Of a stretch of 64,000 nucleotides of DNA, positions 1 through 64,000 are shown in pieces (position 1 is the first letter of the stretch; every line of letters starts with the position of its first letter). The position numbers and the translations under genes are program-made. The notes below the pieces were generated by a model. That model had not been told where the DNA came from. It did not search any database and saw only the letters and a program-made list of their open reading frames with translations. Source of the DNA: Janthinobacterium psychrotolerans (lineage in GTDB: Bacteria; Pseudomonadota; Gammaproteobacteria; Burkholderiales; Burkholderiaceae_D); the NCBI RefSeq assembly GCF_001677885.1, contig NZ_LOCQ01000058.1, positions 1-64,000 on the forward strand, given 5' to 3'.

Positions 1-2341
1 CGGCATTGCCGGCCGGCCCCGCACGCGTGGGGCTGCGAACCAGCGAGAATGTACCGATCACGCCCGCCAACTCGCCGCTGAATCGAGCCAGGCCGCCATC
101 AATATTGAATTGCGGCGAATGGACATCTCCCGAGGAATTCACCTCGAAATATTTTCCAGACGGCTGGCTTCCAATCCGAAAAACGTCCGGCCCCAGGTAA
201 AACCCACCTCCCGCCGCCGGCCAGTCCGCGCCGGTAAATGCACCGCCCGCGATCGCACCACGCGCGCGCAAATTGTTGATCTCCATATCACCGCTGCGAT
301 ACAGGCGCCAGCCGGACTGGCCAGCAACGAAATTGCTCGCCCAGATATCGCCGCCAATTTTGGCATTGGTGATCGAGGCGTTCTGGATAAATGCATCGGC
401 GACATACATGCCGATCGGGATAGTCACCCCTCCAATAATAGTTTCTGTCGTGCGCACGATGAACGGCACGGCCGACGCGATACCGCTGCCGGCGGGCGAC
501 GCGACATAAAACGTCGTGGCGCGCACGCCGAAATCGATTGCGCCGCCGCCACCGATCAACTCGAATCCGCCCGCAACACCACCCGCATCGACGCGCACAG
601 CATATTTCGCCTGCACCTGGCCGAGTGAGGTGGCCGTCGCGATCGCCTGCTGCGACACCGCGGCATAGGACGCGACCAGTCCGGTGATCGGGTCAGCCAG
701 CACTGCCTGTGCCTGCTGCAGGTACGATGCCGCCGCCTGCGCACTACCATCGGCGTTAGTCGCCGACTGCGCGACCTGCTGCAAATACGATCCAGCCTGG
801 CCAGCGGCGGTACCGGCAGTTGTCGCGGCATTGCTGGCAGCCAGAGCGCTCTGGCCAGCTGCTGTCGCGCGCGCGTCGGCAGTTTCTGCTGAGCCGCTGG
901 CTGCCTGGGCAGCGCCTGCCGCCTGGCTAAATGCTGCCTGGGCCGCGACGCGATCGACGCGTGCAGCTTCGGCTGACTGGCCCGCCTCGGTCGATTTCGC
1001 GCCGGCAGTACCGGCAGATCCAGCAGCAGCGGCAGCGGACCCGCCAGCCGCATTGCGCGATTCTGCAGCCAATAGCGCGCTGTTGGCCGCCTGGCTGGCA
1101 GCAGTGCCGGCCTCCGTCGATGAGGCGCTGGCTGAACCGGCTGACTGCAGCGAAGCGCTGGCCGACTCGCTTGCTGCGTCGCGCGCGGCTTTCGCTTCGA
1201 TCGCTGATTGCGTGGATGCAGCGGCCTGCACGCCGGCTGCGCTGACCGATCCGGCAGCGGCATTTTTGCTGATTAACGCGGCGCTGGCACTGGCACCAGC
1301 CTCGCCCGCCGCGTTCGCCGCCGTGCTGGCTGCACTTTCCGCCGCTGCAGCGCTGTCGCCTGCAGCAGTGGCCGCCTGCGAGGACTGGCCGGCTGACGTC
1401 GACGCCGTGCCGGCGGACGTGCTGGCATTGGTGGCTGACTGGTTCGCCTGGCTGGCGTATTGACTGGCACCGCCGGCGGCGGCTTCGGCTTTTGCCGCAT
1501 CGAGCAGCGCAGTGGCCGCGGCCTGCGCCGCCTGGGCTGCCGATGCTGCTGCGGCGACGGTATCGCCGAAAACCTGCTCCAGATCCGCGACCGCATCCCG
1601 GGTCGGCTCGATCAGATCGATTTTCGCGCCAAGGTCAGCATACAGCTGACTCTCTGTGATCTGCTGCGTCAGCACCTGCAGCAGATGCTCAACCTCAACA
1701 TCCGACGCGCCCACCGTACCGCTGCTGGCGTTGTATGGGCCGGGGATGGCCGCGCGCGACACATAGCGAATCCAGTAATACCGGAACGCGCCAGGCCCGA
1801 CCGGGTCCGTATATTCCCGACCGTCAGCACGGCCCACCAGCGCCGCCTGCGCGAAATTGTTCGTCGGCGCGCGCCACACCTCGGTGTGCGACAGGTTGCT
1901 GTAATTGGCCGGCGCCGCATTCCACGCCAGGGTGATCGTCGCCGGGTGGCCGGTTGCGGCCAGGCCCGTCGGCGCCGGCGGCGGCGTCAGGTCCAGCGCC
2001 TGGGTTTTAGCCACCGTCTGGCGGGCGTGGTAGGTCACGCCCTCGATCACCGTGCTGGCCGTCACCGTCACGATGCTGGCCGACATATCCGCGTAGTTCA
2101 GCACCGCATTGCCGTTGGCCACGGCCATTGACACCGCCGGCTCGCTGGAAAATGTGATGTCGCCCACGGCGCCCAGCATCAGCGCCGAGAACGTGATTGT
2201 TTCCGGCGTCGGCACGCCAGCCGCCGACACCTCGAACATCGTGGCGCTGGCCGTGAGCATCAGCGCGCGGTCCATCGGCGTCGCGTAGCGCGGCACCGTG
2301 TTCATGATCAGGCGGTCGCGCTCACCCAGCAGCGCGCTCAA
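1..2341 (-). CDS. Tail tip / central fibre protein, lambda J C-terminal-like (partial)
   Basis: The frame is open from 2341 to the left edge (780 visible residues). The proposed start is TTG at 2341, overlapping the upstream stop as TTGA and preceded by a GGGGTGAT stretch; an ATG at 2305 is the alternative. Residues about 120-225 look like a fibronectin type III domain (PPPAPTGLAA, then TLAWNAAP). Residues about 255-565 are an Ala/Ser/Gly-rich coiled low-complexity stretch of repeated SAAxAAS units, typical of phage fibre shafts. The last visible part (IQNASITNAKIG, then NLRARGAI) matches the C-terminal style of J/DUF1983 tail proteins. It likely extends from the tail tip and contacts the host surface. 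The C terminus is missing from this window. Confidence 0.85.
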   Translation of the reverse strand, partial: MSALLGERDRLIMNTVPRYATPMDRALMLTASATMFEVSAAGVPTPETITFSALMLGAVGDITFSSEPAVSMAVANGNAVLNYADMSASIVTVTASTVIEGVTYHARQTVAKTQALDLTPPPAPTGLAATGHPATITLAWNAAPANYSNLSHTEVWRAPTNNFAQAALVGRADGREYTDPVGPGAFRYYWIRYVSRAAIPGPYNASSGTVGASDVEVEHLLQVLTQQITESQLYADLGAKIDLIEPTRDAVADLEQVFGDTVAAAASAAQAAQAAATALLDAAKAEAAAGGASQYASQANQSATNASTSAGTASTSAGQSSQAATAAGDSAAAAESAASTAANAAGEAGASASAALISKNAAAGSVSAAGVQAAASTQSAIEAKAARDAASESASASLQSAGSASASSTEAGTAASQAANSALLAAESRNAAGGSAAAAAGSAGTAGAKSTEAGQSAEAARVDRVAAQAAFSQAAGAAQAASGSAETADARATAAGQSALAASNAATTAGTAAGQAGSYLQQVAQSATNADGSAQAAASYLQQAQAVLADPITGLVASYAAVSQQAIATATSLGQVQAKYAVRVDAGGVAGGFELIGGGGAIDFGVRATTFYVASPAGSGIASAVPFIVRTTETIIGGVTIPIGMYVADAFIQNASITNAKIGGDIWASNFVAGQSGWRLYRSGDMEINNLRARGAIAGGAFTGADWPAAGGGFYLGPDVFRIGSQPSGKYFEVNSSGDVHSPQFNIDGGLARFSGELAGVIGTFSLVRSPTRAGPAGNA

Positions 2342-3807
2342 ACCATCACCCCGACGGTCACGCGGCCGGTCAGCCAGTAGCGCGACAGCAGCACCACCAC
2401 GCCCGGCGCACCCTCCTGCAGGCCGTAGCGCGCATCGGTCAGGGTCACGGCCTGACCCAGTTCCAGCATCATCATCTCGGGTTCTCCATCAAATTCGTAG
2501 ACCGTGCGCGGCACGCTGTTCAGGGCCAGGCGGCGCGTGGCCTCGGCATGCGCGTCGGCGCGGGTTTTCAGGAAGGTTTCGATCTGCACCGGGTCGTCGC
2601 TGATGCGGTACCGCGCACGCACGGCCTCGTCGGTCACGGTCTCGGTCAGCCACTCGGTGGCGTACAGGTCGGCGTGTTCAGGCGGAATGCTGGTGGTCAG
2701 GCTGGCCTGCACCGTGTAGTTGCGGTCAAAGCCGATTTTCACTGCGGCCGCCACCGGCAGGCGTTGCACCGGGTGCAGGCTGCGCTCGCGCATGTGGTCA
2801 GGGCCGATCGCCACCGGCACGCCCAGGCCCGGCAACCCGACCTGCACCAGGCGCAGCTGGCCAGTGCGCGACATAATCGCCTGCGCGCCCACGCTGGCGG
2901 CCAGCTGCTGGATCGCCTGCGCCTGGTTGGTCCGGTCCGCCACGTACAGGCCCACCAGCTGCGGGTGGGCAGCGTCGAAGGCGGACAAGTTGGCCAGGTC
3001 CAAATCGACCGCAGTGAATCGGTCGCTGACCTTGCCGTAGCCGGTGGCGATGCGCTGCACCAGCGGCGCGATGCGTGGCGCGTAGCCGGCCACGTTGTCG
3101 CCCTGCACGCTGGTGGTGATCACCTGTGCCAGCGGATTCGTGATCAGCGTGAAGCGGCCGGTCGCATTGTTGATCGCAGCCGACACCGGCTTGCCGTTGG
3201 CGCGCACCTCGGCGATCGACTCGACCGCGCCGAGAAATCCATATTCCAGCGCGGCCGGATTGGTGGCCAGCGGCGTGACGTTGTGGCATTCGCCGAACGG
3301 CACCGGCAGGATGGAATCCTTGTTCTGCGTGGCGCCGCCCAGCTTGGCCTCGGTGATCGGCGTGTTCAGGCGCTGCAATTTGTCGCGCAGCGTCAGGCTG
3401 ATCGATTCGCGGCCCGATACGGCCACGTCGGCGATGATGCCATCGAACACGAGGCGGAAGTCGGCGCGCGGCCAGGCCGGGTCACCGGACCAGACGCGGA
3501 CGGCGCGATTCGACCATACGTCGGTAAGCCAGCCATCGAGCGCGCCGTCGGCGTTGTCCAGCTCGATATCGCCGCCCGACAGGCCGGCCTCACCGGTCAG
3601 GCTGACCTGCTCGGTGAATGCGAGACCGCCGGTGGCCAGAGGCTGGTACTCGACGTTGGCCGGTGTGTCGGCAGGGCCGGTAGTGTACAGGCGCGAGGCG
3701 ATATACCGCGTCACCTCGACGCCCGCCACGTTGACCTGGGCCTCGATCAGCACCATGCGCACGGTGGCGCTCTCCTGCAGCCATGCCAAGAACTGTGCAT
3801 CCGTCAT
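2338..3807 (-). CDS. Tail tip / baseplate hub-type protein
   Basis: A 489-residue protein between the tape measure and the J-like fibre gene, overlapping the former by ATGA (3804-3807). Such a protein downstream of the tape measure normally builds the distal tail tip. The N-terminal part has beta-rich turns (LATGGLAFTEQVSLTG, then GGDIELDNADGALDGWL) that I associate with tail proteins of long-tailed Burkholderiales phages. There is no signal peptide or membrane segment. The family is assigned by position and style only; I cannot align it to a solved hub. Confidence 0.72.
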   Translation of the reverse strand: MTDAQFLAWLQESATVRMVLIEAQVNVAGVEVTRYIASRLYTTGPADTPANVEYQPLATGGLAFTEQVSLTGEAGLSGGDIELDNADGALDGWLTDVWSNRAVRVWSGDPAWPRADFRLVFDGIIADVAVSGRESISLTLRDKLQRLNTPITEAKLGGATQNKDSILPVPFGECHNVTPLATNPAALEYGFLGAVESIAEVRANGKPVSAAINNATGRFTLITNPLAQVITTSVQGDNVAGYAPRIAPLVQRIATGYGKVSDRFTAVDLDLANLSAFDAAHPQLVGLYVADRTNQAQAIQQLAASVGAQAIMSRTGQLRLVQVGLPGLGVPVAIGPDHMRERSLHPVQRLPVAAAVKIGFDRNYTVQASLTTSIPPEHADLYATEWLTETVTDEAVRARYRISDDPVQIETFLKTRADAHAEATRRLALNSVPRTVYEFDGEPEMMMLELGQAVTLTDARYGLQEGAPGVVVLLSRYWLTGRVTVGVMV

Positions 3808-6800
3808 TTTTCATACTCCACTGTTTGTCTCCAGGGCGATGTTTTGGCCGTTTTCTCAACGCCGGCCACCACCGTTTTCGCAGCCTTGATGTTCGATTCG
3901 ACCGTGGCCCGGATCAGGCCGTCGGTCTGTTTTCCCTGGTCGCCGCGCAGACCTTTGATTTCCTCGCGCAGCATCTTGACCTCAGCCACCAGCGCATCGG
4001 TATTGCCACCGCCCTGGCTCGGCGCGCCGCCGAAGTAGCGGCGCATGGCGGCCGCTGCCTGCGCGTCGACCACCACCTCACCGCGGTGCAGCTCTGCCGA
4101 GTAGCCATCAAACGGCACATTGGCCAGGCCGCCCGCATGCGAGCCGTCGAACTTCACGCCCAGGCCATTCGACACACCCATGGCCACCTGCAGGTTGGTG
4201 ATCGCCTGCGCCACCGTCAGCACGCTGTCATTGATGGTGATCAGGCCAGACACCTGTTTCGTCAGCGCGTCCAGGCTGGCCTGCTGCACGTCGACCTGCG
4301 TGCTGGCCCAGCGCATCGCCTCATCGTTGGCCGCCATAACGCGCGCGTAGTCCGCCACGTAGCGGGCATCGGATGCATTGACCACCTGCGAGGCCGTCAG
4401 GAACGCCTGCTCAGCGGCAGACAGGCCAGACTGCGCCGTGCTGTCGCCGGCGTTCGCTGCCGAGAGGGTTTTCTCGAACTGAGCCCGGGCCTCGGCGTAT
4501 TTCTGCTCCGGCGTCAGGGTGGACTGGTTGCCCAGCGCCAGGCTGGCGTTGAGGCCGCCGACAGTTGCTGCCCACGATTTCAGGGCAGTCAAAGAAGACG
4601 TCATTGCCGATTTTTCAGTGTCATACGCCTTGGACAATGCGTCCTTGGCGGTCACCACCGCTTTCGCGGCCTGCACTTGGTCGAACAGCGCCTTGTTGAC
4701 GTCAGCGATACCGGCGCGCTGGATGGCCAGCAGTTCAGTTTCGGTTTTCGTCAAGTCGTTCAGCTGCTGCTGCAGATCCTTGCGCTCGCTGGCGATTTCA
4801 CTGGCGGTTTTGGCGTCGACAAGATTGCCGGCCAATTCGGCGGCGTAGTCGGCCGTTTGTTTGAATGGATCAGCCAGCGCAATCAGCTGCGCATACAGGT
4901 TTTGGCCTGCCGTGGTGCTCAGATCCTGCGCCAGCACCAATGCCTTGAATTGCTCGCTGGTCGTCACGCCCGAGTAGCCGAGTGCCGTCATTGCATCCCG
5001 CACCGATTTCGTAATCGGCGCCATCTGTTCGGCCTCGGTCAGGAAGTTCTGCACGAAAAAGCTGGTACCGCTGGTCAGCTTGTCGAGGCCGCCAGTGGCT
5101 GTGATCAGACTTTCGCTCAGCGCCACCGCGCCCAGGCCTGAGACATTGAAGGACTTGCCGAGCACAGCCAGCACGTCGGCCACCTGCATGTAATCATTGG
5201 CCACGCGCGCCAGCGTCTCCAGATAACCTTCGCCCACGACCTGGTATTGCTCCAGGCCGGCCACGCCGTAGCGCGCCATGTCGTCGCCGGCTTTCGAGAA
5301 CGCGGTTTCCAGCGCCGCCTGCAATTCGTCGCCCTTAAGGTCTTTCAGGCTGATTTTTCCCAAGTCGACCACGAAGGTGTTGAGCTGGGAAGTGAAGGCA
5401 TCGCCACCCAGGCCCAGCATGTCTGCCGCGCCAACGATGGTGGTGCGTAGGCTCAGGATGATCTTGGTGAACTGGTCGCTGGTCTCGCTGCCCAGGCCGG
5501 TCAGCGCTGTTTTGTATTTATCGCTGGAAAACCAGCCGCCCGATTTTTTGGTGTCGACATATGAGCTGACGTTCAGGCCCGAGGTATCCAGCGCGCCCAG
5601 GCTGGTCTTGCCGGTGACGATGCCAGCATCTTGCACCGTCGTTTTGCCGCCAAATATGCTGCTGGAGACATTACCAAGCCAACCGCCACCGGAATCGCTG
5701 CGAGTTGCCAGCGACGTGGTCAGCGAATCGGAACGTACCAGCAGGCTGCCGAGGTCGCCAATGCCGGATACGATCTGCTTCAGCGATATCACCATCGATG
5801 AGGAATAGGCCAGGCCCAGCCCGCTGTTTTTCTCCATGATGGCCAGCGAGTGCGCGATCGACTCCGATTTCGCCGACGAGTCGCCCAGCACCGAGCCGGT
5901 GCCGGTGGCCGCTTGACGCTGCTGGGACAAACTGATCGATGATCCGCCGCCCCCGCCACTGGCCAGGCCGATGGCAGCAAGCATGGCGGCCACGATACCG
6001 ACCGCAGCCAGATTGCCAGGAAACGGCACGGCGATAGCGCCGGCCATGGCAGTCGTCGCCAGGGCACCCTGCTTCACGCCCTCCGCGGCCACGGTAACCG
6101 GTACGGTCGCCACGGTTGCGGTCATCTCGGCAGCTTTCGACGTGACGAACAACCCGGTGAATGCGGTCAGCAAGCCGCTTTTAGCAAGCATGCTCTGGAC
6201 GGCCATGGCCATCTCATACGCGCGGTACGCTTTCTCGACGCCCTCCATCGCCTTGTAACCGGCCGAGTTCTCTTTGAAGAATCCTTTGGCAGCGCTGGCC
6301 ATGTCGCCATACGATTTGACCTGGGCCTGAGCGCCCTGCTGCGCGGCCGCCGCTTGGGCTTTTGCGACCTTGGTCGGGTCGCCGCCGGCGTCCTTCATCG
6401 AAGCCGCGAGCTGCGCGGCGACACCCGCCTGCGTGCGCTCGTAGCCAGTCAGCGCTGTGGTCAGGCCTCCGATGGCTTTGCCCACGGCGCCGAACGACTC
6501 GGCCATGCCAGTGGCGGCAGCCTGCGCCGCCGTGTCGATGGCCGTCAGAATGTCCAGCAACTCCTTGGCTTTGGCGACGTCCGTCACAGCTTCCTGCGCC
6601 TGCGCGATGCCTTGCGCGGCACGAAGGCGTTTCAGTCCATCGATTTTCAGATTGTTAAGTTCGATGGTTTTCTCGCTGTTCGCGAAGCCGGCCAGCGCGG
6701 CGCTCTGCTCTTCCAGATCGGCGATGGCCAGCGCCGTCTTGGCCGCCGGCAGCATGCCGTAGGTGCGGATCTGCTCTTCGACGGCAGCGACCTGCGCATT

Positions 6801-9170
6801 GATCGAAGCGATTTCTTTGTTTCCTGCATCGGCGGCGGCTGTCGCGGTTGCCGCCTGGCGCAAGCGCTCCTCCTCGTCGCGGGTGAAACTTGCGTCGAAG
6901 AAGGCCTTCTCGGCAGCATCGCGCTTGCCCAGGATCTCGTTCAGTTCTTTCTGGTGCTTGGCCGCCTCGGCCTTGGTGGCGCTGTTGTGCCCTTGCAGTG
7001 CGCCGATCTGCTGGTCGAAAGCATCGATCTCGGCCTCGTAGGTTTTCAGGGCATAGTCGCGCTTGTTCTGGTAGGCCTGCTGCACGGACAGTTCGCCGCC
7101 CTTGAGGTACATGTCATCGAGCTTGCCCAAGGCATCGTAGTGGGCCTTGGTAGTTGCCGCTTCCTTCGAATACTGCTTGATTTGATCGGCGAGCTGCGTG
7201 TTCTCGACCTGGTCAGCCTTTGGCTTTGGCTCCCGCCCTTCGGTATCTCGATAGTTTGGCTTTCCAACATAAATTTCGTACGCCAATTGCGTTTGCTTCT
7301 GCTGTTGCACCTCAACAGGAGCACTGGCATATTTTTTTAGCAACGCAGCCGATTTCTGCATGTAATCAGTATCAACCTTTAATTTTTCATCGGAATCCTT
7401 TTTGCGTTTGGCCACAACGGCGGCCGTCCTCTCGTCAAACGCCTTTTGAAATTTATCCTCTCCGGCAAGAATGTCGTCCCTGTCCTTTGAAAGTGCAGCC
7501 TTGTTCGCCTCGACTGCCGCACGCTGTTTTGCGTATGCGGCAATTTGTCCGTCCGCGCTAAAGCCTGCTGCGGCAACATCGCGCCCATACTGAGCGGTAA
7601 TCGATGTTAGATTGCTAACGTATCCGGCGCCAGCATGCAAAAGCTTCATCTTTATATATGCGTCGTTGATTGTGTCTGAAAGGGACACAAATACTTGCGC
7701 TAAAGAATGCCCCCATGAGGCCAATTGGCCATTGCGTGACAATTCACTCACCTCGCCATTCGCATCTTTCAAGTGCTTTGTTAGAGCCATTACGGAGACA
7801 GTCAGCACCTCATTGAAGGTTTCGCCAATGCTCGTTTTCAAATCTTGCGTGTACCGCTGCATCGAGGTTAACTGCTTGCCTGCGGTCCCCATTGCAGCCT
7901 CGTACGTCCCAGCAATATCAGCGCCCCGCTCGATCACGGCATTAAGCCTGGCCTGCACACGCTCATTTTCGGTAAGCTCCTTTGTGCTCTTTCCAAGTGA
8001 GTCGGCCATCTGGCGATAGGCTGACTGCAAGTTGACGTTGATACCGATATTGCGAAGGATAAGCACGTTGCCGCGAGAAATACCGTTCACCAAGCGGTCG
8101 AACGCATCCGAGGAGTTCAAATGGCCGATTACAGCAGCGTCTTGCGCAATTCGCGCCAGGGCGGTCGCGTTTTTAAGGTCAACGTGAGCCTGCACCAACT
8201 TGGTGGCCGACTCCCGTGATTCGATCATGGTGATACCTTGCCTAGCGATAGCATCAGTCGCAGTATCCATCTGCGTCTTGGTATAGCCGGCATTGCGCCC
8301 GACAACCTCGACAACGACGCCAAGAGTCTCGTATCGCGCTGCCATGAGTGCGGCATCCTTGATGTACTCCCCCACTTTCAGGGCCGCATAGGCCGCCGCA
8401 AGAATTTTTAGCGAACCAGCAAGAATCCCGGATGAGTGAGATGCATCCTCTTTCGCCTTCGCCGCCGCCTTGATTGCGTCTTCGTGCGCTTTAATGGTCG
8501 CAATTGCTCGCTGCGTCTCTTGGGTAACGCCCATCTGCGCCGCCTGGTAGGCCAGCAGCTGCGTCCGGCTCATGCCAATCGTGGCGGCCTGCTCGCGCAT
8601 GCGCTCAATCAGCTGCTGCTGGCCCAGTGTGAGCTGTGTGGTTGATGCACCTAGGGCAGTATTGGCCTGAGCGGTTGCGCGCGCCTGCTCAGCCTGCGCG
8701 CGCATGATCTTGGCCGTGTCGTCCATCTGGCCATTGGTGACGGCTGCGCGCTGACCAGTGCGAGCCGTGGCATCGCCAAGACTATCTACACTCTTGGCAG
8801 CATCGCCGCCGCGGCGCCACACGCCAGCCGATGCAGTGGTAAAGCCGTCCAACGCGCTCGCACCCTCCACCGACGTCGAGCGCACACGCACTGCTGCTGC
8901 GCTCAATGAATCTACCGACGTGGTGGTGCCGGCTACTTTTTGAGCAGCACGCACGCCAGCCTCGCCAACAGCATCGACCGCCGCGGCGCTTTCCACCACC
9001 TTTGCCTTTGCGGCCGCATTAGCCTCGCCCAGCCTGTCGACGGCCGCCGTGGCACCGGCGGTCTTCTGCTCGACACGTACTGCTGCTTCGCCAAGGGAAT
9101 CGAGGGCCTTGTTGCCATCGACCACCTGGCGTGTATCGATGGAAAGTCCAAGTTGGGCGATATCGGGCAT
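3804..9170 (-). CDS. Tail length tape measure protein
   Basis: At 1788 residues this is the longest gene of the window and sits just after the tail chaperones, the standard tape-measure position. It is rich in Ala, Lys, Gln and helix, with N-terminal degenerate repeats (residues 20-130) of the type ALDSLGEAAVRV / AAVDRLGEAN. A hydrophobic stretch near residues 1040-1080 (PFPGNLAAVGIVAAMLAAIG) fits the membrane-active segments known in tape measures. At roughly 0.15 nm per residue the tail would be about 270 nm, a known rule of thumb applied here as inference. Codon use and GC drop between about 7.2 and 8.45 kb, suggesting a recombined segment. Confidence 0.92.
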   Translation of the reverse strand: MPDIAQLGLSIDTRQVVDGNKALDSLGEAAVRVEQKTAGATAAVDRLGEANAAAKAKVVESAAAVDAVGEAGVRAAQKVAGTTTSVDSLSAAAVRVRSTSVEGASALDGFTTASAGVWRRGGDAAKSVDSLGDATARTGQRAAVTNGQMDDTAKIMRAQAEQARATAQANTALGASTTQLTLGQQQLIERMREQAATIGMSRTQLLAYQAAQMGVTQETQRAIATIKAHEDAIKAAAKAKEDASHSSGILAGSLKILAAAYAALKVGEYIKDAALMAARYETLGVVVEVVGRNAGYTKTQMDTATDAIARQGITMIESRESATKLVQAHVDLKNATALARIAQDAAVIGHLNSSDAFDRLVNGISRGNVLILRNIGINVNLQSAYRQMADSLGKSTKELTENERVQARLNAVIERGADIAGTYEAAMGTAGKQLTSMQRYTQDLKTSIGETFNEVLTVSVMALTKHLKDANGEVSELSRNGQLASWGHSLAQVFVSLSDTINDAYIKMKLLHAGAGYVSNLTSITAQYGRDVAAAGFSADGQIAAYAKQRAAVEANKAALSKDRDDILAGEDKFQKAFDERTAAVVAKRKKDSDEKLKVDTDYMQKSAALLKKYASAPVEVQQQKQTQLAYEIYVGKPNYRDTEGREPKPKADQVENTQLADQIKQYSKEAATTKAHYDALGKLDDMYLKGGELSVQQAYQNKRDYALKTYEAEIDAFDQQIGALQGHNSATKAEAAKHQKELNEILGKRDAAEKAFFDASFTRDEEERLRQAATATAAADAGNKEIASINAQVAAVEEQIRTYGMLPAAKTALAIADLEEQSAALAGFANSEKTIELNNLKIDGLKRLRAAQGIAQAQEAVTDVAKAKELLDILTAIDTAAQAAATGMAESFGAVGKAIGGLTTALTGYERTQAGVAAQLAASMKDAGGDPTKVAKAQAAAAQQGAQAQVKSYGDMASAAKGFFKENSAGYKAMEGVEKAYRAYEMAMAVQSMLAKSGLLTAFTGLFVTSKAAEMTATVATVPVTVAAEGVKQGALATTAMAGAIAVPFPGNLAAVGIVAAMLAAIGLASGGGGGSSISLSQQRQAATGTGSVLGDSSAKSESIAHSLAIMEKNSGLGLAYSSSMVISLKQIVSGIGDLGSLLVRSDSLTTSLATRSDSGGGWLGNVSSSIFGGKTTVQDAGIVTGKTSLGALDTSGLNVSSYVDTKKSGGWFSSDKYKTALTGLGSETSDQFTKIILSLRTTIVGAADMLGLGGDAFTSQLNTFVVDLGKISLKDLKGDELQAALETAFSKAGDDMARYGVAGLEQYQVVGEGYLETLARVANDYMQVADVLAVLGKSFNVSGLGAVALSESLITATGGLDKLTSGTSFFVQNFLTEAEQMAPITKSVRDAMTALGYSGVTTSEQFKALVLAQDLSTTAGQNLYAQLIALADPFKQTADYAAELAGNLVDAKTASEIASERKDLQQQLNDLTKTETELLAIQRAGIADVNKALFDQVQAAKAVVTAKDALSKAYDTEKSAMTSSLTALKSWAATVGGLNASLALGNQSTLTPEQKYAEARAQFEKTLSAANAGDSTAQSGLSAAEQAFLTASQVVNASDARYVADYARVMAANDEAMRWASTQVDVQQASLDALTKQVSGLITINDSVLTVAQAITNLQVAMGVSNGLGVKFDGSHAGGLANVPFDGYSAELHRGEVVVDAQAAAAMRRYFGGAPSQGGGNTDALVAEVKMLREEIKGLRGDQGKQTDGLIRATVESNIKAAKTVVAGVEKTAKTSPWRQTVEYEK

Positions 9171-9527
9171 TTATTTGTCCTTCTTGTTCTGGTGATGAAT
9201 GAACAGCGCGTCGAGGCGATCGATCACGCCTTCTTCAAACGGATCGAAGCGCACTTGGTGGCGCGCCTGCCAGCCCAGGATCTCGGCGCTGGTCAGCGCG
9301 TTGACGGCCATGCCGCACTGGCGTTTCTGGTTCAGTTGCGTGAACCAGGTCCACAGGTAGGCCAGTTCATGCGGCAATTGCGGCACGGCCGGCGCCTCGG
9401 GCGCGCGGTACAGAGGGTTTTGCCGGGCGGTGTCGAGGTGGTCGCCCTTGGCATTGCCATCGCCTGCAGCTGCCGCACGATCAAACAGGTGATCGGCGTA
9501 CAGCAGCAGGCTCTGGATCAGACCTTC
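9171..9527 (-). CDS. Tail assembly chaperone, -1 frameshift extension (lambda T-like part of GT)
   Basis: This frame is open from the slippery heptamer at 9533-9527 to TAA at 9171 (118 codons). It has no ATG start; only a GTG at 9386 could start a 71-residue product. Read as a -1 extension of the upstream 154-residue gene it gives a fusion of about 270 residues, the lambda G/GT arrangement, in which the short form and the rare fusion escort the tape measure and recruit tail tube subunits. The C-terminal part (HELAYLWTWFTQLNQKR) is helical. It lies directly before the tape measure, as in other long-tailed phages. Frameshift use is inferred, not shown. Confidence 0.75.
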   Translation of the reverse strand, partial: EGLIQSLLLYADHLFDRAAAAGDGNAKGDHLDTARQNPLYRAPEAPAVPQLPHELAYLWTWFTQLNQKRQCGMAVNALTSAEILGWQARHQVRFDPFEEGVIDRLDALFIHHQNKKDK

Positions 9528-9982
9528 AAAAAATTGGCGTCGTTTTCCAGGGCGGCCGTGACGCGATCAACCCAGGTGGGATACTTCTCGTAAGCAGCAG
9601 CGAGCACAGCGCGATCCAGTGGCGCCTCAGCGCCACCGCTCGTAAAGCCGTACCAGTCAACCGCCACCGCCAATGCGATGCGTTTTTGATTGCTGTCAAT
9701 GGTGCTTACAAGCTGATCGGCGCCTTCGTCGGTCGTGGCATCGATCGCCGTCGATTTCTTTGCCGAGCGCTGATAGCCATTGGCGCGAGTGGCGTGATGC
9801 TCGGCGCGGTATTCCGGCGAATTCTTGCCAACGATACGGATGCCGGCGATAGGATCACCGTCCTGATTGAAGAGGACGGGCACGTCGAAAGTCACGCGCG
9901 CAGCCGGCGCGGACAGGTTGGCGATGTCGAAGCCGGCGACGGCCAGGGTTTGAGCGATGTTCGGGGATGCGTTGGTATTCAT
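9518..9982 (-). CDS. Tail assembly chaperone (lambda G-like)
   Basis: A 154-residue protein starting at ATG 9982, which is preceded by GAAAGG at suitable spacing. The longer upstream frame is GC-rich read-through without phage-like sequence, so the internal ATG was chosen. It lies between the tail tube side and the tape measure, where G-type chaperones sit. The product (ARVTFDVPVLFNQDGDPIAG, and EKYPTWVDRV near the end) is soluble, without membrane segments. Its last codons contain the slippery site that would produce the longer chaperone form. Confidence 0.78.
   Translation of the reverse strand: MNTNASPNIAQTLAVAGFDIANLSAPAARVTFDVPVLFNQDGDPIAGIRIVGKNSPEYRAEHHATRANGYQRSAKKSTAIDATTDEGADQLVSTIDSNQKRIALAVAVDWYGFTSGGAEAPLDRAVLAAAYEKYPTWVDRVTAALENDANFLKV
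9527..9533 (-). other. Slippery heptamer T TTT TTG for programmed -1 frameshift
   Basis: On the minus strand the 3' end of the chaperone gene reads AAT TTT TTG AAG GTC TGA. The heptamer T TTT TTG is in the X XXY YYZ register used for -1 slippage, three codons before the stop. A slip joins the frame that stays open to 9171. No strong downstream pseudoknot is obvious. Confidence 0.68.
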
Positions 9983-10078
9983 GGGCAGTGCCTTTCGTGG
10001 GTTTTGATAGTGCCCGTGCCGGCCGCCGCGCCCACGAAGGCGACAGCGACCAGTCGGTGCTAGGGTGGCGCTTGCGCC

Positions 10079-10104
10079 AAAAGGAAAGCCGGCGCGGAGC
10101 CGGG
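10079..10104 (-). terminator. Intrinsic terminator after the Bro-N gene
   Basis: The minus strand reads CCGGC TCCGC GCCGG followed by CTTTCCTTTT, directly after the stop codon of the Bro-N gene. Confidence 0.6.
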
Positions 10105-10611
10105 TCAGGAAAGAAGAGATGGTTGAATCTGGGTTGCTATCTGGTCGAGCGCCTTTTTCAACGGGGGCTTGACCTGCTTGTGTTCGCTCAGGCCCTTGCC
10201 GCACATGCTGGCGAACTTGTCTTGCGCGTCGACGGCCGCCTTGGCCTTGAACCAAGCCGCCATCAGCGAGCGGGCGGGCGCAGCTTGGCGGTCCGCCTCA
10301 TCCAGCTGGTCGAGCACCCAGGCGCGGAATGCTTGGCCATTTGCGGTCCGGGCGAACATGCCGATGAGGTGAGCACCGCGTAGGCTAAATATTCGCGCTT
10401 CGGTGGACAAATTGATATGTCCCAAAGTGGTGTTCTCGACGACCGCCGTCATTTCCTTCGAAAACTCCCGTTCGTGCCGAAGGTAGATACGCGACACTTG
10501 GTCGCTCCGGCTGTAGCCGAGCGCTGTTGCAATATCGGTCGCCGTCAGCCAAACGCGCCCATCGCGCTCTATCAGCGAGAAGTTGCGACCATTGAATTTC
10601 AGTTCTTGCAT
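10105..10611 (-). CDS. Bro-N / antirepressor-type DNA-binding protein
   Basis: A 168-residue protein whose N-terminal 100 residues match the Bro-N/P22 antirepressor style: an initial FNGRNFSLIERDGRVWLTA strand pair, then DIATALGYS, LRHEREF and FSLRGAHLIGMFART, ending in RAWVLDQLDE. The start at 10611 has AAAGG seven bases upstream; the in-frame ATG at 10626 lies within or just after a terminator hairpin. The gene sits among tail genes with hairpin terminators on both sides, a cargo (moron) position. Such proteins antagonise repressors or regulate host genes; the target here is unknown. Confidence 0.8.
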   Translation of the reverse strand: MQELKFNGRNFSLIERDGRVWLTATDIATALGYSRSDQVSRIYLRHEREFSKEMTAVVENTTLGHINLSTEARIFSLRGAHLIGMFARTANGQAFRAWVLDQLDEADRQAAPARSLMAAWFKAKAAVDAQDKFASMCGKGLSEHKQVKPPLKKALDQIATQIQPSLLS

Positions 10612-10626
10612 GGCAGAGCCTTTCAT

Positions 10627-10650
10627 GAAAAGCCCGGCGCGGGGCCGGGC
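10627..10650 (-). terminator. Intrinsic terminator after the tail tube gene
   Basis: A 7-bp GC stem (GCCCGGC / GCCGGGC) with a 5-base loop, followed by TTTTC on the minus strand, seven bases past the tail tube stop. Confidence 0.7.
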
Positions 10651-10657
10651 GGGATGG

Positions 10658-11863
10658 TTACGCCAGGCTGGTATCCTGGAATGCCACGGTGGTGGCCTCG
10701 TGCTGGGTGTCGGTGCCTTGGTAGCGCAGGATGTCGAAGGCGCAGGTCACGATCTTGTTTTTCTCGCCATCATCGACCTTGGCGCTGGTGATCTTGATGC
10801 GGCCCATGGCGATGGTCATCACCTCGGCCAGCGGCGCCGTGCTGGCCGCCATGGCGTAGGCCAGCGGCAGCTCGACTTCCTGCTTGAAGTAGTCGATGTA
10901 TGCCGAATCCTGCATCAGCACCGTGAACTGGCCACTGCCCACCACCTTGCCGCGCGAGGCGGCCGTGGCGAATTTGGAGCCGATCACCGGATCGATCTTG
11001 ACTTGGCCGTCCAGGGACAGCGACATGCCCGTGCAGATTTGCGACGGAATGCCGGCGACCGACAGCATGGCGGTGGCGCCGGAGAACTTGCCGGTACCAG
11101 GCGTGGAAGCCGGTGCGTTGAAGTAAGCGGCCGGAGTAGTTGCATCTTCCGACTTGCCCATCAGGGTAAAGTCCATGCTCGTGATGCCGTTCGGCTGCAC
11201 TGCGATATCAACCTTGCTCACCAGCTGGTCGATGAAGCAGCGGTTGACGGCAATGCCAGGATCCTGCACTTCCGCAGTGAACCAGTCGGTGGTGTGGCCG
11301 GTCAGCGGCGTGAAGCTGCGCTTGCCGGTCGCGGTCACGGTCACTGGGTCGCCTTCGACCTTCACCGTCATGGCGCTGCCGTCCATGAACTGACCCGTCA
11401 GCTTGAGCGCGGTGGCCGACGTGACGAAGAAGTTCTTGCCGTTGTTGGCGGCGCCCGTGGTCAGGAAGCCGCCGATGCGCACAACGGTGCCAGCGCGGTG
11501 GCCATCGGCCAGGAACGAGCCGGCGCTGCGCGTCAGGCCCGTCGCACCCGATGCGATAGTGTTTTGCGCTGCAGTGACGCCGCCGGCCGTGAAGTCCCGG
11601 CGCAGCAGCGCGGCCAGCAGCACGGCGTAGGTGCCGCAGCTGGCCTCGCCCTTGATGGCGCCAGAGGTGCGGAAGTTGCCCAGGCGCGTGTCGCCCTGTT
11701 GCTGGCTCGGGTCGATCTCGTTGCTCGAGTACTTGTCGGCGTCAGTGTCGAAGGTCGCGGTCACGCGCGGATACAAGCGGCCGTTGGCGGCCAGCGCCTT
11801 CGTGCCTTCGCTAGGCTGCTTGCCAATGACGAGCAGGCTGTCGATACCATTTGCTGTTGCCAT
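10658..11863 (-). CDS. Major tail tube protein
   Basis: A 401-residue protein starting MATANGIDSLLVIG, between the tail terminator gene and the chaperone pair, where the tail tube gene lies in HK97- and lambda-like phages. The beta-rich sequence (TSMDFTLMGKSEDA, SLSLDGQVKIDPVIG) fits tube subunits. It is longer than a minimal tube protein (about 150-250 residues); the middle part (about 110-200, LTGQFMDGSAMTVKVEGD) may be an added surface or Ig-like domain. It forms the hexameric ring stack around the tape measure. Confidence 0.85.
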   Translation of the reverse strand: MATANGIDSLLVIGKQPSEGTKALAANGRLYPRVTATFDTDADKYSSNEIDPSQQQGDTRLGNFRTSGAIKGEASCGTYAVLLAALLRRDFTAGGVTAAQNTIASGATGLTRSAGSFLADGHRAGTVVRIGGFLTTGAANNGKNFFVTSATALKLTGQFMDGSAMTVKVEGDPVTVTATGKRSFTPLTGHTTDWFTAEVQDPGIAVNRCFIDQLVSKVDIAVQPNGITSMDFTLMGKSEDATTPAAYFNAPASTPGTGKFSGATAMLSVAGIPSQICTGMSLSLDGQVKIDPVIGSKFATAASRGKVVGSGQFTVLMQDSAYIDYFKQEVELPLAYAMAASTAPLAEVMTIAMGRIKITSAKVDDGEKNKIVTCAFDILRYQGTDTQHEATTVAFQDTSLA

Positions 11864-11884
11864 GATGATGCCTTTCTTTGGTCG

Positions 11885-11908
11885 AAAAAAAAGACCGCCG
11901 AGGCGATC
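11885..11908 (-). terminator. Intrinsic terminator between the tail terminator and tail tube genes
   Basis: The minus strand shows GATCGCC / GGCGGTC (one G-U pair) followed by eight T. Confidence 0.65.
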
Positions 11909-11918
11909 TGTGTGGGAT

Positions 11919-12320
11919 TTACAAGTTGCAAAAATATCTAATTTTTACCGGCACCATCCAGCGGTCGCCGTCCTCGCGGCCATCGGCGATTTCAGGCGTG
12001 CGCTCGATCTGCACGGTCACATCGTTCTTGCTGAAGCTGGCGCCGCGCCGGAACAGCGCAGCGATCATTTCAGCACGCGCGCCGGCGGCAGCACTGCCCT
12101 GCCCTGGCGGATACATCAGGCTGACCTGGAATACGCCGCGCTCCTGGCGCGACCCGTCACCCATGGAACGGTTGTCCGGTTCCGCTGGCAGCAAGTAGGC
12201 GGCCTGATATGGCCGGCCAGTGACTGGCGTGTACGGCACGTTCTGCCAGGCTGTTTCGATCGCTGGCGCGAGGCTGGCCAGGGCCGCCTCAAGCGCGGCG
12301 CGTATTGTTGGTTGGCTCAT
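11919..12320 (-). CDS. Tail terminator / completion protein (DUF4128-like)
   Basis: A 133-residue protein with the pattern I recall for DUF4128: IRAALEAALASLAP at the start, YQAAYLLPAEPDN, RGVFQVSLMYPPGQG, and MIAALFRRGASF. It lies between a gp10-like gene and the tail tube gene, matching the tail terminator that caps the tube and joins it to the neck. Start ATG 12320 overlaps the upstream stop by ATGA, indicating translational coupling. Confidence 0.8.
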   Translation of the reverse strand: MSQPTIRAALEAALASLAPAIETAWQNVPYTPVTGRPYQAAYLLPAEPDNRSMGDGSRQERGVFQVSLMYPPGQGSAAAGARAEMIAALFRRGASFSKNDVTVQIERTPEIADGREDGDRWMVPVKIRYFCNL

Positions 12321-12814
12321 AATTTGTATGTCGAATAGCCCTGTGCGAATTCGCTGGCGGTGGTGCCATCGCGCACGCCATTCACAGCGTTGTCCACAAT
12401 GGTGCGAAATTCCACGACCGTCAGCGCAACGACGCCGACGGGCGCCTGGCGGGACCAGCCCTCCTCGATTCTTTTTGCATAAGGAAGATTGTTCACGAGG
12501 TAAATCACGTCGCCCGCCTTGGCGGTGCTGATGACGCTACCGTGTGCGGCAATCGTGGCCGATCCGTCCTTGTCGATCAGGTCGCGCACGCCGGCGGTCG
12601 GCGACCCGATGGAAAGCTGCCAGTTGGCGCGGAAGCGGCCGCCCGTGTAGCCAGGCGGCGGCTTGCTCTTCCAGTATTTTGCGTCGCCCACCGGCGACCG
12701 CTGCACCAGCTTGTTGTCGATCTTCAGGGTGATCGCGCGCACCACCAAGTCCTGGTTGGCCTTGGTCTTGGCGATGAATTCGGCGATCTGCATGGAAAAG
12801 GACATACTGGCCAT
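12317..12814 (-). CDS. Neck / tail-joining protein, HK97 gp10-like
   Basis: A 165-residue protein from ATG 12814 (TGATG overlap with the upstream stop, AGGGGG five bases ahead; a TTG three bases upstream is less likely). The central motifs VRAITLKIDNKLVQRSPVGD and LPYAKRIEEGWSRQAPVG fit the HK97 gp10 group: the RSPVxTG-like turn and the YAxxIEeG stretch are typical. It acts at the head-tail joint or as a minor tail protein. Neighbours on both sides are connector genes. Confidence 0.78.
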   Translation of the reverse strand: MASMSFSMQIAEFIAKTKANQDLVVRAITLKIDNKLVQRSPVGDAKYWKSKPPPGYTGGRFRANWQLSIGSPTAGVRDLIDKDGSATIAAHGSVISTAKAGDVIYLVNNLPYAKRIEEGWSRQAPVGVVALTVVEFRTIVDNAVNGVRDGTTASEFAQGYSTYKL

Positions 12815-13188
12815 CAAATCCCCCTGAGTTGCAGCGTGTGCAGCACGGCCACGTCGACCGGCGCCGTAGTTCCGACCGCCTTCACCGTGTAGCTGGCGCC
12901 GCCGAACAGCACCAGGTCGGCCGTTGTCGGCGTCGGCATTGGCAGGCCGCTGCGCTGCAGCGGTGACAGCAGCAGCTTCTGGTCGCCCGCCTGGATCAGC
13001 GTGCCGTCGATGTTCTCGGCCTCGTAGGCGATCTTGACGCCAGTGCCTTCGTAGTCGGTGGCGATGCTGGGCGCCGCGCCCAAGCCTGGATCGTACACGC
13101 CGGTCACGACCTGGCGCAGCATCACGATGCCGCCCTTGCGGCGCAGCGACTGGTCGGCGCGCGAGGCGGTCTTGGTGTAGTCGGCCAT
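12814..13188 (-). CDS. Head-tail connector (stopper) candidate
   Basis: A 124-residue protein between the ParB-like gene and the gp10-like gene. The sequence includes LRRKGGIVMLRQVVTGVYDPGLG, a segment seen in small neck proteins, and a beta-rich C terminus (ADLVLFGGASYTVKAVGT). The order adaptor, this gene, gp10-like, terminator, tube matches the usual head-tail module, so a stopper role is likely. No catalytic motif is visible. Confidence 0.62.
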   Translation of the reverse strand: MADYTKTASRADQSLRRKGGIVMLRQVVTGVYDPGLGAAPSIATDYEGTGVKIAYEAENIDGTLIQAGDQKLLLSPLQRSGLPMPTPTTADLVLFGGASYTVKAVGTTAPVDVAVLHTLQLRGI

Positions 13189-13191
13189 GCC

Positions 13192-13563
13192 CTACCCCAC
13201 CTTCAGATAGTCGTATGGCGGCGTCTCAGCGAAGCGCACCGCCTTGATCGTGGTCTTGCCATCGATCAGCGCGCGCAACACCCGGTGCCAGCCGTCCATG
13301 ATGAAGCCCTGCTGGCACAGAATGATCGGGTATTCGGTGTCGACGTCCAACGCGCGGCGCACATGGTGTGCGATGCCGTAGGCCGAGCCGACCGGCGTCC
13401 AGACCTCGGTACCGGAATAGATCGCCGCCAGCGGCAGGTCGAACGGCGTGAGATCCTTGGCGCGCGCGATCAAGTTGGTAACGGTCCATACCTTGCCATC
13501 GGCACTGTAGGTGTTATCGGCGACGAAACAGCCGTCGATCTTCACTGCTGGGTAGCTGCTCAT
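13192..13563 (-). CDS. ParB-like domain phage protein
   Basis: A 123-residue protein with a ParB/sulfiredoxin-type core: PIILCQQGFIMDGWHRVLRA followed by DGKTTIKAVRF. In ParB-like folds the D/GxHR segment forms a nucleotide-binding loop. It is only one domain long and lacks the HTH of true partition proteins. It overlaps the upstream adaptor gene by ATGA. Small ParB-like proteins occur in phage structural modules, but their job is not settled. Confidence 0.66.
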   Translation of the reverse strand: MSSYPAVKIDGCFVADNTYSADGKVWTVTNLIARAKDLTPFDLPLAAIYSGTEVWTPVGSAYGIAHHVRRALDVDTEYPIILCQQGFIMDGWHRVLRALIDGKTTIKAVRFAETPPYDYLKVG

Positions 13564-14072
13564 GCTCGTGTCACCTTCATGGAATTGCCGCCGCCGGCCG
13601 AGCCGAAGTACGGCGCCAGGAGCGCATCCACGGCCACAAAGCGTTCGCGCGCGTCCGTGGTGTTCTGGAAGTACTCCGTTTCAAGCGGCCCGGTTTTGTC
13701 TTTCTTGATGGCGTTCGAACCGGTGTCGAGGTCGGGCAGCAGATCCTCGCCGCTGCCGGCGCGCACGGCCAGGTCGATACAGGCATTGACCACGTCCAGC
13801 GGCACGCTGGTACTTGGCACGGTGAAGCCGTCCACTGCAACGTTGTAGCGCGGCCAGTCCAGCGCCTGGCGCTGATAAACGCGGCGGCCGGCCCAGCGCG
13901 TGCGGTAGGTGGCCATGAACAGCGTGGCCCGGCGCAAAGCGATCTCCTTGTCTGCTTCGGCCAGCCCAGCCCAGGCGGCCAGGCCCAGGCTGGCGCAGCG
14001 CGCATCAGCCGCGGCGACGCTGGCATAGGATTCGGCATCGGCAAGGCCAGCGCCAGTTTCAGTGATGAGCAT
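13560..14072 (-). CDS. Head-tail adaptor, DnaT-like family
   Basis: A 170-residue protein from ATG 14072 (CAGGA five bases upstream). The N terminus has the pattern of the so-called DnaT-like ssDNA-binding family: TETGAGLADAESYASVAAAD, then WAGLAEADKEIALRRATLFM, then GRRVYQRQALDWPR. In phages these proteins lie next to the coat gene and act as HK97 gp6-like head-tail adaptors; the ssDNA-binding name is historical. The longer upstream frame would run through a hairpin and is not phage-like. Confidence 0.8.
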   Translation of the reverse strand: MLITETGAGLADAESYASVAAADARCASLGLAAWAGLAEADKEIALRRATLFMATYRTRWAGRRVYQRQALDWPRYNVAVDGFTVPSTSVPLDVVNACIDLAVRAGSGEDLLPDLDTGSNAIKKDKTGPLETEYFQNTTDARERFVAVDALLAPYFGSAGGGNSMKVTRA

Positions 14073-14086
14073 GATGGTCCTGATGT

Positions 14087-14108
14087 GGAAAGCCCGCGCG
14101 GGGCGGGC
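14087..14108 (-). terminator. Intrinsic terminator-like hairpin
   Basis: The minus strand shows GCCCGC / GCGGGC (5-base loop) followed by TTTCC, between the adaptor gene and the coiled-coil gene. The short T run makes it weaker than others in the operon. Confidence 0.5.
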
Positions 14109-14124
14109 TTGTTGTACTGCTGAC

Positions 14125-14496
14125 TTACTTCTTGTCGCCGGCGGCCTTCTCGGCAGCCTTTGCTGCAGCTTTATCAGCGGCGACTTTTTCGACGGCAGCC
14201 TTGGTCGCTGCATCGGCAGCAGCGGCCCGCTCGCCGTACAGGCGCTGCGCTTCCACTTCATTGGCCCGCGCCTGCTCGGCAACGCGTTCCTTCTCGGCGG
14301 CCAGTTCGCGCTCGCGCTCCAGCAGCTGATCGCGCGCGGCCAGCAGTTCGGCCATGGTCGGCACGCGTTCGGATGGCGCGCCCAGTTCCTGGCCCCCGTA
14401 CAGCTCGTGCACGTCGGGATTGAAGTCGGATGTGTTGATAACGACGAAAGGGCCCTGCGTGCGCAGGTCAGTCGATACGATTTTGATGGTATCCAT
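14125..14496 (-). CDS. Small coiled-coil protein of the head module
   Basis: 123 residues. The first 40 are compact (TDLRTQGPFVVINTSDFNPD); residues 45-123 are a charged, Ala-rich coiled coil ending in Lys/Ala repeats. It lies between the coat gene and the head-tail adaptor, where many phages carry a small head-associated or decoration-type gene. Function not recognised. Hairpins lie on both sides. Confidence 0.65.
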   Translation of the reverse strand: MDTIKIVSTDLRTQGPFVVINTSDFNPDVHELYGGQELGAPSERVPTMAELLAARDQLLERERELAAEKERVAEQARANEVEAQRLYGERAAAADAATKAAVEKVAADKAAAKAAEKAAGDKK

Positions 14497-14512
14497 GGTG
14501 AATTCCAGGTGA

Positions 14513-14543
14513 GGCCCGGCAGCACCGCAGTGCTGGCCGGGCC
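14513..14543 (-). other. Strong two-part hairpin between coat and coiled-coil genes
   Basis: An outer stem of about 8 bp (GGCCCGGC / GCCGGGCC) encloses AGCAC-N4-GTGCT. There is no T run, so it is more likely an mRNA-stabilising or processing structure than a terminator. Confidence 0.5.
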
Positions 14544-14553
14544 GGGTTGATGG

Positions 14554-15921
14554 TTAGCCCAGCAGGATGCCGAAGTGCTCATCCTTGGCTGTGCCGCAGC
14601 CCCACACCAGTGCGATTTCGTACTGCACCTGGCGGTATTGCATATACATGCTGACCTCGAACGACAATCCCGAGATCGGATCGGTGATGATGGTGCGGTC
14701 AACCGCCGAGTCGCCCTGCGCTGGCAGGGCGGGCACGCGGGTCGCCAGCACGATCGCCGAACGGGCGAAGAACAAGTTACGGAAGCCGACGTTGGCAACG
14801 GTGATCGCAGTTGCGGCAGCAGGGATTGCCTGCATCAGGCCAGGCGCAGCCAGGGTGATGGTGCCGCCGTTCGAGGCGTCCGCATCACCGGAGGCCACCA
14901 CGTACTTGTTTTCCGGATCGCCAGCAATGCTGACCACATCGCCAGCGACAACTGCGCCGGTACCAGCGGCCGCCAACGTGATAATGGTGGCGCCAACGGC
15001 ATAGCCTGCAGCATTGGTGGTGACAGCGACGGCAGTGCCCTTAGCTGGGCGCTTGATTTGGGACGACTGGCGCAGCGCCAAATTCTGCAGGCGATCTGTG
15101 ATGCCGTTGCGCAGCATATCTTCGCGGCCCGCTTCATTGACCTTGAACAGGCCCGACTGCTTGCTGCGCATGTTTTGCATGGCGGCGCTACCCAGGACGA
15201 GCTGGAAGTCGAGGCCTTGGGCGCCATTGTCTTCCAGGATGCGCAGTGCGCCGGCAGTGTCATTCAGCTCGTTGGCGATGCCAAACGGGGCGGTGCCCGG
15301 AGTGCCGTACGCGCGCGACGCTTTGACATGCAGCGCCGTCAGATCGCTTTCGACCTCATTGGCCAGCGTGCGCATCGCTTGCGCGAACTGGTCGCGCAGG
15401 ATGATGTTGTAGCTGTTGCCGCTGTTGTCGAGAGCCAGCTTTTCTTCACCGTTCCAGCGGATCGGCACACGGCGCGCCTTCGTCAGCGTGACGCCCTTAT
15501 TGCCGATATTTTGGTCGCCGTCATCGGGTGGCGTAACGGCCGGCACGATATCCGTTGCCGTAGCAGGCGGCGCAACCGGCGAAGTGACGGTCTGGCCGAC
15601 AGCAGCGCGCGCGAAGGTCATGTCGCTCGATACAGCGGAGATCATGCCGATCTGCTCGCGGGACACGACGTCCATCGCGTTGTACAGCGTATTGATCAGG
15701 CCTGTCAGGTTGTTGGCGCCGAGCACCAAGCCAGTCTTGGCTGCGTAATTCCAGATGTAGCCGTACGCCAGCTCGCGCACCACGCGTGCGCAGAAGACTG
15801 CCTTGCTGATAGCCGGCGCAGCGAAGCCCTGTACCGCTTGGGCGCTGGTTGTTGCGGCCGAAGTGGCCCTGGACAATGCCATGGCGGCCAGCGCCACGGC
15901 AAAAGCGAACATTTTTTTCAT
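14554..15921 (-). CDS. Major capsid protein, P22 coat family
   Basis: A 455-residue coat protein. Features I associate with the P22 coat family are the central KLALDNSGNSYNIILRDQFA region, LHVKASRAYGTPG, and a beta-rich insert near residues 290-370 (AGDVVSIAGDPENKYVVASG, TITLAAPG). It follows the scaffold gene, as in P22 (scaffold 8, coat 5). Residues 1-22 form a signal-peptide-like start: two Lys, a run of Phe/Ala/Val/Leu, and ATSA before residue 23. That is unexpected for a cytoplasmic coat protein. The ATG at 15921 is the only good start. Confidence 0.88.
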   Translation of the reverse strand: MKKMFAFAVALAAMALSRATSAATTSAQAVQGFAAPAISKAVFCARVVRELAYGYIWNYAAKTGLVLGANNLTGLINTLYNAMDVVSREQIGMISAVSSDMTFARAAVGQTVTSPVAPPATATDIVPAVTPPDDGDQNIGNKGVTLTKARRVPIRWNGEEKLALDNSGNSYNIILRDQFAQAMRTLANEVESDLTALHVKASRAYGTPGTAPFGIANELNDTAGALRILEDNGAQGLDFQLVLGSAAMQNMRSKQSGLFKVNEAGREDMLRNGITDRLQNLALRQSSQIKRPAKGTAVAVTTNAAGYAVGATIITLAAAGTGAVVAGDVVSIAGDPENKYVVASGDADASNGGTITLAAPGLMQAIPAAATAITVANVGFRNLFFARSAIVLATRVPALPAQGDSAVDRTIITDPISGLSFEVSMYMQYRQVQYEIALVWGCGTAKDEHFGILLG

Positions 15922-16031
15922 GTGATTGCCTTAAAGGTAAGTGGTTTGGGATTTCATGCAGCAGGCCATCCAGCCCAAAGCACCGACTTGCCCATCCAGG
16001 CGCCGGCAAATGTGTTGCGGTGATGCAGATG

Positions 16032-16054
16032 AAAAAAGCCCGCGCGCGGCGGGC
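16032..16054 (-). terminator. Intrinsic terminator between scaffold and coat genes
   Basis: The minus strand shows GCCCGC / GCGGGC with a 5-base loop and six T. Confidence 0.7.
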
Positions 16055-16079
16055 CAATCATCAAAAAGGTGAATTCGAA

Positions 16080-16892
16080 TCAGTCGACCAGCACCGCACC
16101 GCCGCTCAGCAAGCCAGCGCGCGCCGATGGATCGGCTGCTTCGTACTGGGCGCGGGTAACTTGCTTGGCATTGCCGGCACCGCCGCCGCTGCCGCCAGTA
16201 GCACCGCCGCCAGATGCACCGGAACCTTTCAGGATCTGATCCTTGAACGGGCAGGCTTGCACCAGCTGCGCCAGGCCTTCATCGAAGTCGGCGATTTCGC
16301 CAGGACGGGTCGGCGAGAAAATCTTGTTGCCGGCGGCGTCGTATGGGACGGTTTTGCCGTCCTCGACTTTGAAGTTGTTGCCGAAATAAGCCTTGGCCAT
16401 CTCTGGAGGGATGGCCAGGCGCAGCGGGTGCTTGTCGTCGGTGAACAGCTTCGAACCGGAGAAGCCGCCGCCGATCATGTGGGTATTCAGTTCGCTGGTG
16501 CGCTTTTCCAGCTGCGCGGTCAGTTCCTGCAGCTGCGTGGCACTCGCTTTGGCCTGCGCAGCGACCTGCTCTTGCGCAGTCTTGGCTGCCGCGTCTTGGA
16601 TTTCCTTGACTTGGGCAGCTGTCTTCAGTTCGCCGGAACTGAGGCTCTTCACTGTGTTCAGCGCCGCCAGGGCGGCCACGCCATCTTCGATGCCGTCGAA
16701 CGATTTCAGGCGCTGCTCGGCAGCCTCCTTCGCCTCGCGGTGCGTCTTGGCCTCGCCATTCAGGCGGGTAATGGTACCGAGCGTGGTATCCGCGTCGAAT
16801 GGTGCTTCGGTACCGTTCGGGTGAATGAAGATCGGTAGCTTCTTCTCGCCGTCGATTGCGATGGTTCCGTCTGCGTTGAATTTAAATGGCAT
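16080..16892 (-). CDS. Capsid scaffold protein (DUF6651-like)
   Basis: 270 residues: a compact start (MPFKFNADGTIAIDGEKKLP), a coiled coil at about 45-135 (KTHREAKEAAEQRLKSF, AAKTAQEQVAAQAKA), then a Gly/Ser-rich tail. It lies immediately upstream of the coat gene, as scaffolds do, and has the high charge and helix content of internal scaffolds that leave the procapsid. The C-terminal GSGASGGGATGGSGGG stretch is a flexible linker before a last short helix that could bind coat. Confidence 0.82.
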   Translation of the reverse strand: MPFKFNADGTIAIDGEKKLPIFIHPNGTEAPFDADTTLGTITRLNGEAKTHREAKEAAEQRLKSFDGIEDGVAALAALNTVKSLSSGELKTAAQVKEIQDAAAKTAQEQVAAQAKASATQLQELTAQLEKRTSELNTHMIGGGFSGSKLFTDDKHPLRLAIPPEMAKAYFGNNFKVEDGKTVPYDAAGNKIFSPTRPGEIADFDEGLAQLVQACPFKDQILKGSGASGGGATGGSGGGAGNAKQVTRAQYEAADPSARAGLLSGGAVLVD

Positions 16893-16966
16893 GGTCGTTC
16901 TTTCCGGGCATCCGCCCTATCGATGGCCTTCCGGCCGGTGCACCGCGTCGCGTCCGCTTGCGGCAT

Positions 16967-16995
16967 AAAAAAAGCCGCCAGGTTGCCCGGGCGGC
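16967..16995 (-). terminator. Intrinsic terminator after the low-GC cargo gene
   Basis: The minus strand shows GCCGCC / GGCGGC with a 10-base loop and seven T. Confidence 0.7.
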
Positions 16996-17026
16996 CTCAA
17001 GATCGTTAATGTTATCTTGCTTGAAA

Positions 17027-17959
17027 TTACTTTATGGTCAGCGGCTCAAGGGTTGCGCTAATACTGAGCCATTCAGGAAACAGGAATCCCAAGGTGCTTT
17101 TCGCGCGGAACAACGTGCCGCGAATTCGCACGATACACTCTCCTGCCTCAACCTGTTTGCGAGCCCAGGTCACTTGGTCAATATCGCCTGTGACGTCAAA
17201 ATGAAGGCGGCCATTTCCAAGCTCTACTTTAGAGAGCGCGGGTATATTGCCATTCAAACGCGTGCTTAACGATAAAAATTCGACATCAGCGGAAACTTCT
17301 GGCAACACCAGTTGCTCTACTGCTGCACGATTTAAAACTCGCGTCTGAGTGCTAACCTGCCCGCTAGAGGCGCGCGAGATCTGCTCGTTTAATTCACGCC
17401 ACGCCTCGGCTGGCAGATTGCCCTCCGTTATATAGGAGCTTTGATAAGAGTTAGTGCGAAAGGTCTTACTATACTTATCGATCACTTCGCTGGATCGCCA
17501 AAGCTTCTCAGCACGTATGATAATCAACACGGCCCCACGATTTACAGCCGCTTCAGCTAAAGCAATTTGACCTTTTCGGCTTGGCAAGTTCAACCCCGCA
17601 TCGTAATTCGTGCTCGCCCACGGATTAATTTGAAGCGCGGCAACGTTTGATGCAATAGTTTGCTCTCCATGTATCTCGCAGAGCTTTCGCAATCGCGGCC
17701 GCCACCAATCACGCATGCCGGAGGGGGCGCTTGGATGCATTCCGGCAAGTGGCCATCCGTCGACCTTAAAATGATGATCATCCACAGATGAATTTTCATC
17801 AAAACCTGGATTTGCTAAAAGCAAAACTACTGGACTGCTGTGGATATTGCCTTCGAATGGACTTGGTCCCATGCTTGTTTGCAAAGCATGATGCGGCTTC
17901 GCTTTCAAGTTATATCGTTCAACGGCAGCGATATCCTGCTCAATTATGTGATCAATCAA
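17027..17959 (-). CDS. Cargo (moron) protein of unknown function inside the head operon
   Basis: A 310-residue protein with clearly lower GC than its neighbours. The only fitting start is TTG at 17959; an in-frame TGA lies 21 bases upstream. Residues 46-56 (VVLLLANPGFD) resemble the NPG loop of the uracil-DNA glycosylase superfamily, followed by ALQINPWAS and AVLIIIRAEKLW, which would fit its core strands, but I cannot confirm the fold. The last 90 residues (KVELGNGRLHFDVTGD) look like a separate beta domain. It separates scaffold from minor head protein and has its own terminator. Immunity or host-modifying roles are possible but unsupported. Confidence 0.72.
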   Translation of the reverse strand: MIDHIIEQDIAAVERYNLKAKPHHALQTSMGPSPFEGNIHSSPVVLLLANPGFDENSSVDDHHFKVDGWPLAGMHPSAPSGMRDWWRPRLRKLCEIHGEQTIASNVAALQINPWASTNYDAGLNLPSRKGQIALAEAAVNRGAVLIIIRAEKLWRSSEVIDKYSKTFRTNSYQSSYITEGNLPAEAWRELNEQISRASSGQVSTQTRVLNRAAVEQLVLPEVSADVEFLSLSTRLNGNIPALSKVELGNGRLHFDVTGDIDQVTWARKQVEAGECIVRIRGTLFRAKSTLGFLFPEWLSISATLEPLTIK

Positions 17960-18032
17960 TTTCGACTCTTTTGAAATGGATCAATTTAGCCAGTCCTCAC
18001 AGCCAATTTGATAATTAAAAGCACATTTTAAC

Positions 18033-19370
18033 TTATCGGGCGTACCTTGCCTGCAGTTCCTCCAGCGTCAGCTTTCGCCCCTTCAGGTTCATCAGGTCAT
18101 TCAGCGTAATCTTGCCGGCCTCATACATCTCAGCACGGCCCGGGCCCAGGTATTCAGCACGCCACGCCGCGTCCTTGCTGGCCAGGAAGTCCTTGAAGTT
18201 CATCTTGCTACTGACCGGGCCGCTGTCGCTTGGGCGCGTACTTTCGCCCGGCTCGTCCAGCTCGATGCCCAGGTCTTTGAATGACTTGGCGCGAGTACTG
18301 AGCACGCAGCGGCAGCTGAAATGAATGGCGCCGGGCCCGCCCGCCCACTCGTGCGTATGGTTGATCGGCTCCTGCCCGTCCAGCGTGTATTCCTGCAGGT
18401 CCCGCATGGCGCACAGCAAACAGGTATGCGAATCCAGTGTCGACAGCCATACCAAGCACTCGATCAGGTCCGCGTTCTGCTGGAACGAGGCTAGGCGCGC
18501 AGCATTGGCCACAGCTTGCACCGAGCTGTGCACCAGCGCGCGCGCATTGGCTGCCGACGCCCTGAGAATGCCCTGCTCGCCCGGCGCCACAGGATCCGGT
18601 GCGGCGCCTGGCGGTTTGGCCGCTGGCTTGGCGGCCGGGTCGGCTGCCGGCGCACCAGGCTTCGCTGTCGGTCCGGCAGGCAGAGCATTTGGCGAGCCTG
18701 GCGCACCAGGTGCCCCAGGCGCTTTGCCTTTCGGTCCAGTTCCAGCATCTGGCGCCGCACTGCCCGGCTTGCTCAACGGCGGCGCGGCCTTCGGGTCCGG
18801 GATCGGCGGCGTGGCGGGCAGCGCAGGCTTGTCGGCCAGCGCATCAGCCGCCTTGGCGCTCTTGCCCAGCACGCGCGACACGATCTGCGACGTCGTTTCG
18901 CCCTGTGCAGCACCGAGCCGCACCTGGCTGGCGAAGCGGAATTGCGTATCCAGCGCCTGGCGCTTCCACCAGTCCGCCGACGGCGCGCCCTTGATGAGCG
19001 TGTCGCCGACCAGCTTTTCGAGGTAGTTTGCCGGTGGCAGCTTCGCGCCCAGCTCGATCTTGAGCGCCTGCGTCAGCACCTTGGCCGTGTAATCGGCCTC
19101 GATGCGCACCATGCCGGTCAAGTTGCGGGTCATTTCGGCCTGCATGCCGGTGTAGTGCGATGAGATCACGGCATTCGATTCGCGCAGCAGTGCGCCCAGG
19201 CGCTGCTTGCCATACGTCGATATCTCGCCCTCGTTCAGCTTGGCCGTGAGCTCCTTCGACATGGCAGCCATCAGCAGCAAGATTTTCTCTTGCGTGCCGG
19301 AGGAGAAGCGCAGCAGATTCAGGGAGTGCACGAGGAACATTTCAGCGATCCACTCTTCGAGCGCGCCCAT
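18033..19370 (-). CDS. Minor head / head morphogenesis protein (SPP1 gp7, Mu F-like)
   Basis: A 445-residue protein just after the portal gene. The N-terminal 170 residues are helical. Residues about 185-275 are a Pro/Ala/Gly-rich linker with a short collagen-like run (PGAPGAPGSP). The C-terminal part has the family signature: WLSTLDSHTCLLCAMRDL, then H-x-H near INHTHEW, then IHFSCRCVLS, a likely Cys/His metal site. Such proteins bind the portal and enter or line the procapsid. It overlaps no neighbour; the portal stop abuts its start. Confidence 0.85.
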   Translation of the reverse strand: MGALEEWIAEMFLVHSLNLLRFSSGTQEKILLLMAAMSKELTAKLNEGEISTYGKQRLGALLRESNAVISSHYTGMQAEMTRNLTGMVRIEADYTAKVLTQALKIELGAKLPPANYLEKLVGDTLIKGAPSADWWKRQALDTQFRFASQVRLGAAQGETTSQIVSRVLGKSAKAADALADKPALPATPPIPDPKAAPPLSKPGSAAPDAGTGPKGKAPGAPGAPGSPNALPAGPTAKPGAPAADPAAKPAAKPPGAAPDPVAPGEQGILRASAANARALVHSSVQAVANAARLASFQQNADLIECLVWLSTLDSHTCLLCAMRDLQEYTLDGQEPINHTHEWAGGPGAIHFSCRCVLSTRAKSFKDLGIELDEPGESTRPSDSGPVSSKMNFKDFLASKDAAWRAEYLGPGRAEMYEAGKITLNDLMNLKGRKLTLEELQARYAR

Positions 19371-20738
19371 TTATACCCCCACCAGGTCAGGCGGTGCCGA
19401 CTGGATGCGCTCCTGCTCGTCTTCCCATTTCAGGTCAGGCGACAGGATACCGCGGCGCTGCAGCTCGTTGAAGTAGGTTTCGCCCGAGATACGGCCGTTG
19501 GCCACGCTCTTGAACAGCAGTTCCGCACTGGCTTCGGCCAAGGTGGCGGCGCCGAAGTCCTTGAAAATGGTGATGTGGCCGCCTTCCGGCTCATTGACCC
19601 ATTCAGCCATCAGCTGCAGCGCTTGGTCGCCTGCGTCTTCCACGTTGCCCGCGATCTTCTGCAGCGCGCATGCGCCCTGTTCGTTGTCGGCCAGCGTCTG
19701 GCTCTCGGTCACATTCCCTGGCTTAATCACCAGCAGCTCGGCGCCGGCTTGACGCATCCGGTCTTCCAGATCGAGGATGGACATGCGCCCGGCATCGATT
19801 GCAGCGCCAGTGTGCTCCACAAACTTCAAGTCGCCTTCGGGCGAATCCGACTTGACCGCACTGCCGGCGCCGACCGTGATTCCACCCTCGCCCAGCATCC
19901 TGGCAAACAGGATCGGCACGCGCGCAACGTGCAGGATATTCTGCTGGTCGCTCTTGCTCTGCCAGTGCTCGATGTTGGTGTATGCCAGCTCCAGCAGCGG
20001 CGGCGTGGCCTGCATGTAGCCGAGGCGCTTGCCGTAGACCGGCACAAAGGGGATGATTTTCAGGCTGGTGATGCCCTCTTCATGCAGCGTCCACTCCTTT
20101 TTGCTGCCGGTTTCGACCTGGCGCCAGATCTGCCATGTGCCACGGCCCAGCACACGCACCTGCTCGACTTCCTTGGTGTCGAAGTCGCCGTTCGGCTCGG
20201 ATACGCACTCCAGCAGGCGCAGCTGCGTCAGACCTTCCAAGCTGGTGGCGGTCTTCGGTAGCCAGCCCAGGATGTTCTGCACATGCACCTGAACAAAGTA
20301 CGGGCGCACGCCAGCGGCCTCTTCGTCGGCCTTGGTCACCAGGTTGCCCGCCTTCGGGAAGTCAATCAGGATGCCCGAGAACCCATAGCCCATCGCCTCC
20401 TGGGTGATCTCCGACAGGAAGCTGTGCAGGTCGCGGCCGGCCAGGTCGACGTTTTGCAGCCAAGGCTTCAGGCGCTCCGGCACATCCTCGCCCAGCGTGA
20501 CGGGCTTGCTGAATGGCTTGGCCGACAGCACATCGATGGTGCGGCCGTAGGCTGGGAACAACGTGGCCACGGCCAGGCGCAGCTTGTAGGTCTCGTCATC
20601 CTCGCCCGGCCACTGCGGCAAATACGTCTTGCCGGCGGCCCGCATGGCCTTGGTGCCGCCCAGCAGCGCGGCAACCAGGGCGCAATCCTCGTTCAGCTTC
20701 GCGGCTTCGGCTGATTGTTTGCGTACGGCGTCGGTCAT
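19371..20738 (-). CDS. Portal protein (DUF4055-like)
   Basis: 455 residues, matching the DUF4055 portal pattern: YLPQWPGEDDETYKLRLA, FPAYGRTIDVLSAKPFSKP, GYGFSGILIDFP, RPYFVQVHVQNILGW and LLELAYTNIEHWQSKSD. It forms the dodecameric ring at the DNA entry vertex and docks the terminase. The order small terminase, large terminase, portal, minor head protein is canonical. Confidence 0.92.
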   Translation of the reverse strand: MTDAVRKQSAEAAKLNEDCALVAALLGGTKAMRAAGKTYLPQWPGEDDETYKLRLAVATLFPAYGRTIDVLSAKPFSKPVTLGEDVPERLKPWLQNVDLAGRDLHSFLSEITQEAMGYGFSGILIDFPKAGNLVTKADEEAAGVRPYFVQVHVQNILGWLPKTATSLEGLTQLRLLECVSEPNGDFDTKEVEQVRVLGRGTWQIWRQVETGSKKEWTLHEEGITSLKIIPFVPVYGKRLGYMQATPPLLELAYTNIEHWQSKSDQQNILHVARVPILFARMLGEGGITVGAGSAVKSDSPEGDLKFVEHTGAAIDAGRMSILDLEDRMRQAGAELLVIKPGNVTESQTLADNEQGACALQKIAGNVEDAGDQALQLMAEWVNEPEGGHITIFKDFGAATLAEASAELLFKSVANGRISGETYFNELQRRGILSPDLKWEDEQERIQSAPPDLVGV

Positions 20739-20752
20739 GGAAATCCTTGTTG

Positions 20753-22033
20753 TTACATGCGCAGCGGCGCGGTGGTCGTCGTGCTCTTCACGATCGGGTA
20801 GCGCTTCACGAGGAAGTAGCCGTTCGCATCGTTCGGGTGGTCATGGCCAGACTTCTTGTCCGGCTGGCCGTCGGCGCCCCATACCTGCTGCTCCAGCGCC
20901 TCGGTGGTGGTCGGGCACTGGTCGGTATTGATCTTCCAGCGGCGCTCACCCTGGGCGTTCAGGATCATGCCGTTGTAGGCGTTGACCCGGTCCTTGACCG
21001 CAGGGTTTGAGTGGTTCACTTCGAGCAGGAAGCCCGCCTGGCGCAAAATGGACAGATCGGACTCGCTGGCGTTCTTGCTGCTGGTGTTCTGGCCGGAAGC
21101 ATCCGGGAAAATCTTCACTTGGTGGCCCTTGTCCTTGAAGTCCTCCGTCAGGATCCTAGCCATGGCCGGCGTATCGCGCACTTTCACACGCTCGGCCAGT
21201 GTCATCGGCTGGCCCTCGCGAACCACGTTGATGCACGCCGTCATGTTCAGCACGTTGAAGTCGAGGCCCACCTGCAGCGGCTCACCAGGCAGAATGATCT
21301 GCGTCGTGCGGTTTTTGAAGCGGTCAAAGTCCGGATAAACCGAGCCGCTGGTCAAGTTCGTGAACTTGCCGCGCAAGTAGGCATCGATCAGCGCTGGCGG
21401 GTAGCTGGCCAGCAGCGACGGAATGTAGTCGGCGGGCAGATTGAGCTCGTTGTCGAACGTGCTCGCCTGAATCAGGCCATACAGCGTCGCCAGCTCGGGC
21501 TTGTCGCGCACCGCCTTCACGAACTGCTGGTAGACGAACTTAAAGCCTTCCGGCGTGGTCGTCACGTCGATGCCGTTGAGCAGGCCCGGCACGTTGTAGC
21601 GCATCCGCGCGATGATCTTGCGCCAGGCCGTTTGTGCCTTGAGCATCGGCATCACGTCCAGCTCATCGATCAGCGCGTGGCCGATCTTGAAGCCGACGAT
21701 GGTTTCAGGCTTCTCCATAGAGCGGCAGATGACCGTGCCGCGATATAGCCGCCCCTCGTACACCTCGACCTCGTGATCTCCCTGCTTCACCTTGATGCGC
21801 AAGCCCATCGCATAGGCCACCTCCTCCATCGTGGGATAGAAGATGTCGCGGATCTGCGGATAGGTCGGCGCGAAGTAACCTTGGCTGATGCCTGGCCACT
21901 GCCAGAAATGCATGCAGATACCGACGCAGCCCACGAAGGTTTTGCCGGAGCCGAAACCCGCGACATAGGCCTTGTACTTATGGGGCAGGTTCAGGAAGGC
22001 AGCCTGCGGGATATTCAGGTCAAGCTGGATCAT
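20753..22033 (-). CDS. Terminase large subunit
   Basis: 426 residues from ATG 22033; an upstream in-frame ATG (22051) has poorer spacing. Walker A GFGSGKT lies near residues 26-32, a Walker B-type segment ALIDELDVM follows near 120, and the C-terminal nuclease has acidic residues in VGLDFNV, IFPDASGQ and HDHPNDANGY. It powers DNA packaging and cuts the concatemer. Its start overlaps the small terminase 3' end by 14 bases. Confidence 0.95.
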   Translation of the reverse strand: MIQLDLNIPQAAFLNLPHKYKAYVAGFGSGKTFVGCVGICMHFWQWPGISQGYFAPTYPQIRDIFYPTMEEVAYAMGLRIKVKQGDHEVEVYEGRLYRGTVICRSMEKPETIVGFKIGHALIDELDVMPMLKAQTAWRKIIARMRYNVPGLLNGIDVTTTPEGFKFVYQQFVKAVRDKPELATLYGLIQASTFDNELNLPADYIPSLLASYPPALIDAYLRGKFTNLTSGSVYPDFDRFKNRTTQIILPGEPLQVGLDFNVLNMTACINVVREGQPMTLAERVKVRDTPAMARILTEDFKDKGHQVKIFPDASGQNTSSKNASESDLSILRQAGFLLEVNHSNPAVKDRVNAYNGMILNAQGERRWKINTDQCPTTTEALEQQVWGADGQPDKKSGHDHPNDANGYFLVKRYPIVKSTTTTAPLRM

Positions 22034-22481
22034 CGTTCTTTCGCGCCCCATCCTTGACGCCGATGATGATTTGCACGGGCGTCGGCAGCTGATCGCTCGG
22101 CTCGGCCTTGCCCTTGTTCACGTAGATATCGCCCACTTCCTTGGCGGCCTGCTCGTAGAGACTGGCCACCAGCGGCAAGTTGCGCATGTTCTCGGCCTTC
22201 TGTGCCAGTCGGGCCAGGCCGCGCAGGCGAAATGCCTTGCTGGCGATCGGGATTTCCTCGGCAGTGGCGCGGAACTTGGCGCGCGTTTCTTCGAAGATCG
22301 TTCGCCATTTCTGGCTGAGGTTGCGGCCGACATACGTGTTCGGGTCGTAGCAGGAAACTTGCTGGCGACTCACATCGAGGCCAAATTCTTCCTTTACTGC
22401 AACAGATACTTGCGTCGGCGAGTCGAAACAGGCCAGCGCTGTGACGACGTACAGCTTCACCTCGTCCTTGAGTGCGGCCAT
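22020..22481 (-). CDS. Terminase small subunit (DUF2280-like)
   Basis: A 153-residue protein directly before the large subunit. N-terminal HTH-type helices (LACFDSPTQVSVAVKEEFGLDVSRQQV) are followed by a helical middle (FRLRGLARLAQKAENMRN), the pattern I recall for DUF2280 terminase small subunits. It recognises the packaging site (cos or pac). The C terminus is charged and probably contacts the large subunit. Confidence 0.85.
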   Translation of the reverse strand: MAALKDEVKLYVVTALACFDSPTQVSVAVKEEFGLDVSRQQVSCYDPNTYVGRNLSQKWRTIFEETRAKFRATAEEIPIASKAFRLRGLARLAQKAENMRNLPLVASLYEQAAKEVGDIYVNKGKAEPSDQLPTPVQIIIGVKDGARKNDDPA

Positions 22482-22511
22482 GTTTTAGTTTCCTGTAAAG
22501 CAACGTAAAGC

Positions 22512-23153
22512 CTACGCAGCCTTCAGCAAACAGGTTCCGCAAGCCCTCGCGATGTTGATTCTTGCCACTTCGGGTGGTGTCTTTGCTGCGTCGATCATGC
22601 GCTGCACGTCGTCGCTGGCGCCGTAGCGCCGGACCACGCCGATGAACTCCTCGACGTCGTGGCCGCGCATGCACAGCTTCGGCAATCCGTACTTGTTGAA
22701 GGCCGGCGCGCCGAAGTCATCCATCTCCTGGGCGATGTGATAAAGCTCGTGCTCGAGCAGCGCGCAGAATTCGGCGTCGCTGCAGGTCAGGCAATACGAT
22801 GCGTCCAGGGTGATGAGGAAGTCCGGCACCACGCCGAACCAGTCGGCCATCTGCTGTTGCTGGCGGCCTTTCTGCCATGGCCCGCAGCGGAATGTCACTT
22901 CTTCGCACTGGCCCAGCACGGTGCGGCCTGTCTTCACGAAACCCTGGGGCGCCCACAAGAACTGCACGTCGGCATATTCCAAGTGGGCGTGGTTTTCGTT
23001 GTAGAGCGCGCCGCCTTCGGTGAGGATGGTTGCGCGCGCCCACTTGAGCACTTCGGGCGCGGGCAGGTAGCGGTTGTTCAGCGGGTCGGTGAATTCGGGT
23101 GGCGGTACCGGGCGGCCGGAGCCTGCTGGTGGTGCGCTGCGCGTCTTTTTCAT
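22512..23153 (-). CDS. Putative phage metallopeptidase
   Basis: 213 residues with an HExxH-type zinc motif in LLEHELYHIAQEMDDFG and a downstream GHDVEEF helix that could supply the third ligand. This matches the phage metallopeptidase family often found beside small terminase genes. A Cys pair in YCLTCSDAEFC precedes the motif. The substrate is unknown. It is the first gene of the packaging block; ATG 23153 was chosen for the KKTR start. Confidence 0.8.
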   Translation of the reverse strand: MKKTRSAPPAGSGRPVPPPEFTDPLNNRYLPAPEVLKWARATILTEGGALYNENHAHLEYADVQFLWAPQGFVKTGRTVLGQCEEVTFRCGPWQKGRQQQQMADWFGVVPDFLITLDASYCLTCSDAEFCALLEHELYHIAQEMDDFGAPAFNKYGLPKLCMRGHDVEEFIGVVRRYGASDDVQRMIDAAKTPPEVARINIARACGTCLLKAA

Positions 23154-23160
23154 CGAGAAT

Positions 23161-23246
23161 CACTAGATGTAGTGTTTGAGGCCAGATTTTCGGGTGTTTT
23201 CCCGTGATTTTTGACACTTTCGGCTGGTGGTGCACTAAATGTGGTG
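23161..23246. promoter_or_regulatory. Pair of related dyads, possible protein-binding sites
   Basis: CACTAGATGTAGTG (23161-23174) is a perfect CACTA-N4-TAGTG dyad. CACTAAATGTGGTG (23233-23246) matches it at 12 of 14 positions. They are 72 bp apart and flank a small CGGG-N6-CCCG hairpin, between a small gene and the metallopeptidase gene. No binding protein is known. Confidence 0.45.
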
Positions 23247-23247
23247 T

Positions 23248-23496
23248 CTACCGCGCGCCGTCGACGTCGAGCATCACGGGCGGCATCGTTGCACCCGCCA
23301 CCCACAGCCGGACGGCACCGCCGGCATTCAGCACAGCCAGTTCGTCAACATCAGGCCGCCAATAGGACAGCACGGCCGGCAGGTCGCCGACATGCGTGTG
23401 CGTGACCGGCAGCGCGTTGCATGGCAGCTCGCCTTGATCCCATCCTACAGGCGCGCCGAGCACGCCGTTGTTCGAAGGGTGTTGAATTTTATCCAT
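23248..23496 (-). CDS. Small phage protein, unknown function
   Basis: An 82-residue soluble protein (THTHVGDLPAVLSYWRPDVD, ending PPVMLDVDGAR). Not recognised. It is the first leftward gene after a short run of mixed-strand small genes. Three dispersed His/Cys residues do not form a clear metal motif. Confidence 0.6.
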   Translation of the reverse strand: MDKIQHPSNNGVLGAPVGWDQGELPCNALPVTHTHVGDLPAVLSYWRPDVDELAVLNAGGAVRLWVAGATMPPVMLDVDGAR

Positions 23497-23516
23497 GGCA
23501 ATAGAGTGAACAAAGT

Positions 23517-23530
23517 TTGATAAAAATCAA
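23517..23530 (+). promoter_or_regulatory. FNR/Anr-type site (TTGAT-N4-ATCAA)
   Basis: TTGATAAAAATCAA is a perfect FNR-family dyad. A TATATT -10 element at 23555-23560 places the dyad centre about 43 bases before the expected transcription start, close to the class II position (-41.5). The gene at 23581 follows. Known: FNR/Anr respond to oxygen limitation. Inferred: oxygen-controlled expression of that gene. Confidence 0.55.
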
Positions 23531-23580
23531 CGCCTAAATATTTCCGTGAGGCACTATATTAATTTCCCGCAAAGAACTAT

Positions 23581-23796
23581 ATGGACCTCGACACTCGCTC
23601 CAACGGCGCACCAGCGCTACCCCTACTCTCTCGGCCAGACACCGTAACCGAGCAGATAATTGAAACCGCCGTGCGGATGATTATGGAAGTTGGCTTGACC
23701 GCAGCTGAGGACTATTTGCGTAATCATGGAGTGAGCATAAAAACGTCCTTGCGGGTGCTGAGCCACAACCCCTTAGTGCGCCGAAGGCCGCGATAG
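23581..23796 (+). CDS. Small protein behind an FNR-type promoter
   Basis: A 71-residue protein (TVTEQIIETAVRMIMEVGLT, then YLRNHGVSIKTSLRVLSH, ending in RRRPR). Helical, basic at the C terminus, no membrane segment. It reads against the surrounding late genes, with its own promoter and a short leader. I have the impression of similar short proteins in Oxalobacteraceae genomes, but cannot check. It could be a host-derived gene or a lysogeny-expressed cargo gene. Confidence 0.6.
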   Translation: MDLDTRSNGAPALPLLSRPDTVTEQIIETAVRMIMEVGLTAAEDYLRNHGVSIKTSLRVLSHNPLVRRRPR

Positions 23797-23933
23797 ATTA
23801 CTGAACCTGGTGTCACCGCCCGTGCCAAGCAGGGCCGCGATGAATTGCGGTGGAGCCTCTTGGCCATGATGCGTCGGTGACTGTGCCCGTTTTTCAAAGC
23901 CCTGCCACTGGAGCGCGCTGGCAGTCGCAAGTG

Positions 23934-24080
23934 TCAGCTGGTCCAGGCGTGCAGCGCCGGCTTGATCATGGCCCACAGCCAGGGCCAGGTCAGCAGGACG
24001 ACCGCGACGATGGCGCCGCCGATCAGCGAGCCCAGGCACAGAAGGGTGATGATCATGGAGCGGAAGTCGATATCGAACAT
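23934..24080 (-). CDS. Small membrane protein (48 residues)
   Basis: ATG at 24080 with GAGGTG a few bases upstream, stop at 23934. A short polar start (MFDIDFRS) is followed by about 30 hydrophobic residues with Gly and Trp (LLCLGSLIGGAIVAVVLL, then WPWLWAMI), giving one long or two short membrane spans. It lies at the start of the late region. Size and topology would allow a holin-like or lysis-regulating role, but no lysis partner is nearby. Confidence 0.6.
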   Translation of the reverse strand: MFDIDFRSMIITLLCLGSLIGGAIVAVVLLTWPWLWAMIKPALHAWTS

Positions 24081-24184
24081 GCAGCACCTCAAATAGAAAA
24101 GCCGCCAGCGCAGTGATGCGGTCGGCGGCGAAACCCGGCGTGCCGGGCAAGGAGAATTGAAGAGAGATGTTGGACTTATTGCGT

Positions 24185-24190
24185 TATAAT
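24185..24190 (+). promoter_or_regulatory. Candidate -10 element before the coiled-coil gene
   Basis: A perfect TATAAT in an AT-rich stretch, 32 bases ahead of the ATG at 24222. No good -35 at 16-18 bp; TTGGAC at 24170 is too close. Candidate only. Confidence 0.35.
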
Positions 24191-24221
24191 TAAATTATTA
24201 CTTAAACAACCAAATACGACG

Positions 24222-24596
24222 ATGACACAAGAAGAAATGAATAATCTGCTACTCGAAAATGTAGCCTTGATCTCGGACGTTGTCACGTCTTTAGGTGAGA
24301 CGATTAAGGAGCAGGCGCAGTCTATAGCCGCACTTGAAGGAAGACTGGATGCACGCAGCGCACTACCTGACCTGTTTTCACTAGCTCTTTTTAACCAGTT
24401 ATCATCGACTTTCCCTGAGTTGCCAGAAGAGTTGCTGCGCGTCCTGAGAAACTTTTCCGAGCAGCCGGAAATCAGTTCCGAGTGGAAGGAAACGGCAAAT
24501 GCTCTCATCAACATCGTTGGTGCCAACACGAATAACAGTGAACCAGACCAATCGGCGCGAAACCTTACCCTAGTGTATAGCAGCGAGAAAACGTAA
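24222..24596 (+). CDS. Small acidic helical protein, unknown function
   Basis: 124 residues. Residues 1-45 form a predicted coiled coil (NNLLLENVALISDVVTSLG, KEQAQSIAALEGRL). Low GC and rightward orientation set it apart from its neighbours, as expected for a self-transcribed cargo gene. No recognised domain. The ribosome-binding site is weak. Confidence 0.6.
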   Translation: MTQEEMNNLLLENVALISDVVTSLGETIKEQAQSIAALEGRLDARSALPDLFSLALFNQLSSTFPELPEELLRVLRNFSEQPEISSEWKETANALINIVGANTNNSEPDQSARNLTLVYSSEKT

Positions 24597-24641
24597 TCCT
24601 TATCGACACGGATCTAGAGCTCGATGTTGGCGTTGTCACAA

Positions 24642-24809
24642 TTAGTCGCGCTGCGAATCAAGCATGCGTTGGAATTGCCGCGCCATGTTGGCGTCAAGTT
24701 GGTCGATGATGTCCTGCAGCGTGGGCGGCTCGACCTCCACCATGTCGGCGACGATGGCAGTCAATTCCTGTGGCGTGCGGCGGCAAATGAACGACTTTGC
24801 TACGGCCAT
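24642..24809 (-). CDS. Small protein at the head of the late operon
   Basis: A 55-residue ORF (MAVAKSFICRRTPQELTAIV, then PTLQDIIDQLDANMARQF) ending TAA at 24642. ATG 24809 has GAGG five bases upstream; an ATG three bases earlier is the alternative. It lies directly after the strong terminator at 24832-24866, so it would be the first gene transcribed after read-through. Function unknown. Confidence 0.6.
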   Translation of the reverse strand: MAVAKSFICRRTPQELTAIVADMVEVEPPTLQDIIDQLDANMARQFQRMLDSQRD

Positions 24810-24831
24810 CATTGCCTCGCTACGTGGCCAG

Positions 24832-24866
24832 AAAATAAAAAAGCCCGAATCGCGTGAGCGTCGGGC
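24832..24866 (-). terminator. Strong intrinsic terminator, tR'-like
   Basis: The minus strand shows GCCCGA / TCGGGC with a 12-base loop, then six T and an AT-rich tail. It stands between the late promoter region and the first late gene, the position of lambda tR'. Confidence 0.75.
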
Positions 24867-24882
24867 TTGACTTGCTCCAACG

Positions 24883-25050
24883 ACTATAGCGCGTGGTGAG
24901 CGGCAAATTCAAGACGAGCAGATACGGCGCTGGGTCCGGGTGCTGTCGCTAGTTCCAGCTATCGGTGGCGCCAGGCGCACATTACGATTTCCGGAAGATT
25001 TTTCTTGAATAAGAGCCTGCATTATACAACGAAATAGTGTTTGTAAACAC
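24883..25050 (-). promoter_or_regulatory. Late promoter region, pR'-like, with dyad
   Basis: Two leftward promoter candidates. P1: -10 TATAAT (25021-25026) with TTTACA 15 bases upstream; the perfect dyad GTGTTT-GT-AAACAC (25037-25050) overlaps its -35 region. P2: TTGAAT (24907-24912), an 18-bp spacer, TATAGT (24883-24888); its transcript would start about 10 bases before the terminator stem at 24866. The arrangement resembles lambda pR', where RNA polymerase pauses and is modified by Q. Confidence 0.52.
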
Positions 25051-25069
25051 AGGCGCGCTACATTTCTCG

Positions 25070-25612
25070 CTACCGGTCACCACCGCGCAACAGGCCGGAG
25101 GCGCGGCCCGAGTGGCTGTCGGCAATGGCGCTCAATTCGGACACCATGTCCTTGACGCGCTCCAACTCCAGGCCGGCCGTGCCGTGAATCGCGGCGGTAC
25201 CCGAACCCTTGCAGCTGGTACAGATGCCGTTACCCAGCAGCGCCTTGACGCCGGTGCCGCTGCAGCCTTTGCAGGTGCTGTCGAGCCAGTGCGCCAGTGA
25301 CTTCTCGGCAACACGGCGATACAGCGCTTGCGCAGCGGCAGCATCCCAGGCCGTGTTTGCTGGCACCCAGCGGCGCGCTTGACCACGCCGGATCACCTCA
25401 GCCGTCCAGATGCGCAGCAGTTGCGCCAGGTTGCCTGCGTTGCCTTCGAACTGCCGCATAAGCGTGCCATCCGCGTACTTCACGCGGCAAAGCAGCGCGC
25501 CGATATTACCGGCAAGTGCTGCGGCGGCCAGCGGCTCGGTCTGGTGGTGCAGCGCATCGTCCAGCAGGTTGGTCGATCCGATTGAAGCGATGTAGCGGTC
25601 AGGAAATCCCAT
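25070..25612 (-). CDS. Zinc-finger protein, candidate late antiterminator (Q-like by position)
   Basis: A 180-residue protein. Residues about 112-138 hold two DnaJ-type CxxCxGxG units (CKGCSGTGVK and CTSCKGSGTA), a likely zinc site. The rest is helical (NLAQLLRIWTAEVIRRGQARRW). It is the last gene of the leftward early operon and is followed by the late promoter region and a strong terminator, exactly where lambda-like phages place Q, several of which carry zinc-binding cysteines. Antiterminator function is inference; a single-stranded-DNA or RNA-binding role is also possible. Confidence 0.62.
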   Translation of the reverse strand: MGFPDRYIASIGSTNLLDDALHHQTEPLAAAALAGNIGALLCRVKYADGTLMRQFEGNAGNLAQLLRIWTAEVIRRGQARRWVPANTAWDAAAAQALYRRVAEKSLAHWLDSTCKGCSGTGVKALLGNGICTSCKGSGTAAIHGTAGLELERVKDMVSELSAIADSHSGRASGLLRGGDR

Positions 25613-25693
25613 GGGTGCCTTTCAGTTGTTGTCCAATGTTAACACCCATTTCACCCAGTTCCAGTTCGAAATAGTGTTTCCTGTGATGATTTT

Positions 25694-26119
25694 TCATACC
25701 CTCAATACCCCTGTTTTGTTGAACTCGCGGATCGCCGCCAGTGAAGCTCGGGAAATGTCGAAATTCGACACGCTACGCAGGAAAACCATCGTTTTGCCAA
25801 TGCCATCGCGAAGCAGTCGCATCTCGTCGCCATTGACGCCAAAGGTGCCGGTGCGCTTGGCTCGCGCCTGGATTTCAGCGATCGCCTCGACCATGGCCTG
25901 TGCCACCGGCAGGATCTCGTGGCCGTCCGGCGCCGTTCGCCGCGTCAAGTCGGCGTTGCTCAGCAGGTCGTAGACGTGCTGCTCCTGGAAGTGGCCCTTA
26001 CCCATCGCTTCACTCGCCTGAAAGCCCGGCATTTCGAAGGCTATGTCCTTGCGCAGGCCAGCCGGCAGCACGGCTGGCTTCTGCACGTACCGCTTGCGCG
26101 GCTTCTTGTTTGCACCCAT
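25694..26119 (-). CDS. Phage protein of the replication operon, unknown function
   Basis: A 141-residue protein from ATG 26119, sharing its A with the upstream stop (TGATG). It is basic at the start (NKKPRKRYVQKPAV) and helical later (DGHEILPVAQAMVEAIAEIQ, GIGKTMVFLRSVSNF). The GIGKT string is not a proper P-loop context. It lies between a DUF1064-type nuclease and the Q-like gene; no function can be assigned. Confidence 0.68.
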   Translation of the reverse strand: MGANKKPRKRYVQKPAVLPAGLRKDIAFEMPGFQASEAMGKGHFQEQHVYDLLSNADLTRRTAPDGHEILPVAQAMVEAIAEIQARAKRTGTFGVNGDEMRLLRDGIGKTMVFLRSVSNFDISRASLAAIREFNKTGVLRV

Positions 26120-26466
26120 CAGAATTCCTCCATCTTCCAGCCGCCACCCGCCTTCTTCGGCAGCGCCTGCACGGCGACGAAACGCAGCGGGTACATATCG
26201 GCCGCGATCTTGATCTTCGCGCGCGCGTCGTCCTGCCAGTGGCCTTTGACTTCGTGCGCCTCCAGCGCGCCGCCGGCCAGCAGCACGGCAAAATCTGGCG
26301 TGTAAAACGTGTTGTCGGCCAGGCGGAATTTCAGACCCTCGAACTTGTACCAGGCCACCTCGCCGGCGGCCTTGCGCAGCTCTAGCGTCCTCGCGTAGGC
26401 AGCCTCGGTCTGGTTCATGGCGCCGACCTTGAGGCGGCCCAGCGCCTGCAAGCCACGGGCCATCAT
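26119..26466 (-). CDS. DUF1064-type endodeoxyribonuclease-like protein
   Basis: 115 residues with the pattern YARTLELRKAAGEV, LADNTFYTPDFAVLLAGG, EAHEVKGHWQDDARAKIK. The E...YTPDF...EVKG spacing is the PD-(D/E)xK core of DUF1064 proteins, related to phage Holliday-junction/T7 endonuclease I-like enzymes. It probably resolves branched DNA in replication or packaging. ATG 26466 overlaps the upstream stop by ATGA. Confidence 0.82.
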   Translation of the reverse strand: MMARGLQALGRLKVGAMNQTEAAYARTLELRKAAGEVAWYKFEGLKFRLADNTFYTPDFAVLLAGGALEAHEVKGHWQDDARAKIKIAADMYPLRFVAVQALPKKAGGGWKMEEF

Positions 26467-26822
26467 GAGCAGCCAACCAGTTCGGTGACCGCGCGCACAA
26501 CGGCCGCACGTGCAGCCTCATCGGGGGTACTGAAGTCGCCCAGCAGCACGGGGAACTTCCCGTACATGTCGCTTCGATTGATGATCGCCACCACATCTTG
26601 TCCGTCATGCGACCACTCCAGATCGACGCGGTGCTCGACGACCAGCAGGCCGGCCGCCGCCCAGTCGCTCATCCAGTCCGGTACCAGCGCCTGGCCACGG
26701 CTCTCTGCCGCGCCCGCCGGCGGCGTGCCGACCAGGGCGCCGCCTACTTCGGCAATGTTGGTCCAGCCAAGCAGCTCGGCCAGGCGTTTGTTTGCTGCGA
26801 TTTTATTTTCGTGATTTTTCAT
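26463..26822 (-). CDS. Small phage protein (ABA-sandwich-like)
   Basis: 119 residues: RLAELLGWTNIAEVGGALVG, LVPDWMSDWAAAGLL, and a final DEAARAAVVRAVTEL helix. This start-middle-end pattern is common in small proteins of phage replication regions. It overlaps both neighbours by four bases. Function unknown. Confidence 0.7.
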   Translation of the reverse strand: MKNHENKIAANKRLAELLGWTNIAEVGGALVGTPPAGAAESRGQALVPDWMSDWAAAGLLVVEHRVDLEWSHDGQDVVAIINRSDMYGKFPVLLGDFSTPDEAARAAVVRAVTELVGCS

Positions 26823-27673
26823 TTGAAGCCTTTTGAGCCGTTTTTTTGATTGCGGATGACCTCGGGTAGCGGGCCGCTATCGTTCGTCGCGTGGCGGCCC
26901 GGCACGTGAGCGCGGCGCAGTATTTGCCGTGGATCAGCAGCCTGCATTTCGGCGCGCGGATCGATTTGGCGCACGCGATCGTTCGTCGCACGCTTGAATT
27001 CGATGTCAGCCAGACGCTGTTGCTCGACGGCCGCCAGGCGGGCCGTTTCCTTGGCGGCGGCCGCCTCCACCTGCATCTGCTTGATCCTCGCCAGCTGCGC
27101 GCGTGCCGCGTCGTCCGGCGTTGAGTCTTTCTTTCCCGCCAGCAGGCCTGCCACGGCCGGCGCCGGCAGCAGTCCCGCCCTCACCGCGCTATCCAGCACC
27201 TCGACGTGCCGGGTCTTGTCCCAGCCCACCGATGCCACCCACTCGGCCGGCCGGCGGGCCAGGCGCGCCGCCGCAACGATGCGCTCGTACGCTTCCAGAA
27301 ACGGCTTGCGCGCGCTGATGGCGCCGCTGGAGTCGAGCACCGGCCGGCAGATCCGAAACGCCTCGGCGATCTCGGTCGTCCAGACCACGCTGGCCATTTC
27401 GTCCTGGCTGGTCAGCGCGATGGCCCAGGCCTCCTCCGCCCCTGGCCGGCCGTCCATGAGCTTGCAGCGCTTGGCGATGCCGGCCGGTACCGGAGCAAAC
27501 TCACCGTTTTCGTCTTGGTAGGCCTGCATGGCAGCCTGCACCGTGCGCAGCGGGTAAGGCTCAAGGTTAGCCTGCCAAGCGCGCACCATGGCGGGCTCGG
27601 GAAGCGACTTGCCGTAGGCGGCTAGCGTCTCGGCCAGCAGCTGCATGAAGCGCGGCGTGTCGGCGGCGTTCAT
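26819..27673 (-). CDS. Replication protein, helicase-loader-like (lambda P / G39P-like)
   Basis: 284 residues. The first 75 (RFMQLLAETLAAYGKSLPEP, then YPLRTVQAAMQAYQDENGEF) resemble the N-terminal domain of phage helicase loaders such as G39P. The rest is helical and basic, without Walker motifs, so it is not a DnaC-type ATPase. It follows the O-like initiator with an ATGA overlap, the lambda O-P order. Likely role: delivery of the host replicative helicase to the phage origin. Confidence 0.74.
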   Translation of the reverse strand: MNAADTPRFMQLLAETLAAYGKSLPEPAMVRAWQANLEPYPLRTVQAAMQAYQDENGEFAPVPAGIAKRCKLMDGRPGAEEAWAIALTSQDEMASVVWTTEIAEAFRICRPVLDSSGAISARKPFLEAYERIVAAARLARRPAEWVASVGWDKTRHVEVLDSAVRAGLLPAPAVAGLLAGKKDSTPDDAARAQLARIKQMQVEAAAAKETARLAAVEQQRLADIEFKRATNDRVRQIDPRAEMQAADPRQILRRAHVPGRHATNDSGPLPEVIRNQKNGSKGFK

Positions 27674-28581
27674 GCGGGCACCATGTCGATGATGTCGCCG
27701 GCCGGCGTGGCCGTGCCCAGCAGCTCACGCATGACCCGCTCATTCGTCTGCTCGATCGTCTCGCTGCCGGCGCTTGCACGGGCCTGGCCGGCATCGTTGC
27801 GGATGAAGCGATCGATGTGATCAGCATCGCGCAGGATCAGGTCCAAGCCATTGAACTTCGTGTTGCGGTCGTTCTGGCCCATGTTGTGCGGCGTCTTCGA
27901 GCAGCCACGAATGGCCCTGCAGATGTCGGCCGGAGAATAATTTTTGAGCGCCTTGGCGATCAGGCGCTTTCGTTTGCTGTCCAAGGCCGACTTTGGCGAA
28001 TCCATGACTTTTTGCCAAAACGCGAAAATCGTTTTCACGGGGTCGAGCTGGGCTTGCTCGACAAGGGGGTTTTTCTTCTGCTCTTGTTCCTGTTCTTGTT
28101 CCTGTTCCTGTTCTTGGCTTCGAAGGGGCTTGCAAGGGGCTTCGGAGGGGCTACCGAAATCCCGCATGTTTTTCATGTGGAAGAAGGCGGCATATTTCTC
28201 GTAGAAGCGTCGCAGATGCTCACTCTCCGGCAGATCGTTGTAATCGTTTTGAATGCCGATGCAGCGCTTGTCGTCCGGCTTCAGTTGGTCGGCGATCTGG
28301 TACGCGGCCATTTCGTAAACCCAAACCACCTCAGCTTCGTGGTCGTAGGCGCAAAACCCGGCTTCAATGGCTCCTCGAAGCCCCTTCGAAGCCCCTTCCA
28401 TGCCCAGGCCAGTCTCATGAGCGATGGTGACGATCGACAGGTAATACAGGCCGAGCATGTTGGACGTAGGTGCTGACATCAGGTACATACCGACGACCAG
28501 CGATTCCATGCCCTGCTTGCGCAGAGCCTTGCCGGTCTTGCCGATCCAGAATTTAGGGCTGACCTTTGCATAGTCACGCAT
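27670..28581 (-). CDS. Replication initiator, lambda O-like
   Basis: 303 residues from ATG 28581. The N-terminal 110 residues (VSPKFWIGKTGKALRKQG, then GLYYLSIVTIAHETG) are a winged-helix-type replication initiator domain. A Glu-Gln alternating run near residues 155-168 follows. The C-terminal half (KALKNYSPADICRAIRGCSK, NMGQNDRNTKFNGLDLIL) fits the helicase/loader-binding part of phage initiators. Tandem iterons lie within the coding sequence, as in lambda ori. Confidence 0.82.
   Translation of the reverse strand: MRDYAKVSPKFWIGKTGKALRKQGMESLVVGMYLMSAPTSNMLGLYYLSIVTIAHETGLGMEGASKGLRGAIEAGFCAYDHEAEVVWVYEMAAYQIADQLKPDDKRCIGIQNDYNDLPESEHLRRFYEKYAAFFHMKNMRDFGSPSEAPCKPLRSQEQEQEQEQEQEQKKNPLVEQAQLDPVKTIFAFWQKVMDSPKSALDSKRKRLIAKALKNYSPADICRAIRGCSKTPHNMGQNDRNTKFNGLDLILRDADHIDRFIRNDAGQARASAGSETIEQTNERVMRELLGTATPAGDIIDMVPA
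28122..28398. other. Candidate phage replication origin (iterons inside the initiator gene)
   Basis: Three tandem 11-mers at 28122-28154 (GAAGGGGCTTG, CAAGGGGCTTC, GGAGGGGCTAC) face two perfect GAAGCCCCTTC 11-mers at 28377-28398 with a degenerate third copy at 28366-28376, in opposite orientation. Beside the first cluster, 28072-28118 is strongly strand-biased (purine-rich on the minus strand), as next to lambda ori iterons. Role inferred. Confidence 0.62.
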
Positions 28582-28897
28582 GACCGCCCTCCTGCGCGCG
28601 CGCTGCGCCGAACAGTGCGGCCGCCAACGGCTCACCTTCCAGGCGCGGCTGTGTAGCGATCAGATGCGCCCACGTCTCGCCTGCAAGCACCTTTTCTACG
28701 GTGCGTACGTGCACGCCCATGCGCGCGGCCAGCGCCTCATTGCTCAAGTTGTCGCGGATGTGGGCGCGCAGGTCCTGGCGCTTTTCCTGCGCCGAGCGAA
28801 TCTCGCGCACTTGGTCATCCGTCAGTTTCGTTTGCGGGAGCGCCTGGCCGCGCGGCGCGAACTCATACGCGCGCATCAGATAGTCATCACGATTCAT
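28574..28897 (-). CDS. HTH DNA-binding protein upstream of the initiator
   Basis: A 107-residue protein from ATG 28897 (GAGAG six bases upstream; a GTG 12 bases earlier is possible). Residues 28-80 contain LTDDQVREIRSAQEKRQDLR, then LSNEALAARMGVHVRTVEKVL, a clear helix-turn-helix. It overlaps the initiator gene by 8 bases. Probably regulates or assists replication or transcription; no closer family is recognised. Confidence 0.74.
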   Translation of the reverse strand: MNRDDYLMRAYEFAPRGQALPQTKLTDDQVREIRSAQEKRQDLRAHIRDNLSNEALAARMGVHVRTVEKVLAGETWAHLIATQPRLEGEPLAAALFGAARAQEGGHA

Positions 28898-28905
28898 GGC
28901 GGCTC

Positions 28906-31533
28906 TCACGATTCACGCTCCGCATCCAGCGCCTCAAAGTCAAACAGCGTAGGCATACTCACCTCGCGCTCCATCGCCTGGCAGTAATGCACCTGGTCGG
29001 TGAAATATGCCGGGTTCAGTTCACTGCCGGCGCCGCGGCGGCCCAGCTTCATCGCGCGCACGGGCACGGTACCCAGGCCACAGAACGGGTCGTAGATCAC
29101 CTCGCCCGGGTTGCTATAGCGGCCGATGAGGCGGTCCACGATATCGATCTGGAATGGGCAAACGTGCTTTTCGACCGCGCGCGCCGACTGCTCGCCGTTC
29201 AGGGTGCGCATGCGCACGATGTCGTGCCACACGGCCGGGTCGGCGCTGCCCGGTGCCAGGCTGAGGTAATCCGCCGGCAAGGCCTTCCCGGCCAGCAGCG
29301 CCTCGCCCACCTCGACGTGGTATTCGTAGTTGTAGACGTTGTCGAGCGACATGCTGGTGAACAGCTTCGCCAGTTTGCCCGGGCCGAAACTGGCCAGCTC
29401 GGCCGCGCCCAGCAGGCGATCGCCACTGGAGCGCCAGAACGCATGCGCGTCGACCTGCCAGCGCGCCACGCTGTAGCCGGTACCGGGAATCGGCGCGGCC
29501 TTGCGATCAAACGGGATCCGGGTGCCAGCATCGTCCAGACACATCGGCTTGGCCTTGGTGACTGGCACATCGGCATAGCCGCGCGAGCGGTCCGTCTGCG
29601 GCTTGTGGAACAGTAGGATGTATTCCGGCGAGCCGACGCCCATCTTTGTGCCGTCCTTGCACACCTCGGAATAGCCCAGGCGGTAGGTCTGGTTGTTCTC
29701 GCGCACCACGTCGGTCACCACGGTGATCATGCCCATGTAGTCGAAGCCGTGCTTGATGCCGTGGAAGATCGCCTCGGCATGGAACGGGCTGACCGTTGGG
29801 ATGCCGGCGCCGGTGACGTTGCCAAAGTTGATTCGGTCTTTGACGTGGCAGGCGTAGATGCGGCCCGGCTGCAGGATGCGCAGCAGCTCGGGCGTAAGAA
29901 AGTCCATCTGCGCCCAGAAGTGATCGTTGTCCTGCGTGTGGCCGAAGTCGTTGTAGCTCGGCGTGTATTCGTAATGGTTGGCGAATGGAACGCTGGTGAT
30001 GATCATGCCGACCGAGTTGGTAGGCTGCTGCATCGCTTCGAGCACGCAATCGTTATTAGCCACCGAGAACCGCTCACCGGCCACCACGGCGCGCTCGACG
30101 CCGATGGTGCGCGCCAGCGAATCCTGCATGGACAGCTGGTCCAGGCCATAGTTGCGGATGATCTTGCCCATCGTTTCCTGCATTTCGTCGTGGCGGCGCC
30201 ACTTCTCCATCAGGTCAGCCAGTACCTTGCGCTCTACCTCCGTGTGGATGATGTCGATGCGCACGGGGTGCCGCTGCTGGAAGCGCTGGACGCGGTGGAC
30301 GGCCTGGATAAAATCGTTGAACTTGAACCCGATGCCCGCGAAAATCTCACGGTGGCAGTGCACCTGGAAGTTGCAGCCGCTACCGGCGATGATCGGCTTG
30401 GTCGACAGATCCTTGATCTTGCCGTCACTGAAGTCGGCGATGCGCTGCTCGCGCTGGTCCAGGTCCTGCGTACCCCACACGCTGACCACGCCGGGCACGG
30501 CCGCCTGGATGGCGTGGCGCTCATCCTCCAGGTCGTGCCAGATCAGGAAGTGATCATCAGGATCCGCAGCCATGATCTCGGCCACCTTGGCGACGCGCGC
30601 GGTCATGCTGTCGCGCTTCTCGCCGGCGGCGGCCGACAGGCCCATGGCCACGTTCGGGATCAGCAGGCCCTGGCCGTTCTTCTCGGCGCCGGCCGTGCTG
30701 TAATTGCTCGGCACCTCGTGAAAGCGCACATCGAGCGCTGGCAGGTCGTAGCCTTCGTCCGAATGGCCTAGGTCGCTGGGGCGCTGGATGAAAACGGCCC
30801 AGCTGGCCACCCAGAGCCAGAATTCCTGTTCCTTGTGCGGGTACAGCGTCAGGTTGCCGGCCTTCTCGCTGTCACGCTGGAAGAAGCGCGTCAGGGCCTG
30901 GCCGGTGTCCATCACACCCAGGAAGCCGGCATAGTGGATCAGTTCCTTGAAACGGTTCGGCGAAGGCGTGGCCGTGTAGACGAACTTGAACTCGACCTGC
31001 TCGAATAGCGGCAGGAACTCCTGATAGGTCTTGCTGCCGTAGCTGCGCAGCACGCTGGCCTCGTCCAGGCCGACGGCGCGGAACTTGCGCACGTCGATCT
31101 TGCCTTCGCGCACCGATTCGTAGTTCGTCAGGTAGACGACGTCCTGGCCGTCGATCTCGGCATCCGTGCGGATGAAGCGCACTTGCACCTCGTACTCGCC
31201 GGTGAATCGCTTGGCGGCCTCGCGGATGAACTCCTGGCGCACGCCCAGCGGCAGCACGATCAGGCGCAGGCCTGGCCGGTGGATGCCGATCTGGCGCATC
31301 ACTTCCAGGTTGGTGCTGGTCTTGTGCAGGCCGAACGAGGCGAAGATGGCGCGCTGGCCGCCGGCCAAGGCCCAGCGCACGATGTCGCGGGTGTGCGGCT
31401 TGAGGCCGGGGTGGATATCAGCCAGCGGCACGTCGAAACCCTTGCGCTGCGCCAGCTTGATCTTGGCGCGCAGGAATTCGCTGTACGCGGCTTCTTTCAG
31501 GTGTTTTTGCTCTTGCGGGCTAAATGCGCTCAT
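28906..31533 (-). CDS. Helicase-like / DNA N4-N6 methyltransferase fusion
   Basis: 875 residues. Residues 40-460 look like an SF2/SNF2-type ATPase: FASFGLHKT (about 65-72, degenerate P-loop with His for Gly), GLDEAS (Walker B), YTATPSPNRF (motif III), and HRVQRFQQRHPVRIDIIHT (motif VI region). Residues 470-875 are an amino-methyltransferase: IITSVPFANHYEY at the (D/S)PPY/F position with Val for Pro, and DPFCGLGTVPVRAMKLGRRG as the SAM motif. Likely modifies phage DNA against restriction. Both key motifs deviate, so activity is uncertain. Confidence 0.85.
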   Translation of the reverse strand: MSAFSPQEQKHLKEAAYSEFLRAKIKLAQRKGFDVPLADIHPGLKPHTRDIVRWALAGGQRAIFASFGLHKTSTNLEVMRQIGIHRPGLRLIVLPLGVRQEFIREAAKRFTGEYEVQVRFIRTDAEIDGQDVVYLTNYESVREGKIDVRKFRAVGLDEASVLRSYGSKTYQEFLPLFEQVEFKFVYTATPSPNRFKELIHYAGFLGVMDTGQALTRFFQRDSEKAGNLTLYPHKEQEFWLWVASWAVFIQRPSDLGHSDEGYDLPALDVRFHEVPSNYSTAGAEKNGQGLLIPNVAMGLSAAAGEKRDSMTARVAKVAEIMAADPDDHFLIWHDLEDERHAIQAAVPGVVSVWGTQDLDQREQRIADFSDGKIKDLSTKPIIAGSGCNFQVHCHREIFAGIGFKFNDFIQAVHRVQRFQQRHPVRIDIIHTEVERKVLADLMEKWRRHDEMQETMGKIIRNYGLDQLSMQDSLARTIGVERAVVAGERFSVANNDCVLEAMQQPTNSVGMIITSVPFANHYEYTPSYNDFGHTQDNDHFWAQMDFLTPELLRILQPGRIYACHVKDRINFGNVTGAGIPTVSPFHAEAIFHGIKHGFDYMGMITVVTDVVRENNQTYRLGYSEVCKDGTKMGVGSPEYILLFHKPQTDRSRGYADVPVTKAKPMCLDDAGTRIPFDRKAAPIPGTGYSVARWQVDAHAFWRSSGDRLLGAAELASFGPGKLAKLFTSMSLDNVYNYEYHVEVGEALLAGKALPADYLSLAPGSADPAVWHDIVRMRTLNGEQSARAVEKHVCPFQIDIVDRLIGRYSNPGEVIYDPFCGLGTVPVRAMKLGRRGAGSELNPAYFTDQVHYCQAMEREVSMPTLFDFEALDAERES

Positions 31534-32066
31534 GGGTGTTCCAATGTAGGTGGTGTGGTGACAGGCGCTGCTGCAGCGTCCCGCTGTTCAAATAAGAGTT
31601 GCGCGCACTCATCCATCAGCTCGGCCTGCGTGCCGTAGCGCGTTTCGAAGCGGGCCTTCCATGGATGAACCGCAATCAGGGTTTTATCTTCGCCGGTGCC
31701 GTCCTGGTGGTGACCGGCGCAAAGCGGCAGCACGAGCTGGTGGCAGCCAGGCTTCGTGCGGCCGTCGACGTGATGGATGCTGACGTGCGTATTGAAATTG
31801 CCGTCTTTCTTGCAGGCGACGCAGCCCAGCGCGGCCAGGCGGGACCACAGCAGCTTTTCGGCGGCCGTGACGGTGCGCTCCTTCGACTTCAAGCCGGCCT
31901 TGCGCTTCGGCGCCGTGCGCTGGTGTACCTGCACGGAGAGTATGCCGGTGCTGGACATGGGTGAGGCGCGCTTGAGTTTTGACACTTCGCGCTCCTCGAT
32001 GCGCTCGCCGCGCGCGAAGGCCGTTCGTTTCAGGCCGGCGCCCGGTTTAATGGATGAGCGTTTCAT
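31530..32066 (-). CDS. Ref-type RecA-dependent nuclease
   Basis: 178 residues. The N-terminal 60 are Lys/Arg-rich and disordered. Then LGCVACKKDGN, VSIHHVDGRTKPGCHQLVLP, LCAGHHQDGTGEDK and VHPWKARFETRYG match the HNH core of phage P1 Ref, which cuts RecA-bound displacement loops. His and Cys ligands are all present. ATG 32066 overlaps the preceding stop by ATGA, and that stop belongs to an apparently split gene. Probable role: recombination or exclusion. Confidence 0.85.
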   Translation of the reverse strand: MKRSSIKPGAGLKRTAFARGERIEEREVSKLKRASPMSSTGILSVQVHQRTAPKRKAGLKSKERTVTAAEKLLWSRLAALGCVACKKDGNFNTHVSIHHVDGRTKPGCHQLVLPLCAGHHQDGTGEDKTLIAVHPWKARFETRYGTQAELMDECAQLLFEQRDAAAAPVTTPPTLEHP

Positions 32067-32806
32067 TTCCCACCGCCAATACTCAACGTGTTACCATTCC
32101 GCCAACTTAAATTGGAGGCGGAATGGCTTGGTACGATAAGTGGGCAGTCATGGTTATCGCCGCCGCCATTGGCATGGCCGGATATAACGGCATTCCCTGG
32201 TGCAAAATGGGCGTGGCCGAGTGGGCGTACTGGGTTGGTGCGATTGGGACCGTGTGCACCCTTATAGGAACCATTTGGCTTGCAACGGTTGAGTCTAGAC
32301 GTCGCCGCAAGGAGCAACTCTCTCTTGCAATCGTTATGGCAATCGAATGGTCCTTCCGTCTCAGATTCATACAGGCAACGTTGAAAAGTATTATGAATAC
32401 TTTGGATGTTGAGCCTGGGGATTTTAATCTGCCGGACTATAACCAATGCGCTAAAGCGCTTGAGTCTATCGGTAGTTGGACTAGCGCAGACGTAGCGCCG
32501 CTTGTGGTTGCCGAACGTGATATAGCAACAAATCTCATGGTAGCTTCTAGCAATTTGCTTGGCAGTATCCCGATGATTAGAGTGCTCGACGAAGCTGTAA
32601 CGCGGGGTGTTATCCTGCATACTTCCGACGCTGACAAAGCAGTCACCAATAGGCTCGCATTCGCCCATGAAGGATTGAGTGACGCGGCACGCGAACTTGT
32701 AAAGTTTTTGCTTGAACACGGTGCAATCACTGAAAACTGATGCGTTGTGATAGTCGGTCATTTGCAGGCGCTGGGTGCCGGCTAAGAAAATATCTGCTTG
32801 GCTCAT
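32063..32806 (-). pseudogene. Small early gene apparently split by an opposite-strand insertion
   Basis: The start ATG (32806-32804) overlaps the preceding stop as ATGA, and the stop (32063-32065) overlaps the Ref start as ATGA, the coupling seen through this operon. In between, the frame runs antisense to the rightward membrane protein gene. The simplest reading is that a short gene starting MSQADIFLAG and ending SIGGGK was split by insertion of about 650 bp. The frame stays open, perhaps by chance. Confidence 0.45.
32123..32740 (+). CDS. Membrane-anchored cargo protein, opposite strand
   Basis: 205 residues. Two N-terminal hydrophobic segments (WAVMVIAAAIGMAGY at 7-21 and WVGAIGTVCTLIGTIWLA at 37-54) precede a basic SRRRRK stop and a soluble helical domain of 145 residues. 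ATG 32123 has a strong GGAGG site. GC is lower than in neighbours, and it reads against the leftward early operon, so it probably has its own promoter in lysogens. Two membrane helices plus a cytoplasmic domain fits superinfection-exclusion proteins, but there is no sequence proof. Confidence 0.7.
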   Translation: MAWYDKWAVMVIAAAIGMAGYNGIPWCKMGVAEWAYWVGAIGTVCTLIGTIWLATVESRRRRKEQLSLAIVMAIEWSFRLRFIQATLKSIMNTLDVEPGDFNLPDYNQCAKALESIGSWTSADVAPLVVAERDIATNLMVASSNLLGSIPMIRVLDEAVTRGVILHTSDADKAVTNRLAFAHEGLSDAARELVKFLLEHGAITEN

Positions 32807-33417
32807 GTTGACTTTCCGATCATCGTCACAACACGGCGCGCCGCGCCCAGCCGGCGGCGCGCGACCTTGCGCTCTTGAATTGCGTTGTGGGCGGCGAGGC
32901 AATGCGGGCATGCGCTAATGATTTCCAGCGCGTCGCTCGGCTCCATCCATTCCTTGTGCATGCCATGGCCGCTGTCGTTCTCGACGTTTTCGGAGGCGTA
33001 GGCCTGCGACAGATGTGTAGCTGGCCCTCTGTCGTTGAATTCAACAGGGTCTTTCATCATCGGGCATGCGCTCAGGCTGTCGCCGATGACCTTGCTGATG
33101 CGCTTGACCTCGCCGGCTGCGGCTACCAACTCCCGACAGGCGGCCAGCGCGCGCTGTTCGGGTGCAGGCAAGTCGGCAGGCGACGCCACAGCGCGCCGGC
33201 GCGCCCGGGCCGCCAGCTTGGCGCGAACCCGGTGATATCGATCGGCATCCTGATGCATGGTGCAAGTTTCCGGGGCGACGTCACGCCCGTTGCCGGGCGA
33301 GCAGTCGCAAAACCTGCTCAAGATGGCGGCAGCCTCGGCATTGCACGCGGCAGCCAGAGATAGCCAGCGGCGCCGGCCGCCGTGGAATACAGTTGCGGTC
33401 GAAATTTTAATGGTCAC
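32803..33417 (-). CDS. Early phage protein with Cys motifs, unknown function
   Basis: 204 residues from GTG 33417 (GTGA overlap with the upstream stop). It has a basic Arg-rich middle (KLAARARRRAVASP) and a C-terminal CPHCLAAHNAIQERKVARRR segment, which with earlier CDCSPG and ETCTMH residues could bind zinc. Similar unnamed genes lie in phage early operons. No catalytic motif is recognised. Confidence 0.62.
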   Translation of the reverse strand: MTIKISTATVFHGGRRRWLSLAAACNAEAAAILSRFCDCSPGNGRDVAPETCTMHQDADRYHRVRAKLAARARRRAVASPADLPAPEQRALAACRELVAAAGEVKRISKVIGDSLSACPMMKDPVEFNDRGPATHLSQAYASENVENDSGHGMHKEWMEPSDALEIISACPHCLAAHNAIQERKVARRRLGAARRVVTMIGKST

Positions 33418-33845
33418 GATTCATCCTCCATCGCGCGCTTGATGCCAGCGCCATCGAGGCCAGCCGCCTTGCAACCCAAGCGGGTGGCGTGGAAGTACGT
33501 CATTTCGTTGGCAGCACGGCCGGCCGTGGCCAGGCCGGCGACCACCAGGCGCTGCATGGCCTCGTGCGTCTGTCCGCCGCCGGCGGCATAGTAGTTACGC
33601 CAGCCCCACTTCGATTTCGGGTATTGCTTCACGGCGCCCAGCATGTGCTGGAGCTTGGCGAAGTCGCCAGGCATGATTGCGTCGCGGATGGCGGCCAGCG
33701 CGCAGGCGGCGCATTTGCCGTGCTGGGATAGTTGTTTGGCGGTGCTGGCATTGCCGCAGGCGCAGATCTTGCGGATCAGGGAAAAGTCGGGCGCGGCCTG
33801 GTTCGCCAAGTGGTGGCGTGTGGTCTGAGCGGGATTGGCGATCAT
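33414..33845 (-). CDS. Early phage protein with CxC...CxxC motif, unknown function
   Basis: 143 residues from ATG 33845. Residues 28-48 (KICACGNASTAKQLSQHGKC followed by AAC) hold four Cys in a zinc-ribbon-like spacing. Later WRNYYAAGGGQTHEAMQRLV and FHATRLGCKAAGLDG are helical. The frame continues upstream against the rightward gene at 33877, so the start is set by where that gene begins. The ribosome-binding site is poor, consistent with a disturbed upstream junction. Confidence 0.6.
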   Translation of the reverse strand: MIANPAQTTRHHLANQAAPDFSLIRKICACGNASTAKQLSQHGKCAACALAAIRDAIMPGDFAKLQHMLGAVKQYPKSKWGWRNYYAAGGGQTHEAMQRLVVAGLATAGRAANEMTYFHATRLGCKAAGLDGAGIKRAMEDES

Positions 33846-33876
33846 GATATGATGTGCCTTTGATAAGGAGATTTCC

Positions 33877-34134
33877 ATGCAGGAACAGGAAGAGCCGTCC
33901 GCAATAAGGATCAGAGGTATAGGCAAGGCCACGGTGACTGGGAATATAACCAACGGAAAGAAAATTCTTGATGCTGAAGACGTACAGGATCTTGATGTTC
34001 GCGAGAACATTTCTTTGCATGCTTTTACAGCTGGAACTGGGAAGCCTTGGTATAAAGAAATTGGGATTGGGACGGTAACTGCCGTCTTAGCCGGCGTTAT
34101 TCTTATAGGTCTTTCATGGCTGGGCCTTAAGTAA
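33877..34134 (+). CDS. Tail-anchored small membrane protein, opposite strand
   Basis: 85 residues: an acidic start (MQEQEEPSAIRIRGIG), a compact beta-like middle (ATVTGNITNGKKILDAEDV), and a C-terminal membrane segment (IGTVTAVLAGVILIGLSWLG). A strong AAGGAG site precedes ATG 33877, and a TATGAT -10 candidate lies at 33848-33853. Low GC. Like the gene at 32123 it is transcribed against the early operon. Lysogenic cargo is likely; a channel or immunity role is only a guess. Confidence 0.65.
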   Translation: MQEQEEPSAIRIRGIGKATVTGNITNGKKILDAEDVQDLDVRENISLHAFTAGTGKPWYKEIGIGTVTAVLAGVILIGLSWLGLK

Positions 34135-34135
34135 T

Positions 34136-36433
34136 TCACGCAACCCTCGCAATCTCGCGCTCATGCGCGAAGTTGGCGAGGATCAGTGCCTTGGCCATGG
34201 GCGGGCAGACTGAATTGCCGCACATGCGTACTTGGGCCGACTTCGTCAGTTTCAGGCCTTGTGTCGGATCGTCGCCAATGATGTAATCGTCGGGGAAGCC
34301 CTGGGCGCGGAACAACTCACGCGGCTGCAGCATGCGCAGGCCGATATCCACAATCTGATAATCCTGACCCTGGATCGTGACCAGGCCGAAGCGGTCGCGG
34401 CTCGTGACCGTATTGAGCGGATCGGTAAGGCTGTGCGTCTCGCTGGCGCCGTAGTAGGCCAGCAGGAATGAGCGCACCTCGGCGTGGTGCTGGCCACCGG
34501 CGCTGACCGTGCCCAGCGGCTCGTCGGTACCGGCTGCCGTGCTGGTGCCGCGCAGTTTGATCATGTTGCTGGTGATCAGCGCCGACTTGCCGCCACCGCC
34601 GGCTGTGACCGTGCCAAGCGGCGCATCAGAGGCGTGGCCGACGCTGGCGCCCATGTCGCGCTGGATGTGTGCTGTGACGATGCCCATGGCATTGCCGGTA
34701 CCGGGCCGGGCGTGCGGTCCACCGGCCGTGACCGTGTGTATTGGCTCATCGAGGGCGCTGCCGGTGGCGCCGGTGCGGAACTTCGTGATGTGCGCCGACA
34801 CCATCGAGAAATGCCCGCCCTTGACCTGGGCGCAGATCGTGCGCAGCGGCGCGTCGACCGGCATCACACGCTGTGTGCTCGCATTGGCGTGCTCGGTCAA
34901 GAAAGCCGTCACCAGACTGTGGTGGTCGCATGCAGTGACCGTGCCGATAGGGTCGGCCAGGTCGGAGCCGACCACGCCCGTGTAATGCTTGGCCAGGAAT
35001 GCGGTGGCCACCGCTTTGTTGCCGCTGGCCGTCACAGTGCCCAGCGGAGCCTCGACGTGGTGCGCACCGGTGCCCCAGCGCTTCACGCCGCTTGGCGATA
35101 CTTCGCCGTGCGCGGCGTCGATCAGCACGGCGGAAACCAGTGCTTGGTTGCCGGCAGCGGTGATCGTCGGTACCGGCATGTCGACGCCGGCGCCGGGGTG
35201 GCCAGTGGTATTGGTCATGACGAAAGGCGCAATATCTACTTCGACCGGCAGCTTTTCCTTGTCGAACCAGCGTTTTACGCCGGCATGGATCAGTGCAGCA
35301 GATACCAGCGCGTGTTTGCTTTCGCCGACAACGGTGCCCAGCGGCTTCTCGATGTTAAGCGCGCGCGGAGCCTGGCCCTCGCGCTCGCCATATCCAACCT
35401 GCACCAGCGTGGCCACGCCCAGCGCCTTCTCACCGCGGTGCGCGCCGGTGATGGTGCGGAATGGCTCGTCGATCGATTCCGTGCGATCGCCACCTTGGTG
35501 CGTGACCGGGACGATGGTCGGCAGCACGACAGCACGATGGTTTTCAGTGGTCAGCGTGCCGAAGGGCTGGTTTGCCGACACAGGCTTGCCGCCGTACACC
35601 GGGCCGCCCTGGCCAACGATGAACGGATCCGCCGCGTCGACCACATACCGCATAATCCCCTTGGCGATGCGGCGCAGTGTGGCCGGCGCCAGCGGCCGGT
35701 CGCGCTCGAAGATCGACGGGCATGGCAGGCTGAAATCGATGCACTCGGCCGCCGTTCTGTACGGCCTCAGCTTGCCGGCGCGCACCCCGATGCTGTCCGG
35801 CGCGCCATGAGTTGGCTCCGGCCACTTGATGGTAATGCCGTCGCGGCGCGCCACCAGGAAGAAACGCTTGCGGATGGTTGGCGTGTCATGGTCGCAGCCG
35901 CGCATTTCGCGGTAGTCGACGGTGTAGCCGTGCGCGCGCAGCTGGCGAATGAAGCTGTCGAAGGTCTTGCCCTTCTTCTCCGGGTCAGGCTTCGCGCTGC
36001 CGTCGGCGGCGATCAGCAGCGGACCCCACGTTTTGAATTCCTCGACGTTCTCCAGCATGATCACGCGCGGCTTGCACTTCGCCGCCCAGCGCAACGTCAC
36101 CCAGGCCAGACCGCGAATCTTCTTCTCGACCGGCTTGCCGCCCTTGGCCTTGCTGAAATGCTTGCAGTCGGGCGACAGCCAGACCAGGCCCACCGGCCGG
36201 TTGTTTGTGACCTTGATCGGGTCGACGTCCCACACGCTCTCGCACAGGTGCGTAGTGTGCGGGTGGTTTGCCGCGTGCATAGCCAGCGCCTCGGGATCGT
36301 GGTTGATGGCGATATCGACCGGGCGGCCGAACGCCTGCTCCAGACCGGTGCTGGTTCCGCCACCACCGGCAAAATTATCTATTATCAATTCGCTACCAAG
36401 ATCGAGCGACAAGGTGAAGAGGTCGCGCTTCAT
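34136..36433 (-). CDS. DNA (cytosine-5) methyltransferase with long repeat insert
   Basis: 765 residues. Motif I FAGGGGTSTGLEQAF (21-35), catalytic Cys90 in SPDCKHFS, ENV (128-130), and the closing GNSVCPPMAKAL are present. Between motifs VIII and IX about 390 residues form roughly eleven repeats of about 30 residues around D-x-P-x-x-T-V-T-A, for example DAPLGTVTAGG, EAPLGTVTASG and DEPLGTVSAGG. This replaces the usual target-recognition domain (100-200 residues). Likely protects phage DNA from host restriction. ATGA overlap with the preceding gene. Confidence 0.9.
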   Translation of the reverse strand: MKRDLFTLSLDLGSELIIDNFAGGGGTSTGLEQAFGRPVDIAINHDPEALAMHAANHPHTTHLCESVWDVDPIKVTNNRPVGLVWLSPDCKHFSKAKGGKPVEKKIRGLAWVTLRWAAKCKPRVIMLENVEEFKTWGPLLIAADGSAKPDPEKKGKTFDSFIRQLRAHGYTVDYREMRGCDHDTPTIRKRFFLVARRDGITIKWPEPTHGAPDSIGVRAGKLRPYRTAAECIDFSLPCPSIFERDRPLAPATLRRIAKGIMRYVVDAADPFIVGQGGPVYGGKPVSANQPFGTLTTENHRAVVLPTIVPVTHQGGDRTESIDEPFRTITGAHRGEKALGVATLVQVGYGEREGQAPRALNIEKPLGTVVGESKHALVSAALIHAGVKRWFDKEKLPVEVDIAPFVMTNTTGHPGAGVDMPVPTITAAGNQALVSAVLIDAAHGEVSPSGVKRWGTGAHHVEAPLGTVTASGNKAVATAFLAKHYTGVVGSDLADPIGTVTACDHHSLVTAFLTEHANASTQRVMPVDAPLRTICAQVKGGHFSMVSAHITKFRTGATGSALDEPIHTVTAGGPHARPGTGNAMGIVTAHIQRDMGASVGHASDAPLGTVTAGGGGKSALITSNMIKLRGTSTAAGTDEPLGTVSAGGQHHAEVRSFLLAYYGASETHSLTDPLNTVTSRDRFGLVTIQGQDYQIVDIGLRMLQPRELFRAQGFPDDYIIGDDPTQGLKLTKSAQVRMCGNSVCPPMAKALILANFAHEREIARVA

Positions 36434-36903
36434 GGGTGCACCTCGCCAGCCGGCCCGAACAGCGCGGCCACCAGCGGATCGCGCATCGCCGGGTAGCGGT
36501 TGATGCGGACTGCGAAATGGGTATCGTCTGCCATGATATGGAAACTGCGGCCAGGCAGCACAGGCAGCGCGCGCACTGGTGGAGCCGGGATGCGCGGCTG
36601 GTGCTTGTCTTGCTCGATCTGACCCAGGAACTCGCTCACGAGCAGCGGGTCGCTCACCAGGCGGTAGCAGGCCTTGCCCAAGTAGGTCGCTGTGCCGTCA
36701 GCGTAGCGCGCCAGCACCGCCACGCCAGCAGCGCGCAGGTCAGCGATGTATTTGCGTGCGCCGGATGGCGACATTTTGAGATAGGCGCAGATATCGTCGG
36801 CCTGCATTTCGCGGGCGGCCAGTTCTGCGACCAGGCTTTTGAGGTTGGCAGTGCGCTGCTCGGTCATGCTGGTGCAGCGAGTGCGCATAGCTGGGGCGGT
36901 CAT
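36430..36903 (-). CDS. Winged-helix DNA-binding early protein
   Basis: 157 residues. Residues 18-65 (NLKSLVAELAAREMQADDIC, AYLKMSPSGARKYIADLRAA) form a helix-turn-helix or winged helix, followed by a strand pair ending YLGKACYRLV. The C terminus (NRYPAMRDPLVAALFG) resembles the tails of phage regulators that end in DPLVAALFG. It overlaps both neighbours by four bases. Role probably regulatory. Confidence 0.7.
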   Translation of the reverse strand: MTAPAMRTRCTSMTEQRTANLKSLVAELAAREMQADDICAYLKMSPSGARKYIADLRAAGVAVLARYADGTATYLGKACYRLVSDPLLVSEFLGQIEQDKHQPRIPAPPVRALPVLPGRSFHIMADDTHFAVRINRYPAMRDPLVAALFGPAGEVHP

Positions 36904-36968
36904 GGATGCACCGCCGTGAGGGCAATCAGTGCGCGCTGGCGCGCCGAATAAGTTGGTCGGCTATTCAC
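36900..36968 (-). CDS. 22-codon micro-ORF with coupled ends
   Basis: GTG at 36968 overlaps the KilA-N stop (GTGA) and its TGA overlaps the next ATG (ATGA). The product begins MNSRPTYSAR and ends TAVHP. Precise coupling at both ends, not the sequence, is the evidence. It may serve translational coupling rather than make a protein. Confidence 0.35.
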   Translation of the reverse strand: MNSRPTYSARQRALIALTAVHP

Positions 36969-37723
36969 AAGGCCACCTCGCCCAGCACCGAGTCGCGCCA
37001 TTTCACCTGCTGGATCGGTGCGCCGCTGCCGTGCGCCTTGCCCGTGTCGAACACCACAGCATGAGCGCGCCCTTTCGCCGTCGGTACCCAGTGGCCGGCA
37101 ATCTGCTCTTGCAGGCCTGCCTGGGCCAGCAGCTGGTTGAAGTCCTTGGCGCTTTTGACAAAGCGGCGGCCCATTTCCGTGGGCGTGAAGCAAATATCTT
37201 GTTCGGGCGTGGCCAGGTGCGTGCGCTCCATCAGCTGCAGCATGTTGACGCCGGTCAGCGCCGCCGTGCCTTGGTTCGCGCTGATCGCCGCGGCATTCTT
37301 GTCCAGGCCGATCAGGCGCGCGATGCCGAAGATGGCGCGGAATTCCTTGGCGGGCGAGATTGCGCTGGGCTTCGGTGCGGCGGCCGGCGCCGGGGTAGCG
37401 ACCAAAGCATCGAAGGTCCGGATCACCTGCAGGTGGAACTTTGCGCTGATCCACATGGCATAAGCGTAGACCAGCTCCTTGCATACGTAGGTGCCGCCGT
37501 TGCGGCCCGGCGTGGTCACGGTCGTGAAACTCTGCTCCGGCGCAGAGTTTAATTCCGCCTCCAGGTCTTGGGTTTCCGAACGGCGGAAGAAGAACGCGGG
37601 CTGATGCCGACTCTCGGCGCCGGCGGCTTTGTGCAGATCGTTGAGGCAAAAACGCCCCACGCTGTCCACCGCGATGATGGTATCGGCGATGGTGATGCCT
37701 TTGTGTTGTACAATCGGTGTCAT
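36965..37723 (-). CDS. KilA-N domain protein
   Basis: 252 residues from ATG 37723 (AAAGA upstream). The N-terminal KilA-N domain is clear: GITIADTIIAVDSVGRFCLN, DLHKAAGAESRHQPAFFFRR, then GRNGGTYVCKELVYAYAMWIS and FHLQVIRTFDAL. Residues 140-252 are a second helical domain with LEIM-like CFTPTEMGRRF. KilA-N proteins bind DNA and often act as antirepressors or growth-arrest proteins. A second protein of the related Bro-N type lies at 10105. Confidence 0.85.
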   Translation of the reverse strand: MTPIVQHKGITIADTIIAVDSVGRFCLNDLHKAAGAESRHQPAFFFRRSETQDLEAELNSAPEQSFTTVTTPGRNGGTYVCKELVYAYAMWISAKFHLQVIRTFDALVATPAPAAAPKPSAISPAKEFRAIFGIARLIGLDKNAAAISANQGTAALTGVNMLQLMERTHLATPEQDICFTPTEMGRRFVKSAKDFNQLLAQAGLQEQIAGHWVPTAKGRAHAVVFDTGKAHGSGAPIQQVKWRDSVLGEVAL

Positions 37724-37756
37724 AAATTCTTTCGCGAATTTTGATGTTTCAAGGAA

Positions 37757-37779
37757 GCCCGCCTGCCAGCGGGCTTTTT
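37757..37779 (+). terminator. GC hairpin with rightward T run between early genes
   Basis: GCCCGC / GCGGGC (6-base loop) followed by TTTTTT on the plus strand; on the minus strand only TTCCTT follows. It would stop rightward antisense transcripts and perhaps weaken leftward reading into the KilA-N gene. Confidence 0.5.
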
Positions 37780-37961
37780 TATTGGTCGGCCAGCAACTCG
37801 GCCAGCATTGCGCTGTAGTGCGCCCGCGCGCGAACATGGCCAGGGTCCGGATCGTGTGGCCGGACGTAATCCGGATTCGGCTCGACCAGGTCGTGCTGCT
37901 GCGCGCCCTGCCCGGCCTGCGCCAGCGCGCCACCATCCGGCTGCATGGTCTTCCAGGTCAA
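37779..37961 (-). CDS. Small early protein, unknown function
   Basis: 60 residues from TTG 37961 (TTGA overlap with the upstream stop, AGAGG upstream) or 55 from ATG 37946. The sequence (EPNPDYVRPHDPDPGHVRAR) is Pro/Asp-rich and probably unstructured, with a C-terminal helix (HYSAMLAELLAD). Retained because of coupling and position. Confidence 0.5.
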   Translation of the reverse strand: MTWKTMQPDGGALAQAGQGAQQHDLVEPNPDYVRPHDPDPGHVRARAHYSAMLAELLADQ

Positions 37962-38239
37962 ACCGCCACCTCTGGCGCGGCCGGCGTGGCGATCGCCTTC
38001 AATTCGCGGATTGCGATATCGGTCACTTCGTGCATGCGGATCAGCAGCGTGGCGCCTACCGGCAGGCGGCCATGGCGGATCTTGCTGATGACTGGCGGCG
38101 CCACTTCGAGCGCGCGCGACAGCGCCGCATCATTCTTGAGGCCCAACTTCGCCATCACGGCGTCGAGCAGCTGGCAGTTGCCGGCGGCGTTGCCCAGCGC
38201 CTGGCTCTGGGAATGGATGGGGGGTTTGCGACATGTCAT
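37958..38239 (-). CDS. HTH regulator (Cro/CI-like or antitoxin-like)
   Basis: 93 residues from ATG 38239. A helix-turn-helix is visible: LLDAVMAKLGLKNDAALSRA, EVAPPVISKIRHGRLPVG, followed by a capping helix (LLIRMHEVTDIAIRELKAI). An AGGAG lies close to the ATG. In lambda this position holds cII; an early activator/repressor role is possible but the target is unknown. Confidence 0.72.
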   Translation of the reverse strand: MTCRKPPIHSQSQALGNAAGNCQLLDAVMAKLGLKNDAALSRALEVAPPVISKIRHGRLPVGATLLIRMHEVTDIAIRELKAIATPAAPEVAV

Positions 38240-38312
38240 GCTCCTGATTGATGGTGGATAAATCGGCCGCCAAGCGGCCGTGTGATGCTGTAGTTGTCGG
38301 GTGCAGGCCCAG

Positions 38313-38528
38313 TTACGGCGGCTCGCGGCGCGGCACTTCAAATTTCCGCGCCACCCTGTCTGTGGCATCGCGCCATTTCTGGCGCGCTTCCTTGTGTGCG
38401 GCCTTCGCCGCGCTCTCGCCCTCCCCGTCCTTCGCGCCCTGTAGGTCTTTCTCTGCCTGGCGGTAAATCATGGAGCGCTGGAAAACGAGCTCTTTTTCCT
38501 CGGCCGTGACCTCGGGTTGTTTATTCAA
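38313..38528 (-). CDS. Small charged early protein
   Basis: 71 residues from TTG 38528, chosen because GGAGG lies seven bases upstream and there is no ATG. It is highly charged and helical (EEKELVFQRSMIYRQAEKDL, AAHKEARQKWRDATDRVA). Function unknown. Confidence 0.6.
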   Translation of the reverse strand: MNKQPEVTAEEKELVFQRSMIYRQAEKDLQGAKDGEGESAAKAAHKEARQKWRDATDRVARKFEVPRREPP

Positions 38529-38545
38529 TAGCCGCCTCCATGCCG

Positions 38546-38833
38546 TTAAACCCGCATCCGAACGACGCGCGGGACGACGCCGAAGCTGGGACGCTGCGCC
38601 TGGAGTGGGCCCAGCTTTTCCCGCGATTTGGGTCTATTCCCGCCCGAGAACGGCGGCGTATCATTTCGTTTCGGCCGGGTGTCGTGGTGGTCACGGATGA
38701 TCACGATGGTGCATTCGTTCAGCACGTCGCTGATCGACTTGCCCTTGGCCGCGCAGGCGGCTTGCAGGGCATCCTTGTTCTCTTCCGTGATGTAACTCTT
38801 GACGAGCGCGGTGCGTTTTTGTTTCAACTTCAT
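38546..38833 (-). CDS. Small ribbon-helix-helix-like protein
   Basis: 95 residues. The start (KQKRTALVKSYITEENKDAL, then GKSISDVLNECTIVII) looks like an Arc/CopG-type strand-helix-helix unit. The C terminus is Arg/Pro-rich. CAGGAG precedes ATG 38833. Probably DNA-binding; part of the leftward regulator cluster. Confidence 0.6.
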   Translation of the reverse strand: MKLKQKRTALVKSYITEENKDALQAACAAKGKSISDVLNECTIVIIRDHHDTRPKRNDTPPFSGGNRPKSREKLGPLQAQRPSFGVVPRVVRMRV

Positions 38834-38902
38834 GGTTTCTCCTGGTGGTCGGTGTTACAGGGTTTGGGTACAGCGAAATTGCAGGGCGACGCTCGGCGCG
38901 CG

Positions 38903-39043
38903 TTACGGCGGCCGGTCTTCTTCGAGCGCTTTCAGGCATTCATCGAACGGCACACCTGGCGGCAGTTGGTGCAGTTCGAGCAGCGGGATGCGCACGAAGT
39001 CATCCGCCGGGCGCGGCGGAGAAATGGGGATCAGGCGGATCAT
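38903..39043 (-). CDS. Small protein coupled to cro
   Basis: 46 residues (IRLIPISPPRPADDFVRIPL, then FDECLKALEEDRPP). ATG 39043 overlaps the cro stop by ATGA; stop TAA at 38903. No recognised domain. Confidence 0.55.
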   Translation of the reverse strand: MIRLIPISPPRPADDFVRIPLLELHQLPPGVPFDECLKALEEDRPP

Positions 39044-39393
39044 GGAATTGCTCTCGCGTCGATGCCAACAGCAGCACGGTCTGGCACGGTGTCGAGGATG
39101 CCGTTCGTCGTGGGCGGCTGGCGGCCGGCGTGGCCTGGCGCTGGAACAGGATCAGTGGCGCGGCGCGGCGCCGGCGCATTGGCCAGCTCCGGCCAGATCT
39201 TGTGCCAGTCCTTGGGGCGCAAGTCCTTGCGCGTAACCTGGGCATCCGTAGCTCGCTCGATTTCGACGCAACGCTCTGGTGGCACGGGCCGTAATTCGTT
39301 CGCCCATTGGCTGATGAGCACCGGGGTAATGCCGATCTTGTCGGCGAGGCCACGTTGCGAACCGTGACTTTTGACGTATTCGATGAGTTTCAT
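39040..39393 (-). CDS. cro: Cro-type repressor (YdaS/Cro-like HTH)
   Basis: 117 residues from ATG 39393. The N-terminal HTH (KLIEYVKSHGSQRGLADKIG, TPVLISQWANELRPVP, ERCVEIERATD) is the YdaS/Cro type. It is the first leftward gene opposite cI, with the operators between. The promoter (-35 TTGCAA at 39428-39423, 17-bp spacer, -10 TATAGT at 39405-39400) predicts a start within a base or two of the A of the ATG, so the mRNA may be leaderless; GAGG lies only two bases before the ATG. The C-terminal 50 residues are Pro/Arg-rich. Confidence 0.85.
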   Translation of the reverse strand: MKLIEYVKSHGSQRGLADKIGITPVLISQWANELRPVPPERCVEIERATDAQVTRKDLRPKDWHKIWPELANAPAPRRATDPVPAPGHAGRQPPTTNGILDTVPDRAAVGIDARAIP

Positions 39394-39399
39394 AACCTC

Positions 39400-39469
39400 A
39401 CTATAGCAATTTGCTTTTACTCTTGCAATAGCAATTTGCATATTCCTATGCAAAGCGTTTTGCTATTAA
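39400..39469. promoter_or_regulatory. Operator region between cro and cI (OR-like)
   Basis: Three operators: AGCAATTTGCT (39405-39415, perfect dyad), AGCAATTTGCA (39430-39440), AGCGTTTTGCT (39454-39464), with centres 25 and 24 bp apart. The first overlaps the cro -10. A TATTAA at 39464-39469 could be the cI -10, placing that start about two bases before the cI ATG. The same dyad recurs at 42396-42431. Confidence 0.85.
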
Positions 39470-39477
39470 ATGACTCT

Positions 39478-40242
39478 ATGGCTACATCTAAAGAAATCCG
39501 CATCGAAAATCTCCGCGCGCTCGTCAAGGAATTCAAGACGGCGGACGCAGTGGCGCAACGCGCATCCACGGCGCCTATGTACCTCAGTCAAATACTGAAC
39601 AGCGCAAAGTCATCCACCGGAACCGCTCGTGGCGTGGGCGACAAGCTGGCCCGAAAACTTGAGGCTGGCTGTGGAAAGCCCGAGGGCTGGATGGATGCGG
39701 ATCATGGCCTGGCGCCGGAGACTGATTTGCCCGAAGATCATGGCGACCCTGTAGATGGCCTGGCTGCCATGCCCTTTATGGCTGGAGTAAGCCGCGTCCG
39801 GGTTGGGGAGCCGACAGCTGACATGACGCCCATCAAGCTGGTGACTATGCATCTGCAGGCTGGCATTATGGGATTTGAAGTACAGCAAGACTTTGATGAT
39901 GGCGGAACACTGGATGTCCCTACTCTCTGGATCAACGATGGGGACTATGTACCGCACTGCCTAATGGCCATAAAGGTTCGCGGCGACAGTATGCAGCCGC
40001 TGCTCTACCAAGGCGACATCGCCGTCGTCAATATCGCCGATACAAAGAAAGTGAGCGGGGGCGTATACGCCATTAACTTTAATGGCGAGCCAGTGGTAAA
40101 GCGCCTGCGTTACGAGGGAAATGAATGGTACATGACGTCTGAAAATGCCACCCATCCACGCCGACTATGCAAAGGCGGCGCATGCATTATTGTCGGGCGT
40201 ATCGTTCGGTTTGAAGCGCGCAACTTCAAAGACCGCCTCTAA
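39478..40242 (+). CDS. cI: CI-type repressor, S24/LexA-like
   Basis: 254 residues from ATG 39478; upstream in-frame ATGs fall inside the operators. The N-terminal HTH (RIENLRALVKEFKTADAVAQ, STAPMYLSQILN) is followed by a C-terminal S24 domain with Ser171 in VRGDSMQPLL and Lys208 in EPVVKRL, 37 apart as in LexA. Ala128-Gly129 is a candidate self-cleavage bond. It keeps lysogeny by binding the dyads at 39.4 and 42.4 kb, and should be inactivated by RecA after DNA damage. No Shine-Dalgarno is visible. Confidence 0.9.
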   Translation: MATSKEIRIENLRALVKEFKTADAVAQRASTAPMYLSQILNSAKSSTGTARGVGDKLARKLEAGCGKPEGWMDADHGLAPETDLPEDHGDPVDGLAAMPFMAGVSRVRVGEPTADMTPIKLVTMHLQAGIMGFEVQQDFDDGGTLDVPTLWINDGDYVPHCLMAIKVRGDSMQPLLYQGDIAVVNIADTKKVSGGVYAINFNGEPVVKRLRYEGNEWYMTSENATHPRRLCKGGACIIVGRIVRFEARNFKDRL

Positions 40243-40260
40243 TTCACTACTAGAATGATC

Positions 40261-40953
40261 ATGAAAAGCTTAGTCTTGGCGCTAGTCGCCCTTGCAGGCC
40301 TCCCCGCCCATGCGCAATACGCATCATTGACACAGAATGCCGCCTCGGCAGAGGATATTAAACAATCAACTCTGTTGGCGGCGCGTGAAAAAATGGCAGG
40401 CGTGACGTTTTGGATCGAGCCGAATGCTTCTGCAATTAGACGAAAGGAATTTATTAGCGCTGAGGAAGATGGCTCTATTGGCAGTGAAAAGTTCGTGGTG
40501 ACTGAGGCGACCAGCTTTTCAGTTATTGGTTTCACAACTAACAGATATCGAAATTACGTTAAGATAAATTTCCCCGATGGAAAAATTGCATATTTAGCAG
40601 AGGGTATATTATTCGATAGCAACCCGAAAAAATATGCTCTTTTTGATGATCTATATGAGATTGGGAGGGCCAAGCACAATTTTGTTGAATACATCCTCCC
40701 GGTATCGCCAGAAGAATTACGCATTGCGGAAAAAAAGGCTAAAACCAAGGCGGCAAATGCTGCTGCCGCTTGGAAAGCACGCGGCGGAGTTAGCATTGGA
40801 ATGACCGCAAAGCAGGTTCGCGCATCCAACTGGGGTGGGCCGGAGAGTATCAATCGCAGCACTGGATCATACGGCACTCATGAACAATGGGTTTACGGCG
40901 GCGGCAACTACATTTATTTTGAAAACGGCATCGTATCGTCAATTCAGAATTAG
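40261..40953 (+). CDS. Secreted/periplasmic protein co-transcribed with cI
   Basis: 230 residues from ATG 40261 (ATG 40255 possible). A clear signal peptide (MKSLVLALVALAGLPAHA, cleavage before QY) is followed by a beta-rich domain and a C-terminal SmpA/BamE-like segment (GGVSIGMTAKQVRASNWGGP, EQWVYGGGNYIYFENGIV). Low GC. It begins 19 bases after cI and no promoter is visible, so it is probably made in lysogens, the place of lambda rexAB. A role in the envelope, such as exclusion or lysogenic conversion, is inferred. Confidence 0.72.
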   Translation: MKSLVLALVALAGLPAHAQYASLTQNAASAEDIKQSTLLAAREKMAGVTFWIEPNASAIRRKEFISAEEDGSIGSEKFVVTEATSFSVIGFTTNRYRNYVKINFPDGKIAYLAEGILFDSNPKKYALFDDLYEIGRAKHNFVEYILPVSPEELRIAEKKAKTKAANAAAAWKARGGVSIGMTAKQVRASNWGGPESINRSTGSYGTHEQWVYGGGNYIYFENGIVSSIQN

Positions 40954-41075
40954 TAGCATAAGAACTTCAACAACAGACAATCGCACCACCTCGCCGGCGG
41001 TGGGTGTGTTGCTGGATAATAAGCACCCCAATGCAGTCCCAAATTCTAAAAAATAAATTATCAACGAAGGCAGGC

Positions 41076-41603
41076 ATGACTGAATTCATTTTTTATCACG
41101 GTGACGTATCTCACGCTGGCACTGCAAATCTGAGACATCTCGTAACTGCTGCCGTAAATAATGGGGTTAAAAATCTAACAATTTGCATTTCCAGCCACGG
41201 TGGCGATGTAGCGTCAGGGCTGGGCATATATAATTTTCTGCTGATGCAGCCGATTGCAATCACTACTTATGTAAGTGGGGTATGCGGCTCTATTGCCGCA
41301 ACCATGTTTATGGCAGGTACCACCAGGATCGCAGCAAATGTCTCGACATTTTCATTGCATGCAGCGACGTATAGTACCGGACCAAGAAAGGGAGAAAAAT
41401 CAGAAAATACTGAATTGATTGCATACCCATTTGAAGCATTAACTAAATGGACTAGCGAATTATCGGAGAAATATTTCGATAATAGTACGGAGAAGTTTAT
41501 TTCGCCGCATACTGCCCTAGATTTGGGAATAATTAGTGCAATTAGAGACATAAAAATAGAAACCACTGATACCGTTACACATGTAAATATACCGGTATCA
41601 TAG
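41076..41603 (+). CDS. ClpP-like serine protease, lysogeny-linked
   Basis: 175 residues from ATG 41076 (AAGG upstream). It has the ClpP fold signature: ICISSHGGDVASGLGIYNFL (oxyanion strand), GVCGSIAATMFMAG with Ser72 as nucleophile, FSLHAATY with His95, and an acidic residue at Asp135 or Glu139 in place of the usual third member. A GLID-like end (ALDLGIISAI) follows. It lacks the HK97-protease context; the capsid genes are 25 kb away. GC is low. Possible roles are host or regulator proteolysis; whether it pairs with host ClpX/ClpA is unknown. Confidence 0.75.
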   Translation: MTEFIFYHGDVSHAGTANLRHLVTAAVNNGVKNLTICISSHGGDVASGLGIYNFLLMQPIAITTYVSGVCGSIAATMFMAGTTRIAANVSTFSLHAATYSTGPRKGEKSENTELIAYPFEALTKWTSELSEKYFDNSTEKFISPHTALDLGIISAIRDIKIETTDTVTHVNIPVS

Positions 41604-41903
41604 AGTTACGAGCCTCACAATTCGACAGCCGTTTGCATAACAATCGGGGTTGCTGCAATGGCAGGTCCGGTGCCCCCTAGCCGCGCGCCCTGATGGTGCG
41701 ACGGGTGAGGCGGCAGATTTGCTGCCTGCTGCGCCCACTGCTGAGCTGGCACTCTCCATCGGACCAGTGCCAAAGTTGGGTATCCGATAGTAAATCGATA
41801 TTTTTGCATACCCGGCACGCGGCCCGGTATCCGTCATCCTTTGCAAGTGGGCCGTTATTTTCTCGCGCCCTGTAACGCTAAAATCTTCTGCGCATAATTC
41901 CAT
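41598..41903 (-). CDS. Small Cys-rich phage protein
   Basis: 101 residues from ATG 41903 (GAGGAAA upstream). The N terminus is helical; the end is HRTCHCSNPDCYANGCRIVR, four Cys that could bind zinc. It converges with and overlaps the ClpP-like gene by 6 bases. Its leader would come from the structured region to its right. The Cys-rich ending is familiar to me from small phage proteins, but no function is known. Confidence 0.58.
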   Translation of the reverse strand: MELCAEDFSVTGREKITAHLQRMTDTGPRAGYAKISIYYRIPNFGTGPMESASSAVGAAGSKSAASPVAPSGRAARGHRTCHCSNPDCYANGCRIVRLVTL

Positions 41904-42395
41904 ATTTTCCTCACCCGGTTGGGTCGAATTTATTTTCACACTTATTATTCCTTCTGCAGCCACTCAAAAGGCATTCTTTTTACTCTTGAAGTAAACTTTT
42001 GATTTCGCTTTTCCAAGTTCTAAAGCTTCCGTTTTGAAGCCTATGCCCTTGGAGGCTTGGTTCCTGAGCAGCACTCTCCCAGTAGCCAGGCGGTAAAGCC
42101 TGGCTCCGTGAGAACGCTGAATGCCCCTCTTCGACTTCGGACACTGCGCATAGGGGAGACTTTGACCGCTTGCGGCCCCCGACTCGACTCTCCCCACTAT
42201 CACCCATCGTCGCCGCCTGTCGTCCTTCTTGCGGCACTTCCACTACGCCCGTTTCGCGTTAATACCCTAGGTACTGCGTAGCGTTCGCTGGCTCCATCTA
42301 TCTGGACGTGCGCTGCCCGACGTGATTTTGTCCGGGCATCCGGTCGCCCAAACCTCTGGCGACGAAAACATTTTACATGAAAAGAAGAAAATAAA
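41904..42395. ncRNA. Gene-free structured region between immunity genes and OL; candidate ncRNA or leader
   Basis: No convincing gene in about 490 bp. Strong inverted repeats: AGCCAGGC / GCCTGGCT (42084-42105, 6-base loop); GGGGAGA (42153-42159) with TCTCCCC (42189-42195), enclosing a GACCGC-type hairpin; CCCCT (42124-42128) could instead pair with AGGGG (42152-42156), giving two competing folds; GCTTC / GAAGC near 42022-42037. A minus-strand promoter (TAAAAT near 42374-42379, TTGCTT near OL) could make an RNA ending near 42020 or serve as a long leader for the gene at 41903. It matches no ncRNA family I know. Confidence 0.4.
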
Positions 42396-42436
42396 AGCAA
42401 ATTGCTCTTGCTATGCTAAAAGCAAATTGCTATAGT
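42396..42436 (+). promoter_or_regulatory. Second operator pair and rightward early promoter (OL/PL-like)
   Basis: Two perfect AGCAAATTGCT dyads (42396-42406, 42421-42431), centres 25 bp apart, identical in core and spacing to the cro-cI operators. Promoter: -35 TTGCTA (42408-42413), 17-bp spacer, -10 TATAGT (42431-42436). The right dyad touches the -10, so repressor binding should block it. Confidence 0.85.
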
Positions 42437-42469
42437 TCACTCCATCGAAAGCAACCACAGGAGTACGAC

Positions 42470-42652
42470 ATGTCCCGCACCCAAGCAATCGCACTGATCA
42501 AGGCCAATGCCGCCAAAGGCGACATCAGGACATGCACGCGCATCTTCGTGGAAAACCGCATCAGCCGCGCTGTGTACGACCAGGCTGTGGCCGATGGCCG
42601 CGCGTTCGGTGCTTTCGTCGCAAAACGTGATGCAGCCCGGAGCGCAGCATGA
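42470..42652 (+). CDS. First gene of the rightward early operon, small protein
   Basis: 60 residues (MSRTQAIALIKANAAKGDIR, ending AKRDAARSAA). AGGAG lies eight bases before ATG 42470; the leader from the promoter is about 27 bases. Helical and basic; the position resembles lambda N, but there is no Arg-rich motif strong enough to call an antiterminator. Confidence 0.66.
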   Translation: MSRTQAIALIKANAAKGDIRTCTRIFVENRISRAVYDQAVADGRAFGAFVAKRDAARSAA

Positions 42653-42738
42653 GCCCCGCCGAACTCGCAGCACTCGCAGCGGTCCTTATCGCCCACGGCG
42701 AAGTGATCCCGGCAATCGTCATCCCAGCGCGCGGCTGA
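42649..42738 (+). CDS. 29-residue small hydrophobic protein
   Basis: ATGA overlap with the preceding stop; the product MSPAELAALAAVLIAHGEVI then PAIVIPARG is mostly hydrophobic. Too short to classify; coupling supports translation. Confidence 0.45.
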   Translation: MSPAELAALAAVLIAHGEVIPAIVIPARG

Positions 42739-42743
42739 TCGCC

Positions 42744-42968
42744 ATGAAAACCACCTCAAGCATCGTCGCCACCAAGACCACCAACGATGGCCATTGCGCC
42801 GGCCTGGTCGCCAGCATCGGCTGCCCGCGCCGCCTGGAAATCTGCAACTCGTTCGGCGCTACCCTCCCGCGTGGTCAGTTGCGCTACTTGGAGTGCGGCG
42901 CTGCCGACGCGATGCGCGCCGAAGCCTACCGGAACTACACCGGCCCTTGGCGGATGGAAGCGGTATGA
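42744..42968 (+). CDS. Small early protein, unknown function
   Basis: 74 residues with three dispersed Cys (HCAGLVASIGCPRRLEICNS, LRYLECGAADAMRAEAYR). Follows the previous stop by five bases and overlaps the next gene by ATGA. Not recognised. Confidence 0.55.
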   Translation: MKTTSSIVATKTTNDGHCAGLVASIGCPRRLEICNSFGATLPRGQLRYLECGAADAMRAEAYRNYTGPWRMEAV

Positions 42969-43198
42969 GCGCACGGGACGCCCTGCCCGGCTTGTTCACG
43001 GCGCCGCCGGCGCGCGCAACCGTCCGCAAATACGACGTGCGCATCGACTTCGAAGACGGCACGTTTCGCGGCAGCGCCTGGGCCAGCAGCGCAAACCGCG
43101 CGCATGAGCTGGTCCGAGCGGACGCCCGCATGGCCGCGTGCAGCGGGACGTTTTACGGCAAGGAATTGAACTGGATTGCGGAGTTGGCGAAGGTTTAG
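42965..43198 (+). CDS. Small early protein, unknown function
   Basis: 77 residues (TVRKYDVRIDFEDGTFRGSA, HELVRADARMAACSGTFYGK). The beta-strand start and helix suggest a compact alpha/beta fold. It is the last gene before the 530-bp gene-free block. Confidence 0.58.
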   Translation: MSARDALPGLFTAPPARATVRKYDVRIDFEDGTFRGSAWASSANRAHELVRADARMAACSGTFYGKELNWIAELAKV

Positions 43199-43264
43199 CG
43201 GCTGCCCGCCGCCGCAGTCATGGCGGGACAGGCCCGGAAGGCCGCATAAATTCCCCTGGAGCCC

Positions 43265-43431
43265 AGCATGGCCCCTGACCTGCGCCAGGCGAGCGCAGGA
43301 ACCACACAGAGTCGGTGACGCCGCCGACCTGAAAAGGATTCGATTATTTGCGTGCAGCGCGGCCTGGCCAACGCAAATTTCAGGAACTACGCCTGATGCC
43401 GCTTGGGAAAGCCAAGCCCGACTCTGTGTGG
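43265..43431 (+). ncRNA. Structured RNA with 14-bp perfect long-range stem
   Basis: CCACACAGAGTCGG (43302-43315) is the exact reverse complement of CCGACTCTGTGTGG (43418-43431). Inside, CCTGAAA pairs with TTTCAGG, ATTTGCGT with ACGCAAAT, and GCTTGG with CCAAGC around a GAAAG loop. Just upstream, CCTGCGC-N7-GCGCAGG (43279-43299) is a perfect hairpin. No protein frame fits. The density of exact, nested pairings indicates an RNA gene or structured leader in the early transcript. Confidence 0.62.
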
Positions 43432-43453
43432 TGAAAGCGCAGGCTGATGCGCA

Positions 43454-43523
43454 ACTTGTGAAAGTGTATCCGGCAGCACGCCTGGCAGACAGGAAGAAAC
43501 GCGGTTCGAACCCGCGCACAAGA
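43454..43523 (+). ncRNA. tRNA-like cloverleaf, degenerate
   Basis: CTTGTG (43455-43460) pairs with CACAAG (43517-43522); inside are GTG/CAC, CCTG/CAGG and a perfect T-arm-like CGCGG-TTCGAAC-CCGCG (43500-43516). The anticodon-like arm is short with a 5-base loop lacking the usual T33, and there is no CCA. So it is not a working tRNA; a tRNA relic or a tRNA mimic is possible. Confidence 0.42.
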
Positions 43524-43632
43524 GAGTTGGCTGGGTGCCAGCTCAAAAACAAGCCGGAGATCAGCGCCGGCCGCCACACGCCAGCCTGAGTGCGCACAGG
43601 CCCATGTCGGACATGGATAAAGCCGAACGAAA

Positions 43633-43703
43633 GCCCCGGAGTGGTTCAGGGCCGGACAGCAAGGGCCGGAACTGGCCGAGTTCGATTCTCGGCAGGGGCG
43701 CCA
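43633..43703 (+). ncRNA. tRNA-like element with T arm and CCA end
   Basis: The T arm CCGAG-TTCGATT-CTCGG (43676-43692) is perfect, followed by CAGGGGC, a G, and encoded CCA (43701-43703). GCCCCGG at 43633-43639 pairs with six of the seven 3' acceptor bases. The 36 bases between cannot form normal D and anticodon arms. It could be a processing or charging mimic, or a decayed tRNA. Confidence 0.45.
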
Positions 43704-43731
43704 GACAACAACGATTCGAAGAGGGGATGAG

Positions 43732-44172
43732 ATGTCGATGTTGACAAAAACTCGCGGAACGCCCGGCGATCTTTTCGCCGACGAAGTGAATCGCATGCTG
43801 CGCGACTGCGCTGATGCTGAGCCCGAGAAGCTGCCGCGCGAGGTCTATCCAATTTACGCGTTGCCACTTGTCGGGGGCGACTACTCGCTCACGGCCGAAC
43901 CTGTTGAGCACCGCAGTAGAGCGGTGAAAGTATTCAACGGGGTCACGGAGGTATGGCTGCCGCGTTCACAAATCCGCCGAATAGTCGCGCATCAAGTGAT
44001 TGTGTCGGAGTGGATCGTGCAGCGGAAGCGCCCGTTTTTCAAGCTTATGAAAAACCAAAGCCATCAGTACTTGGAGTGGCTGGAGAAGCGCGAAAAGGAA
44101 AAAGCGGTTGCCGCCGTGTGGGTGCGCGAGAGCAGGGAAGTTTTTGGGTGTCAGTTTGACGGAACGGATTAA
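43732..44172 (+). CDS. Early phage protein, unknown function
   Basis: 146 residues from ATG 43732 (GAGGGG seven bases upstream). The middle (EVWLPRSQIRRIVAHQVIVS, EWIVQRKRPFFKL) resembles small nucleic-acid-binding proteins, followed by a basic helix (YLEWLEKREKEKAV). It follows the structured RNA block and a TTG-start gene follows. Not recognised. Confidence 0.64.
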   Translation: MSMLTKTRGTPGDLFADEVNRMLRDCADAEPEKLPREVYPIYALPLVGGDYSLTAEPVEHRSRAVKVFNGVTEVWLPRSQIRRIVAHQVIVSEWIVQRKRPFFKLMKNQSHQYLEWLEKREKEKAVAAVWVRESREVFGCQFDGTD

Positions 44173-44182
44173 GGAGAGAAAT

Positions 44183-44407
44183 TTGAGCACCACCAACCAC
44201 ACTACCGCCGGCCGCCAGTCCCGCCTCGCCGTGTCTGCCGCCCTTGCCTTTGCCCATCAGGATGCTGGCATCGAATCAGCGCTGAACAGCGGCTGCCTGG
44301 ACGCGACCGAGCAAATTCCGTGCGGCGCCTGTTACGGCGTGCAGGCCACGGCCAAGCGCAACGGTGTTCGCTTGGTGCTGACCTGCCGCGAACGGAGCGC
44401 ATCGTGA
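44183..44407 (+). CDS. Small early protein, unknown function
   Basis: 74 residues from TTG 44183, chosen because AAGGAGAG lies just upstream. A CGACYGVQATAKRNG segment holds two Cys. It overlaps the next gene by GTGA. Function unknown. Confidence 0.55.
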   Translation: MSTTNHTTAGRQSRLAVSAALAFAHQDAGIESALNSGCLDATEQIPCGACYGVQATAKRNGVRLVLTCRERSAS

Positions 44408-44538
44408 GCTACGTCATCACCACCTGCACCGCCAACGGCAGCCAGCGCACCTACGCCGGCACCGGCAGCCCTGACGCCGCCCTCGCCGCGCTGCCGGAAG
44501 ACGAGCCGATGAGCATCACCGTGCTGGTGTCGCCGTGA
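44404..44538 (+). CDS. 44-residue small early protein
   Basis: GTG 44404 overlaps the previous stop. The product (SYVITTCTANGSQRTYAGTG, then PEDEPMSITVLVSP) is a small beta-like domain. Its end overlaps the next GTG. Confidence 0.52.
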   Translation: MSYVITTCTANGSQRTYAGTGSPDAALAALPEDEPMSITVLVSP

Positions 44539-44768
44539 GCGCCCTGCTCCGCCGCCTGCTCGCCGCCCACCGCTTCTACCAGGCGCAGCACCAGCACCGC
44601 ATGAACGAAATGTACCTAGTCGGCGTGCGCCGCGAGCTGGCCGGCCTCGAAAAAATCCGCAAGGAACTGCTGACCGAGCAGATCGAAGCGCTGATCGACC
44701 TTGACGCATCAGCAGCGCGCGTGCGGCGCCTGGGCCACGCCCACCGGGAGTCGCAATGCGTGCAGTAG
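44535..44768 (+). CDS. Small helical early protein
   Basis: 77 residues from GTG 44535 (overlap with the preceding stop). Entirely helical and charged (LLRRLLAAHRFYQAQHQHRM, LEKIRKELLTEQIEALIDL). Could be a small coiled-coil partner; not recognised. Confidence 0.55.
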   Translation: MSALLRRLLAAHRFYQAQHQHRMNEMYLVGVRRELAGLEKIRKELLTEQIEALIDLDASAARVRRLGHAHRESQCVQ

Positions 44769-44872
44769 GCCAGGTCTTTCGCAACTGGCGCGCCGGCCAC
44801 GCCATTGGTCACGCCGTCCGCCTGGCGCTGTTGAAGGCGGAAATTACAAAACTTACAAGGAAAACGTCATGA
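44756..44872 (+). CDS. 38-residue basic protein upstream of recT
   Basis: ATG 44756 to TGA 44872, overlapping the previous gene by 13 bases and recT by ATGA. The product (MRAVGQVFRNWRAGHAIGHA, ending KLTRKTS) is basic and amphipathic. Supported mainly by the coupling to recT. Confidence 0.45.
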   Translation: MRAVGQVFRNWRAGHAIGHAVRLALLKAEITKLTRKTS

Positions 44873-45990
44873 ACGCAGTTACGCAAGAAAGCCGCACCGC
44901 CATGCAGGCCACGCAATACGAACAGGGCGACATGCCCGTCGTGGCCACCAGCAGCGCCTCGCTGATCCTCGACAGCGCAAGCATGGATAGCATGATGCGC
45001 CTGGCCGACATCATGGCCAAGGGCCGCGCCACCGTCCCGGAACACCTGCGCGGCAATGCTGCCGACTGTGCGGCTGTGGTGATGCAGGCCATCCAGTGGC
45101 GCATGAACCCATTCGCGGTGGCGCAGAAAACGCACCTGGTCAACGGTACGCTCGGTTACGAGGCGCAGCTGGTCAATGCCGTGATCCAGTCGAGTGGCGT
45201 TACGCTGGACCGCTTCAACTACGAATGGTATGGGCCCTGGGAAAAGATCATTGGCAAGACGAAGGTCATCACCATGCCCGCCAAAGGCGACAAGAAGGAA
45301 TACCAGTTCCGAGTGCCGGACTACGGCATGCAGGACGAGGACGGCTTGGGCGTACGCGTGTCATGCACGCTGAAGGGTGAAACCGAGCCGCGCGTGCTTG
45401 AACTGCTGCTGGTGCAGGCCAGCGTACGCAATTCGCCGCTGTGGGCCACTGATCCTAAACAACAACTGGCCTACCTCGCAGTCAAGCGCTGGACCCGCCT
45501 GTATGCGCCGGACGTGATTCTCGGCGTCTATACCCCCGACGAGCTGGAAGAAGTGAATCGCGAAATGCGCGACATCACACCAACTGGCGAGCAGGTCGCC
45601 AGTGCGCCGGCGGCGCCCGAAGCCTCGCCGGGCCTGATTCAAGAAGCCAAAGCAGCCGCCGCCCGGGGCGTCGCCGCCTATCAGGAGTTCTGGAGCAAAG
45701 CCGGCGCGCCGAACCGTAAGGCGCTGGCCGCCTATCACGACGGCTGGAAGGCTGACGCCACGGCCGCCGACCGGGCGCGCACCGTCGACGCGGAGCCGGC
45801 CGCCGGCGCCGCCAAGCCACTGTCCGAGCACATGCAGGCGATCCTTGCCGATTTCAGCGCACTGGCCGACGAGGGTCTGGATATCTTCAACGAAAGCTGG
45901 GGCCGGCTGTCGCCAGCAACGCAAGACGGCCTCGCCGCCGAATATCCGAAGCTGAAGGCCCGCGCCGAGGCAGTCAAGGCAGCGCAATGA
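44869..45990 (+). CDS. recT: RecT-family single-strand annealing protein
   Basis: 373 residues from ATG 44869. RecT signatures: LADIMAKGRATVPEHLRGNA, CAAVVMQAIQWRMNPFAVAQ, VNGTLGYEAQLVNAVIQSSG and WATDPKQQLAYLAVKRWTRL. The C-terminal 120 residues are a helical extension not needed for annealing. It works with the exonuclease encoded by the next gene, ATGA overlapped. Function: RecA-independent annealing in phage recombination. Confidence 0.92.
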   Translation: MNAVTQESRTAMQATQYEQGDMPVVATSSASLILDSASMDSMMRLADIMAKGRATVPEHLRGNAADCAAVVMQAIQWRMNPFAVAQKTHLVNGTLGYEAQLVNAVIQSSGVTLDRFNYEWYGPWEKIIGKTKVITMPAKGDKKEYQFRVPDYGMQDEDGLGVRVSCTLKGETEPRVLELLLVQASVRNSPLWATDPKQQLAYLAVKRWTRLYAPDVILGVYTPDELEEVNREMRDITPTGEQVASAPAAPEASPGLIQEAKAAAARGVAAYQEFWSKAGAPNRKALAAYHDGWKADATAADRARTVDAEPAAGAAKPLSEHMQAILADFSALADEGLDIFNESWGRLSPATQDGLAAEYPKLKARAEAVKAAQ

Positions 45991-46757
45991 TCGTCCTCAA
46001 CTGCGAACAAGGCAGCGATTCATGGCATCAGGCGCGCGCCGGCGTGATCACCGCCAGCATGTTCGTGGTCGCACGCTCGCGCACCGGCGGCCTGGACGAG
46101 AAGCAACAGGTCTACGTCGACGCCATCCGGCAGGGATACAGCGAAGGCTATGCCCGCGAAATCGCGGGCTACCGCGCTACGCCGAAGGCTGAATCCGTTC
46201 AGCGCGCCATCGAAGGGCTGCCGGTCGGCGACTTCTCGGAAGCGGCCAAGGCCTATGCCTTCCGTCTGGCCATTGAGCGAATCAGCGGCAAGCCATTGGA
46301 CGAGAGCTTCGAGACGTACGCCATGCGGCGCGGCCACGAGTTGGAACCGGCGGCACGCCGCGAGCACGAGATCGCCAGCGGTCACATGGTGGAGCGCGCA
46401 GGCTTCGTACTGACCGGCGACCGACTGTTCGGCGCCAGTGCTGACGGGCTGATCGGCAGCGACGGCGGCAGTGAATACAAATGCCTGATCTCGCCGGAGC
46501 GCCTGCAGCGCATCTACATCGAGAACGACGCCAGCGAGTTCATGGACCAGGTGCAGGGCTGCATGTGGATCACGGCGCGCAATTGGTGGGACTTCTGCCT
46601 GTACTGCCCTGCCCTGGAGATCATCGACAAACACTTGTGGATGCGCACCTTCCAGCGCGACGACGAATACATCGATCAGATGGTTGAGGAGCTGACCGAG
46701 TTTGAAAAATTGGTTTCCCATAACGAAAAACTATTACGGATGAAGGAAGCAGCATGA
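45987..46757 (+). CDS. YqaJ / lambda Exo-type 5'-3' exonuclease
   Basis: 256 residues. The start QGSDSWHQARAGVITASMF and the catalytic core FGASADGLIGSDGGSEYKCL (Asp, Glu and Lys of the PD-(D/E)xK site) match YqaJ/lambda exonuclease. MDQVQGCMWITARNWWDFCL is the helix that follows in the family. It resects ends to feed RecT. Confidence 0.93.
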   Translation: MIVLNCEQGSDSWHQARAGVITASMFVVARSRTGGLDEKQQVYVDAIRQGYSEGYAREIAGYRATPKAESVQRAIEGLPVGDFSEAAKAYAFRLAIERISGKPLDESFETYAMRRGHELEPAARREHEIASGHMVERAGFVLTGDRLFGASADGLIGSDGGSEYKCLISPERLQRIYIENDASEFMDQVQGCMWITARNWWDFCLYCPALEIIDKHLWMRTFQRDDEYIDQMVEELTEFEKLVSHNEKLLRMKEAA

Positions 46758-48238
46758 ACAATCAACCTAACGAAATCGCAGCAGTTGGCGCCACCACCGC
46801 CCAAGCAATCGCGGCGGCTGCCGGCAGCCAACTGATCACCCTGGACCCGGTCGCGTACGTCGCCGAGGTTTTCAAGCCATATAACGACATGTTCGCCATC
46901 TTAAGGGCCGAGGCCGACACGATCACACCGGACGCCAGCACGCCAGCGGGCATGGAAATCTGTATCAAGTACCGTGCCGCGTTCCGCGACGATGTGCGAG
47001 TGGCCGGCGAGAAAGCGCGTGTCGAGCGCAAAGCTCCCATCCTGACCATCGGCAAGTTGCTGGACTCGAAGTACGCCGATTTGAAAAACGCAGTCATTCC
47101 TTACGAAGCCAAGTTCGACGCGGCCATCAAGGCCGAAGAGAAGCGCAAGGACGATCTGAAAAAGGCCGAGGCCGAGCGCGAGGAAAAGGTGCGCTCGCGC
47201 ATCGTCACTATCCGCGAACTGCCGCTGGCAACCGTCGGGAAGTCGGCCGCTGTAATTGCGGAAATGATCGCGGCGCTGGAAGCTGATGTCCCGGACGAGT
47301 CGTTTGGCAAGCTGCAAGACGCGGCAGTCACCGCTCGCGCCGAGGTGCTGGTCAAGCTGGCCGGCGTCCAGGCCGCCGCCATCGCCAGCGAGGAAGAAGC
47401 CGCTCGCATCGCCGCCGAGCGCGCCGAGCTGGCCCAGCTGCGCGAAGCGGCCGCCGAACGCCAGCGCCAAGCTCAAGCCGACGCGGCGCGCGTGGCCGCT
47501 GAACATAAGGCTGAAGTTGACCGGCTGGCCGCGCTGGCCGCCGAACAGGAGGCTGCGGCGCTGCGCCAGCGCGAAGCCGACGCCGCCAAGCTGAAACAGG
47601 AAGCCGACGCCCAGGCCGAGAAGAATCGGAAAGAGCAGGCTGAGATTGCGCGCCAGCGTCAGGAGCTGCTCGACATGCAAGCCGCCGCCGCAAAAGTCAA
47701 GGCCGACTCCGAAGAAGCGGACCGTCATCGCGCCGCCGCCGAAGCCGAGCGCCTCGCCGACGAGCAGGCAGCCGCTGCGCGCGCCGAGCGTGACCGCCAG
47801 GCTGCTGTCGACGCCGACAACGAACGCACCGCCAGCGTGGCCGCCGCGAACGCGACCGCCGACGCAGATGCACAGGTCGAAGCTGACGTCCGCGCCGCCG
47901 CCCTGATCGAGCAGAACCGCCTCTCCGACGCTGCTGACGAACTGGCCGCCGCCAAGGCCTCGCCAGAAGGCGCCGAGCTGTCGCCGGCTGCGCAAGCCCT
48001 GTATGAGCAGGAGGGTGCGGCGAACTTCCAGCGCGCGCACACGCCGCCTACCCTGCGCCTTGGCCAGATCAGCGACCGCCTCGGCTTCACGGTCACCGCC
48101 ACATTCATGGAATCCATCGGCTTCTCGCCGGCGGCCACGGACAAGGCCGCGAAGCTGTACCACGAAGGTGATTTCAAGAGCATGTGCGCGGCCATCTGCC
48201 GCCACATCAGCGCCGTACAAATCAAGCACGCCATTTAA
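46754..48238 (+). CDS. Long coiled-coil protein of the recombination operon
   Basis: 494 residues. The N-terminal 200 are globular (LDPVAYVAEVFKPYNDMFAI, RKAPILTIGKLLDSKYADLK). Residues about 210-385 are a very long Ala/Glu/Arg coiled coil. The last 75 (RLGQISDRLGFTVTATFMES, YHEGDFKSMCAAICRHISA) resemble the C-terminal domain of other phage recombination-region proteins. A structural or scaffolding role in phage recombination, DNA bridging for example, is possible. The coiled coil may inflate chance similarities. Confidence 0.72.
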   Translation: MNNQPNEIAAVGATTAQAIAAAAGSQLITLDPVAYVAEVFKPYNDMFAILRAEADTITPDASTPAGMEICIKYRAAFRDDVRVAGEKARVERKAPILTIGKLLDSKYADLKNAVIPYEAKFDAAIKAEEKRKDDLKKAEAEREEKVRSRIVTIRELPLATVGKSAAVIAEMIAALEADVPDESFGKLQDAAVTARAEVLVKLAGVQAAAIASEEEAARIAAERAELAQLREAAAERQRQAQADAARVAAEHKAEVDRLAALAAEQEAAALRQREADAAKLKQEADAQAEKNRKEQAEIARQRQELLDMQAAAAKVKADSEEADRHRAAAEAERLADEQAAAARAERDRQAAVDADNERTASVAAANATADADAQVEADVRAAALIEQNRLSDAADELAAAKASPEGAELSPAAQALYEQEGAANFQRAHTPPTLRLGQISDRLGFTVTATFMESIGFSPAATDKAAKLYHEGDFKSMCAAICRHISAVQIKHAI

Positions 48239-48265
48239 ACCATCGCCACCCACAAGGGAATCTCC

Positions 48266-49018
48266 ATGAGCGCCACCCCTCAAATCGTCATGCACCAGGT
48301 CGAGTCAAGCCAGTTTGCAGCCATCGGCCATGCGCCTGAGCTCGGCCTGCTGGCCATCCAGTTCCACCCGAAGAAGTCGACCGGCCAAAGCGACATTTAC
48401 CACTACCAGAATTTCAGCGCCGACCTGTTCGCCGAATTCCTGGGCGCCGAGTCGCATGGCTCGTTTTTCATCCAGCGCATCAAGAAATGCGCTGACCAGT
48501 TCCCATATTCGAAGGTCGACCAGGCCGCGTTCAACCACACCGCGCCGCAGCCGGCCGTCAAACCGGCCAGCCTGGCCGAAGCTGCGCCGGTCAAGTTGAG
48601 CAAAGAATTGTTGGCCGGCCTGCTGACGGGTCGTGAATACGGCAAGGAAATGCTGAAGGAAGAGGAAATGCAGGCCAAGGCCGCCGGCCTGATCGTAATC
48701 TTCGGCGCCAGCGATGACCTGATGGAATTCCGTGGCTTCGTGGAGGACGAGCGCGGCGCGCCGACTGTAGCGCTGATCGATGCCAAAGGCCTGCTGCCGT
48801 TCCGCGAGGATATCGAGCATGACGACGAAGTGCTCAAGGACTATTTCGCCCGGGCGCCGCAGGTGCGCGCCGTGGATGCGCTTTGGAGCGATGAGGACGG
48901 CTACACCTGGACTTACCGCACCGACATGCCGCACACGACCTTCGAAATCGTGGAAGACGGCGAGCCGTACTGCCGCGGCATCGTGATCGACGTGGCCGAC
49001 CTGGGCGGTGCAGCGTGA
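48266..49018 (+). CDS. KTSC-domain protein
   Basis: 250 residues. Residues 10-75 match the KTSC style (SSQFAAIGHAPELGLLAIQF, GQSDIYHYQNFSADLFAEFL), a small domain found in phage and host proteins and suggested to bind nucleic acid. The C-terminal half (GLIVIFGASDDLMEFRGFVE, TYRTDMPHTTFEIVEDGEPY) is a second alpha/beta domain. AAGGGA precedes ATG 48266. Confidence 0.76.
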   Translation: MSATPQIVMHQVESSQFAAIGHAPELGLLAIQFHPKKSTGQSDIYHYQNFSADLFAEFLGAESHGSFFIQRIKKCADQFPYSKVDQAAFNHTAPQPAVKPASLAEAAPVKLSKELLAGLLTGREYGKEMLKEEEMQAKAAGLIVIFGASDDLMEFRGFVEDERGAPTVALIDAKGLLPFREDIEHDDEVLKDYFARAPQVRAVDALWSDEDGYTWTYRTDMPHTTFEIVEDGEPYCRGIVIDVADLGGAA

Positions 49019-49263
49019 CCACGCGCGCCGAACGCCAGGCACAGGCGACCACCAGGCTCCAGGCCGTATGCGACAAGTTCAACGCTGCGCACCAGGTCGG
49101 CGCCGCCATCAGCGTCGAGCTGGACAGCGGCGAGATCCGCGAGACGGTTACCACCAGCGAGGCGCAGGTGCTCAGCGGCCACAGCGCGGTGATCTGGCTC
49201 GATGGCATCAGCGGCTGCTATGACCTGGAGCGCGTGACGGCTTTGAAGGCGGCAAAAGCATGA
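49015..49263 (+). CDS. Small early protein, unknown function
   Basis: 82 residues from GTG 49015 (GTGA overlap). ATTRLQAVCDKFNAAHQVGA then ISVELDSGEIRETVTTSEAQ suggests helix followed by beta strands. Overlaps the next start by ATGA. Confidence 0.6.
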   Translation: MTTRAERQAQATTRLQAVCDKFNAAHQVGAAISVELDSGEIRETVTTSEAQVLSGHSAVIWLDGISGCYDLERVTALKAAKA

Positions 49264-49895
49264 GCACCACCTCCCCCGAAGAGCAATTCCTTCGCGACGT
49301 CGCCGAACACACGATGACCGTGATCCGCGAAGACGGCGTGAGCCGACATATCCGGTTCGCCAAGCCAGGCACGAGCTGCATGCACTTCGACCTGATCACC
49401 TGGCCGGGCTACCTTTGCTACACCGGCGACATGGGAACCTACGTGTTTCAGCGATTGACCGACATGTTCGAGTTCTTCCGTACTGATCGGGACTACAAAA
49501 AACGCAACGGCGCCAAATTGGCGGTCAACCTCTCGTACTGGGGCGAAAAGCTTCAGGCGACAGATCGCGACGGCTACCGGAAATATTCGGCCGAAAAATT
49601 CAGGGCGAATGTCATGGACTGGATTGAGCAACGGGGGCTGACTGGAAAGCTCGGGCACGGCCTGCGCGATGAGCTTCAATCCGAAGTGCTAGACCACGCG
49701 GATGATGGCGCCGACGCAGCCTACCGCACGGCGATGGACTTCGACTGGAACGGGAAGCGCGTTTTCCCCGACTTTTACGAGGTAGACAGCGAGGATTACT
49801 CGCACCGTTTCGTCTGGTGCTGCTACGCGCTGGCCTGGGGCATCGAGCAATACGACGCGGCCAAGCGGCTGGCGTCCGAGGCGGTGCCGGCATGA
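49260..49895 (+). CDS. Phage protein common in early operons, unknown function
   Basis: 211 residues (MTVIREDGVSRHIRFAKPGT, SCMHFDLITWPGYLCYTGDM, GTYVFQRLTDMFEFFR). The start is familiar from unnamed proteins of many tailed phages of Gram-negative bacteria. No catalytic motif. Overlaps both neighbours. Confidence 0.7.
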   Translation: MSTTSPEEQFLRDVAEHTMTVIREDGVSRHIRFAKPGTSCMHFDLITWPGYLCYTGDMGTYVFQRLTDMFEFFRTDRDYKKRNGAKLAVNLSYWGEKLQATDRDGYRKYSAEKFRANVMDWIEQRGLTGKLGHGLRDELQSEVLDHADDGADAAYRTAMDFDWNGKRVFPDFYEVDSEDYSHRFVWCCYALAWGIEQYDAAKRLASEAVPA

Positions 49896-50077
49896 TCGCC
49901 GCCGGCACTGTAGTGGAGGTCGGCCAGCTTGATGGCGAGGATGGCGCGCTTGGCTTCGTCATCCAGCGGGCCAACGGCGAATTCATCACCGTCAAGGGGT
50001 TGACGCTGGATGAGACGCGCGCGGCGGCGGCGCTGTTCTTCCAGGCGGTGACGATCCGGCTGGAGACGCCGCCATGA
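49892..50077 (+). CDS. Small early protein, unknown function
   Basis: 61 residues from ATG 49892 (ATGA overlap). IAAGTVVEVGQLDGEDGALG then FVIQRANGEFITVKGLTLDE suggests a small beta barrel. It ends at the NinB start. Confidence 0.55.
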   Translation: MIAAGTVVEVGQLDGEDGALGFVIQRANGEFITVKGLTLDETRAAAALFFQAVTIRLETPP

Positions 50078-50487
50078 CCAAGAAAACGTTTTTCCTCTCC
50101 CATGACGAAGCGCGCCGGGGCGCAGCGGCATTCGCCGGTACTGCGCCAGTCGGCTGGATGGTGGTGTTCTCCGAGCCCAAGAAGAAGCGCGCCCAGGAAG
50201 AAAAGTACCACGCCATGATCGGCGAGATCGCCAAGCAGGTGGAGCACATCGGGCGCAAATGGGATGCGGATGACATGAAGCGGCTGCTGGTGGACGAGTT
50301 TGCCGATGAAATGCGCCTGGCTGGCACGCCACTGCACCACGACGGACGCGTGACGCCGAGCTTCGACGGCCGCCGCATTGTGCAGCTGGGCGTCCAGACC
50401 AGCGACTTCTATGTGAAGGAAGCCGCGCAGTTCATCGAATTTTTGTATGCCTTCGGCGCCGCGCGCGACGTCGTATTTTCAGAATAG
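50074..50487 (+). CDS. ninB: NinB recombination protein
   Basis: 137 residues with the NinB pattern EEKYHAMIGEIAKQVEHIGR, KWDADDMKRLLVDEFADEM, then TSDFYVKEAAQFIEFLYAFG. NinB (Orf) binds single-stranded DNA and helps load recombinases in lambda. Placed between small genes and rdgC. Confidence 0.88.
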   Translation: MTKKTFFLSHDEARRGAAAFAGTAPVGWMVVFSEPKKKRAQEEKYHAMIGEIAKQVEHIGRKWDADDMKRLLVDEFADEMRLAGTPLHHDGRVTPSFDGRRIVQLGVQTSDFYVKEAAQFIEFLYAFGAARDVVFSE

Positions 50488-50495
50488 GAACCGCC

Positions 50496-51968
50496 ATGTT
50501 TTTCAAAAATATCCAGGCATATCGCCTGCCGCAAAACTGGCCGATGACGGCTGACGCCCTCGCCGAAGCGCTGGCGCCACAGAAGTTCACCGACGCCACC
50601 AGCATGGATATGGTCAGCCAAGGCTGGGCCCCACCACGCGGCGCTGGCCAGCAGCTGGTGCACGCCGTCGCCGGCCAGTTCCTGCTCCAGCTAAAGACCG
50701 AGAAGAAGCTACTGCCGTCGACCGTGATCAACCAGGTGGCCGCCGCCCGCGCGCTGGAAATGGAAGAAGCGCAAGGCTTCGCGCCCGGCAAGAAGGCCAT
50801 GAAGGAATTGAAGGAGCGCGTCACCGACGAGCTGCTGCCGCGCGCCTTCGCCATCCTCAGCACCACGGCCGTCTGGATCGACTCGGTAAATGGCTGGCTG
50901 GTGGTCGATGCGGCCAGCCCGGCCAAGGCCGACGAGGTGGTCAAGCTGCTGCTGAAATCCGTCGACAAACTGCCGCTGGAAGGCCTGCGCGTTCAGCGCT
51001 CGCCGGTCGGCGCCATGACGGAATGGCTGCAAGCTGACGAATCCCCTGCCGGATTCACGGTCGACCAGGACGCGATCATGCGCGCCACCGGCGAGAGCAA
51101 GGCCCAAGTGGCGTACAAGCGCCACACGCTGGAAGCGGACGATATCCGCCGCCACATCGCTGCAGGCAAGCAGTGCACTCGCCTGGCCATGACATGGAAC
51201 GACAAGATCAGCTTCGTGCTGGACGAGAGCCTGGCCATCAAGTCGATCAAGCCGCTGGAAATTATCAAGGAAAGCGCCACGCGGAACGACGACGAGCGCT
51301 TCGACAGCGACATGGCGCTGATGACGGGCGAACTGGCGAAGATGCTGGCCGACCTGGTCGAGGCCCTGGGCGGTGAGGCGCGCCTGGATGCGCCGGCGCC
51401 GGTGCCACACCCGGCTGCTGGCTGCCAGACGAAGACCGAGCGCGCCGTCGGCCTGACGGCCGAACTGTACCAGGTGCGCGCCCGCCATCGTGATGTGCTC
51501 AACGAACTGTACCAAGAAACGATCCAGCCGGTGATCGCGCAGGTTCGCGAGCAAATGAGCCAGACCGGCGAAGGCGCAATCGCGGCCGCCCTCGCCCTGG
51601 CCAAGGCACTGCCCAGCGGATCATCGTCGGCCCCGCTCTTCTTGGTGGCGGCGGTCGAGATCATGGAGCCGAGCGCGCCGGCGGCAGGCGATGAGCCTGT
51701 GCGCCAGCAGCGCCCGGTGCTGCAGCTGAACGGCGAAGCGGCGGGAGCCGTGCCGGCCGGCGACGGCAGCGCGAGCGATCCGCTGTACGAGCAGGCCGTC
51801 AAGGTGGTGCGCGCGCAGCAGCGCGCTTCAGTCTCGCTGGTGCAGCGCACCTTGAAAACTGGCTACAACCGAGCGCAGCGCCTGATCGAGGCGATGGCAG
51901 CCGCCGGCGTGATCAAGGGTACGCAGGGCATCTATACGGTGGCGGCCGTAGCGGGAGCGGCAGCATGA
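50496..51968 (+). CDS. rdgC: RdgC fused to an FtsK-gamma-like winged helix
   Basis: 490 residues. Residues 1-305 follow RdgC closely: MFFKNIQAYRLPQNW, GQQLVHAVAGQFLLQLKTEK, GFAPGKKAMKELKERVTDEL, WIDSVNGWLVVDAASPAKAD, TRLAMTWNDKISFVLDESL, DSDMALMTGELAKMLADLVE. Normal RdgC is about 300 residues. After a linker (about 310-425), residues about 427-485 match the FtsK gamma domain: DPLYEQAVKVVRAQQRASVS, LVQRTLKTGYNRAQRLIEAM, AAAGVIKGTQGIYTV. RdgC is a DNA-ring RecA antagonist; FtsK gamma reads KOPS. Function of the pair is inferred. Confidence 0.9.
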   Translation: MFFKNIQAYRLPQNWPMTADALAEALAPQKFTDATSMDMVSQGWAPPRGAGQQLVHAVAGQFLLQLKTEKKLLPSTVINQVAAARALEMEEAQGFAPGKKAMKELKERVTDELLPRAFAILSTTAVWIDSVNGWLVVDAASPAKADEVVKLLLKSVDKLPLEGLRVQRSPVGAMTEWLQADESPAGFTVDQDAIMRATGESKAQVAYKRHTLEADDIRRHIAAGKQCTRLAMTWNDKISFVLDESLAIKSIKPLEIIKESATRNDDERFDSDMALMTGELAKMLADLVEALGGEARLDAPAPVPHPAAGCQTKTERAVGLTAELYQVRARHRDVLNELYQETIQPVIAQVREQMSQTGEGAIAAALALAKALPSGSSSAPLFLVAAVEIMEPSAPAAGDEPVRQQRPVLQLNGEAAGAVPAGDGSASDPLYEQAVKVVRAQQRASVSLVQRTLKTGYNRAQRLIEAMAAAGVIKGTQGIYTVAAVAGAAA

Positions 51969-52372
51969 GCGCGCTCTCGCGGACAGCAGGAATCCTGACG
52001 CTCGGCAAATTTGCCTGCGCACACGGCGGCCCATTAATTAGCTATGTGAACGGCTCTGCTCAGCAACAGGTTTTTGCTGCAATGCCGATGGAAGGGTTCG
52101 ACCATCAAGCCAACGCGCAACGCTTGGTTGCCTGCTGGAATGCGCTCGACGGCCTGTCCGATGAGCATCTTGCTGGCGGCTGGAACGCGCGCAGCATGAG
52201 CGCCTACGTCAAGGGGTTGGAAAATAAACTTGCCGCAGCGAGGGCACTGCTCACCGAGGCGGTCAAGCCGCACGACGACCATGTGGAAGCCCTGAAGGCC
52301 GCCGGCGAGCAAACAGTCGTCAATCCGCTGGCCATCCAGATACGCGACTTCCTGAAAAGTGGCCCCACATGA
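51965..52372 (+). CDS. Early phage protein, unknown function
   Basis: 135 residues. FDHQANAQRLVACWNALDGL and ARSMSAYVKGLENKLAAARA form a helix pair often seen in unnamed phage early proteins. It overlaps rdgC by ATGA. Confidence 0.62.
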   Translation: MSALSRTAGILTLGKFACAHGGPLISYVNGSAQQQVFAAMPMEGFDHQANAQRLVACWNALDGLSDEHLAGGWNARSMSAYVKGLENKLAAARALLTEAVKPHDDHVEALKAAGEQTVVNPLAIQIRDFLKSGPT

Positions 52373-52686
52373 TAAACCGCCTTTACACCGTCAGCGCCAC
52401 CCTCACGGCAGTCATTATGGCCACCAGCGAGCGCGAAGCCGAGATCCGTTTCGGGCTGAGCTTCGGCGAGATCAAAGACCAGCCCATCGATGCGGTGGCC
52501 GATCAAGAAATTCGGACCGAAGATGATCTGCCGGGACACTGGGACGTCGAATGCATGCCGTACGGCCCGCGCGACAACACCCTGACCATCGGCGAATTCC
52601 TGGACGTGCTGCCGCCGCTGGTGGTGCGCGATACCAAAACCGTCGATATGTTTGCGGCCACGCCGGCCGCTGGAGAAAAAGCATGA
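52369..52686 (+). CDS. Early phage protein, unknown function
   Basis: 105 residues: LYTVSATLTAVIMATSEREA, then DQEIRTEDDLPGHWDVECMP. Compact alpha/beta sequence with ATGA overlaps on both sides. Not recognised. Confidence 0.58.
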   Translation: MINRLYTVSATLTAVIMATSEREAEIRFGLSFGEIKDQPIDAVADQEIRTEDDLPGHWDVECMPYGPRDNTLTIGEFLDVLPPLVVRDTKTVDMFAATPAAGEKA

Positions 52687-53444
52687 AAGAGCACCCTATC
52701 CTTATGAACGGCGCCATGGTGCGCGCCACCCTGGCTGACGCCAAGACGCAAACCAGGCGGATTATCAAGCTGCCGCCGGCACCGGCGGCGCTGGGCGAGT
52801 GGCAGGCATCGACTATCGGCGGCGAGAACGGCGGGCGGACGGCGGGCAGCAATAAAGTCCCGCTGCAAGCGGTTATCTGGCACACACGCACTGGCAAGAC
52901 CCTCAGCTGCCCGCACGGCCAGCAAGGCGATCGCATTTGGGTGCGCGAGACGTGGCGCTCGACCGGCGACGGAGGCCGCGCCGACTATATGGCCCCGCGA
53001 GACATGCAGCCGCACCAGGTCTGGTACGAAGCGGACGGCGCCGCGCCGGAAAGCGAATGCACCGGGAAAACTCGCACCTCGATCCACATGCCGCGCTGGG
53101 CCAGTCGGATCCTGATGGAGATCGTTTCGGTGCGCGTCGAGCGGCTGAACGACTGCAGCGAGGCTGACGCCAAGGCCGAGGGCGTCATGCAGCTGGATGC
53201 CGACGACAGCCAGCGCCCGGAAGTGCGGACCAAGGATGGCTGGCAACTCTGCCCGACGTGCGCCGGCACCGGCTTGCGCAGCACGCTGGGCGCAGGCGGC
53301 GGCGTCAACTTCGATGTGGACTGTTCGGAATGCGATACGCATCTCAAGCTTTACCGCCACCTTTGGGAGGCAATCAACGGCGCCGGCAGCTGGGCTGCAA
53401 ACCCGTGGTGCTGGGCGATTACCTTCAAACGGGTGGCACCATGA
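52683..53444 (+). CDS. ASCH-like phage protein with DnaJ-type Cys pair
   Basis: 253 residues. The start (HPILMNGAMVRATLADAKTQ then TRRIIKLPP) and QGDRIWVRETW, MPRWASRILMEIVSVRVERL and AEGVMQL are typical of ASCH-like phage proteins. Residues about 195-230 add CPTCAGTGLRS and VDCSECDTHL, a zinc-binding pair. ASCH domains bind RNA or nucleotides; the phage role is unknown. It ends HLWEAINGAGSW, also typical. Confidence 0.8.
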   Translation: MKEHPILMNGAMVRATLADAKTQTRRIIKLPPAPAALGEWQASTIGGENGGRTAGSNKVPLQAVIWHTRTGKTLSCPHGQQGDRIWVRETWRSTGDGGRADYMAPRDMQPHQVWYEADGAAPESECTGKTRTSIHMPRWASRILMEIVSVRVERLNDCSEADAKAEGVMQLDADDSQRPEVRTKDGWQLCPTCAGTGLRSTLGAGGGVNFDVDCSECDTHLKLYRHLWEAINGAGSWAANPWCWAITFKRVAP

Positions 53445-53875
53445 ACCCGCGCATCTATAAGAAGCAGGCAAAACGCGCCGTCCAGTTGCTGCGCAGCCAT
53501 GGCGACACGACGAAATACGCGCCGTCGATCGAACCAGGCATCGCCGATGAGCCGTTTTCGTGGAAACGAGGCACGTGGCTGCGCCGCCACCGCCCCGCCG
53601 AATACGGCTTGTGGCAACGCATCAGCGGCATTCCGGAGCACACCTGGTGCGATTGGGATGGGGACTGGGATGGCCGGGATTCCAGGGTCGGCTGGGTGCA
53701 GCACTACGATCACGCCCGGCTGCCGGCTGATTACTGGGAAGGCTCGGAATGGGAGTCCGGCGGCAAGCCATGGCCGCGCATGACCACCAGCGATCGCATG
53801 GGCATGTGGCGGCACAGCCAGATTGCGCCCGGCTGGCGGTGGCGCGGTGGCCGTGCTGTGCAGGTGGCGCCATGA
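53441..53875 (+). CDS. Early phage protein, unknown function
   Basis: 144 residues, rich in Trp (WLRRHRPAEYGLWQRISGIP, WCDWDGDWDGRDSRVGWVQH). Overlaps both neighbours by four bases. Not recognised; many aromatic residues suggest a binding surface. Confidence 0.6.
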   Translation: MNPRIYKKQAKRAVQLLRSHGDTTKYAPSIEPGIADEPFSWKRGTWLRRHRPAEYGLWQRISGIPEHTWCDWDGDWDGRDSRVGWVQHYDHARLPADYWEGSEWESGGKPWPRMTTSDRMGMWRHSQIAPGWRWRGGRAVQVAP

Positions 53876-54141
53876 CCGACCTGAACGACCTGAGCAAAAG
53901 CGCGCTGTCAGCCGCCATGCGTGGCGGCACTGCCGGCTGGGGCAAGATCGGCTCTGCCGACGACCACATCCGCTACAGCGAGAAGAAGCCCGCGCGGCCA
54001 GGCCGCCGGCGCACCTGCTACTGCGGTTGCAATGGCCCGGCTACTCATAGCGGGATGGCGAACGGCATGGCGCTGACCAGTGCATGCGAGCTGGGCATCG
54101 CTCGATGGGTTCGCACTGGCAGCGTCCACGCGACGCGATGA
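53872..54141 (+). CDS. Early phage protein with Cys motif
   Basis: 89 residues. TCYCGCNGPATHSGMANGMA holds three Cys and one His, a possible zinc site. Overlaps its neighbours by ATGA on both sides. Confidence 0.58.
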   Translation: MTDLNDLSKSALSAAMRGGTAGWGKIGSADDHIRYSEKKPARPGRRRTCYCGCNGPATHSGMANGMALTSACELGIARWVRTGSVHATR

Positions 54142-54242
54142 GCAACAAAACGAAACGGCCGGCCGCCGCCCGTGTGGCGGCGACCTTGATCCTGATTTAC
54201 GTGGCGGCGACCCTGGCGGGCGTGCTGGCCGCGACAACCTGA
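54138..54242 (+). CDS. 34-residue single-span membrane protein
   Basis: ATG 54138 to TGA 54242. A basic start (SNKTKRPAAAR) is followed by one hydrophobic segment (VAATLILIYVAATLAGVLAA). ATGA overlap supports translation. Topology: N terminus inside. Confidence 0.5.
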   Translation: MSNKTKRPAAARVAATLILIYVAATLAGVLAATT

Positions 54243-54251
54243 AAGGCAAAT

Positions 54252-54572
54252 ATGAAAAAGATGATTGAAGCAGCACCGGTGGCGCGCGATGAATATGGCT
54301 TTTGGAGCCACCCCGACCTACCAGGCTTTGACGAAGGCGACGGCGACAAGTACCGCGCATGGCTCAAGCAGCAGCAGATCACGGCCAAGCGCGTCGACAT
54401 GGAAGCTGACGCATCGGACGAGCTCAACGACCGCATCATGGATGGCGACATCGCCGCGACCGCCGACTGGACGCCGACCTCGCCGGGCCCGGACTGGTTC
54501 CTGCTCGGCATCCATGACACCGACGACGGCCCGGTGGCCTGGTTTGCCCGCCGCGAGCCTGAAACAACATGA
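54252..54572 (+). CDS. Early phage protein, unknown function
   Basis: 106 residues (EYGFWSHPDLPGFDEGDGDK, WLKQQQITAKRVDMEADASD, WFLLGIHDTDDGPVAWFARR). The start-end pattern is familiar from unnamed phage proteins. AAAGG precedes ATG 54252. Confidence 0.64.
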   Translation: MKKMIEAAPVARDEYGFWSHPDLPGFDEGDGDKYRAWLKQQQITAKRVDMEADASDELNDRIMDGDIAATADWTPTSPGPDWFLLGIHDTDDGPVAWFARREPETT

Positions 54573-54802
54573 GCACCCGCGCGCCGGCGCCGGCCGAATC
54601 GCCACGCGAGCTGGCCGACCAGCACGACCTGCGCCTGCACCGCGCAAAGCAGCTGGCCAGGCCGGTCGGCTATCAGGGCCAGAACTGCTTCATTGCCGGC
54701 TTCTGCTGGCACAAGGGCGATGCCGACATGACCGTCTACATTGAGGGCCTGGCCGAACCGGTCGCGCCCGCCGAATTAACCATATTGGAACAACCACAAT
54801 GA
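54569..54802 (+). CDS. Small early protein, unknown function
   Basis: 77 residues. ELADQHDLRLHRAKQLARPV and FIAGFCWHKGDADMTVYIEG. Overlaps neighbours by ATGA. Function unknown. Confidence 0.56.
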   Translation: MSTRAPAPAESPRELADQHDLRLHRAKQLARPVGYQGQNCFIAGFCWHKGDADMTVYIEGLAEPVAPAELTILEQPQ

Positions 54803-55380
54803 TGAATAACGAGCAACACAAGCAAATCAGAAATGCACTGATGGTGGCGGCAGTGGACTGCGGACATACGATCGACAGCGACCGCGTCATCCTGCAACTC
54901 GATCCTGCGAAGCAAGGCAATGCGCTGGCCCAGCTCTCCGGTCGACTGCTGGATGCATATTTGGCAGTAGCTGACGCGCGCGCCGCACCAGTCGAGTTGT
55001 TCCAGGCCCGCGTGCAGCCGTGGATGATGGCATGCTTCGGTGCCGAAATTTCAGCCGATGGCGCTGAGCGCAATCACCGCTTCCTGGAAGAATCGCTGGA
55101 ACTGGTGCAGGCATGCGGCTGCACGGCCAGCGAGGCGCATCAACTGGTCGACTATGTGTACGGCCGCCCAGTCGGCGAGCGAGCGCAGGAAGTCGGCGGC
55201 GTGATGGTCACGCTGGCCGCTCTGTGCCTGGCCCAGGGTCTGGACATGCACGCCGCCGGCGAGACGGAGCTGGCCAGGATCTGGACGAAGGTCGAGGCGA
55301 TCCGCGCCAAGCAGGCGGCAAAGCCGAAGCATTCGCCGCTGCCGGTAGCTGTGTCGGCGGCGGCGGGGAGCGCGCCATGA
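54799..55380 (+). CDS. MazG-like NTP pyrophosphohydrolase-type protein
   Basis: 193 residues. The C-terminal 95 (RNHRFLEESLELVQACGCTA, LVDYVYGRPVGERAQEVGGV, LAALCLAQGLDMHAAGETEL) show the EExxE metal motif and helical bundle of MazG-like enzymes, which hydrolyse nucleoside triphosphates. The N-terminal half has no recognised domain. Phage MazG-like proteins may affect nucleotide or (p)ppGpp pools. Confidence 0.74.
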   Translation: MMNNEQHKQIRNALMVAAVDCGHTIDSDRVILQLDPAKQGNALAQLSGRLLDAYLAVADARAAPVELFQARVQPWMMACFGAEISADGAERNHRFLEESLELVQACGCTASEAHQLVDYVYGRPVGERAQEVGGVMVTLAALCLAQGLDMHAAGETELARIWTKVEAIRAKQAAKPKHSPLPVAVSAAAGSAP

Positions 55381-55736
55381 ACATGAGCGATGTCGAAATG
55401 CGCCACATCGCCGAAATGGTGGCAGCACTGGATAAGGCCGCAGGCAAGAGGCCCACCAGCACATCCGGGGAATTGAACAGGCAGCAGATCTGCGCAGCGC
55501 TCGGCGTAAGTGAATCAACGATCCGTCGCCTTGAGCAGGGCGGGCTGCCATATACACCGGTCGGCGCGCGATCCAAGCGCTACGACCTTGAAGAATGCAA
55601 GAACTGGTTAAAGGAAAACAACCAATGTCCATCTGGGACGACAAAAAAGGCAGGAAGCACGTCGGCATCATGGTCGATGGCAAAAGAATTCACAGAAAGC
55701 TGCCGGAAGGCGCAACTACGAGTGATGCCAAGTTAG
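55377..55736 (+). CDS. Excisionase / AlpA-like HTH protein
   Basis: 119 residues from ATG 55377 (ATGA). Residues 35-82 (RQQICAALGVSESTIRRLEQ, GLPYTPVGARSKRYDLEECK) are an HTH_17/AlpA excisionase domain. The last 37 codons overlap the integrase in another frame. The place next to int fits a recombination directionality factor; a transcription regulator is also possible. Confidence 0.72.
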   Translation: MNMSDVEMRHIAEMVAALDKAAGKRPTSTSGELNRQQICAALGVSESTIRRLEQGGLPYTPVGARSKRYDLEECKNWLKENNQCPSGTTKKAGSTSASWSMAKEFTESCRKAQLRVMPS

Positions 55737-56629
55737 CCGAGGCCGAGTTGCGTGCTGCGATTGCGCGCGCGCCGAAGAGCCAACATGTGCACATTCCCGG
55801 CGACCCGCCGATGGCCTTCATACTCGCGCTCTACGTCGAGCATGCCGCAAGTCTACGCAGTGGCGACACATCGAAGCATCATGCGAAACGGCTGGGCGCC
55901 TGGGCGGAACGGTACAAGGCGAGCCAGGCCCAGGAGTTTGCCGATCATGTCATTCGCGACATGTGCAAACTCACGCCTAATAAGAAGACAGGGAAATTGG
56001 AACCCGTCTATGCGCCGGCAACCGTGAACAGGTCATTGGCCTGTGCAAAAAAAGGCCTGCAATTGGCATGGCGCCAGCGTCTGATCCCTGAAAATTATGG
56101 TTTGCGAATAGATAACGTGGTCGTCAACAACAAGCGCGAGGTGTTTCTCACGGTTGAGCAGGTAAGAAAGATCGCTTCTTTCTGCACGCCAATTGCGCAG
56201 GCTGCTATATGGGCCGCGCTACTGACCGGCGCCCGCCGCGGTGAGCTGTTCCAAATTCAGCGTGAGCATATTGGAAAGGATTCGATTACTTTCCCTGCAA
56301 GTAATACTAAAACACTTCGGATGCGCGTTGTGCCGATCATTCCGGCGCTACGGCCATGGCTGAAGTACTTTCCCTTGGAGATGACCTTGTACGGAGTGCA
56401 GTCAGCGTGGCGCCGCGCGCGCGTGAAGGCAGGTATGCCCCACGTGAACTTCCACGACCTGCGCCATTCTTGCGCGAGCATCATGCTGGGCTTGGGCGTG
56501 GACCTATACACCATCAGCAAAATTCTCGGCCATGCCAATGTGCAAACGACCCAGCGCTACGCACACCTGCAGGTAGATGCTCAGCGCCTGGCGCTCGATA
56601 AGTTATCAGCACTGGTGGTGGCGAAGTAA
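55625..56629 (+). CDS. int: Tyrosine recombinase integrase
   Basis: 334 residues from ATG 55625 (AAAGGA upstream; an in-frame ATG at 55595 is possible). Catalytic residues: Arg204 (TGARRGEL), Lys229, His277 and Arg280 (HDLRHS), His303 and Tyr312 (LGHANVQTTQRYAHL). It integrates the phage at the adjacent tRNA-Val. An N-terminal AP2-like/arm-binding region is short. The gene ends 86 bases before the tRNA. Confidence 0.95.
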   Translation: MSIWDDKKGRKHVGIMVDGKRIHRKLPEGATTSDAKLAEAELRAAIARAPKSQHVHIPGDPPMAFILALYVEHAASLRSGDTSKHHAKRLGAWAERYKASQAQEFADHVIRDMCKLTPNKKTGKLEPVYAPATVNRSLACAKKGLQLAWRQRLIPENYGLRIDNVVVNNKREVFLTVEQVRKIASFCTPIAQAAIWAALLTGARRGELFQIQREHIGKDSITFPASNTKTLRMRVVPIIPALRPWLKYFPLEMTLYGVQSAWRRARVKAGMPHVNFHDLRHSCASIMLGLGVDLYTISKILGHANVQTTQRYAHLQVDAQRLALDKLSALVVAK

Positions 56630-56630
56630 A

Positions 56631-56652
56631 TTACACCCAAAATTTACACCCA
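56631..56652 (+). repeat. Two TTACACCCA repeats, possible integrase arm sites
   Basis: TTACACCCA at 56631-56639 and 56644-56652, 13 bp apart, between int and the tRNA. Direct repeats of this size in the attachment region often bind the integrase N-terminal domain. Confidence 0.45.
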
Positions 56653-56653
56653 T

Positions 56654-56688
56654 AAAAAAAGCCTTCTATTTTACTAGAAGGCTTTTAT
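56654..56688. terminator. Bidirectional terminator between int and tRNA
   Basis: AGCCTTCT-N8-AGAAGGCT with A-rich and T-rich flanks, so it can end transcription from both sides. Confidence 0.75.
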
Positions 56689-56715
56689 GTAACTACTTGA
56701 TTTCATTACGAATTC

Positions 56716-56760
56716 TGGTGGGAAGTGCAAGTTTCGAACTTGCGACCCCTGCAGTGTGAA
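56716..56760. other. Probable prophage attachment site (right junction) in the tRNA 3' half
   Basis: int points at the tRNA 3' end, the standard geometry for integration at a tRNA. The core is probably within the T arm to anticodon part of the tRNA; its exact limits need the left copy, outside the window. Confidence 0.65.
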
Positions 56761-56790
56761 TGCAGTGCTCTACCCCTGAGCTAACCTCCC
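56716..56790 (-). tRNA. tRNA-Val (CAC)
   Basis: The acceptor GGGAGGT pairs with ACTTCCC; the anticodon stem CTGCA/TGCAG carries the loop TTCACAC, anticodon CAC; T arm GCAAG-TTCGAAA-CTTGC; CCA is encoded (56716-56718). The gene is complete, so integration left it functional. Confidence 0.95.
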
Positions 56791-56873
56791 GAAGCGAGGC
56801 GAATTATCGCATATGTATTGCGCCATCTGCAAGGGCCGGGGCAAGAAAAATGTAAGCCGGCCATTCTTTGCCT

Positions 56874-57587
56874 TCAGGCCGCAGGTGCGGTGCTGACGGC
56901 AGTCCAGATGCACTGGCCCTTGACAGCCTTGTCGAGGCCGGCGATGGTGGCTTCGTGGGCGGCGAGCTCGTCGTCGCTGGCGGCCTGGAAGATAACTTCG
57001 GCCAGCGGCACGATTTCCAGGATGGCGCCGTCGACAGGGGCCACTACTTCTTCGTCCATGCTGAGGCTGTTCTGGCCGCGGGTCATGGCGAGATAAACGT
57101 CGGCCAGCAATTCCGAGTCGAGCAGCGCGCCGTGCAGTTTGCGGTGGGCGTTCGAGACGCCGTAGCGGTCGCACAGGGCGTCGAGGGAGTTGCGCTTGCC
57201 GGGATGCATTTCCTTCGCTTGCACCAAGGTGTCGATCACGCCGTGCACTTGCTCGTGCACGGGCGGTAGGTTCAGGCGCTTGAATTCGGCGTTCAGGAAG
57301 CCGATGTCGAACGGGGCGTTATGGATGATCAGTTCGGCGCCGGCGATGAAAGCGCGGAACTCGTCGGCGATCTCGGCGAATTTGGGTTTGTCGCTGAGGA
57401 ACTCGGTGGTCAAGCCGTGGACCGCCAAGGCGCCCTCTTCCGAATCGCGTTCGGGATTGATGTAGTGGTGAAAATTGTTACCGGTCAGCATGCGGTTGTT
57501 CAGCTCGACCGCACCGATTTCCAGGATGCGGTCGCCCGTGCGCGGGTTCAGGCCGGTGGTTTCAGTATCGAGAACAATTTGACGCAT
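56874..57587 (-). CDS. dnaQ: DNA polymerase III epsilon subunit (3'-5' proofreading exonuclease)
   Basis: 237 residues from ATG 57587. ExoI motif DTETTGLNP, ExoII region HNAPFDIGFLN, ExoIII HRKLHGALLDSELLA with His and Asp. A C-terminal tail of about 60 residues would bind the alpha subunit. It is followed downstream by the tRNA and precedes rnhA in the leftward direction, the usual rnhA-dnaQ pair. Confidence 0.95.
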   Translation of the reverse strand: MRQIVLDTETTGLNPRTGDRILEIGAVELNNRMLTGNNFHHYINPERDSEEGALAVHGLTTEFLSDKPKFAEIADEFRAFIAGAELIIHNAPFDIGFLNAEFKRLNLPPVHEQVHGVIDTLVQAKEMHPGKRNSLDALCDRYGVSNAHRKLHGALLDSELLADVYLAMTRGQNSLSMDEEVVAPVDGAILEIVPLAEVIFQAASDDELAAHEATIAGLDKAVKGQCIWTAVSTAPAA

Positions 57588-57688
57588 GGGGCACTCATAT
57601 AAAAGCAAAAAAGCGAAGGACGCAGTATAGCAAACCTGCGCCCTTCATTTATGGCCTGCTACCGGCTGGCGACAACGCGTGCGTCAAC

Positions 57689-58126
57689 TTATGCGCGCAC
57701 GGTTTCCACGCCCAGATTGGCCAGCTGGTCGGCCCGTTCATTGCCCGGATGGCCGTTGTGGCCGCGCACCCAGCGCCATTCCACATGGTGCACGGACTGG
57801 GCCAGGTCGAGCGCCTGCCACAGGTCCACGTTCTTGACCGGCGCCTTGGCGGCCGTCTTCCAGCCGCGCGCTTTCCAGCCGTGAATCCACTCGCTGATGC
57901 CCTTTTGCACATACTGGCTGTCGGTGTACAACACCACCTGGCAGGGGCGCTTGAGCGCCGTCAGGGCTTCGATCACGGCCTGCAATTCCATGCGGTTGTT
58001 GGTCGTGTTCAGCTCGCCGCCGTAAATTTCCTTTTTGGCGCCATCGGCCACCATCAGGGCGCCCCAGCCGCCCGTGCCGGGGTTGCCCTTGCACGCGCCA
58101 TCGGCGTAAATTTCTACCTTATCCAT
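57689..58126 (-). CDS. rnhA: Ribonuclease HI
   Basis: 145 residues. Catalytic set: DGACKGNPG (Asp), [13 protein letters not shown] (Glu), YTDSQYV (Asp) and [12 protein letters not shown] (His, Asp). Degrades RNA of RNA-DNA hybrids. Overlaps the methyltransferase gene by 8 bases. Confidence 0.96.
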
Positions 58127-58895
58127 GTTCCTGTTCCCGCCTTTTGTTGGTAACCGGTGCGCCTGCGGGCGCCGTCGCCGGTTTCTTGGTCCATGCCGGA
58201 CCGATCAATCGCATCCCTTTGACACGCTTGATGGCCTGCACTATATACACTGCGCCCAGATATGGCCACCAGCGCGCACCGGCACGATCCATATAAGCGT
58301 GGCGGCGCAGCCACTTATCGGTCTTGCAGGCGGGCGCGTAACAACCAAAATGGCTGCGGCTCACGCCCATGTTCAGCAATTTCAGCCAGTCCTTCATGCG
58401 CGGCATGGAGATCAGCTCGCCTGCCCTGGGCAGGTAATGGCGACCCGTCAGGCGGGCCAGGCCCTGGCGCGCACCCCACAGGCTGGCCGGGTTGAAGCCG
58501 CAGATGATGAGCTGGCCTTCGGGGATCAGTACGCGCTCGACTTCGCGCAGTACCTGGTGCGGCTCGGCCGCAAATTCAAGCACATGGGGCATCACCACCA
58601 GGTCCAGGCTGTGGGTATCGAAGGGCAGCTCGTCAAACGCGGAAACCAGCTTGAGCGCGCTGCCCTGCGGCTGGCTGCCCGGAAGGCGTGCGTCGATCTG
58701 CCATTTGTTGGGCATGCGGCTGGCGGCCAGCGCGTCAAATTGGGGCAAGCCCAGCTGCACGGCGTTAAAGCCGAAGATATCGACCGTCAGGCTGTCCAGG
58801 CATTGCTGTTCCCATTGACGCACGTACAAGCCGGCCGGCGTCTGCAACCAGCCGTCAAGCGCTATAATGGATTTTTCGGATGCCGCACTGTCCAT
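58119..58895 (-). CDS. Class I SAM-dependent methyltransferase
   Basis: 258 residues. The SAM fold is visible though the first motif is weak: [20 protein letters not shown] (post-motif), [20 protein letters not shown]. Substrate unknown; the gene is usually found beside gloB and rnhA in these bacteria. Divergent from gloB with a 19-base gap. Confidence 0.86.
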
Positions 58896-58914
58896 TCAGT
58901 TTTCTCTCTTACAC

Positions 58915-59724
58915 ATGATCAACTCCCCTGAACACGCTTTATCGGTACTTGCCGTGCCCGCTTTTAACGACAATTACCTGTGGCTGATCCATGACGGCAA
59001 GCAAGCCGCCGTAGTCGACCCCGGCGGCGCCAAGCCCATCCTCGAGGCACTGGCGGCCCATGGGCTGAGCTTGTGCGCCATTCTACTGACGCATCACCAT
59101 GCCGACCACACCGGTGGCGTGCCTGAATTGTTACAGCATTTCGCCGTTCCCGTCTTCGGTCCGCGCAACGACGCCATCACGGCCATTACGGAACCGCTGG
59201 CCGAAAATGATGTCGCCATTGTCGCCGAATTGGGCCTGCAGCTCACCGTGATCGACGTGCCCGGCCACACCAGGGGCCATATTGCCTATGTACGCCAGCG
59301 CGGCGGCACCAACGGTGCACCGTGGCTGTTTTCCGGCGACACCCTGTTTGCCGGCGGCTGTGGCCGCCTGTTCGAAGGTACGCCGGGCCAGATGGCCGAC
59401 TCGCTGGGCAAGCTGGCCGCCCTGCCCGACGACACGCTGGTCTATTGTGCCCACGAGTATACCCTGTCCAACTTGCGCTTTGCCAGCGCGGTCGAGCCTG
59501 GCAACCTGGCGCTGCAGGAACGCATCGCCATCGATACGGAACAACGCCAGCAGGGCTTGCCGACCGTGCCATCGACCGTGGGACTGGAAAAAGCCACCAA
59601 TCCGTTTTTGCGCTATCGCGAACCGGCCATCCTGACCAGCCTGAAAGTGGCTGGCAAGCTGGGCAATGATGCCTCGCCGGTGGAAGCGTTTGCGGCGCTG
59701 CGCATGTGGAAGAACAATTTTTAA
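58915..59724 (+). CDS. gloB: Hydroxyacylglutathione hydrolase (glyoxalase II)
   Basis: 269 residues from ATG 58915. The metallo-beta-lactamase metal motif [27 protein letters not shown] and [13 protein letters not shown] match glyoxalase II, which hydrolyses S-lactoylglutathione in methylglyoxal detoxification. The alternative upstream ATG would overlap the divergent gene. Confidence 0.95.
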
Positions 59725-59746
59725 TTTTTCACCGCAGCTGTGCACG

Positions 59747-59774
59747 AAAAAAATCCCGGCATGCCGGGATTTTT
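59747..59774. terminator. Bidirectional terminator between gloB and aceB
   Basis: ATCCCGGC-ATGCCGGGAT stem with A-run upstream and T-run downstream, ending the two convergent genes. Confidence 0.85.
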
Positions 59775-59794
59775 CATTTAACTCAAGAAAACAA

Positions 59795-61393
59795 TCAGAT
59801 TTCTTCGTACAGCGGCAAGGTCAAAAATTCGGCAAACGATGCCGAAGTCGACATCTCCTCGAAAATCTGGCCGGCGCGCACATAGGTCGGGCCGTCGCCG
59901 CCCGGAGCATCGCGCTGCACCTTTGCCAGCTCTTCCGGAATCATGGCGCGCACCATCTCGGCCGTGACCTTGCGGCCGTCTTCCAGCACGCCCTTGCTCG
60001 AACGAATCCATTGCCAGACTTGCGAGCGGCTGATCTCGGCCGTGGCCGCGTCTTCCATCAGGTTATGGATCGGCACGCAGCCATTGCCGGCCAGCCAGCT
60101 GCCCAGGTAGTGGATGCCGACATTGATGTTGTAGCGCAAGCCCGCTTCCGTGATCGGCGCTTCCGGCTGGAAGTTCAGCAGGTCGGCCGCCTTGACGTCG
60201 ATGTCGGGACGCTGCTTGTCGATCTGGTTCGGCTTGTCGCCGAGGACCTTGGTGAACTCGCCCATGGCCAGCTCGACCAGGCCGGGGTGGGCGACCCAGC
60301 CGCCGTCGTAGCCGTCGGTGGCGTCGCGCGCCTTGTCGTTACGCACGCCGCCCATGGCGACGTCGTTCTTTTCCGGGTCGTTCTTGATCGGGATCAAAGC
60401 CGCCATGCCGCCGATCGCCGGTGCGCCGCGTTTGTGGCAGGTTTTCAGCAGCAGCAAGGCATAAGCGCGCATGAAGGGCGCCGTCATCGTGACCTTGGCG
60501 CGGTCGGCCAGGCAGAAATCCTTGTCGAGCTTGAATTTCTTGATGCACGAGAAGATGTAATCCCAGCGACCGGCGTTGAGGCCCGAGCTGTGCTCTTTCA
60601 GTTCGTACAGGATTTCATCCATCTCGAAGGCGGCCAGGATGGTTTCGATCAGCACGGTCGCCTTGATGGTGCCTTGTGGCAGGCCCAGCTCGGTTTGCGT
60701 CATGACGAAAATATCGTTCCACAGCCGCGCTTCCAGGTGCGATTCCATCTTCGGCAGATAGAAATAGGGGCCGGCGCCGCGCGCCAGTTGTTCCTTGGCG
60801 TTATGGAACATGAACAGGGCAAAATCGAAAATGCCGCCCGAAATGCGCTTGCCGTCGACCAGCACATGCTTTTCATCGAGGTGCCAGCCGCGCGGGCGCA
60901 CGACCAGGGTGGCGATCGTGTCGTTGAGCTTGTACGACTTGCCGTTCTGCTCCAGCGAAATGGTCTTGCGCACGGCGTCGAACATATTGATCTGGCCCGT
61001 CAACTGGTTGTCCCAGTTGGGCGTGTTCGAATCTTCGAAGTCGGTCATATAGCTGTCGGCGCCGGAATTGAAGGCATTGATCACCATCTTGCGCTCGACC
61101 GGACCGGTAATTTCCACGCGGCGGCATTCCAGCGCTTTGGGTATCGGCGCGATTTTCCAGTCGCCGTCGCGGATATGTGCGGTTTCCGGCAGAAAATCAG
61201 GACGCTCCCCCGCATCGAGGCGCTTGGCGCGCTCGACCCGCACGGCCAGGAGTTCCTGGCGACGTGGCTCGAAGGCACGCGTCAGTCTGGCGACCAGCGC
61301 CAGCGCCTCGGGAGTCAGGATCTGCTCATAGCCAGGCTGGATTTTGCCCGTGATCTGCATGCCTTCCGGTAAAGCGATGGGGGATTGCGTCAT
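59795..61393 (-). CDS. aceB: Malate synthase A
   Basis: 532 residues from ATG 61393, the usual size for type A. Motifs: [72 protein letters not shown]. Condenses glyoxylate with acetyl-CoA in the glyoxylate shunt. Divergent from a LysR-type regulator that probably controls it. Confidence 0.97.
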
Positions 61394-61484
61394 GATGTTC
61401 TCCGTTATTGATAAAAGTAATCTTGCAGGCAAAGTATAAGCGGTGGCGATGCTGCGGCACGGTAGTCTAGCGCGCTGTTGTTCT

Positions 61485-61500
61485 ATAGTATATTCACTAT
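61485..61500. promoter_or_regulatory. Possible LysR-type binding site between aceB and the regulator
   Basis: ATAGT-N6-ACTAT, an interrupted dyad of the T-N11-A type, lies in the intergenic region of two divergent genes, the standard place for a LysR-type regulator box. Confidence 0.45.
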
Positions 61501-61565
61501 CAGGCATGGAAACGAGACTAAAAATCATTTCATTCATGCGTTTTTATCACAAGTGTAAGGGCATC

Positions 61566-62477
61566 ATGGGACAGTTCCGGCAAATTTCGACCTTCGTGGA
61601 AGTGGTCGCCAGGGGCAGCCTGTCGGCCGCCGCGCGCGCCGAGGGCATCGCGCCGGCCATGATAGGCCGCCGTCTCGATGCGCTCGAGCAGCGCCTGGGT
61701 GTCAAGCTGCTGCAGCGCACCACGCGCAAGCTGGCCCTGACCAACGAAGGCGCGGCTTTCCTGGAAGACTGCCAGCGCATCCTGGCGGACCTGGAGGAAG
61801 CGGAACTGGCGGTGGCCGAGCGCAGCGTCAAAGCCAGCGGCCATCTGCTCATTTCCGCGCCGGCCGGCTTTGGCCGCCAGCACGTGGCGCCGCTGATCCC
61901 CTCTTTTGTTGCCGAGCACCGCGACGTGACGGTGGCGCTCAATCTCAATGACCGCCTGGTGGACCTGATCGGCGAAGGCATCGATGTGGCGATCCGGATT
62001 GCCAGCCTGTCCGACTCTTCCCTGGTCAGCACCAAGCTGGCCGACAATCACCGCGTGGTGGTGGGCGCCCCTTCTTACCTGAAACGGGCCGGCACGCCAC
62101 GGGTGCCGGGCGACCTGATCAAGCACAATTGCCTGGCGATCAGTGGTGAAGGCAGCCAGCGCGGCTGGACTTTCCGCGAAAACGGCAAGAACGTGACCTT
62201 GAAAGTATCGGGCAATATGGTCTGCAACGACGGCGAAGTGCTGCACGACTGGGCACTGGCCGGCAAGGGACTGGCCTGGCGATCGATGTGGGAAGTGGGG
62301 GCGGAGATAGCATCGGGACAACTGGTGACCATGCTCGACCAGTTTGCCGCACCAGGCAATGATATTTATGCCGTGTTTGCGCAGCGGCGTCACCTGCCCT
62401 TGCGCATACGGGCGTTTGTCGATTTTTTGCGGCACAGCTATTCGCAGCCCGACTATTGGCGGGAGCGGGCGATTTGA
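61566..62477 (+). CDS. LysR-type transcriptional regulator
   Basis: 303 residues from ATG 61566. N-terminal winged HTH (FRQISTFVEVVARGSLSAAA, EGIAPAMIGRRLDALEQRLG, VKLLQRTTRKLALTNEG) and a substrate-binding domain. Likely regulates aceB or acetate-type metabolism; the effector is not known. Confidence 0.92.
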   Translation: MGQFRQISTFVEVVARGSLSAAARAEGIAPAMIGRRLDALEQRLGVKLLQRTTRKLALTNEGAAFLEDCQRILADLEEAELAVAERSVKASGHLLISAPAGFGRQHVAPLIPSFVAEHRDVTVALNLNDRLVDLIGEGIDVAIRIASLSDSSLVSTKLADNHRVVVGAPSYLKRAGTPRVPGDLIKHNCLAISGEGSQRGWTFRENGKNVTLKVSGNMVCNDGEVLHDWALAGKGLAWRSMWEVGAEIASGQLVTMLDQFAAPGNDIYAVFAQRRHLPLRIRAFVDFLRHSYSQPDYWRERAI

Positions 62478-62636
62478 GAGTGCTTCGGCATGCATGCGAT
62501 AGCGGACAACTTTGTTATGCGATCACGGATAACTATGTTGGCGGCTTATGCGCAAGGCCAAGCCGACCTACGCCGACCTACCCGATATGTTCCGATATGC
62601 GCCAGCATTTGCCGGGATATGCGAAAATTCAGGCGA

Positions 62637-62671
62637 AAAAAAATCCCCGGAGACCGAGGATTTCTTTATTT
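62637..62671. terminator. Terminator downstream of the cold-shock gene
   Basis: AAATCC-CCGGAGACCGA-GGATTT with A-rich and T-rich flanks; the short stem makes it moderate. The 200-bp gap left of it (62478-62636) holds nothing recognisable. Confidence 0.55.
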
Positions 62672-62687
62672 CGTTTGATCCAGCGTA

Positions 62688-62891
62688 TTAGATTGGCTGA
62701 ATGTTCGAAGCTTGCTTGCCTTTAGGGCCAGCAGTCACTTCAAAAGAAACGCGTTGGTTCTCTTGCAGGGACTTGAAGCCGTTCGACTGGATAGCCGAGA
62801 AGTGAGCGAACAGATCTTCGCCGCCTTCGTCAGGGGTAATAAAGCCGAAACCCTTCGAATCATTGAACCATTTTACGATGCCAGTTGCCAT
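62688..62891 (-). CDS. Cold-shock protein, CspA family
   Basis: 67 residues, normal length. RNP1 KGFGFITP and RNP2 DLFAHFSAI are intact. It acts as an RNA chaperone. The gene is preceded by about 300 bp without another gene, as is usual for csp genes. Confidence 0.95.
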
Positions 62892-63200
62892 TACAATTTC
62901 CTATTTCAGTTAAGTTGGGCTTGCGCCCGTTATATCGTTTGAAGCAAGAAAGAAATGACAGACAAACTGCACTACTACCTCGAATCCAACGATGCCCAAT
63001 TATACCAACAAAACTGGGAAAAACCATTTTTTCGCAAAATAAACTTGCGTGGCCTACTTTCATAGTCAAAACAGCCAAAAATCCCGGTCTTGCGGCGCCG
63101 CTGAAGCAGCGGCATGAACACACTATATCCTAATCCAAGCCGCATACGTTTTGCGTTGTATCAAATATATCATTTGAACCACGCCCATCTAACATTGTCG
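62892..63200 (-). promoter_or_regulatory. Long leader region of the cold-shock gene
   Basis: About 310 bp of AT-richer sequence without a gene ahead of the csp ATG; it should contain the promoter and a 5' leader. I find no clear promoter pair or cold-box match. Confidence 0.45.
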
Positions 63201-63563
63201 TCAGGCCGAAAAATGGGTGGCGGCCGGGTCCGTCGCGGCCCAGCGCAGCAAGGCACCCACTTGCCCGCTCAGCACGGGCCACTCGGCGAGCACATGGGCC
63301 GGCTCGTTCAGCAACTGGCGCGCCAGTTGTTCCAGCCGGCGGCATTCCTGGCCCAGGGTGGCAAAGCCGAAGGTGGCGGCGGAACCGGCCACCGCATGCA
63401 GCGCATGGTGCAAGGCGGTCAACTGCTCCAGGCGCGGCCCTTCGGTATCGCAGCGCACCTGGGCATCGGCGATCGCCTGCATCAGCGCCGGCACGCCGGC
63501 CGCGTATTTGTCATTGAGGGCGCGCAAGCGGGCGCGAAAGTCGGGATCGATCAAGGTGGCCAT
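63201..63563 (-). CDS. Hpt (histidine phosphotransfer) domain protein
   Basis: 120 residues from ATG 63563. A four-helix bundle with the phosphorylatable His in HHALHAVAGSAATFGFATLG. A phosphorelay intermediate; partner kinase not in view. Confidence 0.8.
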   Translation of the reverse strand: MATLIDPDFRARLRALNDKYAAGVPALMQAIADAQVRCDTEGPRLEQLTALHHALHAVAGSAATFGFATLGQECRRLEQLARQLLNEPAHVLAEWPVLSGQVGALLRWAATDPAATHFSA

Positions 63564-63585
63564 GTGGTGATTACCCGTCAGTGAG

Positions 63586-64000
63586 TTATTTGGTGCCGAA
63601 GATACGGTCGCCCGCGTCGCCCAGGCCAGGCACGATATAGGCATGATCGTCGAGGTGCGAATCGAGCGCTGCGGCAAACATTTTGACGTTCGGATGGGCG
63701 TTCTGGAACACGGTCACGCCTTCCGGCGCCGCCACCAGCGCCAGGAAGATGATCTGCTCGTCGGAAACGCCACGTTTTTTCAGCACGTCGACGGCGTACA
63801 CGGCCGAATTGCCGGTGGCGACCATCGGGTCGCACAGGATAAAGGTACGCTCGCTCGGGTCCGGCAAGCGCACCAGGTATTCCACCGGCATATGGGTGGC
63901 CGGGTCGCGATAGACGCCGATATGGCCGACACGCGCCGAGGGCACCAGGTTCAGCAGGCCGTCGCTCATGCCGATGCCGGCGCGCAGAATCGGCACGATG
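63586..64000 (-). CDS. upp: Uracil phosphoribosyltransferase (partial)
   Basis: The frame continues past the right edge; 138 residues are visible. [23 protein letters not shown] (PRPP loop) and the [13 protein letters not shown] end match UPRT. It converts uracil and PRPP to UMP in pyrimidine salvage. Confidence 0.93.

What the first reader, a model, noticed from the sequence alone, without database searches (positions are those of the whole stretch)
43199..43731. 530-bp RNA-structured block with tRNA-like parts in the early operon
There is no gene between 43199 and 43731, although the operon elsewhere overlaps every gene. The block holds a 14-bp perfect long-range stem (43302-43315 with 43418-43431), nested exact stems, a perfect 7-bp hairpin at 43279-43299, a tRNA-like cloverleaf (43454-43523) and a T arm with acceptor and encoded CCA (43633-43703). 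Possibilities are a phage RNA gene, a put-like antitermination element, tRNA mimics that recruit RNase P or synthetases, or decayed phage tRNAs.
Basis: seen in the sequence. Interest (0 to 1): 0.72.

Follow-up and report, generated by a model that had tools for sequence, protein, structure and literature searches.

The report
Widespread structured phage RNA, function unknown
The block is one copy of an apparently undescribed structured RNA found in many unrelated bacterial viruses, including the laboratory phage P1, often beside their tRNA genes; what it does is not known.

Summary
At its centre (43425-43580) lies a conserved RNA core: a closing helix, hairpin A, a variable linker, and hairpin B, with complementary A and B loops. 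blastn with a consensus-like member hits 232 of 50,697 phage records (E<=1, some chance), among them HK620 and P1. No Rfam family matched the core. Covariation is strong: 14 of 23 pairs change on both sides. G-U outnumbers A-C 33 to 3, so this strand is the RNA. tRNA genes are about 70-fold denser near the element, 27 of 27 on its strand. P1 carries a tandem array after its tRNA genes, one unit STnc100-like. The 'cloverleaf' is a T arm plus an acceptor-like stem, not a tRNA; a second T-arm/acceptor/CCA module is also real. Best reading: a stable RNA cut from early or tRNA transcripts, a constant core with exchangeable arms. Function is inferred; I saw no transcript data.

The parts
43425..43580 (+). 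Conserved RNA core (closing helix, hairpin A, linker, hairpin B)
   Evidence: Covariance model R1: 67 bits, E 7e-17. The window sequence was one of the 62 seed rows; it was tied to phages independently by blastn.
43279..43299 (+).
   Evidence: Sequence; the same hairpin precedes the long stem in L003 and L006; in the class with a long 5' stem, 28 of 61 elements have a hairpin of 5 bp or more ending within 5 nt of it, 12.5% in shuffles.
43302..43315 (+). a1: 5' strand of the 14-bp stem
   Evidence: Sequence; pairs with 43418-43431, kept by complementary changes in four relatives.
43418..43431 (+). 3' strand of the 14-bp stem; 43426-43431 is also used by the closing helix
   Evidence: the same strand competition in 33 of 33 elements that pass the 1% control.
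43426..43433 (+). a': 5' strand of the closing helix (GTGTGGTG)
   Evidence: Pairs with 43572-43579; all 8 pairs of this helix show changes on both sides in A3.
43437..43452 (+). Hairpin A (GCGC-AGGCTGAT-GCGC); loop bases 43443-43448 complementary to 43560-43565
   Evidence: 3 of 4 stem pairs change on both sides in A3.
43453..43552 (+). Variable linker, here 100 nt, with a T arm (43500-43516), acceptor-like stem (43455-43460/43517-43522) and a hairpin (43524-43531/43537-43544)
   Evidence: Sequence and fold; linkers form 131 clusters among 155 distinct ones.
43553..43571 (+). Hairpin B (GCCGG-AGATCAGCG-CCGGC)
   Evidence: 2 of 5 stem pairs change on both sides in A3.
43572..43579 (+). a2: 3' strand of the closing helix (CGCCACAC)
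   Evidence: recovered when 43426-43590 is folded alone.
43633..43703 (+). tRNA-like module: 5-bp acceptor, long middle arm, T arm, CCA
   Evidence: Sequence; close copies in L002-L004 (94-98% identical over about 80 bases of the query) and a diverged one in L006 that keeps acceptor, middle arm and T arm paired. Not called by ARAGORN or Rfam.
42408..42436 (+). Promoter-like site of the early operon that would transcribe the block
   Evidence: 9 of 12 consensus match with TG; 3 sites found in 42300-44200 against 0.4 in shuffles; not evidence of function.

Best explanation
The block encodes one member of an apparently undescribed family of structured phage RNAs. Shown here: a conserved core (closing helix, hairpins A and B with complementary loops, variable linker) that covaries as an RNA of this strand, recurs in unrelated phages, is often found beside tRNA genes on the same strand, and in a good part of the members is preceded by a 5' hairpin that competes for one strand of the closing helix. 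Inferred: the RNA is cut out of an early or tRNA transcript; the 5' hairpin forms first during transcription and is partly displaced when A, B and a2 emerge; the constant core is a scaffold (binding a conserved host partner, or pairing between copies through the A and B loops); and the variable arms, here with T-arm and acceptor modules, present tRNA-like or other surfaces in trans.
For: A3, 63 sequences: 96.5% of cells paired against 83.9% shuffled, 14 of 23 pairs changed on both sides against 8.8, score 0.337 against 0.103, 0 of 500 shuffles as high, and slid structures at most 54.6% paired. G-U 33, A-C 3 over the stems and the six inner closing pairs of 60 distinct rows of A2. tRNAs: 27 in 229 kb within 1 kb, 1 in 629 kb beyond 2 kb, 27 of 27 on the same strand. 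Strand competition: 33 of 140 pass a 1% control, 33 of 33 overlap the a2 site. T arms: 13 of 155 within or just upstream of the core, 0 on the reverse strand. P1 tandem array.
Against: No transcript was seen. A sigma-70 scan is not enriched at the element: 3 of 89 without the long 5' stem (control 1), 0 of 61 with it (control 3), and 1 of 61 before a1, so an own promoter is not supported. Downstream terminator-like sites in 31 of 110, with no control. Linkers are only slightly more stable than shuffles (mean z -0.61) and rRNA likeness is confined to a few. In the window itself no tRNA gene is near. The loop-loop pairing rests mainly on invariance, with one compensatory case, and 7 of 63 rows break its outermost pair. 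The minimum-energy fold of the whole block forms the 14-bp stem and not the closing helix. The two outer closing pairs (7-8) are often unpaired, with A-C 24 and G-U 7.
Confidence: 0.5

Rival explanations
1. A cis-acting element of transcription or transcript protection (put-like antitermination, or shielding of untranslated RNA from Rho) that acts on the transcript that carries it.
For: It lies inside an early operon here, in the late leader between qut and tQ in HK620, and in long untranslated tRNA regions; own promoters are not enriched.
Against: Tandem units of different class in P1; opposite strand to both neighbours in SBP; a highly variable linker is not an obvious need of such an element. 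Not tested directly; I hold no put sequence from any call.
Confidence: 0.15
2. A base-pairing regulatory RNA of the Hfq type, as STnc100 and PasD are described, with the variable linker or loops as the pairing region.
For: Same layout as STnc100 and an STnc100-like unit in the same P1 array; the 2026 preprint PMC13192938 (passages) treats its relatives as base-pairing sRNAs.
Against: No target was found; the only antisense match of a linker to E. coli rRNA is 12 bases. mRNA targets were not searched.
Confidence: 0.15
3. A DNA-level recombination site or insertion hotspot; hairpins A and B are handles for swapping the linker.
For: Near-constant A and B around a linker that differs in almost every phage; similar linkers occur with different closing helices, such as L040 and L103.
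Against: G-U exceeds A-C 33 to 3, which a DNA cruciform would not give; tRNAs sit on the same strand in 27 of 27 cases.
Confidence: 0.04
4. Decayed phage tRNA genes.
For: T arms with TTCGANY loops, acceptor-like stems and CCA; T4 stable RNA C also carries a T arm.
Against: The conserved core is not a tRNA and covaries; the tRNA-like module keeps its pairs in the diverged L006.
Confidence: 0.03

Closest known systems
STnc100 (Rfam RF02076), with PasD
   Same: Same layout: closing helix, GAAU, hairpin, linker, hairpin; the P1 STnc100-like unit has the same kind of 5' hairpin; found in 7 of 50 records that carry this element at E<=0.001, 1 of them over the Rfam cut-off.
   Different: Different hairpins and loops; the window does not match RF02076 even at E<=10. 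My model hits the P1 STnc100-like unit only weakly (18-22 bits).
GOLLD and ROOL RNAs
   Same: Phage and prophage RNAs of unknown function, often near tRNA islands, with kissing loops and a linker that can hold tRNAs (PMC12286853, passages read).
   Different: Much larger (about 660 to over 800 nt) and unrelated in sequence: no Rfam match here. Assembly of the present RNA is untested.
T4 stable RNAs C and D
   Same: Non-tRNA RNAs at the end of a phage tRNA cluster; RNA C has a T arm.
   Different: No match to model R1 at E<=1 (L301); no hairpins A and B.
tRNA
   Same: T arm beside an acceptor stem, and CCA in one module.
   Different: No D arm and no 7-nt anticodon loop seen; not called by ARAGORN or Rfam.

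Membership tests
Family defined here (model R1) | Closing helix, hairpin A, linker, hairpin B, complementary loops | tested here: met
   67 bits, E 7e-17; the window was in the seed, so this is by construction in part; all eight closing pairs, both stems and the six loop pairs are present in the sequence.
STnc100 (RF02076) | Covariance model score | tested here: not met
   No match in the window at the gathering score nor in 42900-44000 at E<=10.
STnc100 (RF02076) | Overall layout of helices | tested here: met
   Read from the Rfam structure line; a comparison by eye.
GOLLD / ROOL | Covariance model score | tested here: not met
   Window against all 4227 Rfam families; the paper states that both profiles are in Rfam.
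GOLLD / ROOL | Location near phage tRNA islands | tested here: inconclusive
   Met for the family as a whole, not for the window, where the only tRNA is 13 kb away.
GOLLD / ROOL | Homo-oligomeric assembly | not testable with these tools
   Needs purified RNA.
tRNA | ARAGORN or Rfam RF00005 call | tested here: not met
tRNA | T arm with TTCGANY loop and 5-bp stem | tested here: met
   Two in the block.
put antitermination RNA (HK022) | Antitermination in cis | not testable with these tools
   Needs a reporter; no sequence comparison was made.

The most novel reading that the evidence does not exclude
A self-assembling phage RNA, a proteobacterial counterpart of GOLLD and ROOL, whose copies join through the A and B loops and display exchangeable tRNA-like or rRNA-like arms as bait for host enzymes or defences that act on tRNA or ribosomes, with the fold set by strand exchange during transcription.
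Probability: 0.15. Interest if true: 0.95.

Novelty: new variant of a known kind. Interest (0 to 1): 0.78.

Why it matters
A structured RNA shared by many unrelated phages, P1 among them, matched no family of Rfam 15 in my searches, and its core strings are in none of 5.39 million PMC texts. In the P1 reference record the array is covered by two reverse-strand ORFs, plp and upl. It gives the open question of what the non-tRNA RNAs of phage tRNA islands do a simple test system, P1 in E. coli K-12, and it ties STnc100 and this family into one architecture.

Tried and rejected
tRNA gene: rejected. Known Rfam family: for the core only sub-threshold matches, rydB at 17.7 bits in the window and 13.7 bits in L199. 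General rRNA mimicry by linkers: 6 of 155 linkers hit E. coli rRNA at E<=0.01 (1 of 155 shuffled): three are one cassette resembling 16S 254-282, two share a 13-base 16S match, one is a 12-base antisense match; of the 150-nt upstream stretches 5 of 169 hit (0 shuffled). Own promoter: not supported. Loop A base 20 other than G, stems fixed: 0 stretches. In A1 hairpins A and B look invariant because the first scan demanded them; A3 was built from looser searches to avoid this; 50 of 398 Pseudomonadota genomes match at E<=0.01; 5 exceed 60 bits (G137, G391, G431, G000, G125); G284 at 38 bits also has both hairpins (L160); most of the rest that I printed show only short partial likeness, so the true share is nearer 6 of 398. 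G176 (33 bits) has hairpin A but no clear B. Dropped rows: A3 leaves out partial or badly aligned matches (such as L030, L162, the partial L236, L231 6718-6857, L234 789-919) and many near-duplicates. The 156 E. coli genomes include some that match only the upstream part; 96 cover at least 80% of the query. Paper searches; subscription papers outside PMC were not searched, so 'undescribed' means not found there or in Rfam 15.

Full report
Check of the observation. The label 'cloverleaf' does not hold: ARAGORN and Rfam find no tRNA in the block. What is there is a T arm beside an acceptor-like stem (43455-43522), and a second T arm with a 5-bp acceptor and CCA (43633-43703).

The conserved core. 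blastn of 43100-43800 against 50,697 phage records gave 110 records at E<=1; the best of them share two short pieces. Read together these are two hairpins, A and B, inside one closing helix, with complementary loops. A consensus-like member hits 232 phage records at E<=1, some of which may be chance. The 23 exact-pattern matches in named genome contigs are mostly Gamma- and Betaproteobacteria, with one Bradyrhizobium, one Magnetococcales MAG and one Verrucomicrobiota MAG. In the window's genus 8 of 40 genomes, its own included, match at E<=1e-5. Of 5,426 E. coli genomes, 96 hold a place that covers at least 80% of the HK620 stretch.

Is it an RNA? On alignment A3 (63 sequences that I chose for variety from the loci held, leaving out partial or badly aligned matches), 96.5% of cells pair against 83.9% shuffled; 14 of 23 pairs change on both sides against 8.8; the covariation score is 0.337 against 0.103, with 0 of 500 shuffles as high. 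Hairpin A stems include GCGC/GCGC, GCAC/GTGC, GCGG/CCGC, GATA/TATC and GCTA/TAGC; hairpin B stems GCCGG/CCGGC, GTCGG/CCGAC and GTAGG/CCTAC. The loop-loop pairing is 97.9% kept, nearly invariant, with one compensatory case (L242); its outermost pair is broken in 7 of 63. G-U pairs outnumber A-C 33 to 3 over the stems and six inner closing pairs of 60 distinct rows of A2, an alignment fitted to the model, so the plus strand is the RNA. The two outer closing pairs are loose: over 122 elements, 168 of 244 cells are Watson-Crick, A-C 24, G-U 7.

Three-strand arrangement. The whole block's minimum-energy fold takes the 14-bp stem; 43426-43590 folded alone takes the closing helix. Among 140 elements with distinct a' strands, a' pairs with its own upstream as well as or better than the 1% control threshold in 33, and in all 33 the pairing covers bases that a2 also needs. 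The sequences differ widely, so the competition itself seems to be kept. That the first stem forms and is then displaced is inference.

Company of tRNAs. Over 120 viral loci with distinct linkers, 27 ARAGORN tRNAs lie within 1 kb (229 kb examined) and 1 beyond 2 kb (629 kb); all 27 are on the element's strand; 16 of 120 loci have one (without removing repeats, 36 of 183 loci). Of 17 loci scanned with Rfam, 9 hold tRNAs. In P1 (OP279344) the interval between tRNA-Thr and tciA holds a tandem array: unit 1 at 65634, a degenerate unit 2 read by eye, unit 3 at 66063, and an STnc100-like unit at 66326 (33.9 bits, below the Rfam cut-off). In the P1 reference record my model finds unit 3 and, weakly, the STnc100-like unit, and two reverse-strand ORFs, plp and upl, are annotated over the region.

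Kinship with STnc100. RF02076 has the same layout (compared by eye). It is found in 7 of 50 records that carry this element at E<=0.001, 1 of them over the cut-off. The 2026 preprint PMC13192938 (passages) links PasD with STnc100 as prophage sRNAs; PMC12370729 (passages) places a copy of STnc100 downstream of stx2 and says its role is hypothetical. The passages I saw do not describe the family found here.

How it may work. A near-constant core with a highly variable linker (155 distinct, 131 clusters), same-strand tRNA company, and T arms in or just upstream of the core in 13 of 155 elements with none on the reverse strand suggest a processed, stable RNA that carries exchangeable arms. GOLLD and ROOL, also often near phage tRNA islands, assemble with the help of kissing loops (PMC12286853, passages); the A and B loops could do the same, but nothing here tests it. 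Against a simple picture: promoters are not enriched, rRNA likeness is confined to a few linkers, the window has no tRNA gene near, and no transcript was seen.

Verdict. In my judgement the RNA family is about 95% certain to be real, a trans-acting role about 60%, and the scaffold-with-arms mechanism about 30%; the 0.5 given for the best explanation covers the whole statement.

Noticed in passing
L311 271-840 (P1 reference NC_005856 69472-70041): The annotated ORFs plp and upl run on the reverse strand across the RNA array and may not be genes.
   Followed up: partly
L022 3020-3083 (Klebsiella phage SBP linker); the same cassette in L050, L084, L136: The linker resembles a piece of 16S rRNA (86% over 29 bases for the cassette; Rfam SSU model 38 bits in L022, below its cut-off).
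   Followed up: partly
L002 around 1400-2000 (genome G023): A close relative of the locus keeps the long 5' stem and the tRNA-like module but seems to have lost the A-linker-B core (read by eye; no model match).
   Followed up: partly
L007 and L013, about 400-600 nt after the match: Two relatives carry a 15-bp perfect stem of the same kind (CCAACAAAGCAAGGG with CCCTTGCTTTGTTGG) followed by a different module (read by eye).
   Followed up: no
43204-43274: The stretch just before the RNA is conserved on its own in several genomes of the genus without the core.
   Followed up: no
L301 1109-1247 (T4 rnaC): T4 stable RNA C, of unknown function as far as I recall, ends in a T arm (CCGGG-TTCGAAT-CCCGG).
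   Followed up: no
56716-56790, minus strand: The only tRNA gene of the window, tRNA-Val; it could be a prophage attachment site, not examined.
   Followed up: no
44872-46757: A RecT-family and a YqaJ-type recombination gene follow the block (Pfam).
   Followed up: no
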